DNA of 41,215 nt, taken from positions 1 to 41,215 of IMG/VR virus record IMGVR_UViG_3300007960_000052; one strand, written 5' to 3'. The first letter of the stretch is position 1. The number at the start of each line of letters is the position of its first letter. This DNA is from a virus. Below, in pieces: positions 1 to 41,215 of the stretch. A model generated the notes under the pieces. It ran no database searches. It had not been told where the DNA came from and saw only the letters and a program-made list of their open reading frames with translations. The translations under genes were made by a program, and so were the position numbers.

Positions 1-2
1 AA

Positions 3-467
3 CTTGCCCAAGAGATTATGGATTGTGAAGATGTTAAAGACTTGCGCAAAATGTGTAAGGAGTACGACGAACTTGAATCTTGTCGTAAGGGTATTGGCAT
101 CAAAAAGATTGAAAAACTACGTAACGAAATGCTTGAGGCACTTGGTTACGAGGTTGAAGACTCGACAAAGGAAGCCCCAAAGGGTACGGACAAAAAAGAG
201 AAGGGTACAGGTAACAAAAAGGAAAAAGGTGCCAAGAAAGAGAAGAAAGAGGGAGCTGGAACTACTGAGTACGGACACCGCAAAGGAAGCCAAAGTGGAC
301 AAATTGATGAGGTATTACTTGGTGCCAAGAAAGCCCTTAGCCTGGATGAAATTGCTGAGGAAGTTGGTTGTACTGCCGGAAGGGTTAAGAACCACATAGC
401 CCACCTTGAAAAAAACAAAGACGTTGAATTCAAATTGGTTAACGATAAATACAGAATCGTTAAGTAA
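3..467 (+). CDS. Winged-helix-like protein with a charged linker, 5' end possibly outside the window
   Basis: The frame is open to the left edge. The first ATG is at 18 (149 residues), but in-frame codons upstream (Leu-Ala-Gln-Glu-Ile) show no stop, so the true start may lie outside. There are three parts. The N-terminal helical segment of about 50 residues resembles small SAP/LEM-like modules and ends in LEALGYEVED. A strongly Lys/Glu/Gly-rich linker of about 40 residues is probably disordered. The C-terminal segment of about 55 residues (SLDEIAEEVGCTAGRVKNHI and following) looks like a helix-turn-helix or winged helix. A DNA-binding role is inferred from that segment only. The stop at 465-467 lies one base before the radical SAM start, so the two are probably co-transcribed. 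No specific family was recognised. Confidence 0.6.
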   Translation, partial: LAQEIMDCEDVKDLRKMCKEYDELESCRKGIGIKKIEKLRNEMLEALGYEVEDSTKEAPKGTDKKEKGTGNKKEKGAKKEKKEGAGTTEYGHRKGSQSGQIDEVLLGAKKALSLDEIAEEVGCTAGRVKNHIAHLEKNKDVEFKLVNDKYRIVK

Positions 468-468
468 T

Positions 469-1458
469 ATGAGAAACATCGTTAAAGCGGAAGTGTTGTG
501 GACGCGCAAGTGTCCACTTCACTGCCATTATTGTAGCATGGCTACGCAGGAAGCAAACTCCTATCCAATTGAGTTATGGAAAGAGGGGTTGCTTCAATTG
601 CGCAAATTGGACTGTAAATTTATAGCCATTTACGGTGCCGAACCGACAGCCGACTTCGATAACCTGTGTGAGTTTGTAAAGACCGCTAGCCTTATGGGGT
701 TTGACATGACACTGATTACAAGTGGACAAGGTGGAAACATACCTGAGAAACTTAAACTATTATATGAAGCAGGTTTACGCTCTTTAACTATGTCTTATGA
801 CATTGTACCATTAGACCCCAGTAGTGCTATCAAGAGTAGCAAGGCGCTAAAGACTTTGAATTATTTTGGTAGTTTAGGACCTGTAGATAATTTGGCGATC
901 TGTACCACGTTAACCCGCAAGAACTATACCAAGTTATATGATAGCTTTAAAGTGTTGGCAGAGCTTGGCTATTGGACGTTTTTTGACATTATTCACCACG
1001 ACCGAGGACAAGAGGGCAGCAAAGTAAAAGGACGTGATGAAGAATTAATGTTTACAGAGGATGATATTCTACCCTTAATCACCCAACTGCAACTCCTTAA
1101 AACAAACAGGGACAGACTAAAGATACACGCAAGTGATGGTTTTCTTGATTACCTGTGCAACAACCCTGAACTCTTTTTAACATACGATTGGAACTGCGCT
1201 AACAGTAGAAGTTTCCCAAGTTGGGTGACCATAGATTGTGATGGACAGGTGTACCCATGTGATGATTTCCAACCGAAATCAATTGGTGTACCATTCCACC
1301 AAATAGCAGACCGTTGGGAAACGTTCCAAGACGCATGGCGTACGAAAGTATCAATAGACTGCCCTGGCTGTATATGGAACACCCATATCGATGCCAACCT
1401 TATTAAAGAGGGGGCAGTTAGTATTAACCAATATATCCATAAAGACAATGGCAGATAG
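469..1458 (+). CDS. Radical SAM enzyme with a C-terminal cysteine-rich (SPASM/twitch-like) domain
   Basis: This 329-residue protein starts at ATG 469, just after the preceding stop. Cys15, Cys19 and Cys22 form the CxxxCxxC motif (RKCPLHCHYCSM) that holds the SAM-cleaving 4Fe-4S cluster. A Gly-Ala-Glu-Pro segment near residue 60 fits the radical SAM GGE-type motif. Near the C-terminus a further set of Cys residues (NCANSR, IDCDGQVYPCDD, DCPGCIW) resembles a SPASM or twitch auxiliary-cluster domain. It sits directly before queC and upstream of folE and dpdA, so a role in making or tailoring a 7-deazaguanine base is likely. Canonical QueE (CDG synthase) is only about 210-250 residues and has no such C-terminal Cys set, so this is either a non-orthologous QueE substitute or an additional modifying enzyme. 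The reaction is not known from sequence. It overlaps queC by 11 bases. Confidence 0.8.
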   Translation: MRNIVKAEVLWTRKCPLHCHYCSMATQEANSYPIELWKEGLLQLRKLDCKFIAIYGAEPTADFDNLCEFVKTASLMGFDMTLITSGQGGNIPEKLKLLYEAGLRSLTMSYDIVPLDPSSAIKSSKALKTLNYFGSLGPVDNLAICTTLTRKNYTKLYDSFKVLAELGYWTFFDIIHHDRGQEGSKVKGRDEELMFTEDDILPLITQLQLLKTNRDRLKIHASDGFLDYLCNNPELFLTYDWNCANSRSFPSWVTIDCDGQVYPCDDFQPKSIGVPFHQIADRWETFQDAWRTKVSIDCPGCIWNTHIDANLIKEGAVSINQYIHKDNGR

Positions 1459-2131
1459 AGATAACAGCGTATTGTTGTTTAGTGGTGGGATTGACAGTTT
1501 TGTAGCCTACCATTATTTGAACAAACCGAAAACCGTTTATTTTGACGTGCAGAGTAGGTACACCCAACGGGAACTAGAGGTGGTGAAAAGATTAATACCC
1601 AGTACAATCATTGACCACAGCCTAGATTTTAGTAGCCGTGAGATAGGAGTAAACGCCTATATCCCATTTAGAAACCTTTTACTGGCAGCCCAGGCAGCCA
1701 AGTATGCCGATACTATCTACATAGTAGGTATCAAGGGGGACAACGTCAGTGACAAGAACGAAGAAATCTTTGAAGAGTTCAGTACCCTGTTAACCAAACT
1801 GGAGAATAGACCAATCAAAGTCTTAAGCCCATTTTGGGAAAAAACTAAATCTGAAATCATTAGTTGGTATCTAAACGATCACAAAGGGAATCTTGGAATC
1901 TTGTTGCAAACCATTAGTTGCTACGCGCCAAAGGCTACTGGCTCTTACTGTGGACGATGTCCTAGTTGTTTCCGTAAATGGACTGCTTTAAGGGCTAACG
2001 GGATTAACGTACCATTTTACAACGATGCTCTATTAGATGAGTATTACAAGGCTGCTAAAAAAGGTATTTACATTAAAGAAAGAAACGATGAAATTATCAG
2101 GGAAATCGATGCGTATCGCAGTGGACATTGA
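1448..2131 (+). CDS. queC: QueC-like 7-cyano-7-deazaguanine (preQ0) synthase
   Basis: QueC converts 7-carboxy-7-deazaguanine to preQ0 using ATP and ammonia. The 227-residue length is normal for the family. Residues 12-17 form the PP-loop ATP-binding motif (SGGIDS). The C-terminal zinc site is clear: a Cys in ISCYAP followed by CGRCPSCFRKW gives four ligand cysteines and the trailing Arg typical of QueC. The start at 1448 is the ATG just before the stop of the radical SAM gene (11-base overlap), which places the PP-loop about ten residues from the N-terminus, as usual. The 3' end overlaps the HAD gene by 23 bases. In a phage with a DpdA-like gene, the product is expected to feed DNA modification rather than tRNA queuosine. 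Confidence 0.9.
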   Translation: MADRDNSVLLFSGGIDSFVAYHYLNKPKTVYFDVQSRYTQRELEVVKRLIPSTIIDHSLDFSSREIGVNAYIPFRNLLLAAQAAKYADTIYIVGIKGDNVSDKNEEIFEEFSTLLTKLENRPIKVLSPFWEKTKSEIISWYLNDHKGNLGILLQTISCYAPKATGSYCGRCPSCFRKWTALRANGINVPFYNDALLDEYYKAAKKGIYIKERNDEIIREIDAYRSGH

Positions 2132-2396
2132 TGGTATTTTAACCAATGAAACTGAAGGATACGATTATCAAAACCGCACACCCAACCAAGAGAACATTGA
2201 TACAGTGAACAGGATATATGACCACGGACATATCGTGGTCTTGTTCACCAGTAGATTTGGAGTTGACCTACACATCACAAAAAGGTGGCTGAAGGAACAT
2301 GGTGTACAGTATCATAAGTTGATATTGGATAAACCCCAGTACGATATTTTCGTAGACGATAAAGCGTATAACTCATTTAAAGAATTAGGATTATGA
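2109..2396 (+). CDS. Small capless HAD-superfamily phosphatase-like protein
   Basis: This 95-residue protein has three recognisable HAD motifs: motif I DIDGILTN near the N-terminus (nucleophile Asp and acid/base Asp), motif II LFTSR, and motif IV FVDDKAYNS near the C-terminus. It is short even for capless HAD phosphatases, and a separate motif III Lys is not obvious, although KPQYD just before motif IV may supply it. The chosen ATG (2109) puts motif I at residues 6-13; a longer frame upstream would only duplicate the end of queC. It overlaps queC by 23 bases and the next gene by 4 (ATGA). The substrate is unknown. Its position suggests action on a phosphorylated intermediate or nucleotide of the 7-deazaguanine pathway. 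Confidence 0.75.
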   Translation: MRIAVDIDGILTNETEGYDYQNRTPNQENIDTVNRIYDHGHIVVLFTSRFGVDLHITKRWLKEHGVQYHKLILDKPQYDIFVDDKAYNSFKELGL

Positions 2397-3295
2397 AAAA
2401 AGTATATAATGTGACGCCAGGAGAAATCAATGATTTCTTGGCCGAATTTGATCACGAAGATACTACTGTGTACGGAGTGCCCAACGGGGGACTTATGTTA
2501 GCAGCGTACCTAACTGAAGCCGAAGTGGTATTTACTGTAGAAGATGCCGACATCATATTAGACGACCTGATTGATAGTGGTGTAACTATGGAACGATATA
2601 AGGCTGAATGGCCTGATAAACAGTTTAAAGCTATGTTTGATAAACGTGACGGTCAAGCGGATGCTAATTTTCAAGGACAATGGATTGTGTTTCCTTGGGA
2701 ACGTAGCCACCCAAATGGTGAGAAAACTATTGAGGACAATATCGTACGAATACTCCAGTACATTGGTGAAAAACCTGAACGCGATGGTTTGGTTGGTACA
2801 CCTGACAGGGTGGTTCGTATGTACAGTGAAATCTTCCGTGGATACGATCCTGCACATCGTCCAAAGGTGACCATCTTTAAAAACGGTGCAGACGGTTTGG
2901 ATTACAATCAAATGATAACAGACGAGGGAAGTTTCCACAGCCATTGTGAACATCATATGGTTCCGTTCTTTGGCAAATATTACTTTGCATACATACCCAG
3001 TAGAAAAGGAAACATCTTAGGACTGTCTAAGGTGGCGCGTATTGTTGATTATCATGCGGCTAAGTTACAGATACAGGAACGACTCGGTCACGATATTGTG
3101 GAGGACTTATGGAAAGCCCTGTGTACGGGAGCAGATGAACCGTTGGGGATGGCGTTAATGATGCGTGCGGAACATCTGTGTAAAACGATGCGGGGTGTTA
3201 AAAAGAAAGGACAAGCCACTACCACCACATTGAAAGGCGTGTTCTTAACTGAGCCAAAAGTCAAACAAGAATTTCTAAACAGTTGTAAGATATGA
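2393..3295 (+). CDS. folE: Fusion of a phosphoribosyltransferase-like domain and GTP cyclohydrolase I (FolE)
   Basis: This 300-residue protein has two domains. Residues 1-105 look like a type I phosphoribosyltransferase: VYGVPNGG at 26-33 fits the pyrophosphate loop and DIILDDLIDSGVT at 53-65 fits the PRPP-binding loop, with WIVFPWE near 97-103. Residues 110-300 are FolE, which makes 7,8-dihydroneopterin triphosphate from GTP, the first step of both folate and preQ0 synthesis. Cys185, His187/His188 (SHCEHHMVPFFGK) and Cys263 (HLCKTMRGV) match the zinc and catalytic residues of FolE, and the LSKVARIVDY and QIQERL helices are conserved. The two domains are in one frame with no break. The start overlaps the HAD stop by 4 bases and the stop overlaps dpdA by 4. 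Confidence 0.9.
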   Translation: MKKVYNVTPGEINDFLAEFDHEDTTVYGVPNGGLMLAAYLTEAEVVFTVEDADIILDDLIDSGVTMERYKAEWPDKQFKAMFDKRDGQADANFQGQWIVFPWERSHPNGEKTIEDNIVRILQYIGEKPERDGLVGTPDRVVRMYSEIFRGYDPAHRPKVTIFKNGADGLDYNQMITDEGSFHSHCEHHMVPFFGKYYFAYIPSRKGNILGLSKVARIVDYHAAKLQIQERLGHDIVEDLWKALCTGADEPLGMALMMRAEHLCKTMRGVKKKGQATTTTLKGVFLTEPKVKQEFLNSCKI

Positions 3296-4179
3296 AAATC
3301 TATATTGCAGGTATTCACGGGGTTTATGAGACCAGTCAAATAAACCAGTTACTGACGAACAGTTTGGTGACTTTCTGGGAGAAACCAAAGTTTCACAAAT
3401 GTCACAGGGAACAGGACATCTTCCTAGACTCGGGAGCCTTTAGTGCTTGGAGTCGTAAAAAATCAATTGACTTGAAGGATTACATCCGTTACGTAAAAGA
3501 GAATGAGGAGTGGATTACTGTGTACGCCAACCTTGATGTCATTGGTAGTGCCAGGAGGTCTTGGCGTAACCAAATGAAAATGGAAAAGGCTGGGTTAAAA
3601 CCTATGCCCGTATTTCACACAGAGGACGAGCCTTACTGGTTAGAAAAGTGCGTCAATGAGTACGAGATGTTTTGTATTGGAGGTATGGCTAAAGGGTTTA
3701 GCAGAAAGGAGCGACAGAGCTTCCTAGATCGTTCATTTGAACTGGTTGAGAAGTTAGGTGGATTGGACCGTTGTAAGATACACGGATTTGGAATGACCAG
3801 CTTTGATTTGATGTGGAGATATCCTTGGTATAGTGTGGACAGTACCACGGCAGTGCTTGTCAGTGGTATGGGTGGGATAATTGTTCCACCACGTAGAAAC
3901 GGTGAATGGCGTTATGACTTACCACCACACGGAATATCAATAAGTGAAAAGTCACCCAGCGCCAAAAAGTTGAATGAACATTACACAACTGTTCCCCCAA
4001 CTGTTAAACAAATGATTGACGATTACCTAACTGAAAACGAGTACAGCTTTAAAGACTGTGCCGAGAGTTACCTACCAAGGAGGGAATTGAATATTATTTA
4101 TTACAATACCCTGCAAGATGCAATAACTGAAAAAGGTTCCAACTGGGACGATACTAACAAACTAATTCCATTGCTATGA
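3292..4179 (+). CDS. dpdA: DpdA-like DNA 7-deazaguanine transglycosylase (TGT-related)
   Basis: This is a 295-residue TGT-fold protein of the phage DpdA type, which is thought to swap guanine in DNA for a 7-deazaguanine. FLDSGAFSAWS at 44-54, with Asp46 as the likely catalytic Asp, is the hallmark segment. It is followed by YANLDVIG, PVFHTEDEPYWL, an IGGMA segment, and GFGMTSFDLMWRYPWYSVDST, all in the order seen in TGT/DpdA barrels. In many family members the last motif continues VDSTSW; here it is VDSTTA. The bacterial tRNA-TGT zinc motif CxCxxC is not visible, which fits DpdA rather than Tgt. Overlaps of 4 bases with folE and with the clamp gene imply translational coupling. Alternative: an uncharacterised TGT-like phage protein with another nucleic acid target. 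Confidence 0.8.
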   Translation: MKIYIAGIHGVYETSQINQLLTNSLVTFWEKPKFHKCHREQDIFLDSGAFSAWSRKKSIDLKDYIRYVKENEEWITVYANLDVIGSARRSWRNQMKMEKAGLKPMPVFHTEDEPYWLEKCVNEYEMFCIGGMAKGFSRKERQSFLDRSFELVEKLGGLDRCKIHGFGMTSFDLMWRYPWYSVDSTTAVLVSGMGGIIVPPRRNGEWRYDLPPHGISISEKSPSAKKLNEHYTTVPPTVKQMIDDYLTENEYSFKDCAESYLPRRELNIIYYNTLQDAITEKGSNWDDTNKLIPLL

Positions 4180-5186
4180 AAATAAACAAAAACGAACTGA
4201 GTAAAGCACTAGACATGGTTAAGCCTGGATTAAGTGCCCAAGAAATGATTGAACAAAGTACTAGCTTCTGCTTCTTAAATGGACGGGTCATTACGTACAA
4301 TGACCAAATCAGTATCAGTTACCCATTAGATATTGATTTGGAAGGTGCTATTAACAGTACCGAGTTGTATGCCTTTGTGAAAAAAGTAAGTAACGAGGAG
4401 ATAGATGTTAGTATTGACGACAGGGAAATACGTATGAAAGCAGGAAGGGCTAAAGCTGGGTTTGTACTACAAAGTGAAATAAAACTACCTATCAACGAAG
4501 TAGGTGATGTAGAAGAGTGGAAAGACCTCCCAAAAGGATTTCTAAAAGCCCTACGTTTCACGATGGGTAGTTGCAGCAATGATATGACTGCCCCTGTTTT
4601 GACCTGTGTACATATTAACGGAAAAGTGATGGAGGCTTCAGACCGTTTTAGAATAACCAAGTACCAATTAAAGAAGGCTGCCCCGTTAAAACAGTTCCTC
4701 CTGCCGGCAGCTGTGTGTGGTACTGTCATTGCTTTTAAACCTGTACAAGTAAGTGAGGGTGAAGGTTGGGTTCACTTTAAGAACAAAGAGGACGCGGTAT
4801 TGAGTTGTCGTGTGTTTCAAGATAAGTTTCCAGATGTGTCTAGGTTCTTAGTAGAGGCGGGTGAGGAGATAAAGTTCCCCTCAGAAATAAAAGGTATCTT
4901 GGAAAGGGCTACCATATTCAGCAAAAAAGATAATGCAGCCAATGAGAGTATAGAGCTTGAATTTAGCAAGAAGAAGGTGGTAATACGCGCCCGCAGTGAT
5001 TCAGGTTGGTTTGAGGAGAAAGCAAGGGTTGATTATATAGGTAAAGAAGTGACATTCGTTGTTACGCCGTATCTATTACAAGATATCCTAGACGAAACGA
5101 ATGTAGCCACCCTGAATGAAAGTTCTCTTTTGTTTACTGGTGAGGAGTGGCAATACCTATCAATGTTAAGAGGGACAGCCAAATAA
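4176..5186 (+). CDS. dnaN: DNA polymerase III beta-type sliding clamp
   Basis: This 336-residue protein has the length and character of a three-domain bacterial beta clamp, which tethers a polymerase to DNA. The C-terminal part is the most recognisable (FVVTPYLLQDILDET, then a strand ending WQYLSML). A second-domain segment CVHINGKVMEASDRFRITKY matches the beta-clamp pattern in which a Ser-Asp-[Arg/Gly]-[Phe/Tyr]-Arg segment follows a strand. A clamp gene directly before the polymerase, with the loader just downstream, supports the call. It overlaps dpdA by 4 bases, and the polymerase starts one base after its stop. Sequence divergence from cellular DnaN is high, so a phage-specific clamp is likely. 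Confidence 0.75.
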   Translation: MKINKNELSKALDMVKPGLSAQEMIEQSTSFCFLNGRVITYNDQISISYPLDIDLEGAINSTELYAFVKKVSNEEIDVSIDDREIRMKAGRAKAGFVLQSEIKLPINEVGDVEEWKDLPKGFLKALRFTMGSCSNDMTAPVLTCVHINGKVMEASDRFRITKYQLKKAAPLKQFLLPAAVCGTVIAFKPVQVSEGEGWVHFKNKEDAVLSCRVFQDKFPDVSRFLVEAGEEIKFPSEIKGILERATIFSKKDNAANESIELEFSKKKVVIRARSDSGWFEEKARVDYIGKEVTFVVTPYLLQDILDETNVATLNESSLLFTGEEWQYLSMLRGTAK

Positions 5187-5187
5187 T

Positions 5188-7809
5188 ATGGAGGGATTTT
5201 TTACAAAGAAAGAAGTCAGCAGTGAGAACATGCATAGGGGCAAAGCCCTGACCTGTGTCTCCTGTGGTCGTTACCAACAATGTGAGTCTCCAAAGATGGA
5301 GGCAACTGGTAACTTTGGCAAAGGTATTTTGAATATCCTAATAGCCCCAGATAGTTCAGAAGATAGTAGGGGGAAACCATACTCGGGAAAGTATGCTAGA
5401 ACATTGCGTAAACAGTACACTGAGTTCGGTATTGATATGGACGAGGATTGTTTAAATACCTACGCCGTCAGGTGTAAAGGTGACGAAGTACCTACGTTTG
5501 AGGAAGTGACGCAGTGTCGCAGATTTATTATGCAACTGATAAAAGACCGCCAGCCCCGTGTAATATGTGTCTTCAGTGAACATGGTTTGTACAGCCTTAT
5601 TGGACATCGTTGGTTGAAGGACTTTGGAAATTACCTGAAATGGATTGGCTACCAAATACCAGACCAAGACTTCATGGCTTGGATATGTCCAATCGTTATG
5701 CCCAAACTGAGTGAAGACAACCCGATATTTGACCTGCACTTTAAACTCCATTTAGAAAGGGCTGTACAGAAGGTTGATATGCCTGTACCAGTTTACAAAG
5801 AACCCGAGTTCATATACCTTGAAGATGACCTTAGTGTGTTGGAAACTTTGAAGACTTTTCGTATTAGTTTTGATTATGAAACTACTGGATTAAAACCACA
5901 CGGGAAAGGACATAGGATTGTATGTGCAAGCGTAGCACCGAACCCCGACCAAGTGTATGTCTTTATGATGCCAAAAACAAGACGCAAACAACGCCCGTTC
6001 ATTAAGTTGTTAAAACGTAAAGACGTATTGAAGATGGCGTATAACATGAAGTTCGAAGATACGTGGTCTTTCGTACGGTTAAAGACAAGGATTAAAGGTT
6101 GGTATTTAGATACGATGTTGGGTGTACACATTTATGACAACCGTCCAGGGACTAAATCCTTAAAGTTTCAAACCTACGTACGACTCGGGATTGTAAACTA
6201 TGATGAGGAGGTGTCCCCATATTTAAAGGCAGACCCCAAAGATGGCAACGCAATAAACAAAGTGCCAGAATTGATTAAAACACCTGAGGGTCGTAAAATG
6301 CTGATGAAATACTGTGGGTATGATAGTATCAACGAACATCGCATTGGTAAACTAATTGAAGCCCCAATGAAGGACGCAAGAAAACAAGGTGATTTGCCTG
6401 TACCACAGTATAGCAATTTCGAGGAGGCTTACAAACTATTACACCACGGAACACTCGCGTTAGCCGAAGCAGAAAGACAGGGGATGCGGATTGATTTAGA
6501 GTACTGTGATAAACAAAAGAGGAAGTTGACTCGTAAGATTGAAAAGTACGAATCCAAAATATATGGCAGTTCGTTCTACAGACATTGGCAACATACTCTA
6601 GGGGGGGCAAGTCCTAATCTAAACAGTGACGACCAATTGGCTAAATACCTGTACGACGTTAAGAAGATTGAACCTAAAAAGCTGACAGAGCACGGGCGAG
6701 GTAGTACAGACGAAGAAGCTTTAAAGATGTTAGAGATACCTGAATTGAATTGGTTGATTAACCGTGGCAAGTTGATAAAGGTTCGGGATACATACTTGGA
6801 TGCATTTGTACGGGAACAGGTTGACGGGGTGTTACATCCGTTCTTTAATTTACATATCGCTAGAACGTACCGCAGCAGTAGCAACAAACCTAACTTCCAA
6901 AACATACCGAAACGGGACTTAGAGACGATGAAATTAGTGCGTAGAGCTATATATCCCAGACATGGTCACCAGTTAATGGAACTGGACTATTCAGGTATTG
7001 AGGTAGCCATTGCAGCCACCTATCACAAAGACCCGACGATGATTAAGTACATCACCGACCCGACCACGGATATGCACGGGGATATGGCGCAACAGATATT
7101 TATGATTGGCGATTGGGATAGGAAGAATAAGAAACATGGTTATCTAAGAAGCGCTACAAAGAACAGTTTCGTATTCCCCCAGTTTTATGGAGACTATTGG
7201 CGTAATTGCGCTATGAATTTTTGCGGGAATTGGATAGGCGTACCAAGTGAGGGCAGTAGGTTTAAGAAGGGGGTTGGTGTTGAAGTGTTTGAGGGTGTAC
7301 ATATGACAGACCATTTAATTGAAAACGGTATTAAATCATACGCCCAATTTGAGAAACATATGAAAGACATTGAAGATTCATTTTGGGGAGAACGGTTTCC
7401 TGTATATGCCAAATGGAAAGAGAAGCATTACAACCGCTATTTGAAACGTGGTTACGTGTCATTTCATACGGGGTTTGTATGTGGTGGGATAATGGGTAAG
7501 AATGATGTCATTAATTACCCAGTACAAGGAGCAGCGTTTCATTGTTTGTTGTGGTTGTTTTGGAAGTTAACGGAACGGATGAAAGACCTTAAGATGAAAA
7601 CCAAGTTAATTGGACAAATACACGATGCTATCGTTTTAGATGTACACCCAGATGAATTAGAGGATGTGTATAGATTAGCCAAACAGGTGGGAATTGATGA
7701 ATTAAGACGCACCTTCCCTTGGATAAATGTACCTCTTGAAATGGAAGCTGAGTTGTGTCCTGTCGATGGTAGCTGGGCTGAAAAAGAGGACTATTTTATT
7801 GAGTGTTAA
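5188..7809 (+). CDS. Family A DNA polymerase with 3'-5' exonuclease and an N-terminal UDG-like domain
   Basis: This 873-residue protein is the likely replicative polymerase. Residues 20-190 resemble a family 4 uracil-DNA glycosylase: CVSCGRYQQC, ILIAPDSSEDSRGKPYSGKYA and VRCKG...TQC supply the four expected Fe-S cysteines. However, the usual GEAPG is IAPDS and no HPS/HPA motif is seen, so glycosylase activity is doubtful. The exonuclease has DYE at 229-231, AYNMKFED and YCGYDS. The polymerase has motif A DYSGIE with Asp600, motif B R654...K658...FYG, and motif C HDA at 812-814. Asp600 and Asp813 are the metal ligands. The usual Glu after HD is Ala. An N-terminal UDG-like domain is also known on the SPO1 phage polymerase. 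It starts one base after the clamp stop and ends the first gene group before an 81-base gap. Confidence 0.92.
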   Translation: MEGFFTKKEVSSENMHRGKALTCVSCGRYQQCESPKMEATGNFGKGILNILIAPDSSEDSRGKPYSGKYARTLRKQYTEFGIDMDEDCLNTYAVRCKGDEVPTFEEVTQCRRFIMQLIKDRQPRVICVFSEHGLYSLIGHRWLKDFGNYLKWIGYQIPDQDFMAWICPIVMPKLSEDNPIFDLHFKLHLERAVQKVDMPVPVYKEPEFIYLEDDLSVLETLKTFRISFDYETTGLKPHGKGHRIVCASVAPNPDQVYVFMMPKTRRKQRPFIKLLKRKDVLKMAYNMKFEDTWSFVRLKTRIKGWYLDTMLGVHIYDNRPGTKSLKFQTYVRLGIVNYDEEVSPYLKADPKDGNAINKVPELIKTPEGRKMLMKYCGYDSINEHRIGKLIEAPMKDARKQGDLPVPQYSNFEEAYKLLHHGTLALAEAERQGMRIDLEYCDKQKRKLTRKIEKYESKIYGSSFYRHWQHTLGGASPNLNSDDQLAKYLYDVKKIEPKKLTEHGRGSTDEEALKMLEIPELNWLINRGKLIKVRDTYLDAFVREQVDGVLHPFFNLHIARTYRSSSNKPNFQNIPKRDLETMKLVRRAIYPRHGHQLMELDYSGIEVAIAATYHKDPTMIKYITDPTTDMHGDMAQQIFMIGDWDRKNKKHGYLRSATKNSFVFPQFYGDYWRNCAMNFCGNWIGVPSEGSRFKKGVGVEVFEGVHMTDHLIENGIKSYAQFEKHMKDIEDSFWGERFPVYAKWKEKHYNRYLKRGYVSFHTGFVCGGIMGKNDVINYPVQGAAFHCLLWLFWKLTERMKDLKMKTKLIGQIHDAIVLDVHPDELEDVYRLAKQVGIDELRRTFPWINVPLEMEAELCPVDGSWAEKEDYFIEC

Positions 7810-7890
7810 TAACTATGTTAAAAACTCTTTTAAAAAGTCTTTAAAATACATTTTTATATACTTAATTTTACAACACAAACAAAGGTAATC
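7810..7890 (+). promoter_or_regulatory. AT-rich intergenic gap, possible promoter for the second early gene group
   Basis: This is the largest gap in the plus-strand block (81 bases), which is otherwise almost gapless. It is strongly A/T-rich. TACATTTT near 7846-7853 matches 7 of 8 positions of the Bacteroidota -7 element TAnnTTTG, but no convincing TTG-type -33 element lies at the right distance. A purine patch aaagg lies just before the clamp loader ATG at 7891. It is called a promoter on position and composition only. Confidence 0.3.
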
Positions 7891-8808
7891 ATGAGCTTAT
7901 ATCACAAGTACAGACCGACTTCCCTAGGTCAAGTCAAAGGGAACAAAGAAATCGTTTCTAGTTTAGGTAATCTGCTGAAGTCGCCAAGCACAATGCCACA
8001 CACCTACCTCTTCAAAGGGCCGACGGGTTGTGGTAAAACTACCCTCGCACGTATTATCGCTAAGGAGTTAGAAATTACTGATGCTGATTTTGTTGAAATG
8101 AACTCAAGTGATTTTAAAGGAATTGACACCATTAGAGAGATAATTAGAAATGTGGCGTATAAACCATTGGAAAGTCCTTATAGGATATACCTATTAGATG
8201 AGTGCCATAAGTTAACCAACGACGCCCAAAACGCCTTGCTAAAGACATTAGAAGATACACCTAAGCACGTTATCTTCATACTATGTACAACTGACCCACA
8301 AAAACTGCTAGCCGCCATATTGGGCAGGTGTCAAGAGTTTACTGTCAGAACCTTAACTGCCGAGGAGATGGTGAACCTCTTGACACGGGTCAGTCGTAAA
8401 GAAAAAGAAAAGGTTGATAAAAAGATACTGGAACAAATAGCCGAAGACAGCCAAGGTCATCCACGTAACGCATTGCAAATACTTGAAAAGGTATTAGCAG
8501 TCGAACCAGAATTACGTGAGGATGTCGCTAAACAAACGGCGGAGGATTTGAATAAGTCTATTGACCTGTGTAAAGCATTGATAGCTGGAAAGCCTTGGAA
8601 GGTTGTTAAGAACATTGTCAAGGACTTGAAAGATCAAGATCCTGAGGGTGTACGAAGGCACGTACTGGCATACGCCCAAGCAGTACACCTTAACAAAGGG
8701 GATGCGCAAAGTGGGTTGGTTCTAGAGGAGTTTATAGAGCCATTTTACCATACAGGATTCCCGCAACTGGTTTTGGCTTGTTCACGTGTATGTAACGGAG
8801 GAGAATAA
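7891..8808 (+). CDS. Clamp loader ATPase (DnaX/RFC small subunit-like)
   Basis: This 305-residue AAA+ protein opens and loads the sliding clamp. MSLYHKYRPTSLGQVKG is the classic N-terminus of RFC/DnaX proteins. Walker A is GPTGCGKT at 43-50 and Walker B is YLLDECHKL. Sensor 1 lies in IFILCTTDP. LGRCQEF replaces the usual SRC motif while keeping the arginine finger. The last 100 residues are the helical collar region. No second loader subunit gene is present in the window, so the complex is either homo-oligomeric or completed by genes elsewhere or by host subunits. The start follows an 81-base gap, and the stop is one base before the next ATG. Confidence 0.88.
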   Translation: MSLYHKYRPTSLGQVKGNKEIVSSLGNLLKSPSTMPHTYLFKGPTGCGKTTLARIIAKELEITDADFVEMNSSDFKGIDTIREIIRNVAYKPLESPYRIYLLDECHKLTNDAQNALLKTLEDTPKHVIFILCTTDPQKLLAAILGRCQEFTVRTLTAEEMVNLLTRVSRKEKEKVDKKILEQIAEDSQGHPRNALQILEKVLAVEPELREDVAKQTAEDLNKSIDLCKALIAGKPWKVVKNIVKDLKDQDPEGVRRHVLAYAQAVHLNKGDAQSGLVLEEFIEPFYHTGFPQLVLACSRVCNGGE

Positions 8809-8809
8809 C

Positions 8810-8998
8810 ATGCCTATTCCAACGGACGAAACTGAAATCACGTTTGGTAAATATAAAGGAACCAAACTGGCAAACGTACCCGCTTCATATTTGTTATGGC
8901 TGTATGATAATAATAAATGTGGATATGAATTGAAAACCTATATAAGAAACAACCATGAACAACTCGAAAAAGAAGCCAAAGAAACAAAGAGAAATTAA
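8810..8998 (+). CDS. DUF3820-like small protein
   Basis: This 62-residue protein contains FGKYKGTKLANVPASYLLWL, matching the (F/L)GKyKG...l..vP..YL.Wl pattern of DUF3820, a small domain also found in exonuclease-associated and phage proteins. Its function is unknown. It begins one base after the clamp loader stop, and the upstream end of that gene supplies a Shine-Dalgarno-like ggagga about 8 bases before the ATG, which supports this start. It overlaps the next gene by 44 bases in another frame. Confidence 0.7.
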   Translation: MPIPTDETEITFGKYKGTKLANVPASYLLWLYDNNKCGYELKTYIRNNHEQLEKEAKETKRN

Positions 8999-9170
8999 GA
9001 TATGGAAGGACAAAGATTGTCCTATCTGTAGGAGTGGTTTGCTTGGCGTGTGTGCGATTATACAAGAACCAACGGGGGTGACGATGTTCGTATTGAAATG
9101 TGATCACTGCGGACACGTACCAAAATCAAAAAGAGAACTAAATCAATTGTTGAACTTTAATGCAAAATAG
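8955..9170 (+). CDS. Small zinc-ribbon protein
   Basis: This 71-residue protein has a basic N-terminus (about ten Lys/Arg in the first 20 residues) and two CxxC knuckles, CPIC and CDHC, separated by about 27 residues. That spacing is typical of a zinc ribbon. It probably binds nucleic acid or a replication protein. The ATG at 8955 lies inside the preceding gene (44-base overlap); the next in-frame Met falls between the two knuckles, so the long form is preferred. It lies 3 bases before the UvsY-like gene. The specific role is unknown. Confidence 0.6.
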   Translation: MNNSKKKPKKQREIKIWKDKDCPICRSGLLGVCAIIQEPTGVTMFVLKCDHCGHVPKSKRELNQLLNFNAK

Positions 9171-9173
9171 ATT

Positions 9174-9650
9174 ATGAACTATGAACGAGATGTCGAGATA
9201 GACGAAACCGCATTGGATGTGGAATGGTTAAACCAACCTGCACTTGCATTACGGTATGGGCGCAACTGGGCGAACCTCAAAAAACAGGTAGCTCTCAAAG
9301 AAGAGGAAATTAAAATCACTCGCAGTGAGTTAATCAAAGAAGCCAACGAGACATTGGATAAACCAACTGGTCCGAACGTGGAAGCTTACTACAGAGAGCA
9401 CAGTAAGCACAAAAAGTTGAAACAACAACTGATTGAACTGGAATATGACTGTGACATAGCGTTGATTGCCAAACAGGAAATCAGCCACAGTAGAAAAGTA
9501 GCGCTGGAAAACCTTGTACGGTTACACGGACAGAACTACTTTGCTGGTCCAAGTATTCCAAGGGACTTGACACGCGAGGCAGAACAACGCCAGTCACAAC
9601 AAGATAGCGACGCAAAGGTTGCGCGCACATTTAAACGAACGAAAAAGTAG
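9174..9650 (+). CDS. UvsY-like recombination mediator candidate
   Basis: This 158-residue, mostly helical protein begins with NYERDVEIDETALDVEWLNQ and ends with ALENLVRLHGQNYFAGP followed by IPRDL. I associate these two blocks with a phage family often labelled UvsY-like and usually found just upstream of the phage SSB. The middle is a charged coiled coil. Here it precedes SSB by 22 bases, and RecA/UvsX lies further downstream, which suits a protein that helps load recombinase on SSB-coated DNA. The functional label is from remembered family resemblance, not from a catalytic motif. Confidence 0.55.
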   Translation: MNYERDVEIDETALDVEWLNQPALALRYGRNWANLKKQVALKEEEIKITRSELIKEANETLDKPTGPNVEAYYREHSKHKKLKQQLIELEYDCDIALIAKQEISHSRKVALENLVRLHGQNYFAGPSIPRDLTREAEQRQSQQDSDAKVARTFKRTKK

Positions 9651-9672
9651 TACTAATTTAAAACGTAAAACA

Positions 9673-10953
9673 ATGGCTAAGAAAACAAAAAAATCAGCCT
9701 TTAAGAACAAGGTAGGCAACAACGCAAAAACAAGTGGGAGTGGCGGTAACCAGTTTGGCTATCTAAACTTACCAAAGGGCATTGAACAGTACAGTCCGAA
9801 AGGTGGTAAACGGGAAAAGATTGACATTATCCCGTACATCGTAGGTACGAAAAACCACCCAGACAAAGACAGTGAACACGAAATCGCAATCAAGGGGGAG
9901 CCATGGTACAAGCGTCCATTCTGGGTTCACCGTAATGTTGGTTCTGATAAAGACACGGTGGTTTGTTTAAAATCATTTGGTGAGAAGTGTCCTATTTGTG
10001 AATATCGTAGCAAACGTGTCAAAGAAGGCGCAGACAAGGAGGAACTAAAGGCGTACAATAATAGCCTGCGGAACCTGTACTACGTTATTCCTAGAGGAAT
10101 TAAAAAGATGGAGGAAGTGGCCCATGTTTTTGACATGTCTCAGTTCCTATTTCAAAACCTATTGAATGAGGAAATGTTAGAGGATGAGAATTACGAGGTA
10201 TTCCCCGACCTTGAAGAAGGACTCACATTGAAAGTTCGTTGGACTGAGGAGAACTTTATGGGTAACAAATATGCCCAAGCTGGAAGGATTGATTTTGAAG
10301 AACGTGAGGAACCAATTGATGAGGAGATTATGAATGAATTGCCTGATTTAGATACGTGTTTAAAGCGTATGTCGTACGACCAGTTGCAAGCCATGTTCTT
10401 TGAAATGGGTGAACCAAGTGAAGCCGATGAGTCTACTGGTAAGGAGGACGAGGATGAAGACGAGGATGACGCTCCTACACGAAAACCACGTAGCAACAAA
10501 CCTGAAAAGGAAGAGGAAACCACAAATGATGGTGCGTTACCATTCAGTGATGACCTTGACTGGGATGAGTTGAAGGATATGGATCTGATGGAACTGGTTG
10601 ATGTTGTTAAGGCGAAAGATGAGTTGGAAGACATTGACGTAGATGATTATGACAGTGCCGAAGAGTTAGCCAAAGCCATCGCCGAGGAACTTGACATTGA
10701 CATACCAAAGGAGAAACCCAAAAAGGAAAAGCCTAAAAAGGAAGAACCTGCCAAAAAAGAGAAGGAAGACAAAGGGGGTGCGGTTGATGTTGACAGCCTT
10801 GACTGGGAAGAGTTACAGGGTATGAGTAGAAAGAAGTTGAAGAAACTCATTAAACAAGAAGACCTCACAGAGGATGTTGACCCAGACGATTACGAGGACG
10901 ACGAAGAGTTGGCTAAAGCAATCGCTGAGGAATTAGTAATTGATATTGATTAA
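9673..10953 (+). CDS. Zinc-containing single-stranded DNA-binding protein with a duplicated acidic C-terminal module
   Basis: This 426-residue protein starts at ATG 9673; the longer frame overlaps the previous gene. After a basic, Gly/Ser-rich N-terminus there is an OB-fold-sized core holding CLKSFGEKCPICEYR (a gp32-like zinc site), followed by a segment ending near residue 245. The C-terminal 180 residues are highly acidic with Lys/Pro/Glu linkers. They contain two copies of a module: LDWDEL...DVDDYDSAEELAKAIAEELDI and LDWEEL...DPDDYEDDEELAKAIAEELVI. Acidic SSB tails recruit partner proteins. The location between the UvsY-like protein and RecA/UvsX fits a T4 gp32-like role. The module is also found in the protein at the right edge of the window. 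Confidence 0.7.
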   Translation: MAKKTKKSAFKNKVGNNAKTSGSGGNQFGYLNLPKGIEQYSPKGGKREKIDIIPYIVGTKNHPDKDSEHEIAIKGEPWYKRPFWVHRNVGSDKDTVVCLKSFGEKCPICEYRSKRVKEGADKEELKAYNNSLRNLYYVIPRGIKKMEEVAHVFDMSQFLFQNLLNEEMLEDENYEVFPDLEEGLTLKVRWTEENFMGNKYAQAGRIDFEEREEPIDEEIMNELPDLDTCLKRMSYDQLQAMFFEMGEPSEADESTGKEDEDEDEDDAPTRKPRSNKPEKEEETTNDGALPFSDDLDWDELKDMDLMELVDVVKAKDELEDIDVDDYDSAEELAKAIAEELDIDIPKEKPKKEKPKKEEPAKKEKEDKGGAVDVDSLDWEELQGMSRKKLKKLIKQEDLTEDVDPDDYEDDEELAKAIAEELVIDID

Positions 10954-10956
10954 GTT

Positions 10957-11292
10957 ATGAATGTACTTAGAAATAAGAACAGTACAAACAACGGTAAGAG
11001 ATTAGTTGGGGGATACGTCCCCCAACATCTCTATCAAGCTCTGTATTTAAAGAGCTTAGCCGAAGGGGTGTCTATTAACCAGTTAGTAGAAAAATCCCTT
11101 ACAGAGACCGTCGGTGACATTGTCACTATTCCCGAAATGGTTAATAAGATTATTGACCGCGCCAATCACAGTTACCGCAACTTGAATACCAATAGCAAAC
11201 GGAAATTCAGAAGCGGACTGCGTGCGCAACTAACTAACAAAAAAGTTGACGAGAGTATTATCGATGAAATCATTAACGGTATTAAGTTATGA
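10957..11292 (+). CDS. Ribbon-helix-helix (Arc/CopG-like) protein
   Basis: This 111-residue protein carries VGGYVPQHLYQALYLKSL followed by AEGVSINQLVEKSL, the strand-helix-helix pattern of ribbon-helix-helix DNA-binding domains. The C-terminal 50 residues are helical and basic, with no family recognised. It lies 3 bases after the SSB stop and overlaps recA by 4 bases (ATGA). It could be a transcriptional regulator of this block or a DNA-binding accessory factor for recombination. No operator repeat was identified nearby. Confidence 0.6.
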   Translation: MNVLRNKNSTNNGKRLVGGYVPQHLYQALYLKSLAEGVSINQLVEKSLTETVGDIVTIPEMVNKIIDRANHSYRNLNTNSKRKFRSGLRAQLTNKKVDESIIDEIINGIKL

Positions 11293-12371
11293 GGAGAACC
11301 AAGAAAAAATTCAGCAGGACTAAAACAAATAAACCGTTATCGGCCCAAATGAAAAAACGGGTGGAACAACCTTTCGAACCTGTTGAAGATCATACCAATT
11401 ACAAAGGCAACACAGAAGTGATGGTCAGTACTGGAAGCACCTTATTAGATTTGGCTATTAGTGGTAAACGTAAAAGAGGCGGTGGTGTTCCTGGCGGTAT
11501 TATGTTGGAAGCCTTTGGACCTGAGGGTAGTGGGAAGACTGTACTACTTTGTGAGATGGCTGGTGCTATACAACGGTTACACGGAGATGTGAAGTTTAAC
11601 GACCCCGAAGCCCGTTTAAATGAGCAGTTCGCAGCCATGTTTGGCGTAGACACCAAGGAAATGGAGATTGAGGAACCTGATACGGTTACAGATATCTTCA
11701 AGGCTCTTAACAAATGGGAACCTGAAGGGAATGGTAAGGTACACGGGTTGATGACAGATAGTTTGGCCGCCTTGAGTACCAATATGGAAATGGAGAATGA
11801 GGAAGGCGATAAAATGGGTATGCGCCGTGCCAAAGAGTTCAGCGAGGGTTTCCGGAAAGCCTGTAGACACCTAAAAAAGATGAACATCATTATGGCTTGC
11901 AGTAACCAGATAAGAGTTAAGAATGGCGCAAGTAAATACGAGGAACAGTTCACCGTTCCAGGTGGTACGGCGATTGCCTTTTATTCTAGTGTACGGTTAC
12001 GCTTTCACAAGCCAAAGAAGATTAAGAAAAAGGTCAAATATGCAGGCAAGGAGGTTGAACGTACCATAGGCGTTGAAACCAAAGTGGAGGTCTACAAAAA
12101 TAGTTGCGACGCCCCTTATAGAACAGCCCCGTTGTGTATTATGTTTGATTATGGTATTGATGATATCAGGATGAACCTTCAGTTCCTAAAGGATTACAGC
12201 AAGTCAATCATGTATCACATCGACGAAGTACAGTTATCTAAGTCAATGGAAGAAGCTATTATGATGGTGGAAAAAGGTCATTTGGAAGAGGACTTGAAGG
12301 AAGCAGTGATCGACCTGTGGCACGATATCGAAAACCGTTTTAAAGTAACGCGTAAAAAGAAAAGGAGATAG
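11289..12371 (+). CDS. recA: RecA/UvsX-type recombinase
   Basis: This 360-residue protein drives homologous strand exchange. It has Walker A GPEGSGKT, the FNDPEARLN segment that corresponds to the RecA DAEHALD block, a Walker B-like strand before MTDSLAAL, and CSNQIRVKNG, which corresponds to the L2 region. VPGGTAIAFYSSVRLR matches the conserved PGG..L.F....R segment. The N-terminal 40 residues are basic. It overlaps the RHH gene by 4 bases and is followed one base later by an unknown gene. The sequence is too divergent for me to say whether bacterial RecA or T4 UvsX is closer. Confidence 0.88.
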   Translation: MRRTKKKFSRTKTNKPLSAQMKKRVEQPFEPVEDHTNYKGNTEVMVSTGSTLLDLAISGKRKRGGGVPGGIMLEAFGPEGSGKTVLLCEMAGAIQRLHGDVKFNDPEARLNEQFAAMFGVDTKEMEIEEPDTVTDIFKALNKWEPEGNGKVHGLMTDSLAALSTNMEMENEEGDKMGMRRAKEFSEGFRKACRHLKKMNIIMACSNQIRVKNGASKYEEQFTVPGGTAIAFYSSVRLRFHKPKKIKKKVKYAGKEVERTIGVETKVEVYKNSCDAPYRTAPLCIMFDYGIDDIRMNLQFLKDYSKSIMYHIDEVQLSKSMEEAIMMVEKGHLEEDLKEAVIDLWHDIENRFKVTRKKKRR

Positions 12372-12372
12372 T

Positions 12373-12819
12373 ATGGCATTCCAAAACCAAATGAATCACA
12401 GCGGCGGGCGCAAAGTAGCAATGAACCCGATATCCCCAAAACAACGTCACGACAGAAACGTGCGTAGAGAATTAGCAATAGCGAAACAGGTACTGATCGG
12501 CTATGTGAACAAAGCATTGCAAGCGTATAATGAGCACGGTTGTGACAGGTTGGCAGCCTCGCAAATGATTGATATGTATGAAAGGAAATACATTGAGTAC
12601 GTCCGTAATCATAACGCCAGCAAACAAAGGTTCGCTGAATTGCGTGAGACAGATTTTAATGATTTATTAACCACAACAATTGAAAAGCATGAAGCGTACC
12701 AAACCTACAAAAGCAGTTGGACATACAAGTTCATCGAATGGTGGAACAGATCAGCCGTCGGTCAACTTATTAGCATTAGACATCGCAACAAAGACGGGAT
12801 GGAAAACAAGAACAAGTAG
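12373..12819 (+). CDS. Hypothetical helical protein
   Basis: This 148-residue, basic, mostly helical protein has no recognised motif. Residues 28-90 form probable long helices (RRELAIAKQVLIGYVNKAL and the following segments). The C-terminus has an aromatic patch, YKFIEWWNRSAVGQL. The last 131 bases overlap the RuvC-like gene in a different frame, which is unusually long for this compact block. It lies one base after recA, so a recombination or repair role is plausible but unsupported. Confidence 0.6.
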   Translation: MAFQNQMNHSGGRKVAMNPISPKQRHDRNVRRELAIAKQVLIGYVNKALQAYNEHGCDRLAASQMIDMYERKYIEYVRNHNASKQRFAELRETDFNDLLTTTIEKHEAYQTYKSSWTYKFIEWWNRSAVGQLISIRHRNKDGMENKNK

Positions 12820-13195
12820 CGGGGTCTGGGACTTTAAACCCAACAGAGGAGAGAGCGAAGGCATGCGTGTGGTACGTTTTAAAGCTCGTGTACGGGAGTT
12901 AATAAGGTTGGAGCGTATAGATGTAATAGCTTACGAAAGACCAGCTGGTAAACATAAAGCCAGCATAATGGTAGCCAGTGAAATGATTGGTGTGTTGAAG
13001 GATTTGTGTAGTAAAAAGAAAATCAATTATGCATCCTATTCCGCAAGTGAAATTAAGAAGTTTGCTACTGGCAAGGGTAATTGTAGCAAGGAGTTAATGA
13101 TACAAGCTGCAATCGATTCGGGTTACCAACCGCAGGATGATAATGAGGCTGACGCTATACACTTGTATAATCTAGTAATGAAGGAGTTATCTTGA
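12689..13195 (+). CDS. RuvC-like Holliday junction resolvase/nuclease
   Basis: This 168-residue RNase H-fold protein has VNLLALDIATKTGW with the first catalytic Asp, VIAYERPAGKHKA with the Glu of the second motif, and DNEADAIHLYN with the C-terminal acidic pair. This order and spacing match RuvC-type resolvases. The start must lie before the first motif. ATG 12689 (or TTG 12680) is the only reasonable choice, and it forces a 131-base overlap with the previous gene. The N-terminal 25 residues before the first strand are likely unstructured. The next gene begins 1 base downstream. It probably resolves branched replication or recombination DNA before packaging. Confidence 0.78.
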   Translation: MKRTKPTKAVGHTSSSNGGTDQPSVNLLALDIATKTGWKTRTSSGVWDFKPNRGESEGMRVVRFKARVRELIRLERIDVIAYERPAGKHKASIMVASEMIGVLKDLCSKKKINYASYSASEIKKFATGKGNCSKELMIQAAIDSGYQPQDDNEADAIHLYNLVMKELS

Positions 13196-13196
13196 T

Positions 13197-13496
13197 ATGA
13201 TGTTAATTAATGCACTGGAGATAGTGTTTGAATTTAGGCACTTTCCAGAAGAAGAATTAAGAAACCAGTACCCAGACGCAGTGACAAAATTTAGTTATGA
13301 TGATTCACGTGGAAATATTAGTGTCCGAACACTTAACAACAAAGAGGACGTATTTGATAATCCCCACAGGGTTTTGATTCTAAAGTATTTGCCTGAATGG
13401 TTTGATTTTAAATTGTTTCGAATATATCTAATCCAATACCTAACAAACGATGATAAAGACACTAACGATACGAAACTTCCAGAGTCACAAGCGTAG
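13197..13496 (+). CDS. Hypothetical protein
   Basis: This 99-residue acidic protein has no recognised motif. Predicted strands and aromatic residues in the first 80 residues (LEIVFEFRHFPEEEL, VLILKYLPEWFDFKL) suggest a small folded domain. It starts one base after the RuvC-like stop and overlaps the Rad50-like gene by 47 bases in another frame. Its retention in a compact block argues that it is real, but its function is unknown. Confidence 0.5.
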   Translation: MMLINALEIVFEFRHFPEEELRNQYPDAVTKFSYDDSRGNISVRTLNNKEDVFDNPHRVLILKYLPEWFDFKLFRIYLIQYLTNDDKDTNDTKLPESQA

Positions 13497-14505
13497 CAAA
13501 CTGGTATTGCATAAAGGGTTGAACGTTATCATTGGTGAAAGTGATAGCGGGAAGTCAGCTATACTACGGGCTTTGCGTTGGGTAATTGCCAACAAACCAT
13601 CGGGGGACGCTTATCGTCGTCGTGTGGGTGGTACTGTGTTTGATACGGATGTGAAAATTGTTACGGATAACGGCACGGTGAAAAAGGTTAAGGGAAAGGG
13701 AGTGAACCTGTACCAGTTAGATGACCAAGTGTTTAAGGCGTTCGGAAAGGATATACCAAAGGAGGTGCAAGATTGTTTGAATATGTACGAAACAAACATC
13801 CAAAGACAGTTAGACACCCCGTTTCTGTTGAGTGATAGTCCCGGCGTTGTTGCCCAGCATTTTAACAAGGTGGCGAACCTTGATAAGATAGACAAAGGAC
13901 AAACCAACATCCAACGAGAAATCAGTACACTAAATAAAGATATTAAGTACATTGACGGGGAGATTGAAAGTAAGAAAACCCAGTTAACCGAGTTCCCCAA
14001 CCTTAAAATGCTTGACAGGAAAATCAAACAGGTTGAACGTAAGCAAGAGAAACTTGACAAGATAGATGACGAGGGTGTTGCGTTGCAAAGTTTAACTAAT
14101 GACCTTAGCAACATAGAAGGGGAGTTGGTGAAGTATGGTGATGTTGAGACCGCCCTTAATGACATTTATGATTTGATGGCGCTGCAGGATAGTCTTGGTG
14201 GTAAGATGGAGGATTACCACAATCTGAGTGATTTAGGCAAAGCAATAGTAAAGACCACCAACAAGATCAATGCCTTACAAAACACCATTAAAGCGGAAGG
14301 GGAGATAGACGAGGTGCTTAAATTACACAACAGCCTTAAAGAAAAGGACACCCAGTTATCGCAATTAGAAAAACTATACAAGGATACCATATCTACAACA
14401 AAATCCCTCACAGAGGAGGAATTAAAGTTAGGTAAATTAGAGGAAGAATATCATAAGAACTTCCCAGACATTTGCCCATTGTGTAATCATACAACCAAAC
14501 GATGA
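13450..14505 (+). CDS. Rad50/SbcC (gp46-like) N-terminal half: ATPase lobe, coiled coil and zinc hook
   Basis: This 351-residue protein begins with MIKTLTIRNFQSHKRSKL, the standard start of SMC/Rad50 ATPases, and has Walker A GESDSGKS at 29-36. Residues from about 130 are a long coiled coil. It then ends with CPLCN and six more residues, i.e. a zinc-hook CxxC right at the C-terminus. There is no signature motif or Walker B. Those are found in the separate gene at 15870-16484, so the enzyme is split at the hook. The two halves together have about 555 residues, close to T4 gp46. It would pair with the Mre11-like nuclease encoded between the halves to process DNA ends. It overlaps the following gene by 4 bases (ATGA). 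Confidence 0.85.
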   Translation: MIKTLTIRNFQSHKRSKLVLHKGLNVIIGESDSGKSAILRALRWVIANKPSGDAYRRRVGGTVFDTDVKIVTDNGTVKKVKGKGVNLYQLDDQVFKAFGKDIPKEVQDCLNMYETNIQRQLDTPFLLSDSPGVVAQHFNKVANLDKIDKGQTNIQREISTLNKDIKYIDGEIESKKTQLTEFPNLKMLDRKIKQVERKQEKLDKIDDEGVALQSLTNDLSNIEGELVKYGDVETALNDIYDLMALQDSLGGKMEDYHNLSDLGKAIVKTTNKINALQNTIKAEGEIDEVLKLHNSLKEKDTQLSQLEKLYKDTISTTKSLTEEELKLGKLEEEYHKNFPDICPLCNHTTKR

Positions 14506-14771
14506 AGAAATTAGTATATATCCTGACCGTACACGGTGACATCTACCGACCTCAAGAACCAAATGTACAAGACCCCACAAAGGTTGCCGGGTATTATCAC
14601 CCAGTTTGTCTGATTAAGAAATTATTATTTGGTAGATGGCAGATTGATTACTTCTGTCCAAAGGTAGCGTGTGTGAATGGTGGTATTTCGCGAGGTGATG
14701 AAAATACACCAAATATCAGACTCATACTTTACCCAAACGGAATTCAACAAATACGTTATGAAAAGGACTAA
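14502..14771 (+). CDS. Hypothetical protein between the Rad50 N-half and Mre11 genes
   Basis: This 89-residue protein begins MKKLVYILTVHGDIYRPQEP and has two Cys in YFCPKVACVNGG. No known motif is visible. It overlaps the upstream Rad50 half by 4 bases and the Mre11-like gene by 14 bases, so it is translationally embedded in the complex operon. The context suggests an accessory factor of the nuclease complex; the sequence itself does not show this. Confidence 0.5.
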   Translation: MKKLVYILTVHGDIYRPQEPNVQDPTKVAGYYHPVCLIKKLLFGRWQIDYFCPKVACVNGGISRGDENTPNIRLILYPNGIQQIRYEKD

Positions 14772-15648
14772 AAAGAAAACCTTTAAACGAGCAGACCTCA
14801 TATTGTGCGCTGACATACACCTTATGGAGAACAAACCCGTATGCAGAACGGATGACTTTGTTACAGAGACACAATGGAAAAAGATGAATTGGTTATGTGA
14901 ATTGCAAAACACACATGATTGCCAAGTGATGCACGCTGGTGATTTGTTTCATTATTGGAAGCCGAGTCCTTGGTTGTTGTCAAAGGCGTTGAATTATTTA
15001 CCTATGAATATGATGTCTTGTTATGGCAATCACGATTTACCCCAACACAATTATGAGTTAAAAGAAAAAAGTGGTCTGTATGTTTTAGAACAAGCAGGAG
15101 CAATTCAGATAGATGGTGGTCACTGGGGTGCGGATGGTCCAGGCATTGTTGATATTATTGATGAGCGTCGGATTGGTATGGTTCACATCATGACATACCA
15201 AGGCAAAGAACCATATCCAGGCTGCACAGCACCAAAGGGGGCTACGCTATTACGCCAGTACCCTGAATATGATTTGATAGTTACGGGAGACAATCACAAA
15301 CCATTCGTAGAAGAACATGAGGGGAGGTTACTGGTAAATCCTGGCTCATTATTTAGGACAACGGCTGCACAATTTGATTACAAACCCCGTGTCTATTTAT
15401 GGTATGCTGAAACAAACACCGTAGAAGCTGTCTATGTACCAATAGAGGAGGGCGTAATTAGCAGGGAACATATAGAGAAGGTTGGAGAACGTAATGATAG
15501 AATCGACGCGTTCATTAACACCCTCAACGACGACTGGGAAGCTAAGATGAGTTTTGAAGAAAATATTGAACGATTTAAGGAAGAGAATAATGTAAGTGAT
15601 AAAGTAATGAAAATAATCTATAAAGCAATTGACAATGGCACTAACTGA
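14758..15648 (+). CDS. Mre11/SbcD (gp47-like) metallophosphoesterase nuclease
   Basis: This 296-residue protein starts at ATG 14758; the longer frame covers the previous gene. It has the full calcineurin-type metallophosphatase set: ADIHL with Asp19 and His21, HAGDLFHYW, CYGNHDLP, MVHIM, and VTGDNHKPF. The last is followed by LLVNPGSLFR, a typical late segment of SbcD/gp47 proteins. The C-terminal 90 residues are helical and probably bind the Rad50 coiled-coil base. It is the nuclease subunit of the DNA end-processing complex, encoded between the two Rad50 half-genes. It overlaps the next gene by 14 bases. Confidence 0.88.
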   Translation: MKRTKKKTFKRADLILCADIHLMENKPVCRTDDFVTETQWKKMNWLCELQNTHDCQVMHAGDLFHYWKPSPWLLSKALNYLPMNMMSCYGNHDLPQHNYELKEKSGLYVLEQAGAIQIDGGHWGADGPGIVDIIDERRIGMVHIMTYQGKEPYPGCTAPKGATLLRQYPEYDLIVTGDNHKPFVEEHEGRLLVNPGSLFRTTAAQFDYKPRVYLWYAETNTVEAVYVPIEEGVISREHIEKVGERNDRIDAFINTLNDDWEAKMSFEENIERFKEENNVSDKVMKIIYKAIDNGTN

Positions 15649-15883
15649 AAAAGACCTACTGAAAAAGAAACAGGAACTGGAGACTGCTAAGAGCACAGTT
15701 GCTGAACTTACTGGTGAAAAGAACACCCTGTTAAAACGGTTGGAAAAGGAGTACGGGTGCAAAGATATCCGTGAGGCCCGTAAGAAAATCAAAACCATGC
15801 AGACGGGGGCGGAGACCCTTGAAAAGGAAATCGAAACCAAAACCCAAGAGATTGAGGACAAATACTTTAATGATGAAGATTAG
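15635..15883 (+). CDS. Small coiled-coil protein between Mre11 and the Rad50 C-half
   Basis: This 82-residue, almost wholly charged coiled coil (heptad-like Leu/Ile with Lys/Glu) carries EYGCKDIREARKKI in the middle. It has no hook CxxC. It overlaps the Mre11 gene by 14 bases and the Rad50 C-terminal half by 14 bases. In a one-piece Rad50 the descending coiled coil would occupy this place, so it may be a separated coil segment or a brace of the split complex. This is inferred from order and composition only. Confidence 0.6.
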   Translation: MALTEKDLLKKKQELETAKSTVAELTGEKNTLLKRLEKEYGCKDIREARKKIKTMQTGAETLEKEIETKTQEIEDKYFNDED

Positions 15884-16484
15884 CGACATACGTAGTAAAG
15901 CAGACCGACTGCAAGGAAGGTACGACCAAATCTCACAGGACATCACCAACCTAAAAGAAGAACGTGTTGTTAAGGAAGAATCCTTACGATTACATGAGGA
16001 GGCTAAAACAGTTGTGCAGCAGGTTGCTATAAAGACCCAAGAGCAACTCCAATACCATATAAGTGACATCACCAGTTTGGCACTGGAGGCCGTGTTTCCT
16101 GAACCCTACAAATTGGAACTAAAGTTTGAAACCCGTCGTAATAAGACTGAGTGTGATATATTGTTTACCCGTGACGGACTAGAGATAGATCCATTAGAAG
16201 CTAGCGGTGGTGGTGTGGTAGATGTGGCTGCCTTTGCCTTACGAATAGCTAGTTGGTCACTATCCCAAAATAAAACACGCCCGACCATTATACTAGACGA
16301 GCCGTTGAAGTGGGTCAGTGAAGGTTTAAAGGAAAGTGCGGCAAGTATGTTAAAACAAGTGAGTGCGAAACTGGGTATACAGTTCATCGTCGTCACGCAT
16401 GAACCAAAGTTAACCCAGTATGCAGACAAGATATTTGAGGTGAAGAAAAAAAGGAAAGTCAGCTCAACACGTGAACTGACTTAA
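15870..16484 (+). CDS. Rad50/SbcC (gp46-like) C-terminal half with signature and Walker B motifs
   Basis: This 204-residue protein begins with about 70 residues of coiled coil, followed by the C-terminal ATPase lobe. LEASGGGVVDVAAFALRIA is the ABC signature helix region, PTIILDEPLKWVS is Walker B with the catalytic Glu, and FIVVTHEP is the H-loop. Walker A is absent because it lies in the 13450-14505 protein, so the two halves must assemble to hydrolyse ATP. The start is ATG 15870 or 15873, inside the end of the preceding coil gene. It is the last gene of the plus-strand block. Its stop codon overlaps the right arm of the hairpin at 16456-16482. Confidence 0.85.
   Translation: MMKISDIRSKADRLQGRYDQISQDITNLKEERVVKEESLRLHEEAKTVVQQVAIKTQEQLQYHISDITSLALEAVFPEPYKLELKFETRRNKTECDILFTRDGLEIDPLEASGGGVVDVAAFALRIASWSLSQNKTRPTIILDEPLKWVSEGLKESAASMLKQVSAKLGIQFIVVTHEPKLTQYADKIFEVKKKRKVSSTRELT
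16456..16482 (-). terminator. Rho-independent terminator at the convergence point
   Basis: A near-perfect inverted repeat, AAGTCAG-c-TCA / TGA-a-CTGACTT, with a 5-base loop (7 + 3 paired bases, one mismatch). Read on the minus strand it is followed by TCCTTTTTTTC (revcomp of 16445-16455), giving a good intrinsic terminator for the late transcript. On the plus strand no U-tract follows, although the hairpin could still slow readthrough. The left half is coding for the Rad50 C-half. Confidence 0.65.
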
Positions 16485-16548
16485 TCCAAAACGATAACAT
16501 GAGTATAAGGTAGGCGATAACAAATATACATTAATCACTTTTCTGAGT

Positions 16549-17022
16549 TTACAAAGTGCTCACATCAAAACATGGACACTCTTTACGCCAATCAATTTTA
16601 TCAATAATCCCATCCCCATTTATATCAGGTGAAAGGTCGCGGTGACCATACAAAGGAACATCGCCTCCAGGAATCATAGCCTGCAACTTTTTAATCTCTT
16701 CTGCCATCGCCTTTTTCTGTTCAGGGGTTCTGGTATCCTTAGCCTTCCCGTGTTTGTCTAAGCCACCCACGTAGCAGATGGCTATCGTACCTATATTGAA
16801 GTTCTCTCCACCAAACTTTTTGAAGTTAGCATGGGCTCCTTGTCTTTCCAAAGAACGACCATCCTCAACCGTGCCATCGAGCTTGATTACTTTATGGTAA
16901 CCAATATCGCTGAAACCCCGTTCTAAATGCCAACGCCTGATTGTAGATGCGTCTATGTCTTTCCCTTCATGGGTTGCAGAACAATGCACTACAATGCCCA
17001 CATCAATTTTTCTTTTAATCAT
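16549..17022 (-). CDS. Endolysin: N-acetylmuramoyl-L-alanine amidase (amidase_2/PGRP type)
   Basis: This 157-residue protein cleaves the amide link between MurNAc and the stem peptide at lysis. The zinc ligands fit T7 lysozyme-like amidases: His13 in IVVHCSAT, His127 in GHRDLSPD and Cys149/Cys151 in KECPCFDV. IGYHKVI and GAHA are further family marks. DINGDGIID at 133-141 resembles a calcium-binding EF loop inserted before the last ligand. The start at 17022 is the ATG before the catalytic domain and overlaps the holin-like stop by 4 bases; a longer frame upstream is only the holin in another frame. There is no signal peptide, so release would depend on a holin. Confidence 0.92.
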   Translation of the reverse strand: MIKRKIDVGIVVHCSATHEGKDIDASTIRRWHLERGFSDIGYHKVIKLDGTVEDGRSLERQGAHANFKKFGGENFNIGTIAICYVGGLDKHGKAKDTRTPEQKKAMAEEIKKLQAMIPGGDVPLYGHRDLSPDINGDGIIDKIDWRKECPCFDVSTL

Positions 17023-17225
17023 TTGGATTGGTTGTTCTGTTTCTGTTTCCGTTTTACTTCCCTGTGACCTACTGCTATCATCCCCCACACGCCCAGCAGC
17101 GCCAATAGGTAATTTCCTGTCACCTCGTTGATGGCTCCTGTATTTAAAAGGTAACCAACGGTCAAGGAAGCTGTCAAGCCAATCTGTGTTTTTCGTCCAT
17201 TTAACCATGCTAATGCTTTTTTCAT
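17019..17225 (-). CDS. Holin-like small membrane protein
   Basis: This 68-residue protein has two hydrophobic segments (about residues 15-33 and 38-54) separated by a short polar turn, a basic N-terminus and a very basic tail (KRKQKQNNQSK). Size, topology and 4-base overlap with the endolysin gene fit a class II-type holin that permeabilises the inner membrane. No catalytic motif is present. It also overlaps the amidohydrolase stop by 4 bases, so all three are translationally coupled. Confidence 0.65.
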   Translation of the reverse strand: MKKALAWLNGRKTQIGLTASLTVGYLLNTGAINEVTGNYLLALLGVWGMIAVGHREVKRKQKQNNQSK

Positions 17226-18298
17226 ATGTTTAAGAATTTGTGAGTGTTTTCCCTTGCTATCTTATCAAATATCTGTACACCAATTTTCCTACGCAAACCA
17301 ATTGACCATTCTGCTTCCGTTGTTTCTGATAGGTTCATATACCAATCCGAGCCAAATAAAATGCGGTCATGCAAGAACTCAAATTTAGGCTCAGTCATTA
17401 AGGTAAACAAAACATCAGCCGCAAAATCTTTGTTAGCTGTAAAGCTGATGTCCATGTACACATTCTTATGGACAGCCATTATATTGATGATTTTATTTAA
17501 CAGGTTGTTTTCATTACTCGGTTGCTTCAACCATTGTTCCCATTCCTTACTGCCACCAGCATGCGCCAAGCATATTTTAAGCCCCGGAAACTTAGCAGCT
17601 ACCTTCGCCCAGTTGTCTGGATTCGTAAATTTATCACAATTGCCTTTCCTACCCAATTTCTTCTCATACTCATCAAACGGCAATAACAACCAATCCAATT
17701 CTGATTTACTGCCTTTGTAGTGTACGGGGTTTCCATAGGTGCAATGTGAGATGATTGGTATGTTTCTTTCTTGACACTTCTCGTAAATGTATTCGTAACG
17801 TGCGTCCTGCGGCCATGTTCCTAGCGGTGGGTACATTTTAACACCCGTCCAACCACGTTTCAAAACAAAGTCATCAAAGAAGTTATCGCAATTCTCATCC
17901 CTGCAATCCGCCATATAAAACGGTAGTACCTTTTCGGGAAAAATTTTCCGTAAGCTATCTAATGCCAAAAGACTTTGTAAGTAGGTACGACGACATCTAC
18001 CCGCACCCATATGATGCATATTCATCATTAAGGCTACGAACTTGGTCGTGCTAGGGTAGTAAGCACGAACATCGTTAAACAATTCCATCTCGCTACCAAT
18101 ACGACTTGCTTTAACGAACGTCAACAGTTTATCCAACGCATCTTTGTTAGAAAATGGGTTGAGGTTATGCAGCACCCCACTAAGTAGCTTGAAACCAATC
18201 TTTGTATTTGCTATCTTTGCTAGTACTTTGTTAGGAAACCCAACTGGAATATCTAAGTGTGATAGCAGGTGCGTGTGTGCGTTTATGATTGGCTTCAT
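17222..18298 (-). CDS. Amidohydrolase-2 family metal-dependent hydrolase
   Basis: This 358-residue TIM-barrel hydrolase has an apparently complete active site: HTH with His8 and His10, Lys154 in TGVKMYP (possible metal-bridging Lys), His185 in IISHCTYG, His246 in LAHAGGS, and Asp318 in ILFGSDW. This order matches the amidohydrolase (PF04909-like) superfamily, which hydrolyses or decarboxylates small molecules. The substrate cannot be read from sequence. There is no signal peptide, so it should act in the cytoplasm. It is coupled to the holin by a 4-base overlap and starts directly at the end of the coiled-coil gene. Such enzymes are unusual among phage lysis genes. Base composition looks like that of its neighbours, so recent transfer is not evident. 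Confidence 0.85.
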   Translation of the reverse strand: MKPIINAHTHLLSHLDIPVGFPNKVLAKIANTKIGFKLLSGVLHNLNPFSNKDALDKLLTFVKASRIGSEMELFNDVRAYYPSTTKFVALMMNMHHMGAGRCRRTYLQSLLALDSLRKIFPEKVLPFYMADCRDENCDNFFDDFVLKRGWTGVKMYPPLGTWPQDARYEYIYEKCQERNIPIISHCTYGNPVHYKGSKSELDWLLLPFDEYEKKLGRKGNCDKFTNPDNWAKVAAKFPGLKICLAHAGGSKEWEQWLKQPSNENNLLNKIINIMAVHKNVYMDISFTANKDFAADVLFTLMTEPKFEFLHDRILFGSDWYMNLSETTEAEWSIGLRRKIGVQIFDKIARENTHKFLNI

Positions 18299-18688
18299 CT
18301 ATTGATCTTTAATTATTATCTTATCAATCTTTTTCTCTATACGTTCTGCAAACGCCCTAAACTCTTTATGTATAGCCTGAGCATATAAGTCAGATGCTTT
18401 CTTTTCTAGTTTGGTTTCCAGTGCTTTGATATTGTCCGTATGTTCTTTGTCTTTCTCATCAGAACGTTGCTGCACCAAATGAATGTCTTTTTCACATTGA
18501 GTTTTACAATCAAGGAGTTCTTTTTCATGGGTTTCTTTGACTTCTTTTAGCTCTTTGTCTAAACGCTTACCCAAGGCTTCAATTTCTTCTTTCCTTTTGG
18601 TGTTGTTGTTGCGGGTGTTCCAGTAAAAGCCCGCTACCGTAATAAGTGCAACAACACTTGGTAAACTCAATTGCATTAATTCATCCAT
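18299..18688 (-). CDS. Membrane-anchored coiled-coil protein, possible lysis accessory
   Basis: This 129-residue protein has one transmembrane segment near residues 8-25 (LPSVVALITVAGFYW), followed by a basic patch and about 90 residues of Lys/Glu-rich coiled coil. A single N-terminal membrane helix plus a long coil recalls i-spanins, and it is encoded in the lysis region. However, the acidic N-terminus and basic residues after the helix predict a cytoplasmic C-terminus by the positive-inside rule, opposite to a spanin. No partner lipoprotein was seen. Its 3' end touches the amidohydrolase start, and its start overlaps the previous stop by one base. Confidence 0.55.
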   Translation of the reverse strand: MDELMQLSLPSVVALITVAGFYWNTRNNNTKRKEEIEALGKRLDKELKEVKETHEKELLDCKTQCEKDIHLVQQRSDEKDKEHTDNIKALETKLEKKASDLYAQAIHKEFRAFAERIEKKIDKIIIKDQ

Positions 18689-19932
18689 TATACTAATCCT
18701 TTAAATTTATCAACAATATATTCACGCATTGTTTTGGTTGCCCAACTTGCGTCTAGTCCTAAATACCCTTGAGCTGTTGCACCTACTACTGTATCAAACC
18801 AAGTAAATGTTGAATCATTTGTAATATCATCGTAAATGCTTCCTTTACCCGATTTCAAATAAGTATTAACAGCAGCATTATGTGATTCAAATACATCAGT
18901 CAATTTAACTTCTGCATCATCCACATCAGGGGAAGTCCCGTTCATTAACATAATAGCTGCACAATTTGATTGCAATTGGTGGAGGATGTTATCTCTGCGC
19001 CTCTGTCCCTCATCATTCTGCTTTTTGCGTGTATCGTATTTCTTTGTGGTGACTTTCTTATTCTTATGGTCATTCCCTTTTGTGTCTTTCCATGTGCGGG
19101 TTTTTTCTCGCTCTGTGATTGTTCTTGCCGCTGGTATAGGTTCACTTTCATCAGCTGTCCAATTGTGCTCAACCTTTAACACTAAAGTCCCCTTGTCGTT
19201 TTCATCCACATAGTTATGATAATATTCTACCAAACCAATTAAACCATCAACGCCAATCTGTTCTACTTTATGCAACCTACACCCACTTTTCAAATCAGTA
19301 ATATAATTAATCACCGTGTGATCCATTGAGCTGTATTGCGCCAGTTCTACAATAACCGCTTCAGCGGTACAACAAACATCTCCATCTGCTACCTCTGCTG
19401 CATAAGTACCTAGTCTTTCTATTTGTGTAGCTCTGCTAATTCTATCAATATGCGTTTTAGCATGTTCCAATTGTTTAGCTTCATCAGGGTAAATGGTATC
19501 ACGTTCTGCCTTGGTTATTACGAATAACTCTGATGCCGTTTTTTGAGAAGCTTCACTCAAGTTCTCTAAGCCCTCAGCAGCAACATAAGTTTCTGCCCAG
19601 TCTCTTAATGCTAAATAGGTTAATTCACCAGCGTTACATAAATGGTACATCAAGTGTACATCCGTAACATCAGTATCACCCTCGGCTTGGAAATCGTGTT
19701 CATCATCAACCACCTTCACAATATCTTGTGTATTAAACCGTAACACCCATCTGCCACCTTCCAAATCTCCTTTATCATCAGGTTTAATGCCCCCATGCTG
19801 TTCAAATGGCATATAGTAATAAATATCACCTAAACAAAACCTTCTCGATTGTGCTGTAAGGTTTGTAGAGTCTAAAGATTTCAAGGCTGTTATATCAGCC
19901 GAATATACGTTTGTTTTAACTGCTATTTTCAT
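18688..19932 (-). CDS. Putative tail fibre/appendage protein with a fibre-like N-terminus
   Basis: In this 414-residue protein the first 75 residues (SADITALKSLDSTNLTAQ to GRWVLRF) resemble the short N-terminal domain found on phage fibre and appendage proteins. The rest has no recognised family: a helical middle region with Cys-Cys near residue 185, a Lys/Arg/Asn-rich segment around 280-320, and a helical C-terminus. It has no signal peptide, unlike the four genes upstream in the operon. It lies between the exported-protein genes and the lysis genes and overlaps the former by 4 bases (ATGA). Confidence 0.5.
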   Translation of the reverse strand: MKIAVKTNVYSADITALKSLDSTNLTAQSRRFCLGDIYYYMPFEQHGGIKPDDKGDLEGGRWVLRFNTQDIVKVVDDEHDFQAEGDTDVTDVHLMYHLCNAGELTYLALRDWAETYVAAEGLENLSEASQKTASELFVITKAERDTIYPDEAKQLEHAKTHIDRISRATQIERLGTYAAEVADGDVCCTAEAVIVELAQYSSMDHTVINYITDLKSGCRLHKVEQIGVDGLIGLVEYYHNYVDENDKGTLVLKVEHNWTADESEPIPAARTITEREKTRTWKDTKGNDHKNKKVTTKKYDTRKKQNDEGQRRRDNILHQLQSNCAAIMLMNGTSPDVDDAEVKLTDVFESHNAAVNTYLKSGKGSIYDDITNDSTFTWFDTVVGATAQGYLGLDASWATKTMREYIVDKFKGLV

Positions 19933-20876
19933 CTTGTATAGTGTTGGAGTGAAATCCTACTCATGGAGGTCACTGTTGTTGTTATTCCTTTATTTGCATT
20001 GAATGTGATGTTGTACCCGTACCCAGTGCCCAATGGAGGAGGTAAACTAGCTCCATCGGCAAACGTTATCAGCAAGGCTTGTTGATTTGTTCCGCTTGTA
20101 GTTCCTTCCGGCAGTACGACTGTATTGGTGGTTACGAAACCACTTAACGGGTTCTTAAGAGAAACGTCTACCCCTACTACATCATTATTATTCTTGCCTG
20201 TATAATCAAATATCACACGCCATATATGGGCCTGTCCAGCTATTAAGTTTTCCCATACTGTTTTATGTACACTATCCCAAATTAGTGTGTCATTAGGAAA
20301 TAATATATTTTGAGGCCATTCATTTGTGGGACTTGAGGATAAGTCAAGGGCTGCCGTCCCATAATCAACTATAGAATCCACTCCGGGCGTTAATGTAAAA
20401 GAAGGATCAACGCCACCGGAACCGTTTACTTTAACCTTGCCGTCTACCCTATTGGATAGGAATATAGTGGTATCAAGTTTGCGTTTAAGGCTATCGCTGA
20501 TTACTATTTTTATACTATCCTTTGTGTAGTAATTTTCAGCTAAATTGGTTGAGTCGTTTACAAACCTACTGTCTAATAAAGCTAAGAATGAACTGTCACT
20601 AATAATACGATTATCAAAATATGTAATGACTTCATTCAGCCTATTGGAGTCTGCTATGATCCTGCTACTATTCAAATCAATCAATGCTTGCCAATAAGAA
20701 GCAGGTTGTCCACCAAGACTGTCAGCATTACCCACTGACCCGCCTCCACTACCGCTTACACGGGAACTATCTGCATACTCTGCCTCTGGTACGGGTGGGT
20801 CGAGGTTTATCAATGTTTGTCCAACCGCAAAATGTACGGCCAACAAAACGCCTAATATTAATAGAAACTTTTTCAT
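19929..20876 (-). CDS. Secreted fibre-like protein with Sec signal peptide (1 of 4)
   Basis: This 315-residue protein begins with a Sec signal peptide (Lys-Lys, then a hydrophobic core LLILGVLLAVHFA, then VGQ), with likely cleavage before Gln at about residue 20. The mature part starts with a Gly/Ser-rich linker and a fibre-type NADSLGGQPASYW segment, then repeated DSxxL/ISDS segments, and ends in a beta-rich domain. The resemblance to fibre repeats suggests a surface or adhesin role; the signal peptide implies passage across the inner membrane before or instead of virion assembly. It follows the 135-residue signal-peptide gene by one base. No enzymatic motif was seen. Confidence 0.6.
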   Translation of the reverse strand: MKKFLLILGVLLAVHFAVGQTLINLDPPVPEAEYADSSRVSGSGGGSVGNADSLGGQPASYWQALIDLNSSRIIADSNRLNEVITYFDNRIISDSSFLALLDSRFVNDSTNLAENYYTKDSIKIVISDSLKRKLDTTIFLSNRVDGKVKVNGSGGVDPSFTLTPGVDSIVDYGTAALDLSSSPTNEWPQNILFPNDTLIWDSVHKTVWENLIAGQAHIWRVIFDYTGKNNNDVVGVDVSLKNPLSGFVTTNTVVLPEGTTSGTNQQALLITFADGASLPPPLGTGYGYNITFNANKGITTTVTSMSRISLQHYTR

Positions 20877-20877
20877 G

Positions 20878-21285
20878 TTAGTATTGTTTAATATTCAATA
20901 TTACTTTGATTGTTCCTCCCGTCATACTATTCTTGGAAAATATGATTGGAATGTACTTAAAAGGAAGCCCATCTTTTGGCAACCCGATTGAAACATTTGC
21001 TGTATCAATAGTATACGGCAATTGTGTGCTTGGTATCTCCACATACAACTCCTGCAAATCATTTGTCTCGTAAACATTGAAAGAACCATCGGGGGTTCCC
21101 ACTACATCTTTATAAATAACCTGCAAACCCATCAACGCGTCGACCTTGTATTTGCTTTCAATGTAGAACGTGTCTACAGCAGACATGGTTGATATGTCTA
21201 TTTCTGTTGAACCCCTTTTTATCTCTGTTTGGCTATACGCTGTCAGGGTAAGCAGCAGTAATACGCCCATAAATAGTCTTTTCAT
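20878..21285 (-). CDS. Small secreted protein with Sec signal peptide (2 of 4)
   Basis: This 135-residue protein starts at ATG 21285, which is preceded by an AGGAG five bases upstream. That start puts a clear signal peptide (MKRLFMGVLLLLTLTAYSQ) at the N-terminus, with cleavage before Gln or Thr expected. The mature part of about 115 residues is beta-rich with no recognised motif. It lies between two other signal-peptide genes: 13 bases after the 21299-21700 gene and one base before 19929-20876. Function unknown; exported location is inferred. Confidence 0.6.
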   Translation of the reverse strand: MKRLFMGVLLLLTLTAYSQTEIKRGSTEIDISTMSAVDTFYIESKYKVDALMGLQVIYKDVVGTPDGSFNVYETNDLQELYVEIPSTQLPYTIDTANVSIGLPKDGLPFKYIPIIFSKNSMTGGTIKVILNIKQY

Positions 21286-21298
21286 GGCTTCTCCTGTG

Positions 21299-21700
21299 TT
21301 ATTTGTTATACGGTATAATAGTATCCCAGCCGGAGTAAGTTTGCAGGCTGTCGATGAAAGTTTCATATACTGGGTAAATCAATGAATCTAAGTACCCTTG
21401 CTCAAAACATAACCGCAAATTATTGACAATAGTATTTGTTCCATCTTTATAGGGTAGTACATCCCCATTTCCATTCCTTGCGGCTGTTGGGTTTATCTTA
21501 CTCATCATTTCTACTGTTACACAACTATCGTTTCCAAAACCAGTAATTGCTCTAAATTGGAAAAATAGGCTATCTGTTGATACGCCTACGTTGGTTGATA
21601 CTTCGTCAAGTACTACATTCCCTTTCTGAGCAAATGTAGGTTTGTTAATCACGATTATGTTTAACGTGATTGCTAAAATTAAAACCATTGTCTTTTTCAT
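21299..21700 (-). CDS. Small secreted protein with Sec signal peptide (3 of 4)
   Basis: This 133-residue protein has an N-terminal signal peptide (MKKTMVLILAITLNIIVI then NKPTFAQ), with a typical Bacteroidota-style cleavage at Ala-Gln. The mature 108 residues contain two Cys (DSCVTV, LRLCFEQ) that could form a disulfide in the periplasm. Its last 20 residues are aromatic-rich. A 46-base A/T-rich gap precedes it, with TATATTTA at 21717-21724 (minus strand), a 7-of-8 match to the Bacteroidota -7 element. Function unknown. Confidence 0.6.
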   Translation of the reverse strand: MKKTMVLILAITLNIIVINKPTFAQKGNVVLDEVSTNVGVSTDSLFFQFRAITGFGNDSCVTVEMMSKINPTAARNGNGDVLPYKDGTNTIVNNLRLCFEQGYLDSLIYPVYETFIDSLQTYSGWDTIIPYNK

Positions 21701-21746
21701 ATTGTCAAATTTTTAGTAAATATACGAATTTTAAATTTTTCTATTA

Positions 21747-23711
21747 TTACAGGGCTTTTGTTCCAGTTAATATAAACCAATTTGTTCCGTCTGAAATTAT
21801 TTGATAAAAGTTTGTTCCGCCTCCGTTATCGTCGATGTATGAAGTATACCCTGCGCCTACCGTTGCGGGTGTTCCATAAATAGCGTCTAGCTCTGCATCT
21901 GTTGGCGGGTTGCTTACATCGTCTGTGTATACCTTTTGTTTAATATCCCCGCTATGTTCCATCGTACCACCGTTTTTTATAGATGTACTGTGCGAACCGT
22001 CAGAATTTTCAACATAGAACCCCGTTGTTGCGTCTGTGTTGCCGGAGCCTTTGGCGTTGAGGGTTGCTGTAAGCGTTCTTGTATTAACACCCAATTGTTT
22101 TGTTAGAAAATCACCATGAACAAGGTTGTGTTCATTATTACCGCTGCCTGTATATGCGGAAACGTACAGTTTATAGTTTTCCCCAGGAACCCCATACTGA
22201 GAACCTGCGGCCATACCCAAATAGAGGTTATAATTACCCGTTGTTTGCGTAAATGCTGTAAATCTACCAAGTGCTGTATTACCAATTCCTGATGTAATAT
22301 AGCGACCTGCAATTGTTCCCACTAATACGTTACTACTACCTGTCTGAAGTCTTTCCCCTGTAAATTGCCCTATACCTATGTTATCCGTACCCGTAGACCC
22401 TGTTGCCGTTCCGTACAATGCGCGATAGCCTATGCCTATTCCGTAATCACCCCTATTATTAACTGCTGCCTCATAGCCTAATGCAACAATATTATTACCA
22501 GTTAGCACATTACTTCCTGCATTTGCACCAATAAGTGTATTTGATCCGCCTGTGGTGACGCCAGACCCACCAAAAGACCCAACAAAAGTATTTCCACCTC
22601 CCGTCGAATTAATGCCACCATTATACCCTATATAAGTATTATCCAATTGAGTTGTTTGATTATTTCCGGCATACCTTCCAATCAAAACAGATCGAACATC
22701 AGATGTAAGATTTTGCCCTGCCGCTATTCCAAATGTCAACGTCCCTTGCCCCTTATTAGTACTTATGTAGTTGCTCAACATTCCGCCATCCGAAAACAAT
22801 TGAAATTTATTTGCTGTTCCGGCACCATTTTTCAATGCAAAGCCTGTTGTTGAATCGGTGTTTACGGTTAAGGTAGATTTCATGTTTACATTTACGCCAT
22901 CATAAGTGAAGTTATCACTACCCTCTATCTGTCCCGTGCCGTCTAATACAGCCACCTGATTAACGCTACCTGTTTGGCTTATGAAGTTGTCGTTCATGTA
23001 CTCTCTATTCGCCTGTAAACTATCCTCCGTTTCTGTCCTTACACTATCAACCGACTGGCTTACGTATGTTTCTGAAACGCCGCCACTAAAATTAGCCAAC
23101 AAGCTGTCAACATACCAACGCGAAGCATCCCAAGTGCCTGTATCTTGTATATCTTGCTTCAAACCCAAAAGTGCTTGCATAAATAATTTTGTGTAATACT
23201 CATTGCTGTCACTCAACCATACAGGGTCTGTTTCCGTATAGCTGGTCAAGAACCCCTGCAAGTTTACCCATGCTTGGGTGGCCATTATACTATTCGTGTC
23301 TTGCCAACTCATGAACCTCGCCGTGTCTAATTTAACAATCATCCAATACGTTCCCAACCAATCCGTTGTATCACTACTGTAAACATCTCCACCGCTTGTC
23401 GCAGTTGTGTCAATGTAAATAGTATCATTCAATAATTTCCACCCGCTTTCCATCGTACACCCATCGCAGTAATTGACAAACGTGCTATCGCGATTAACAA
23501 TCTTCCAATCACTATTGGATAATTTCTGTGAGGAGGCTGCTTTATTGAGCATTTGGTATATTGTACCTGTCTGCTCATCTTGTACCAATTTACCTGCCTT
23601 CAGCGTTCTGCCAAAAGCAGTTGTACTATCCTCTACTTGAAATACTGTCCCGTTCTGAGCCATTGCGCCCAGTGCAACGACCATCAATAAAAATGTAAGT
23701 AATTTTTTCAT
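21747..23711 (-). CDS. Large secreted tail-fibre-like adhesin with beta-roll repeats and Sec signal peptide (4 of 4)
   Basis: This 654-residue protein starts at ATG 23711; an earlier in-frame Met would add 11 residues that cover the end of the previous gene. The signal peptide is MKKLLTFLLMVVALGAMAQ. Residues 20-300 contain stalk-like segments with DSxx repeats and predicted coiled coil. Residues about 340-520 contain about ten degenerate repeats of the type N-[Thr/Val]-x-[Ile/Leu]-G-x-x-[Ala/Gly]-G (IGRYAG, IGYNGG, VGSFGG, IGANAG, VGTIAG and others), as in YadA-head-like or bacteroidal fibre beta-rolls. The C-terminus has TPATVGAGYTSYIDDN and a small beta domain. It probably binds cell surfaces. 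A tail fibre with an export signal is unusual. Confidence 0.7.
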   Translation of the reverse strand: MKKLLTFLLMVVALGAMAQNGTVFQVEDSTTAFGRTLKAGKLVQDEQTGTIYQMLNKAASSQKLSNSDWKIVNRDSTFVNYCDGCTMESGWKLLNDTIYIDTTATSGGDVYSSDTTDWLGTYWMIVKLDTARFMSWQDTNSIMATQAWVNLQGFLTSYTETDPVWLSDSNEYYTKLFMQALLGLKQDIQDTGTWDASRWYVDSLLANFSGGVSETYVSQSVDSVRTETEDSLQANREYMNDNFISQTGSVNQVAVLDGTGQIEGSDNFTYDGVNVNMKSTLTVNTDSTTGFALKNGAGTANKFQLFSDGGMLSNYISTNKGQGTLTFGIAAGQNLTSDVRSVLIGRYAGNNQTTQLDNTYIGYNGGINSTGGGNTFVGSFGGSGVTTGGSNTLIGANAGSNVLTGNNIVALGYEAAVNNRGDYGIGIGYRALYGTATGSTGTDNIGIGQFTGERLQTGSSNVLVGTIAGRYITSGIGNTALGRFTAFTQTTGNYNLYLGMAAGSQYGVPGENYKLYVSAYTGSGNNEHNLVHGDFLTKQLGVNTRTLTATLNAKGSGNTDATTGFYVENSDGSHSTSIKNGGTMEHSGDIKQKVYTDDVSNPPTDAELDAIYGTPATVGAGYTSYIDDNGGGTNFYQIISDGTNWFILTGTKAL

Positions 23712-23715
23712 AATC

Positions 23716-23811
23716 TTATTGTATAAATTGTAATTGTTCACCATCTTCTCTTGGCGTCACCTCTACCGTATCATCGGTGACGCCTGTTATAATTGATTTA
23801 GGCTGTAACAC
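23716..23811 (-). pseudogene. +1-frame continuation of the 23798-24304 gene (frameshifted C-terminus)
   Basis: In the +1 frame relative to the upstream gene, 31 codons from GTG 23811 encode LQPKSIITGVTDDTVEVTP followed by REDGEQLQFIQ and a stop at 23716-23718. This stops 4 bases before the ATG of the next gene (23711), as the neighbours do. The text reads as a typical folded C-terminus of a tail protein. Both frames meet at a G4 run (23811-23814, plus-strand C4). Either one indel has broken the gene, or a +1 shift joins the frames. An independent GTG-started 31-residue peptide is less likely. Confidence 0.5.
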
Positions 23812-24304
23812 CCCTCACTAAACACCGCACTCTTCCCAGTATTGGGAGGAAATCTGTGATAACAAAATCCGTTTGTCCTGCCGTAGCTTCTAAATCTTCT
23901 TGCCCATGCAACCCGTTTCCCGCTATGGGTATGAGCGTTGCTAAAAATTGGTAGATGAGCAGTTTAGCCAAACTCGTATCACTTATAAACTCACCCGTTT
24001 CAATCAATCTCGTATCCCAACCAACTGGATCAGGAGCCACGCTGTTAGCCGTGTATACTGTGTACGTATCGTTGGTCACATAAATGTCCCCAACGCTTAA
24101 CGGGTTTGCTGGTAGGCTGGTCGTGTTTCCAATTCCCAAATTCGCCACAATTGCTTTAGCTGGCAATACGCCTGCGGCAAGAGGGAAGAAGTTGGCATCT
24201 TCATCTAAATATCCGGGCACCCCCTGCGCATTGAACGTGTATGCCCTGCACCCCGTTGCGGGGTTTCTGTGTGTTCCTTGTTTTCCTAATTCTAATTGTG
24301 CCAT
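23798..24304 (-). CDS. Tail fibre/appendage protein, reading frame ends early
   Basis: This 168-residue protein begins MAQLELGKQGTHRNPATG, followed by a segment with VGDIYVTNDTYTVYTANSVAPDP that fits a small fibre head. It ends DFLPILGRVRCLVRGVTA and a stop. The end is probably not native, because the +1 frame carries on with a well-formed C-terminus to 23716 (see separate entry). No signal peptide is present. It begins 4 bases after the 24309-24641 gene. It is likely part of the tail tip or fibre complex; the exact role is unknown. Confidence 0.6.
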   Translation of the reverse strand: MAQLELGKQGTHRNPATGCRAYTFNAQGVPGYLDEDANFFPLAAGVLPAKAIVANLGIGNTTSLPANPLSVGDIYVTNDTYTVYTANSVAPDPVGWDTRLIETGEFISDTSLAKLLIYQFLATLIPIAGNGLHGQEDLEATAGQTDFVITDFLPILGRVRCLVRGVTA

Positions 24305-24308
24305 AGTT

Positions 24309-24641
24309 CTAAGGTATTGTGATTGTTCCGTAGCATTCTATACTACCATTTACTTGCAATCTGTATGTATTGTACGCCCAATTAACTGGGATAGTAAGTA
24401 CGTCATCTTCTTCTATCAATTCCTTCACCCCTCCTATTACTTTACCATTAAGTTTAACACCAACTCCATTCTCAGCGGGGTCTCCGTGAAACTTTCGCAT
24501 AACGCCATTGCGGGCTTGATAAAACCATGTGGCATCATCTGGGTAATAAAAAGCCTGATCGATCCAACCTGCATCGGTTGGTTCAAGGTCTTCTATCGCC
24601 TCGTAAGTGTTGGCATATATGAATCTTAAAGCTGCTCCCAT
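24309..24641 (-). CDS. Small tail protein
   Basis: This 110-residue protein begins MGAALRFIYANTYEAIEDL and has aromatic and Gly-rich beta segments (ATWFYQARNGVMRKFHGDP) and a C-terminal beta strand pattern (TYRLQVNGSIECYGTITIP). It has no recognised family. It overlaps the hub gene end by 16 bases and is followed by fibre genes, so a tail tip or fibre-attachment role is inferred from order. Confidence 0.55.
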   Translation of the reverse strand: MGAALRFIYANTYEAIEDLEPTDAGWIDQAFYYPDDATWFYQARNGVMRKFHGDPAENGVGVKLNGKVIGGVKELIEEDDVLTIPVNWAYNTYRLQVNGSIECYGTITIP

Positions 24642-26128
24642 TCTACTGTGTCTCCCTCAATGTTTTGGATTTGATTATTAGTTACTGAATTATTCGTAAT
24701 ATTCTGAATCTCTTGTTGCACTGAGAAAATACTCAGTCTAAACAGGTTTGCTAGATTAATTGGTAGTACATCACCGAACTTAATTGTGTACTGGTACGGG
24801 TCTGTAATTTTCTGTACAATTTCATTAATCTCAAAAAACTGATCAAGATTAAACTTAGTTGATACCACTCGTATCACATCACCCACGTATAGATGAAGTC
24901 CACGTGAACGCAAGTAATCTTTATCTACTTTGGCTTCATACTGTTCTTGTGGGGTACTTACATCATCAAGGTGCTCTTCTGTCCTTGTTTGAAGTCTTGT
25001 CATGGCTGTCGCAATATACGATTCGGGAAACGCAATATCAAATATCTTGTACGTGTCTCCCGTCTCCATAATAATCGACGTATTTGGATATTGACCCGAT
25101 GGGTCTGTAACAGGTGTGAGTGTGATTTGGAAACTGTCATGGTCGTACGCTATTGAAAAGGTTTGTCCCACCAATCTACCATCCAAGAAAGTCACCTTAG
25201 CAGTTATCCCCTCTAACAAGTAATTATTAATATCAAAGTCTATGGTCTGGTCGGTGAAGGTATGCGTATCAATCACATCAGTGACCGTACCAGTGAACTC
25301 AGGGAAGATATCATCAAACTCTACCACCGTTTCACGAACCCCATATAAATCGATATTTTTAGTTAATTTACTTTCCCCGCCGACCCCGACAAATGCCAAA
25401 CGGTTTTCGGTTAACGTAGGACCGTCATAGGTGGCGCCTCCTGTATTTGTTCTGGGTGGGAGGTTCTTTGTACTACCATAACCATAAACAACCGTAAAAA
25501 GAGACGTATTATTGAGTCTCATCCTTGTTAAACTTTCGAACCCGTTCTTCATACCAACTTGGAAGACGTGGGTTGTTTGGTTTTCTCTCGCCTTAAAGTT
25601 TAAAACCCCGCCCTCTAGATACCAATTGAAACCAATCTTTTGCGCAAGTACTTGAATGGTCTCGTAGACGTTCCAATTATTGAAGTCAATAGTATACGAA
25701 GCAGTCTCCTCATAATCACCTACCGTATAATTGCCCCCAGCATTATTCAACACATTGACAATGAACTGAAGAAATGTTTGTGCTGTGCCAGTAAGTGGGA
25801 AACGGTAATCCAAATATGAACCGCCCCCCACTTTAGGAGTCTCTAGGAATACCTTTACTTTTTGAAACTCATGTATCCCAGTTTCGAAATAACATTCATA
25901 ACTATATTCTCTAGGCTTGGATAAGACTCTTGGTTGTTCGTTTAAATAGTATTGAAGCCCATTCTTTTCGTAAATGATAAAGTCACCAATCTTTAACTCT
26001 ATGAAAGTATCACTACGAAAACTCAAACGTATTCTATCCTGCAACTCTTTTTTACAAGTGTATTCGGAGTTGTTGTCGGGTCTTACCTGAGTAACGAGTA
26101 TATTATTTCTAAAGATTGAAATCAACAT
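24626..26128 (-). CDS. Tail hub / tail-associated (gp44-like) baseplate protein
   Basis: This 500-residue protein starts at ATG 26128, which overlaps the previous TAA by one base. The first 130 residues are a beta-rich domain, followed by NVYETIQVLAQKIGFNWYLE, a segment type shared by phage hub proteins (gp44/Tal-like). Residues 200-400 are beta-rich. Near 390-450 is an SRGLHLYVGDVIRVV segment, then YTIKFGDVLP; the C-terminus is a short helix leading to IEGDTVEWEQL. The position just after the distal tail and fibre genes and the length agree with a central hub that closes the tail tube. No lytic motif was seen. Confidence 0.7.
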   Translation of the reverse strand: MLISIFRNNILVTQVRPDNNSEYTCKKELQDRIRLSFRSDTFIELKIGDFIIYEKNGLQYYLNEQPRVLSKPREYSYECYFETGIHEFQKVKVFLETPKVGGGSYLDYRFPLTGTAQTFLQFIVNVLNNAGGNYTVGDYEETASYTIDFNNWNVYETIQVLAQKIGFNWYLEGGVLNFKARENQTTHVFQVGMKNGFESLTRMRLNNTSLFTVVYGYGSTKNLPPRTNTGGATYDGPTLTENRLAFVGVGGESKLTKNIDLYGVRETVVEFDDIFPEFTGTVTDVIDTHTFTDQTIDFDINNYLLEGITAKVTFLDGRLVGQTFSIAYDHDSFQITLTPVTDPSGQYPNTSIIMETGDTYKIFDIAFPESYIATAMTRLQTRTEEHLDDVSTPQEQYEAKVDKDYLRSRGLHLYVGDVIRVVSTKFNLDQFFEINEIVQKITDPYQYTIKFGDVLPINLANLFRLSIFSVQQEIQNITNNSVTNNQIQNIEGDTVEWEQL

Positions 26129-26823
26129 TATGCTGTCTCCCCTACAAACCAACATGAACTCACTACAATGTTCCCAGTTCCGCTCAATGTTGTGTATGAA
26201 AATAAATCAATTCGTAAATCGTTTGCCGTTGCCATCCTACAATTACCATTCAACGGCACAGTCGGGGCCTGTACATCAAACGCCCCTGCTACTGCTGCCT
26301 TGGTTGCTGGCTTAGCCCATGCAGGAACGTTTGCAAATGTAATGGCGGCTACCTGTGCCTGTCCCCATATACTGAAGTCAAACTTAAAACGCCCCGTCAT
26401 GAAACATACTTGGCCTTGGCGTATGAAACGTATATCACACTCGAGTACGCCCTGTGAGGGTGTTCCTGTTACATGGTAAACCTCTTGTCCTTTTTCAAGT
26501 GCTTTGCGCAAGTTATTAGCCACCACAGCATTGTCATTATCTAACGACCCTAAATTAGCCTCAGTGGCCACTCGTATGACCCCAGTTACATCCTCACTGG
26601 CTACCGTAGCTTTCAATGCCTTTGGTGTAACAACGTTTGTTCGATTGGCTAGTGTATCACCGCTGTCGTCCATAGCCCCGTCTAATAATAGTTCGGATAG
26701 TTTGACGTGTTTAGCTTCCCCAGCAGACAAGCTGCTGTCATCTACCGGAATAACAGCACTAGCAATCAAAGCTGCTAATTCTGTTATCGTCATTTTGGTT
26801 AAATCGTATGTTCTCTTTCCCAT
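26128..26823 (-). CDS. Tail fibre with a globular C-terminus
   Basis: In this 231-residue protein, residues 40-110 carry the fibre-type segment NVVTPKALKATVASEDVTGV followed by IRVATEANLGSLDNDNAVV, the pattern (ALAxAVAS...GVVxLATxAE) of trimeric fibre shafts. The last 110 residues form a beta-rich domain with VTGTPSQGVLECDIRF and ATANDLRIDLFSYTTL, likely the receptor-binding head. It starts 5 bases after the distal tail protein stop. It has no signal peptide, in contrast to the downstream fibres. Confidence 0.65.
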   Translation of the reverse strand: MGKRTYDLTKMTITELAALIASAVIPVDDSSLSAGEAKHVKLSELLLDGAMDDSGDTLANRTNVVTPKALKATVASEDVTGVIRVATEANLGSLDNDNAVVANNLRKALEKGQEVYHVTGTPSQGVLECDIRFIRQGQVCFMTGRFKFDFSIWGQAQVAAITFANVPAWAKPATKAAVAGAFDVQAPTVPLNGNCRMATANDLRIDLFSYTTLSGTGNIVVSSCWFVGETA

Positions 26824-26828
26824 GTTGA

Positions 26829-27767
26829 TTAATTATTAGTATTTAATGATTCCGTATTATCAATCAATAACGACTCCGAATCGCTAATGCTTAACGTTCC
26901 AGGGGTTACCGTGATATAATTTGTCTTTGTTTCAATTGCTTGTCCTTGTTCTGTATTAAACACAACAAGAGTGACCGTGTATGTTCCTGCTTCATTGTAC
27001 GTGTGTAAGGGGTTCTGTTGATCACTGGTACTACCATCTCCAAAGTCCCAACTCCAGACCGCAACGCCCCCTGTACTATTATCTGTGAACTGAACATCTA
27101 AAAATGCTTCACCAGCTAGTACATCCGCTTCAAAGTCTGCTACCAGTACATTGACTGAGGAATCTGTTTTATCAACGTCGATAATAATCTCTACCAAGCC
27201 GTCGGCTGTGTAATCATCTTTCGTATAGTTGCCTGAGTTACTGACATCCCCCCGATCACCGTCTCCCCAGAAGATGTTAGAACTTCTTCCCTTATCATAC
27301 GTCACTGTGACTGTGTTTCCTGTGATTTGCGTGTAGTATTTAATGGCGTTAGGGTTAACGTCCCTGAATCCCAGTTTAAACACGTATAGAGAGTTCTGTA
27401 GGCGTATGTGCACCGTTGGGACGATAGTGGTAGAACGTTCAGCCAATACTGCAAATCTTTTGGTCGGGTCTGGGTCTACATCATCCTCTCTTATTGACAA
27501 GACAAACAAACCCTTATCAAACATATAACTAATCAGGTCATCTACTTTTTGACGAGCCGATAATTGGTCACCTGCCTTTACCAAACAAAAGAAAACGAAC
27601 TCATTGCTATCAAAGCGTTGGTTGGTTAACAACTTCTCAACACCAGACTTGTCTTGCCATACCCTCGTGTCGGGACGCTCATTGGCAAATGATAGTAGAC
27701 CTGTGTGGTCTAGTACCTTCACGCCGTAGGTGGCTTCTAAGTCTTTATTATCAATGTAAAATTTCAT
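26829..27767 (-). CDS. Distal tail protein-like with C-terminal PKD domain
   Basis: In this 312-residue protein the N-terminal 150 residues, beginning MKFYIDNKDLEATYGVKVLD, resemble a distal tail (Dit-like) domain. A short second beta segment with NIFWGDGDRGDVSNSGNYTK looks like a degenerate PKD-type module. Residues about 210-285 are a full PKD domain: the VQFTDNSTG strand, WSWDFGDGSTSD and HTYNEAGTYTVTLVV are diagnostic. The C-terminus is a Ser/Glu/Asn-rich tail. PKD domains occur widely on Bacteroidota surface and carbohydrate-active proteins and mediate weak glycan or protein contacts. The gene follows the tape measure by 4 bases. Confidence 0.75.
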   Translation of the reverse strand: MKFYIDNKDLEATYGVKVLDHTGLLSFANERPDTRVWQDKSGVEKLLTNQRFDSNEFVFFCLVKAGDQLSARQKVDDLISYMFDKGLFVLSIREDDVDPDPTKRFAVLAERSTTIVPTVHIRLQNSLYVFKLGFRDVNPNAIKYYTQITGNTVTVTYDKGRSSNIFWGDGDRGDVSNSGNYTKDDYTADGLVEIIIDVDKTDSSVNVLVADFEADVLAGEAFLDVQFTDNSTGGVAVWSWDFGDGSTSDQQNPLHTYNEAGTYTVTLVVFNTEQGQAIETKTNYITVTPGTLSISDSESLLIDNTESLNTNN

Positions 27768-27771
27768 ATTC

Positions 27772-30700
27772 TTATGCTTCTAAGTTTTCAACTGTCCTAC
27801 GTGTATTCTCTGCTATCTGTGGTAGATAACTCGTATACTCTTTAATCGCATTTAATACTACCAAATTTACTAAACTATTTTGATAGATTTCTGAACTGTT
27901 ATCTGCGATGATTTGATTTGATAACATAATTGCTCCTAAACGTCCCACCAAACTTGAGGCTGACTCTTCTGTTATTGCCGCAGATACGATCGCCCCTGCG
28001 GGTGCTTTATCAGGTCCGCCGGCGTCTCCACTAAACGCAGATTCGAAACCAGCTTGTTCCGCTAACTCATCTGCCTTTTTAAAAGCATCTAATATATCCT
28101 CCTGTGCGCCGGATAGGTTATTGTAAAACTCACCGAGTGAACTAATAACGTCTTCTTGTAGTTCCGCTGCTGGGATATCTCCTTTTGCATAGGCCGTCGC
28201 GCTTTCTTTTGTCGCCTTGTCCAACTTATCTATAAAAGGTTGTAATAAAGCAAACTCAATGGTGTCCCGCGTAAAGTTCTCAATCATTGTGGACATACTA
28301 GCACTGAGCCCCTTTAAAGACTGATCGCCCCCCTCATACATATCTTGAAATGCTTTGGTGACTTCACCAGCCACATTGCCAAAAATACTGGATATGTACT
28401 GGGCGAATTGGTCGTATGCTGTTTCCAGTAGATCAGTATTCTCTATCAAACCTTCTAAAAATTGTTGGTTCTCCTCTGATAGGTTTTCAGTATTCACCAC
28501 AGTTTTCAACAATTCGGTATTAAGTTGTCCATTTGCATCAACCAACTCTGGATATAGACTCAACAGACTTTCGAATTGGTCTTCAAAGCCAAATGTCTCA
28601 GCGAACTTTCCACGGTCTTTTGTTGTGGCTAGGATACTGTTTAAGGCTGCTTCTACGTCACTTTTTACCTTATCCGGGTCTACGACCTTAATGTTCTCCG
28701 CTTCTTTATTAAACAACTTCCTAACACCTTTCACGGCCAAGCTAAACCCACCAAGAGGCGTTATCAGACTTTCAAGGTACGATTTTCCAAAAGACTCAAC
28801 CCCTTGTATGTTTTCTTCGTTGTATGTTTGGATTTGTAGTAGAATGTCTTTTTGATTTCCTAAAACATTATTATAAGCGCCCAATCCTCGCAATGCTTCT
28901 TGCCATCGGTTTTGGCTAAAATAAGAAGTACTCTCTTCCGCCAATTGGTTTTGCTCAATCAATAAACGGTTATACACTTGTTGATATTTGATTTGTTTTA
29001 CAGCAGCGTCAGTTCTTCTTGTTTCTATATCCTCAACTGCCTGCTGCAGTGAAGCGTACACCTTAACCGCCGCACTCAATGCGATGAGTACTGCGGAGGC
29101 TTTATCCAAGTCAGAGGCTGCTGCATCAATTCCCTTAATTGCTTTCAACATTCCAACAAACCCCTGAGTCGCGCCGGCAATCCCTTTCACCATTATCCCA
29201 ATCTCAGAACCTGCGTTTCCAAAACTATCTACCAAATCATTTGTCAACTCCCGCACATTATTCATCACCTCGACAGTATCCTGAAATGATTTGGTGCTTG
29301 TGGCTGTTGCTTTATTCAACTTCTCAATCATATTGGTGATTACCAATATATCCTCAGGAGATAAAGTAGTATCAAGTTTTATCCTTTCATTTAATGCTTG
29401 TAACCGTTTTTGAATTTCCACCACCCCTGCTTCTGCTGCTTTTGGTAAATCCTTTTCCAACCAGTCTTGATATTTCTTATTCTGTTTAAGAATGTTATCA
29501 TCCAATTCTTCTAACTCCCGAGCTAAAGCCCTTTCTGCTACTTTAGCTTTTTCACCGTACCCTTTTTCGTACAGATCATTTATCTTTTCTTGGTAGTCCT
29601 TCTCAATTTCTGTTCTTTGTTCTGTGTACGTTTTGAATTGATCTACTAACGCGGATAACTGGTCTTTCTGATTTTGTAAAGACTCATCATCAATCAATTG
29701 TATTTGTCCGCGTATTTGTTCTTGTTCCAACTTATCTTTCGTAAGTGTTAAAACCTTTTCTAAATACTCGCGTTCTGCTTGTAGTAAGGCTTCATTCTTT
29801 TCGTACGCCAACTTTTCTTCTGTACCATACTTCTGTTCTATTAAATTGATTTCCTTTTGGTAGGTTAATTCTGCCGCTTCTAATGTACGTTCTGTCAAGG
29901 ATTTGTTTAACTGGTCTACACGGGCTTGTTTAGTGTCAATCTCCACCTGTAACCTATCCAATTCCGCTTGGTTAACGATACCCGTTTGTTCTTGTCGTTT
30001 GGTTTCTAAGTCACTAATCTCATCTTCCAGTTTTTTGATGGTCTGTAACTGTGCTACTGTACCTGCTCCAGTCTTTCCCCCAGTTCCTAAAGTCCCCTCC
30101 TCAATGGCTAACAACTTAGCATTGATTGCTGCCAACTTTGATTGCAAATCATCAGCATCTTTAAGGCTTTCGTCCGCTGCTGCTAAATATGCTTTATAGC
30201 GATCCCGTAAAACATTGTCACTATCTGGCTGCGCCCCCTCATCTAAAGTAAATAAATAAGCCTTCTTAAATTGCTCAAATGTAAATAGCACTTCATCACC
30301 AAGTTCACGTACCAACTCGGGCGTCTTTTCTATTTCCGCTAATATTTTTTCACGTTCCTTGAATAAATCAGCATATTGTTTACCGAGATCCACAACATTT
30401 TTTTGATATTGTATTTCAGCAAATAAAGCGTCCTTGCGTTGTTGTATACGTTTGGACTCTATAGCTGCTTCATACTCGCTCAATTCTGCATTACTGGATA
30501 CTGATTCTTGCTCCGCAATTAATTCCTCTAGTTTCGACTGAAGTATTTTTAGACGGGTTACTTTTTCAAGGTTTTTAATGTATGTATCAAATACCTTATT
30601 TAAATCCCCCATTGAGGCTTGTTCCCCATCAATATTTTTAAGTAAATCCGGGTACTCATCGTTCAATTCATTTATTAAGGCAACACGCCTAGCACTTCCG

Positions 30701-32634
30701 GGTTCCGTACGGCTTAACATAGAACGGTATGTACCCAATGCCCTTGTTTCTTTTTCAACGGCGGATGTTGTTTTGTCGGTGACATCATTTAAATCCTGCG
30801 CTAACTCCTCACTCTTACTTAACTCATCATTAAAATCAATTAAGAATGGTATAGCGAGGGATAATGCCGTTACGATTAATCCAATCGGGTTTGTGGCGAA
30901 CGCTACTCTCATTGCCCGCATCGCTGTGGTTAATCTTAAAGTAGCAATGGTGAATGCATTTTTGGTTGCGGTGGCTCCTTTAGTGGTTGCCGTGTCCAAA
31001 CGTGTTTGAATAATCCCTGCTTGAGTAGCCGCTATATTTCCCTGTTTAGTAGCGGTAGCAATTTTTTCAGTGGTTGCTTTCTGGGTAATAACCGCTGACG
31101 CTTTTTGGTTCTCCAAGTTTTCAATGCGTTGTTGAATGATTTTGTACTTGGTTAAATCGCCAGATGTTTTTGCCTGTGTTAATGCTATTTTTTCTGCTGC
31201 TATTTTAGCATTAAGTGAATTAATGGCTAATTTGTTTTTCTGCGCCTCAATAATAGCACTTGATTTGATTACTTTTTGCTTATCAACAATAATCTGTAAT
31301 TCACGTAATTCCTCAACCTGTTTTTGCTTAATCGTTAATAACTGCGCTTTTGTGAGTTTGTTTATGTTGGTAATACCTAATTGCTGCTTTTCTTGCGCGG
31401 TTAAATTCTTAGCAATGTATAAACCTTCCAATTGCGCCGCTCTCAACGAGTTTGCCGTGCGTATCTTAGCAGCTTTTGATAACGCCAAGGTAGACACCTT
31501 ATAAGTAATAAACGCAGCCGATAGAGCTTTTATGGCTGTCAAGTACTTATCAATATCACCAGAGTCAAATGCTTCGTTCAAGTTGCCCGCTAATTTAGAA
31601 ATGGTTTTAACGGCATCATTGCCTAAATCACTAAACGTTGCGAGTAAATTGTTTTTAAGTTGGTTGATTTGGAAATCGGCACTTTCCGTTACTTGGTCGA
31701 ATGCTGCATCGACCACACCAGCACTCTCACTCATTGCCAATAAATCTTGAGCAGCTCCCTTAGCATTGATTCCTGTTAGCCCGAGAACACCGTTGACCGC
31801 CTCAACCCTCCCAAGCATGTCTTTCAGTTGGGTTTGGCTTCCACCTGCTTTGTCGGCTACCTGTTGTATGGCTTCTTGGTAGGTCATTAGTTCCGACCAT
31901 CCGTCTCCTAAAATCGGGTTCATGGCAATAATAGAAGAACGTATCTGTGTGATTGCTTGGGCGGTTGGTGTTCCCTGTTTGGTTAATGTCGCAATCGCTG
32001 CTGTAATTTCTTCCAAAGGTATTCCCGCACTCGCTGCCAATGGGGCGACAACGGCTATGCTACCAGCCAATTGATCGAACGTCGTCTTACCATATTTAAC
32101 CGTATTGAAAAGAACATCGTTGACCCGCCCAGATTCCGTTGCTTCCAGTTTCCAAGCATTCAGTACAGTTGTTAAACCATCGGCGGCTACTTTAATATCT
32201 ACGAACCCCGCCACACTTGCTTTATTAGCAGCATTCAGTAATTCTAAACCAGCAGCACCATCATACCCAGCCGAAACAACATCGTAAAAAGCATTCCCAA
32301 GCTCTATTGCTGTTTTGTTTGACTGGGTAGCCATTTCAATAAGGATATCTCGGTAACCCTCGAAGTCTTCTGTCACCGCGCCGGAAATAGTTTGGACTTC
32401 TTTTAAAGACGTTTCCAAGTCTTTATTGAAGTTTATTATCTCACGCCCAGCAGCACCGATGGCGAGGATGGATACCGTGTTTCTAATAGTGCTGCCCAGT
32501 TCTGAAAATGAATCATCCAGTTGTTGTGTCTGTGACTCTACATTGGTACTGAACTTATTCATAGACTTATTCATGCGAGACAGGTCCTTTTCAAAACCCC
32601 TGTCTATTCCACTTGTAAATTCTAATCCAGGCAT
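27772..32634 (-). CDS. Tail tape measure protein
   Basis: At 1620 residues this is the longest gene of the window. It has the TP901-type tape measure core: residues about 60-330 contain FNKDLETSLKEVQTISGAVTEDF, NAFYDVVSAGYDG, DGLTTVLNAW and VLGLTGINAKGAAQDL. The middle (about 380-620) is helical and Ala/Thr/Lys-rich with a hydrophobic patch near 590-610. From about 650 to 1130 there is extensive coiled coil, and the C-terminal part is helical. It sets tail length; at the usual 1.5 angstrom per residue this predicts a tail of about 240 nm. It follows the tail chaperone frames by 12 bases. Confidence 0.93.
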   Translation of the reverse strand: MPGLEFTSGIDRGFEKDLSRMNKSMNKFSTNVESQTQQLDDSFSELGSTIRNTVSILAIGAAGREIINFNKDLETSLKEVQTISGAVTEDFEGYRDILIEMATQSNKTAIELGNAFYDVVSAGYDGAAGLELLNAANKASVAGFVDIKVAADGLTTVLNAWKLEATESGRVNDVLFNTVKYGKTTFDQLAGSIAVVAPLAASAGIPLEEITAAIATLTKQGTPTAQAITQIRSSIIAMNPILGDGWSELMTYQEAIQQVADKAGGSQTQLKDMLGRVEAVNGVLGLTGINAKGAAQDLLAMSESAGVVDAAFDQVTESADFQINQLKNNLLATFSDLGNDAVKTISKLAGNLNEAFDSGDIDKYLTAIKALSAAFITYKVSTLALSKAAKIRTANSLRAAQLEGLYIAKNLTAQEKQQLGITNINKLTKAQLLTIKQKQVEELRELQIIVDKQKVIKSSAIIEAQKNKLAINSLNAKIAAEKIALTQAKTSGDLTKYKIIQQRIENLENQKASAVITQKATTEKIATATKQGNIAATQAGIIQTRLDTATTKGATATKNAFTIATLRLTTAMRAMRVAFATNPIGLIVTALSLAIPFLIDFNDELSKSEELAQDLNDVTDKTTSAVEKETRALGTYRSMLSRTEPGSARRVALINELNDEYPDLLKNIDGEQASMGDLNKVFDTYIKNLEKVTRLKILQSKLEELIAEQESVSSNAELSEYEAAIESKRIQQRKDALFAEIQYQKNVVDLGKQYADLFKEREKILAEIEKTPELVRELGDEVLFTFEQFKKAYLFTLDEGAQPDSDNVLRDRYKAYLAAADESLKDADDLQSKLAAINAKLLAIEEGTLGTGGKTGAGTVAQLQTIKKLEDEISDLETKRQEQTGIVNQAELDRLQVEIDTKQARVDQLNKSLTERTLEAAELTYQKEINLIEQKYGTEEKLAYEKNEALLQAEREYLEKVLTLTKDKLEQEQIRGQIQLIDDESLQNQKDQLSALVDQFKTYTEQRTEIEKDYQEKINDLYEKGYGEKAKVAERALARELEELDDNILKQNKKYQDWLEKDLPKAAEAGVVEIQKRLQALNERIKLDTTLSPEDILVITNMIEKLNKATATSTKSFQDTVEVMNNVRELTNDLVDSFGNAGSEIGIMVKGIAGATQGFVGMLKAIKGIDAAASDLDKASAVLIALSAAVKVYASLQQAVEDIETRRTDAAVKQIKYQQVYNRLLIEQNQLAEESTSYFSQNRWQEALRGLGAYNNVLGNQKDILLQIQTYNEENIQGVESFGKSYLESLITPLGGFSLAVKGVRKLFNKEAENIKVVDPDKVKSDVEAALNSILATTKDRGKFAETFGFEDQFESLLSLYPELVDANGQLNTELLKTVVNTENLSEENQQFLEGLIENTDLLETAYDQFAQYISSIFGNVAGEVTKAFQDMYEGGDQSLKGLSASMSTMIENFTRDTIEFALLQPFIDKLDKATKESATAYAKGDIPAAELQEDVISSLGEFYNNLSGAQEDILDAFKKADELAEQAGFESAFSGDAGGPDKAPAGAIVSAAITEESASSLVGRLGAIMLSNQIIADNSSEIYQNSLVNLVVLNAIKEYTSYLPQIAENTRRTVENLEA

Positions 32635-32646
32635 CGCGTGTGTTGT

Positions 32647-32877
32647 TTAACCAAAGAGTCCACTGATAGCCGCCATTTCATCTTTAGCCGTTTGTGGGAT
32701 CTTTTCGTTGTTATTTGTTTTCGTTGTTCCATTGGATGATTCGCGTTCTTCTTTCACTTTGTCGTAATCGATGGAGGGTGCTGTTAACATACCAAGAACA
32801 ATCATCAACCAAGGCGTCCTCATAATTTCTTCAATTCCCATACCTGTTTTCTCTTGGTATGCGAATATATATCCCAT
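32647..32877 (-). CDS. Tail assembly chaperone, downstream frame (GT-like), 76 residues if started independently
   Basis: From ATG 32877, which overlaps the previous TAA by one base and has an AAAGGAGG about 10 bases upstream, this frame encodes 76 residues: MGYIFAYQEKTGMGIEEIM and further helical, then polar Asn/Thr/Lys-rich segments. It can also be reached from the upstream frame by a -1 shift at the T9 run (32938-32946, plus-strand A9), since the -1 frame is open through 32931 and reads FQLLEDGSHEGQYPIKGG into it. This matches the G/GT arrangement of tail chaperones placed between tail tube and tape measure. The two routes are not mutually exclusive. Confidence 0.7.
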   Translation of the reverse strand: MGYIFAYQEKTGMGIEEIMRTPWLMIVLGMLTAPSIDYDKVKEERESSNGTTKTNNNEKIPQTAKDEMAAISGLFG

Positions 32878-33317
32878 TATTGTGTTGCCTCCTTTAATAG
32901 GGTATTGTCCTTCATGTGAACCATCTTCCAATAGCTGAAAAAAAAAGCGGGTTCAGCCATTTTATAGAGAGTCATATACATCTGCCAAATCTGTCGTTGG
33001 CTTGAGCGTCTTAGTTTAAGGTATATAAAGGGAACCAACACCCAACCAAATGGACGTTGATTTAATATTCCGATCATACAGTACTTAAATAATAAGGGGA
33101 GTAAAGGCTCCTGAACGGTTGGATTATAGAAATCATTAACCGTAGGTTCCTCCTGTCCTTCTGGTAACAACGCCTGCATCTGTGCCCTTACCTTACACAT
33201 TCTGATATGTGTTCTTGCAGTAAGGTATCTAAGGTGAAAGGGAAAAATCCCTAACACCTTGAAACCTTTTAATCTGACAGGATCATTAGCTGCTATGTCC
33301 GCTAATTGTTCTCTCAT
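32877..33317 (-). CDS. Tail assembly chaperone, upstream frame (G-like)
   Basis: This 146-residue, mostly helical protein begins MREQLADIAANDPVRLKGFK and has an aromatic, basic middle (KLRRSSQRQIWQMYMTLY). Position between the tail tube gene and the tape measure is that of the lambda gpG-type chaperone that coats the tape measure during tail building. Near its end the codons GCT TTT TTT TTC form a T9 slip site; the downstream frame continues the protein when the ribosome slips by -1. No known catalytic motif. Confidence 0.65.
   Translation of the reverse strand: MREQLADIAANDPVRLKGFKVLGIFPFHLRYLTARTHIRMCKVRAQMQALLPEGQEEPTVNDFYNPTVQEPLLPLLFKYCMIGILNQRPFGWVLVPFIYLKLRRSSQRQIWQMYMTLYKMAEPAFFFSYWKMVHMKDNTLLKEATQ
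32938..32946 (-). promoter_or_regulatory. Candidate programmed -1 frameshift (T9 slippery run) in tail chaperone genes
   Basis: On the minus strand the in-frame codons are GCT TTT TTT TTC, which contains the classical slippery heptamer T TTT TTT. A shift by -1 continues as TTT CAG CTA TTG GAA and so on, open until the stop of the 32647 gene. The original frame ends about 19 codons later at 32877. Transcript slippage on the homopolymer is an alternative. No downstream pseudoknot was worked out. Confidence 0.6.
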
Positions 33318-33332
33318 CGCTTCTTACACTAA

Positions 33333-34103
33333 TTAAGCAGCTACGGTAACAGTAACAGTCCAAGTCTTAGTCGTACCATCTGCGGCAGTAACAACGTACT
33401 CAACAGGGTTCGTGAAGTCTTGTGCAACTTTGTTAACTGGTGCGATAGACGCTCCAAGTGAAATTGCGATAGTTGGGACAAGGTCTGTGACATCTGTTCC
33501 GTTAGCAACTTCGATATCAATTTCACCCGTACCTGAAGTAATTGTAGCAGGTCCAGTTTGTTCTTCCATACTAAAGGCAGTGATTTCAGCATTACTAATA
33601 GCTGCTGCTTTAATAAGGTCCATTGCATAAGTTGGTTCACCAACCTTAGAAGGAGTGAGAACAGTTGTGTTGACTTGGAAGTAATGCAAGTCGTCGTCGT
33701 TCATGATTGGGAACGCATCGAATGAACATCTTGGTAGACTTACCAACACGTTCTTGTCTGTTAAGAACAGAATCGAACGTTCGATTGATTGGTTTGGATT
33801 TGCTGGGGATTCAAAACGAATTGAATCTGCGTCCTCAACAACCACACCACCAATCATGTCTGCAATCACTTCTGCATCAAAGTCCGCAAATTGGAAATTC
33901 ATCGTTGTGTCACCTTTTACAATGGCACTTTCGACTACGTCACCAAGCACGTTCTTATATGTAGTCGTGTCGGCGTCTGAGCCGTTAAACTGACATGTCG
34001 CTTCACGGGTTCCAATTTGAAGCTCCGTTAGCTGGGTACTGATTCCACCATCGGCTTCGATAGGACCGTACCATAATTTCTTAACTTTTATGGATGTTTT
34101 CAT
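33333..34103 (-). CDS. Major tail tube protein with C-terminal Ig-like domain
   Basis: In this 256-residue protein the first 165 residues, beginning MKTSIKVKKLWYGPIEADGG, form a tail tube-like beta-barrel domain with RSILFLTDKNVLVSLPR. From about 172 a separate domain begins: ITAFSMEEQTGPATITSG, then VANGTDVTDLVPTIAISLGA, then QDFTNPVEYVVTAADGTTKT and WTVTVTV. This is the Ig-like (DUF5018-type) surface domain known from Bacteroidota proteins. Many copies would decorate the whole tail. It overlaps the tail terminator stop by 4 bases and is followed by the chaperone genes. Confidence 0.8.
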   Translation of the reverse strand: MKTSIKVKKLWYGPIEADGGISTQLTELQIGTREATCQFNGSDADTTTYKNVLGDVVESAIVKGDTTMNFQFADFDAEVIADMIGGVVVEDADSIRFESPANPNQSIERSILFLTDKNVLVSLPRCSFDAFPIMNDDDLHYFQVNTTVLTPSKVGEPTYAMDLIKAAAISNAEITAFSMEEQTGPATITSGTGEIDIEVANGTDVTDLVPTIAISLGASIAPVNKVAQDFTNPVEYVVTAADGTTKTWTVTVTVAA

Positions 34104-34507
34104 GAATTCAAATATTTAAAATTAATTTTTAGTATTGCATAATACTGTTGAACTTCCAGAACTGGTTCCGTGTATATCTCTCGACTTTGGATGTAGTAAG
34201 TATACTCAGGCATATCCAGTAAATTTTGTGACAACTGGTACAGTAGAGCTTCGAGTTGTACAGCACGTGTACTATTTTCAGCCCATGTAGTACCCAATTG
34301 AATATTCTTATAGAAGATTTTAACAAACACAGTGCCATCAAATACGAACTTCCCCTGTACACCTGGAATGATATGGACAACCGTATCCTCTAACTCGCTT
34401 TCTGTTGGACGTGTCTTACGGTATATCTCCCCATTCGTATTCGCAGGAATACTGCTAGCTTTGATAACCTCAATCACATCTGTTATGACATCCGTCGTAG
34501 TTTTCAT
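34100..34507 (-). CDS. Tail terminator protein
   Basis: This 135-residue protein begins MKTTTDVITDVIEVIKASSI and contains a TRAVQLEALLYQLSQNLLD helix and an alpha/beta pattern with long strands (FVKIFYKNIQLG, YYAILKINFKYL), consistent with the tail terminator fold (lambda gpU/SPP1 gp17-like). The location between the neck protein and the tail tube gene supports the role of capping the finished tail. Overlaps by 4 bases on both sides. The family call is by position and fold pattern. Confidence 0.6.
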   Translation of the reverse strand: MKTTTDVITDVIEVIKASSIPANTNGEIYRKTRPTESELEDTVVHIIPGVQGKFVFDGTVFVKIFYKNIQLGTTWAENSTRAVQLEALLYQLSQNLLDMPEYTYYIQSREIYTEPVLEVQQYYAILKINFKYLNS

Positions 34508-34935
34508 ATCGTTTGTTTTAATCGTTCCAATAGTAAAGGCAACTCGCGTTCCATACGCAGTTTGCTTTTCTGTAACACGTTTAATCCGTGCAGGTTCTCA
34601 ACATATGTGGCGTATTCCATTCCCGCTACAATTATGAGCACATAACCTGACGTATATTTTTGGCTTATTTGGTCTAAATAGGTTTTTCCAGTACTAGACC
34701 CTTTCCCCGTGTTAGTAAACCCCACATAAGAGACGGGGCGGCCATTTTTTAACACAACCCCACCGATGCTTGATTTTAGGTTTCCTGTTCTATCTTGATA
34801 CCCTGCTGATTCCTTTGCATGATTCTCTAATTGAATGACTAAATATTGGAGATTGTAGAGCAAAGCCTTCTCAACCTTCGCACCATAATCCTGCAAAGCC
34901 TTATTGACTGCTTTTTTATTCTTGAGCTGAAACAT
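34504..34935 (-). CDS. HK97 gp10-like neck/tail completion protein
   Basis: This 143-residue protein shows the family pattern: an N-terminal helix with many Lys, then HAKESAGYQDRTGNLKSSIG, and YVLIIVAGMEYATYVENLHG near the centre, followed by a C-terminal helix. The Asp-Arg-Thr-Gly-Asn-Leu and Glu-Tyr-Ala-x-Tyr-Val-Glu motifs are typical of the HK97 gp10 family of neck proteins. It connects the head connector to the tail. Overlaps the head closure gene by 20 bases and the tail terminator gene by 4. Confidence 0.8.
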   Translation of the reverse strand: MFQLKNKKAVNKALQDYGAKVEKALLYNLQYLVIQLENHAKESAGYQDRTGNLKSSIGGVVLKNGRPVSYVGFTNTGKGSSTGKTYLDQISQKYTSGYVLIIVAGMEYATYVENLHGLNVLQKSKLRMERELPLLLERLKQTI

Positions 34936-35272
34936 CTCTCAATATTAATTTATTCTTCTTAAACAAACTCAAAGGCTCGTTGGAATGTACTATGAAGTCA
35001 CCCAACACGACACCATCTAAATTCTTCAATCTACACATTGTAAGAGCATTGGCGTCGTAACCATCAGGCATTTCGGAAGGTTTGATATAGATACTATACT
35101 TTGCTTGTACATACTGACCATCTACCAGCATGCGATAATCCCTCTTAATCTGCTGTAGATTACAAGGGACATAAGCTGAAACCTCATCAGCAGGAGGTAT
35201 GGGGTTACGATTTTCGTCGTATCCCCCTCCTGTCTGTTTATGAAAAGCTATATAAGCATTGTCTAACTCCAT
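34916..35272 (-). CDS. Head closure protein (SPP1 gp16-like)
   Basis: This 118-residue protein has beta-rich character, with YSIYIKPSEMPDGYDANALT and LDGVVLGDFIVHSNEPLSLF. Head closure/stopper proteins are small beta-barrels of this size located between the adaptor and the HK97 gp10-like gene, which is the order seen here. No diagnostic residue motif is available, so the call relies on order and size. It follows the adaptor gene by 5 bases. Confidence 0.6.
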   Translation of the reverse strand: MELDNAYIAFHKQTGGGYDENRNPIPPADEVSAYVPCNLQQIKRDYRMLVDGQYVQAKYSIYIKPSEMPDGYDANALTMCRLKNLDGVVLGDFIVHSNEPLSLFKKNKLILRDVSAQE

Positions 35273-35277
35273 AGTAT

Positions 35278-35601
35278 CTATCCATTGTAGTTTTCACCAA
35301 TCAACCCATAGCGTCTACCACTAAAGGCGGGGTCGTTCAGTTCACCGTACACTCTATTCGCTCTGTTCTTGTAGTTCTTACGGTCTGCAGGCGTAATACT
35401 GATTTCCTGTTCCTTCAAATCTGGGGCTGTGAACATATACATGAACAAGTCCGCCTCAGCCAATCTGTAGGCATCGGATTCAGCAATTGTGGTGGTGTAC
35501 TCCTCTGTTAAGGTTAAACCCCTGTCTACGCCGATCTTTTCGACGTTGGCGTCTGGGATGGGGTACTGTACTAATGATGTCAAAGCTTCCTTGATAGTCA
35601 T
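35278..35601 (-). CDS. Head-tail adaptor protein (gp6/gp15-like)
   Basis: This 107-residue protein begins MTIKEALTSLVQYPIPDANV and is helical, with EYTTTIAESDAYRLAEADLF and TPADRKNYKNRANRVYGEL. The small helical adaptor that docks on the portal is usually encoded directly after the major capsid gene, which is the case here (19 bases after). The pattern resembles adaptor proteins of Bacteroidota phages. The call is moderate because it depends largely on order. Confidence 0.55.
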   Translation of the reverse strand: MTIKEALTSLVQYPIPDANVEKIGVDRGLTLTEEYTTTIAESDAYRLAEADLFMYMFTAPDLKEQEISITPADRKNYKNRANRVYGELNDPAFSGRRYGLIGENYNG

Positions 35602-35620
35602 GGCTTTCAGTTTTTAGTTA

Positions 35621-36715
35621 TTACCACGCAACAGCGTCTACTTTCAAATAGAAGTTTTCGTGATATGTATCTATTACTGGGAAGCCACGTCCTTTAGCAT
35701 AAATCTTGCTATAAGATGGATCAACCTTCGTAATGTTACCAACTGTAAACCAAGACTCCGTCGTTTCGCGAGGGTCGATGATTGGTAAAGCATTCCATTG
35801 GAAATGACCAAGTACTTTTGACTGTGCGAAAACAGCTACACCGTTAGCAAACGGATTAGATGTCACTTCGTTACCATCAAGGTCTACTCTAGTTACGCGC
35901 TCATCAATAACCTCAAAGGCAATAGGCCCTGAGAAGTATTGTGCAAGCATTGCGTTAACTGCATCCAATGTTGGGGGTGCTTGGGTGTCAAACAAGTTAG
36001 CAGCAAGTGACGCAGTGTATTTCTGAATCTGCGTATTGTTTCTAACATATGTCCACCACTTCTTATTGATGAAGATGGTTGTATACACCTTACTATATTC
36101 GTCCCCAAGGTCAATCGCAGATTCGATGTCGCCAAGTATCTCTGCAGCTGGGTTGTCCCAACTTGTACCAACGGCGTCTTTCTGCCAAGCTTCCAAACCG
36201 TAATCCATACCAGTGATTCCTTGCATGTAAGGACTGTTTGCAGCGACGAAACCAATCTCACAAGCTGAACTAATCAAAGTCCAATCTAAGTAAGTCATTT
36301 CGGCGTACATCGCGTCTCTCACAAAACCTAAATCATCTCCGTAATAGTCTAACAGTTCACGAGCAGCAGTAGCGTTCTGTAACTGTGCGAAATTTCTTTT
36401 AAGTCTTTCGAACTTTTCAATTTCGTCAGCAGTCATTTCACGACCTTTACCAAATGTTGCCATCTCACCCATAACATCCTTGAACCCTTTACGCCCTGAC
36501 ACAGGAACGGTTGAGTTTGGTGAAATAGGATCAGCAGCAATATTCTTTTTCAATGATCTATTCTGCATTGTTTTCCAATACGTATTCTCCGATCCGATAA
36601 TCGGGAAGGTTCCTTCCGCCTTTGATGGTGGTAAGGGATTTGCTTCGTACCAAGCCTGAATATCTTCAGTGGTTAGCATAGAAGCAACTTCAACAGGTTT
36701 ATTTTTTCCAGTCAT
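35621..36715 (-). CDS. Major capsid protein
   Basis: This 364-residue protein is the only gene of this size between scaffold/decoration and connector genes, so it is the capsid protein by elimination and order. Its first 60 residues are likely arm (SMLTTEDIQAWYEANPLPPS), and later segments include FARLKRNFAQLQNATAARE-type helix and VYTTIFINKKWWTYVRNN, followed by VAVFAQSKVLGHFQWNALP and a C-terminal beta region. The RBS is the clearest in the late block: AGGAG about 9 bases before the ATG. This agrees with high expression. No HK97-type protease gene was found. Confidence 0.8.
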   Translation of the reverse strand: MTGKNKPVEVASMLTTEDIQAWYEANPLPPSKAEGTFPIIGSENTYWKTMQNRSLKKNIAADPISPNSTVPVSGRKGFKDVMGEMATFGKGREMTADEIEKFERLKRNFAQLQNATAARELLDYYGDDLGFVRDAMYAEMTYLDWTLISSACEIGFVAANSPYMQGITGMDYGLEAWQKDAVGTSWDNPAAEILGDIESAIDLGDEYSKVYTTIFINKKWWTYVRNNTQIQKYTASLAANLFDTQAPPTLDAVNAMLAQYFSGPIAFEVIDERVTRVDLDGNEVTSNPFANGVAVFAQSKVLGHFQWNALPIIDPRETTESWFTVGNITKVDPSYSKIYAKGRGFPVIDTYHENFYLKVDAVAW

Positions 36716-36738
36716 TGTTTTTATCTCCTATCTTTTAA

Positions 36739-37335
36739 TTAATAACTAACCTCACCGATACCATTCATGGTTGCTAGGTACAAAGCACCAATAGCATCTT
36801 TCAATACGTCTGCACGAATGAAAGCGTCTGCCATGAAAATAACGTGGTCTCCTGAAGGAACTTCGAACGCCTCCTTCAATATAGCGTCTGCGGTGTTTTC
36901 TAAAGCACCAGTATCAGCTCCCTCACCAGCCGCAACACTTGACTGATAAATAACTGTACCTTCAGCTGCGCTTTCTAACGCCGTACCTACTGTGATAGTA
37001 TCGTAAACGACACCGCCCACAGTACCTGCCTCACGGGCAACTGTACCAGCATAAGCAGCTCCCCCAGCAACCTGGAATGCGATGTCTCCAGTCTTGAATT
37101 GGTTGGTTGCACTTTCAACACGCATGACAGTAGTCGTAGACCCTGCCAATAATTTTGCGGATTTGCAAACTGTTCTTTTGCCATCTACTGGTGCAGTAAC
37201 AGGTGTGCCCTCAGGAACAACTGTACCGGCAACCAATGTAGACAAAACCAACGAGATGCCCGCAGGAATATCAGCAATACGATTGATGATAACCTTTTTT
37301 GTTTGCTTGTCAGCACTTTTTGATATTTGCTTCAT
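36739..37335 (-). CDS. Head decoration or fibre protein
   Basis: This 198-residue protein begins with a short Lys-rich arm (MKQISKSADKQTKKVIINRI), followed by an Ala/Gly/Thr/Val-rich beta domain of about 100 residues (APVDGKRTVCKSAKLLAGST, TGDIAFQVAGGAAYAGT) and a helical end (LKDAIGALYLATMNGIGEVS). Small beta-rich decoration proteins occupy this slot between scaffold and capsid genes. No family was recognised with certainty. A 12-base direct repeat, AAGATTTTTGTT (37344-37355 and 37362-37373), lies just upstream of its start. Confidence 0.55.
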   Translation of the reverse strand: MKQISKSADKQTKKVIINRIADIPAGISLVLSTLVAGTVVPEGTPVTAPVDGKRTVCKSAKLLAGSTTTVMRVESATNQFKTGDIAFQVAGGAAYAGTVAREAGTVGGVVYDTITVGTALESAAEGTVIYQSSVAAGEGADTGALENTADAILKEAFEVPSGDHVIFMADAFIRADVLKDAIGALYLATMNGIGEVSY

Positions 37336-37343
37336 TGCTTAAA

Positions 37344-37373
37344 AAGATTTTTGTTTAACTTAAGATTTTTGTT
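37344..37373. repeat. 12-bp perfect direct repeat, 6-bp spacer
   Basis: AAGATTTTTGTT occurs at 37344-37355 and again at 37362-37373. The first copy lies in the 24-base gap before the decoration gene start, and the second overlaps the last codons of the scaffold gene. The position over the translation start region suggests control of initiation, but it could be chance in A/T-rich DNA. Confidence 0.35.
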
Positions 37374-38064
37374 CTAACTTTTCTTTCTCCTCTTTAACCA
37401 TTTTCATGGCGTCCTTCAACTCACCAGTTTGACCAGTTTTGTCTGGTTGTTGTGCTGGTTTTGGTGTACTACTTGGCAAGCCATGTTCTTTAGCTTGTTG
37501 CGCAAACTCCTCCCCACTTTTACCAACTCTTTCAAGGTAGGAATTGAATGCATCTTCGTTTTCGAACTGCATACTATCAAAACCACTGACGATTGGAGTA
37601 GTGTAGTACTCCGGCAGGTCTTTCAATTTACCTTTAATTAAGTTTAAGCGGTCAGCCTTGATTTCTTCAGCGCTTCTACGGTCAAATTGGGTTTGCAACT
37701 TTTTGTTTTGTTCCTGAAGGGCTTCATTCTGTTTCATCAACGTCTTTGCCCAAGCAGGAATTTCACCGTTGTCGTCTACTTCTTTCTCCTTACGCCTTTT
37801 TTCAGCCTCCTCATCTGCGAGCCTTTTTTTCTCTGCAGCTTCTTCGTCAGCTTTTTGCTGAGCTGTTTTTACTGCATCGGACGCTTTTTTGTTAATGTTA
37901 CCGTCAATGCTTTTGATGGCTGGTGTGAAATCTGCACTTTCTAATGCTTCTTCGGTGGTTATCACCTTTTCTAATGTTCTTGCCAAGTCTTCTAATGACT
38001 TGTCAGTCACAGACGAGTTTTCTCCTCGTTGTGTCTTCAGTTTCTGTAAGATTTTTTCGTACAT
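37360..38064 (-). CDS. Capsid scaffold protein
   Basis: This 234-residue protein starts at ATG 38064 (an earlier in-frame start lacks support, and the promoter-like element lies between). It is highly charged and mostly coiled coil. Residues about 70-125 are almost all Lys/Glu/Ala/Asp/Arg (KADEEAAEKKRLADEEAEKR), and more coil follows (MKQNEALQEQNKKLQTQFD). The C-terminal part, about 160-234, includes GFDSMQFENEDAFNSYLERV and a Lys/Glu-rich tail with a basic end. Scaffolds of this composition precede the capsid gene in many siphoviruses. Confidence 0.75.
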   Translation of the reverse strand: MYEKILQKLKTQRGENSSVTDKSLEDLARTLEKVITTEEALESADFTPAIKSIDGNINKKASDAVKTAQQKADEEAAEKKRLADEEAEKRRKEKEVDDNGEIPAWAKTLMKQNEALQEQNKKLQTQFDRRSAEEIKADRLNLIKGKLKDLPEYYTTPIVSGFDSMQFENEDAFNSYLERVGKSGEEFAQQAKEHGLPSSTPKPAQQPDKTGQTGELKDAMKMVKEEKEKLEQKS

Positions 38065-38094
38065 GAGTTTTTTGTTTAAAAAGTTAATTTGATA

Positions 38095-38102
38095 CAAATA
38101 TA
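38095..38102 (-). promoter_or_regulatory. Bacteroidota-type -7 promoter element upstream of scaffold/capsid genes
   Basis: On the minus strand TATATTTG matches the Bacteroidota -7 consensus TAnnTTTG at all fixed positions. It lies 30 bases upstream of the scaffold ATG at 38064, in a 60-base A/T-rich gap after the minor head protein gene. A -33 TTTG element was not found at the expected spacing, so this may be a weaker or variant promoter. Confidence 0.4.
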
Positions 38103-38124
38103 ATGAATTTGAAAACTAGATGAT

Positions 38125-39210
38125 TTATTTACCATCTATTAGTTTCTTGTTCTGTTGGATGAAACGTGGTTGATTTTTCATTTTTGTTAAATCCTTGTTG
38201 TACTGTGTTTGCCAATTCTTGTAACTCACTGGCATACCATCTACTTGTCGTGTACTGGGTGTATCTGGTTGTTCCCCCTCTAATATCTTCTCTGTGTCCT
38301 TATCTAATTCCCCGCGTGTCTTTAGTATGGGTGTGCTAATACACAGACAGTTGACATGCCATTTGTAAGTGAAGTCAAAGTTTTTTGGGTAATCACCTTG
38401 AAGGTCTATACATTTCACAGCTCCTTTGTCACTGGAAGGATCGTGTCCAGGTGTTGTTTGTATTCGTACACCAACTATGAAGTCTAACTGTTTACGCTTC
38501 TCAGTATTACTGCCCTCGTAACTGAAGTTGATTTCATTACGAGCCAGGCGCATTGCGTTTTTGTATGAACTTCTATACCTACCCTGTCCAGGATTGTATG
38601 CTTTGCCTGCCTTAGATAGTCTTAGTATCCCGTTTTCCTTGTCTCTAACGCGACGATACAGTCTGTCAGGGTCGTTTAGGTATCCCGTAATGTTTCTAGC
38701 TATTGTTTGAGCCGAATTCCCTTTACCAATACCTACCTCTAAGGCTAGTTCTAATTCTGTTTTGAATTGTCTCGTATTACGCCATACTTTTTGGCTTAAC
38801 CGTAAACCATCTTTTCCATCTTTACGGTATAGGAAGTTTCTACGAGCCCCCCCATTATTGGATAGATAGTTGTTGCGTACTGTGGTTGAAAGTTCATTTA
38901 ACGTAGTACCGAACACGTATTTGACCAGTTCATTGTTCTTATCTACTGCCAGCTGCCACCCTGTATTAATACCCATAACTGAATCACCATACACGTTCGT
39001 ATATAATTCCTTAATAAGGGCGTTCATCTTCTCGTTGAGTGCTGGGTAGTTACGCCAGTAGAATTCATCGTTCTTGTTGAGGGATACGCCAACGGTCATT
39101 TGACTGACCTCTTTTATTACTGCATTATAATAACGACGAATGCGCCTGAGGTAATACTCACGGCGCTTGTTAAATTCATCATCCCATTTCCTTTGACTTG
39201 GTATAGGCAT
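38125..39210 (-). CDS. Minor head protein (Mu gpF-like)
   Basis: This 361-residue protein fits the Mu F/SPP1 gp7 family of minor head proteins bound near the portal. The second half carries the characteristic block MRLARNEINFSYEGSNTEKR (one Arg-x-Glu helix), VRIQTTPGHDPSSDKGAV with CIDLQGDYPKNFDF, and KWHVNCLCISTPIL with the His-x-Asn-Cys-x-Cys segment seen in the family. The N-terminal half is helical and basic. It begins one base after the stop of the 59-residue gene and ends before the scaffold gene gap. Confidence 0.85.
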   Translation of the reverse strand: MPIPSQRKWDDEFNKRREYYLRRIRRYYNAVIKEVSQMTVGVSLNKNDEFYWRNYPALNEKMNALIKELYTNVYGDSVMGINTGWQLAVDKNNELVKYVFGTTLNELSTTVRNNYLSNNGGARRNFLYRKDGKDGLRLSQKVWRNTRQFKTELELALEVGIGKGNSAQTIARNITGYLNDPDRLYRRVRDKENGILRLSKAGKAYNPGQGRYRSSYKNAMRLARNEINFSYEGSNTEKRKQLDFIVGVRIQTTPGHDPSSDKGAVKCIDLQGDYPKNFDFTYKWHVNCLCISTPILKTRGELDKDTEKILEGEQPDTPSTRQVDGMPVSYKNWQTQYNKDLTKMKNQPRFIQQNKKLIDGK

Positions 39211-39211
39211 A

Positions 39212-39391
39212 TTAGATTGTGTAAGGTTCTTGTAGTAATTTCCAATCTATTTTTGTCATATCTCTATAGGGCTGTGCTTCCTTGTACGCCTGTTCACAAA
39301 TTTCATTAATCTGCTTTTTGCCTTGTTCACTTTTAGCCCAACGACGAAGTTCTTCAACTTTCTCTTTTGGTATGTAACTTGCACCCGCCAT
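39212..39391 (-). CDS. 59-residue hypothetical protein between portal and minor head genes
   Basis: Reading the minus strand from ATG 39391 gives 59 codons to TAA at 39212-39214: MAGASYIPKEKVEELRRWAK then SEQGKKQINEICEQAYKEA and MTKIDWKLLQEPYTI. It fills exactly the gap between the portal stop (39396, 4 bases away) and the minor head start (39210, one base away), as expected for a real gene in this packed block. It is helical and basic in the middle with one Cys. No family is known. Confidence 0.6.
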   Translation of the reverse strand: MAGASYIPKEKVEELRRWAKSEQGKKQINEICEQAYKEAQPYRDMTKIDWKLLQEPYTI

Positions 39392-39395
39392 ATTC

Positions 39396-40814
39396 TTATT
39401 CTTCTCCTAGCATGTTGTTGGTTGCGCCCATTTCGACTTCTATGCGCTTGACTTCAGCTTCTACGTTATCCACCTCATCTAATACCCCTACTTTCGTTTC
39501 TAAACTCATTGCGTTACCTGCTGTGGCTATGTACTCGGCTACCTCTAATCTATTGCGTACATTGTATGGCTTAATCTTACTACGGACACTGAACTTGGCT
39601 AGTTGTTGTGCATATTTGCTGAACATAATACCCAACATTGTTTTCACTATCTCTAGTTCACTGTAAAACATCGTTTCCCATTCACCACCAATGTCCTCTG
39701 CCTTTGCCCTAGCATCTGCGAATATCAATTCCTTGTTATCTGCACTGGTATTACTTGCTATCATATTAGCAAATGAGGTGTCTGGTACTTGTATCTGTTC
39801 AAAGAACGCATTCTTAATACGTTTATATCTAGCTTCGATAGCCTCTGTGGCTCCCTTCCAAGTCACGTCCTTCATTTCACCGCCTCTGCCCAGTTCAATA
39901 ATACGACGACTGTCATTACTGGTTTCCTTATCCTCGTCCCCCTCTTTTAGGTCACCTTCTTCAATCTCACCGTAATCGATGGTGAATGTGGGTACGGTGT
40001 TTCTCTTAATGTATAAGCCTTGATAGCTTTCCATTTCTTCCAGTTGTTCTACCAATGCTGTACCAGCTTCCCCTCCCCATACTGGTTCTCTTGTGTACAT
40101 ATACAGCACTGGGAACACCTCTAGTTCTTGTTGAGCCTCTTGGTCGATTGCCCATTTATCTAATTTAGCGAATCTGAAGTACTGGGGCTTGGTTGTATCA
40201 TACCCGTTAATGTACGTGTCCATATAGTCTGTTCCTGTTTCGTCCTTGTAAAAGATACTCATTACAAGTAAGTCGCCCGCCTCGTCAATGATTGGATATA
40301 ACTTATATCCGTTCATTTCACTGTATATGTTATGCCTTAGCGTGTATTTGCTTTGCTCCTCACCAACCGTCATCGGTTTCTCTACCACGTTCCACACGGT
40401 GCAGACTTGACAGGTGGCGAGTAATTGTTTGGCTCTTTCGATGTTAGAACCATCTATGCTATTCCTTACCCTGTACACTTCCTCTACAAGGTTAATTGCG
40501 TCCTTTTCTTGTTCGTTGTCTTCTGCTTCCCCATACATCCTCTGCACGGGTGTACTAAACATAGATTGAGCCACACGGTTTACAGCCAGCTTTTGTAACG
40601 CCAGAGGAGTTCTTTTAAAGTCGTCCTGACCATTGTCCCCAAGTTTGGGTGGATACAATGTTGTATTGAAGATAGCATGTTGTAGAGGGTCATATTGTTC
40701 TTCTAAGTCTGACCACTCTGGTATGATGTTTCCATAGCTACTTACTTGAAGGGCTTTCACTACAGCCGCTATATCCGTGTTGGCTAATATTATATCTAGC
40801 TGTTCTCTTGTCAT
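39396..40814 (-). CDS. Portal protein (SPP1 gp6-like)
   Basis: This 472-residue protein forms the ring through which DNA enters the head. It has the segment order expected of the SPP1-type portal: an N-terminal part with RTPLALQKLAVNRVAQSMFS, a crown-like region with acidic insert (DLKEGDEDKETSNDSRR), then RYKRIKNAFFEQIQVPDTSF and ASNTSADNKELIFADARAKA, corresponding to the clip/stem helices. It ends with acidic NNMLGEE. It sits directly upstream of the 59-residue and minor head genes and directly downstream of the protein at the right edge. No terminase is visible in the window; it is probably beyond the edge. Confidence 0.82.
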   Translation of the reverse strand: MTREQLDIILANTDIAAVVKALQVSSYGNIIPEWSDLEEQYDPLQHAIFNTTLYPPKLGDNGQDDFKRTPLALQKLAVNRVAQSMFSTPVQRMYGEAEDNEQEKDAINLVEEVYRVRNSIDGSNIERAKQLLATCQVCTVWNVVEKPMTVGEEQSKYTLRHNIYSEMNGYKLYPIIDEAGDLLVMSIFYKDETGTDYMDTYINGYDTTKPQYFRFAKLDKWAIDQEAQQELEVFPVLYMYTREPVWGGEAGTALVEQLEEMESYQGLYIKRNTVPTFTIDYGEIEEGDLKEGDEDKETSNDSRRIIELGRGGEMKDVTWKGATEAIEARYKRIKNAFFEQIQVPDTSFANMIASNTSADNKELIFADARAKAEDIGGEWETMFYSELEIVKTMLGIMFSKYAQQLAKFSVRSKIKPYNVRNRLEVAEYIATAGNAMSLETKVGVLDEVDNVEAEVKRIEVEMGATNNMLGEE

Positions 40815-40847
40815 GGCTCAATCTATTAAATAATTATTCACTCAGGC

Positions 40848-41215
40848 TTAGGCTTCTACCAAACCCAGTTCTTCCAATACTGCTTGGCAAAGGTCTTCTA
40901 CTTCTTCGTAGTCAGATGGTTCAATGTCCAGTTCCTTTTCTTCAATCACGTCTGATAACTCATCGATATCAAGCGCCTGGATTGCTTCTACCTTTGCTTC
41001 ATTGATTTTGTCTTCCATCCACTCTTTGTCATTCTTCTTAGCGTTGGCTACCTTTTTACCAATAACCTCTGCGTATTCTTCACGAACCTTTTCGATTTCA
41101 GTTTTTTCGTTTGCAGCGTTGTTACCAGATGAAGCGTCCTCGTTTTTGGATTTTACTTTGGCTTTCAAATCACCACCAAACAATTGCTTATGGGATTTTA
41201 CTGAACCGTCGGATA
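40848..41215 (-). CDS. C-terminal part of a protein cut by the window edge; acidic module like SSB tail
   Basis: The frame is open to the right edge; only the last ~120 residues are visible. An ORF starting at TTG 41183 is possible, but in-frame codons upstream (SDGSVKSHKQ) show no stop, so this is probably the end of a longer protein. It reads as a Lys/Glu/Asn-rich helical segment, then residues with LDIDELSDVIEEKELDIEPS followed by DYEEVEDLCQAVLEELGLV. The latter resembles the module repeated twice in the SSB C-terminus (DYEDDEELAKAIAEEL). Position just before portal suggests a packaging or head-assembly gene such as a terminase, but no motif supports this. Confidence 0.55.
   Translation of the reverse strand, partial: SDGSVKSHKQLFGGDLKAKVKSKNEDASSGNNAANEKTEIEKVREEYAEVIGKKVANAKKNDKEWMEDKINEAKVEAIQALDIDELSDVIEEKELDIEPSDYEEVEDLCQAVLEELGLVEA

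Follow-up and report, generated by a model that had tools for sequence, protein, structure and literature searches.

A radical SAM protein with a twitch-like cysteine motif as a candidate tailoring enzyme of viral 7-deazaguanine DNA modification

The 41,215-base virus record analysed here (hereafter the window) encodes a radical SAM protein, which we call rSAM (window 469-1458), beside an unusual QueC, a small HAD phosphatase and the DNA guanine transglycosylase DpdA. We put at roughly 0.55 the probability that rSAM is an additional tailoring enzyme of phage 7-deazaguanine DNA modification, which would act together with QueC and HAD and whose product DpdA would insert; that it serves this modification in some manner, either by tailoring the base or by preparing a donor for it, we regard as likely. 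Because rSAM recurs beside one set of partner genes in dozens of uncultivated phages, it probably helps to build a new DNA base. The initial annotation had suggested, as one of two readings, a novel decoration step on a 7-deazaguanine. Gene context bears this out, with QueC and HAD as constant partners and DpdA in 30 of 34 rSAM records, and the chemistry part of the suggestion does not share in this support.

Table 1 Features at the 5' end of the window, with the evidence for each
Feature	Positions	Strand	Basis
Acidic repeat-containing protein, 3' part, HTH-like end; gene runs off the window	18..467	+	ORF; sister contig
Twitch-type radical SAM protein (rSAM), 329 aa	469..1458	+	Pfam, alignment, predicted fold, start and stop read
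CxxxCxxC radical SAM cluster motif, C15/C19/C22	511..534	+	Alignment, 46-member count
Auxiliary-cluster cysteines C243/C264/C298/C301, C-x15-G-x4-C ... CxxC	1195..1371	+	Alignment; SPASM-like, below Pfam cut-off
Diverged QueC; ORF open from 1391, ATG 1448 fits the family start	1448..2131	+	PF06508, 69 bits
Small HAD phosphatase, AfhF-like; ORF open from 2037	2109..2396	+	phrog_1238, 1.7e-25
FolE (GTP cyclohydrolase I) with N-terminal phosphoribosyltransferase-like domain	2393..3295	+	PF01227, 3.6e-51; phrog_8995, 1.6e-6; PRPP-loop-like motif
DpdA, DNA guanine transglycosylase	3292..4179	+	phrog_887, 1.8e-52

The rSAM frame has its start at ATG 469 and its stop, TAG, at 1456-1458 (329 codons). 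There is an alternative in-frame TTG at 406, but the aligned relatives start at or near Met 469 instead. The motif, the Pfam Radical_SAM score (43.3 bits, E 5.7e-11, cut-off 29.5) and the predicted fold all place the protein in the radical SAM superfamily, and the CxxxCxxC core that had been claimed from the sequence, spaced C15-x3-C19-x2-C22, is upheld by the Pfam match and by its conservation. The SPASM/twitch motif is C-x(9-15)-G-x4-C followed by CxxC, and rSAM carries C243-x15-G259-x4-C264 and C298-x2-C301. The C-terminal Cys set described in the initial annotation as typical of SPASM/twitch clusters is therefore present as a cysteine pattern, but the Pfam SPASM model matched weakly (17.5 bits, under the cut-off of 21.5), so that the label "twitch-like" is taken from motif and fold.

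In an alignment of 19 sequences (the window's rSAM and 18 relatives), C243, C264, C298 and C301 were invariant and 46 columns in total were invariant, all seven cluster cysteines among them, the segment C298-D308 being invariant by selection because the relatives were retrieved with that motif. The count was extended to 46 members, 12 of which came from a scan independent of the C-terminal motif. C15/C19/C22 were kept in 44/44 members covering those positions and C243/C264 in 45/45, and the last cysteine pair, seen in 45 members, was CxxC in 40, CxC in four and a single Cys in one (L077).

In Pfam and NCBIfam, no model of a characterised family matched rSAM above its cut-off, the general radical SAM model being the one exception. 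The best NCBIfam model was PqqE (TIGR02109, 51 bits versus a cut-off of 381.35); the BlsE model TIGR04466 gave 22.8 bits (cut-off 400) and the best QueE model, TIGR04349, 17.6 bits (cut-off 300). With scores so far under the cut-offs, PqqE or another known SPASM family was rejected as an assignment. QueE is a short protein without an auxiliary cluster, and the 329 aa of rSAM with their four extra conserved cysteines lack such compactness. The earlier estimate of about 100 residues more than QueE was roughly right, the difference being 67 residues against the same-phage QueE ORF (262 aa) and 108 against the QueE profile (221 positions). Although both are radical SAM enzymes of the same gene cluster, rSAM differs from QueE also by the four-cysteine site and by having GAEP in place of GGEP.

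That this phage has a QueE of its own is seen in a sister contig of 56,828 bases from the viral contig scan, which encodes an identical rSAM (100%). It differs from the window at two positions in the first 11,455 bases (99.98% identical there) and at three over the last 3,354 bases, and it extends upstream of the window, where QueD (PF01242, E 7.1e-32) and QueE are encoded just upstream of the acidic repeat protein gene. The QueE models aligned with this 262-aa QueE over most of their length, with 61.5 bits for TIGR04322, under the cut-off of 200. Between the end of its gene and window base 1 lie about 455 nt. The window starts directly after a coding repeat, SEEPAEEA, suggesting that the assembly likely broke there, and a QueE profile search inside the window returned the rSAM gene as the sole match (E 7e-6). 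The placing of rSAM "in the position of queE" was thus an effect of the window edge, and rSAM is additional to QueE. The acidic repeat protein at whose coding repeat the window contig breaks (window 1-467; 7241-7999 in L001) adjoins the cluster, and relatives were found by profile in 23 of the 34 loci.

The same holds for most of the family. With a QueE profile built from 19 of the same 34 records, a separate QueE was found in 27 of the 34 rSAM records, and one more contained a QueE fragment at the contig end. Among the six with no separate QueE detected, G002, G022, G026 and G027 are short records or have rSAM at the contig end, and two are not explained by truncation: G007 (a 31.9 kb record whose locus has about 9.9 kb of upstream sequence) and G031 (24.6 kb, rSAM lying near the downstream end). 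When six of the separate phage QueEs were tested, the QueE models were their best matches (61.5-174 bits, all below the cut-offs). The sister-contig QueD and QueE together with the separate QueEs speak against rSAM as a replacement of QueE, and they lend no support to the unrelated CDG synthase that the initial annotation had offered as its first reading. The adjacency of a radical SAM enzyme to queC and the six records lacking a separate QueE would favour a second, unrelated CDG synthase or a QueE substitute, but given the 27 records, the contig-end fragment and the very low QueE scores of rSAM itself we consider such a role extremely improbable. In five records (G005, G008, G020, G025 and G034), extra frames matched the QueE profile with E 1e-7 to 1e-11; as they are distinct from both QueE and rSAM, further radical SAM genes may exist there, the MAG included.

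The family was collected by scanning viral contigs with a degenerate search pattern built on the C-terminal motif CxGCxWNTHxD. This gave 22 contigs, all encoding relatives, of which 20 had the radical SAM motif and two were fragments in the stretch retrieved. After motif and profile scans the family comprised 33 loci in viral contigs and one in a MAG contig, with 29 distinct members among the 34 loci at 90% identity; every record is of metagenomic origin and many of them are fragmentary. The MAG contig, assigned to Sulfuricurvum, was recovered from a set of 84,980 species genomes and has homologues of QueD, QueE, FolE, QueC, HAD, DpdA and the clamp, and with this set of modification genes it may be phage DNA. 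Within the sensitivity of plain tblastn, the 50,697 phage records gave no full-length relative; with an E limit of 10, seven cultured-phage records were matched, none over the full length. Plasmid matches were, where annotated, PqqE (among the best 40 of 68 records). A match in an Acinetobacter "phage" was rejected as part of a bacterial-looking pqqBCDE operon. This record and another, L011/L012, filed as Acinetobacter phage MD-2021a and Staphylococcus phage SA 1306 Kay, look bacterial in content, with pqqBCDE and a canonical queC with an adjoining QueE-like gene.

In the window the genes are tightly packed. QueC, if it starts at ATG 1448, begins within the last codons of the rSAM gene and overlaps it by 11 nt, so the position directly 5' of queC given in the initial annotation holds, and the HAD start lies inside the 3' end of queC. 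DpdA is clustered with preQ0-pathway genes, in the window itself and, for QueD and QueE, in the sister contig. By tblastn the window's DpdA matched 201 phage records, those listed being named queuine tRNA-ribosyltransferase or unnamed. The Pfam TGT model gave no phage matches even though phrog_887 did, so this model misses these DpdAs.

Profile searches across the 34 rSAM loci detected QueC in 33, HAD in 32, DpdA in 30, FolE in 28 and QueD in 23. The one locus without QueC, L060, belongs to a contig that stops inside the rSAM gene, and the other locus without HAD, L063, to a contig that stops in QueC. None of the 34 loci is shown to lack queC, and conservation of the gene in phages without queC and dpdA, which would have counted against the initial annotation, was not seen in them. 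DpdA was also sought by profile in the whole records; of the four without it, L060 and L063 are cut on that side and G030 and G033 are long records with no profile match. In 24 of 33 loci the interval from the rSAM stop to the QueC start falls within -68 to +85 nt, in eight it is 194 to 1152 nt, and in L056 QueC lies upstream. A single ORF encodes both QueC and HAD in eight of the 34 loci. Some clusters contain methyltransferase-like genes (six candidates, five with Pfam methyltransferase matches and three of these above cut-off).

Several individual loci showed unusual arrangements. In L056 (10890-13176), the first rSAM has downstream of it a Gat-QueC and another radical SAM gene, a diverged one, which looks like a duplication of the QueC-rSAM pair. 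A gut phage scaffold (L009, 8635-10876) encodes, as judged by eye, a DpdA with an apparent intein-like insertion in one long ORF. In L062 (8624-9955), an ORF of 444 aa lies upstream of rSAM; it has a DSGG motif resembling that of transglycosylases and no Pfam match. The record gives no ordinary DpdA match, and this ORF is possibly another type of DpdA. The N-terminal phosphoribosyltransferase-like domain of FolE, with its PRPP-loop-like motif, was seen in seven of 28 FolEs, namely those of the window (L035), L039, L041, L049, L050, L057 and L066, where L050 and L057 are near-duplicates and six of the calls were made by the motif and that for L039 by eye. This domain might recycle the guanine released by DpdA or feed a pentose-phosphate step.

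To compare how the partners diverged, pairwise distances were correlated with those of rSAM. The correlation was highest for QueC (0.77), followed by DpdA (0.68), QueD (0.60), RFC (0.58), the clamp (0.55), HAD (0.41), FolE (0.40), DNA polymerase (0.38) and QueE (0.35), with locus sets that differ between proteins and pairs that are not independent. The replication proteins thus span 0.38-0.58, and QueD also exceeds this range.

As a control for a HAD linkage that might have arisen from starting at rSAM, a scan was started from HAD. It gave 62 loci, of which 50 had strong HAD matches (12 weak ones were dropped). A real QueC was present in 43 of these 50, the seven without being L090, L102, L103, L111, L115, L116 and L117. 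rSAM was found in 37 of the 43 loci with HAD and QueC. The scan is only partly independent, since 25 of these 37 lie on contigs known from the preceding scans and rSAM loci had supplied the HAD profile. Among the new contigs, rSAM was present in 12 of 18, six close and six diverged (L076, L077, L085, L092, L110 and L113, E 1e-24 to 1e-38). Of the six HAD and QueC loci without rSAM, L072 and L075 have little upstream sequence, whereas L068, L086, L108 and L109 are not so limited; a search of the whole records of all six, with a query that gave matches elsewhere and with no control in these records, found no rSAM.

The QueC partner itself is unusual. The window's QueC keeps the SGGxDS and PxRN motifs and the zinc-site cysteines of canonical QueC but lacks the tyrosine of the YPDC motif (Tyr131). 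This Tyr was absent in all 28 rSAM-locus QueCs compared (five near-duplicates left out), in which DKN or DKT is usually found, whereas the canonical QueC used as a yardstick has YPDC. The Y35 position was lost in the main clade and kept in six diverged members. In E. coli QueC, Y131A is described as inactive and Y131F as partly active (Libby et al., PMC13329287). The loss of the YPDC Tyr also occurs in phages without rSAM and is thus not specific to the rSAM partnership: neither HAD nor rSAM was found in the whole records of four phages with a QueC lacking this Tyr, one of which is only 19 kb long, and the positive controls were detected.

The Gat-QueC phages provide a further comparison. The cluster of phage 9g type (FolE, QueD, QueE, Gat-QueC and DpdA), as described in PMC6884629, has the same precursor and insertion genes, and the order of DpdA followed by the clamp and DNA polymerase is also seen in JG012 and R7M. 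Unlike the rSAM loci, three cultured Gat-QueC phages gave neither HAD nor an rSAM-family enzyme in whole-record searches whose positive controls were detected, and all three Gat-QueCs keep AYPDN, hence the YPD. There are therefore QueCs without HAD, and pairs of QueC and HAD without rSAM; in the 34 loci, however, rSAM was never seen without QueC and HAD where the contig allows. This nested presence, seen in few cases, hints that rSAM acts last.

The predicted model of HAD (pLDDT 87.3, pTM 0.69) resembled AfhF (PDB 9iqw; Z 13.1, rmsd 1.6 over 78 residues, 31% identity), with a near tie for the uncharacterised Vibrio protein 1xpj (Z 12.3). The AfhF profile also matched HAD with E 4.8e-17, so the two are alike in profile and fold but differ in genomic setting. 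By its PDB title, from which the activity is taken, AfhF is the D-arabinose 1,5-diphosphate phosphatase of phage HY126. HAD matches were obtained in 404 cultured-phage records, and in the three regions viewed the HAD relative has genes for a nucleotidyltransferase, kinase, epimerase or aldolase nearby.

The AlphaFold model of rSAM was confident (pLDDT 92.9, pTM 0.91). Its best PDB match by VIA-align was BlsE (7vob; Z 25.3, rmsd 3.4, 300 residues), for which we know of no deazaguanine link, followed by SuiB, SkfB and viperin-like enzymes (Z 20.4-20.8), PqqE (19.8), MoaA (18.6) and BtrN (14.5). BtrN, SkfB, SuiB, PqqE and anSME share a similar domain plan with rSAM (Z 14.5-20.8), and their substrates are an aminocyclitol or peptides. 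Foldseek gave another order, in which PqqE led by E-value and BlsE came fourth. According to PMC3715490, BlsE is a radical decarboxylase acting on the sugar of cytosylglucuronic acid, its iron content after reconstitution suggests two clusters, and a C-terminal pattern C317xC319xxC322 is proposed for it. BlsE is therefore like rSAM in a fold matched over nearly the full model length and in its probable two clusters, and unlike it in the C-terminal pattern; at 15% identity the predicted fold match is no demonstration of function. A fold search among viral proteins returned, at rank 8 with TM 0.61, A0A8S5QS09 (571 aa, named 7-cyano-7-deazaguanine synthase), which by this model comparison may be an rSAM-QueC fusion.

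Gene neighbourhood alone cannot separate an action of rSAM on the base from one on a donor or on a protein. One alternative is that rSAM prepares the side-chain donor, which might be an amine or a phosphorylated sugar, ahead of its attachment and never touches the 7-deazaguanine. The resemblance of HAD to AfhF, the sugar-type genes near its cultured-phage relatives (three regions of 404 records), the sugar moiety on which BlsE works, and a glycosyltransferase gene between rSAM and QueC in L064 would all fit a donor pathway. However, no nucleotidyltransferase or ligase was recognised in the conserved ORF clusters, a minority of which were put through the family search, and it is QueC to which rSAM is bound in position and whose distances it tracks more closely than those of HAD (0.77 versus 0.41). 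We judge this alternative unlikely.

Another alternative is that rSAM is a SPASM/twitch maturase of a peptide or protein which, with a Cap9/QatC-like QueC, would yield a deazaguanine-protein conjugate, for example in counter-defence. In CBASS, proteins of the QueC family reportedly attach a 7-deazaguanine to protein, and SPASM maturases, PqqE among them, supply the best family models for rSAM, albeit far under cut-off. Several observations speak against it: rSAM is made up of the core and the twitch, which leaves no space for an additional domain; no ORF of at least 60 aa is widely common beside it; the only small cluster (cluster 14, about 80 aa, six loci) follows DpdA in the loci displayed; and DpdA accompanies rSAM in most records. 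A peptide substrate was looked for as a widely common small gene (at least 60 aa) adjoining rSAM and was rejected, and the maturase role appears very unlikely to us.

Returning to rSAM as a tailoring enzyme of the base, a proposed route can be outlined. FolE, QueD and the phage's own QueE would make CDG (7-carboxy-7-deazaguanine), a known pathway predicted here from the genes. The diverged QueC, judging from its lost substrate-site residues, might then activate the C7 carboxylate with ATP and form an amide or a larger conjugate, instead of or beyond preQ0. CmoY, as described in PMC12783734, joins 5-carboxymethylcytosine to glycine and is an amide ligase extending a carboxylate on a DNA base; an analogous extension on CDG would suit the altered QueC. 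The HAD phosphatase, by its similarity to AfhF and its fusion with QueC, would strip a phosphate from the intermediate or the side chain. From the side chain now exposed, rSAM would abstract a hydrogen atom, its second cluster being a putative electron relay, and the outcome, as far as the fold suggests, would be an oxidation, a decarboxylation or a rearrangement of the side chain. Finally, DpdA would swap a guanine in DNA for the finished product. The order of QueC, HAD and rSAM in this outline is taken from the nested gene presence only.

A more specific picture, which we offer as a quite unlikely one, is a new hypermodified guanine in which a 7-deazaguanine carries a sugar-like, perhaps pentose, side chain, made by QueC, the AfhF-like phosphatase, the BlsE-like rSAM and DpdA and sometimes methylated. 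QueC would then be the conjugating ligase, HAD would unmask the sugar and rSAM would remodel it. If true, radical chemistry would here extend to the side chain of a DNA base, going beyond the ring-making radical step of QueE.

In the open-licence literature we found no paper linking a SPASM/twitch radical SAM enzyme with 7-deazaguanine DNA, and neither a BlsE crystal-structure paper nor an AfhF paper was found there. Of the eight 7-deazaguanine derivatives known to us, none is known to require a radical SAM enzyme after QueE. Where radical SAM enzymes come up in the available text of PMC11888242 and PMC11945000, QueE is the only one spoken of. A passage of PMC9301287 describes viral genes annotated ahbD, the name of a SPASM radical SAM enzyme, as abundant beside queC and queD with a speculative function, and some of them may be the rSAM family under another name.

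Phage 7-deazaguanine modifications are described as protecting DNA from restriction enzymes (PMC6884629). A radical SAM family nearly confined to viral contigs, with a close linkage to QueC, HAD and DpdA, predicts a new DNA base and a new radical reaction. The family would be a ready marker for the predicted base in metagenomes, with QueC, HAD and rSAM as a three-gene set.
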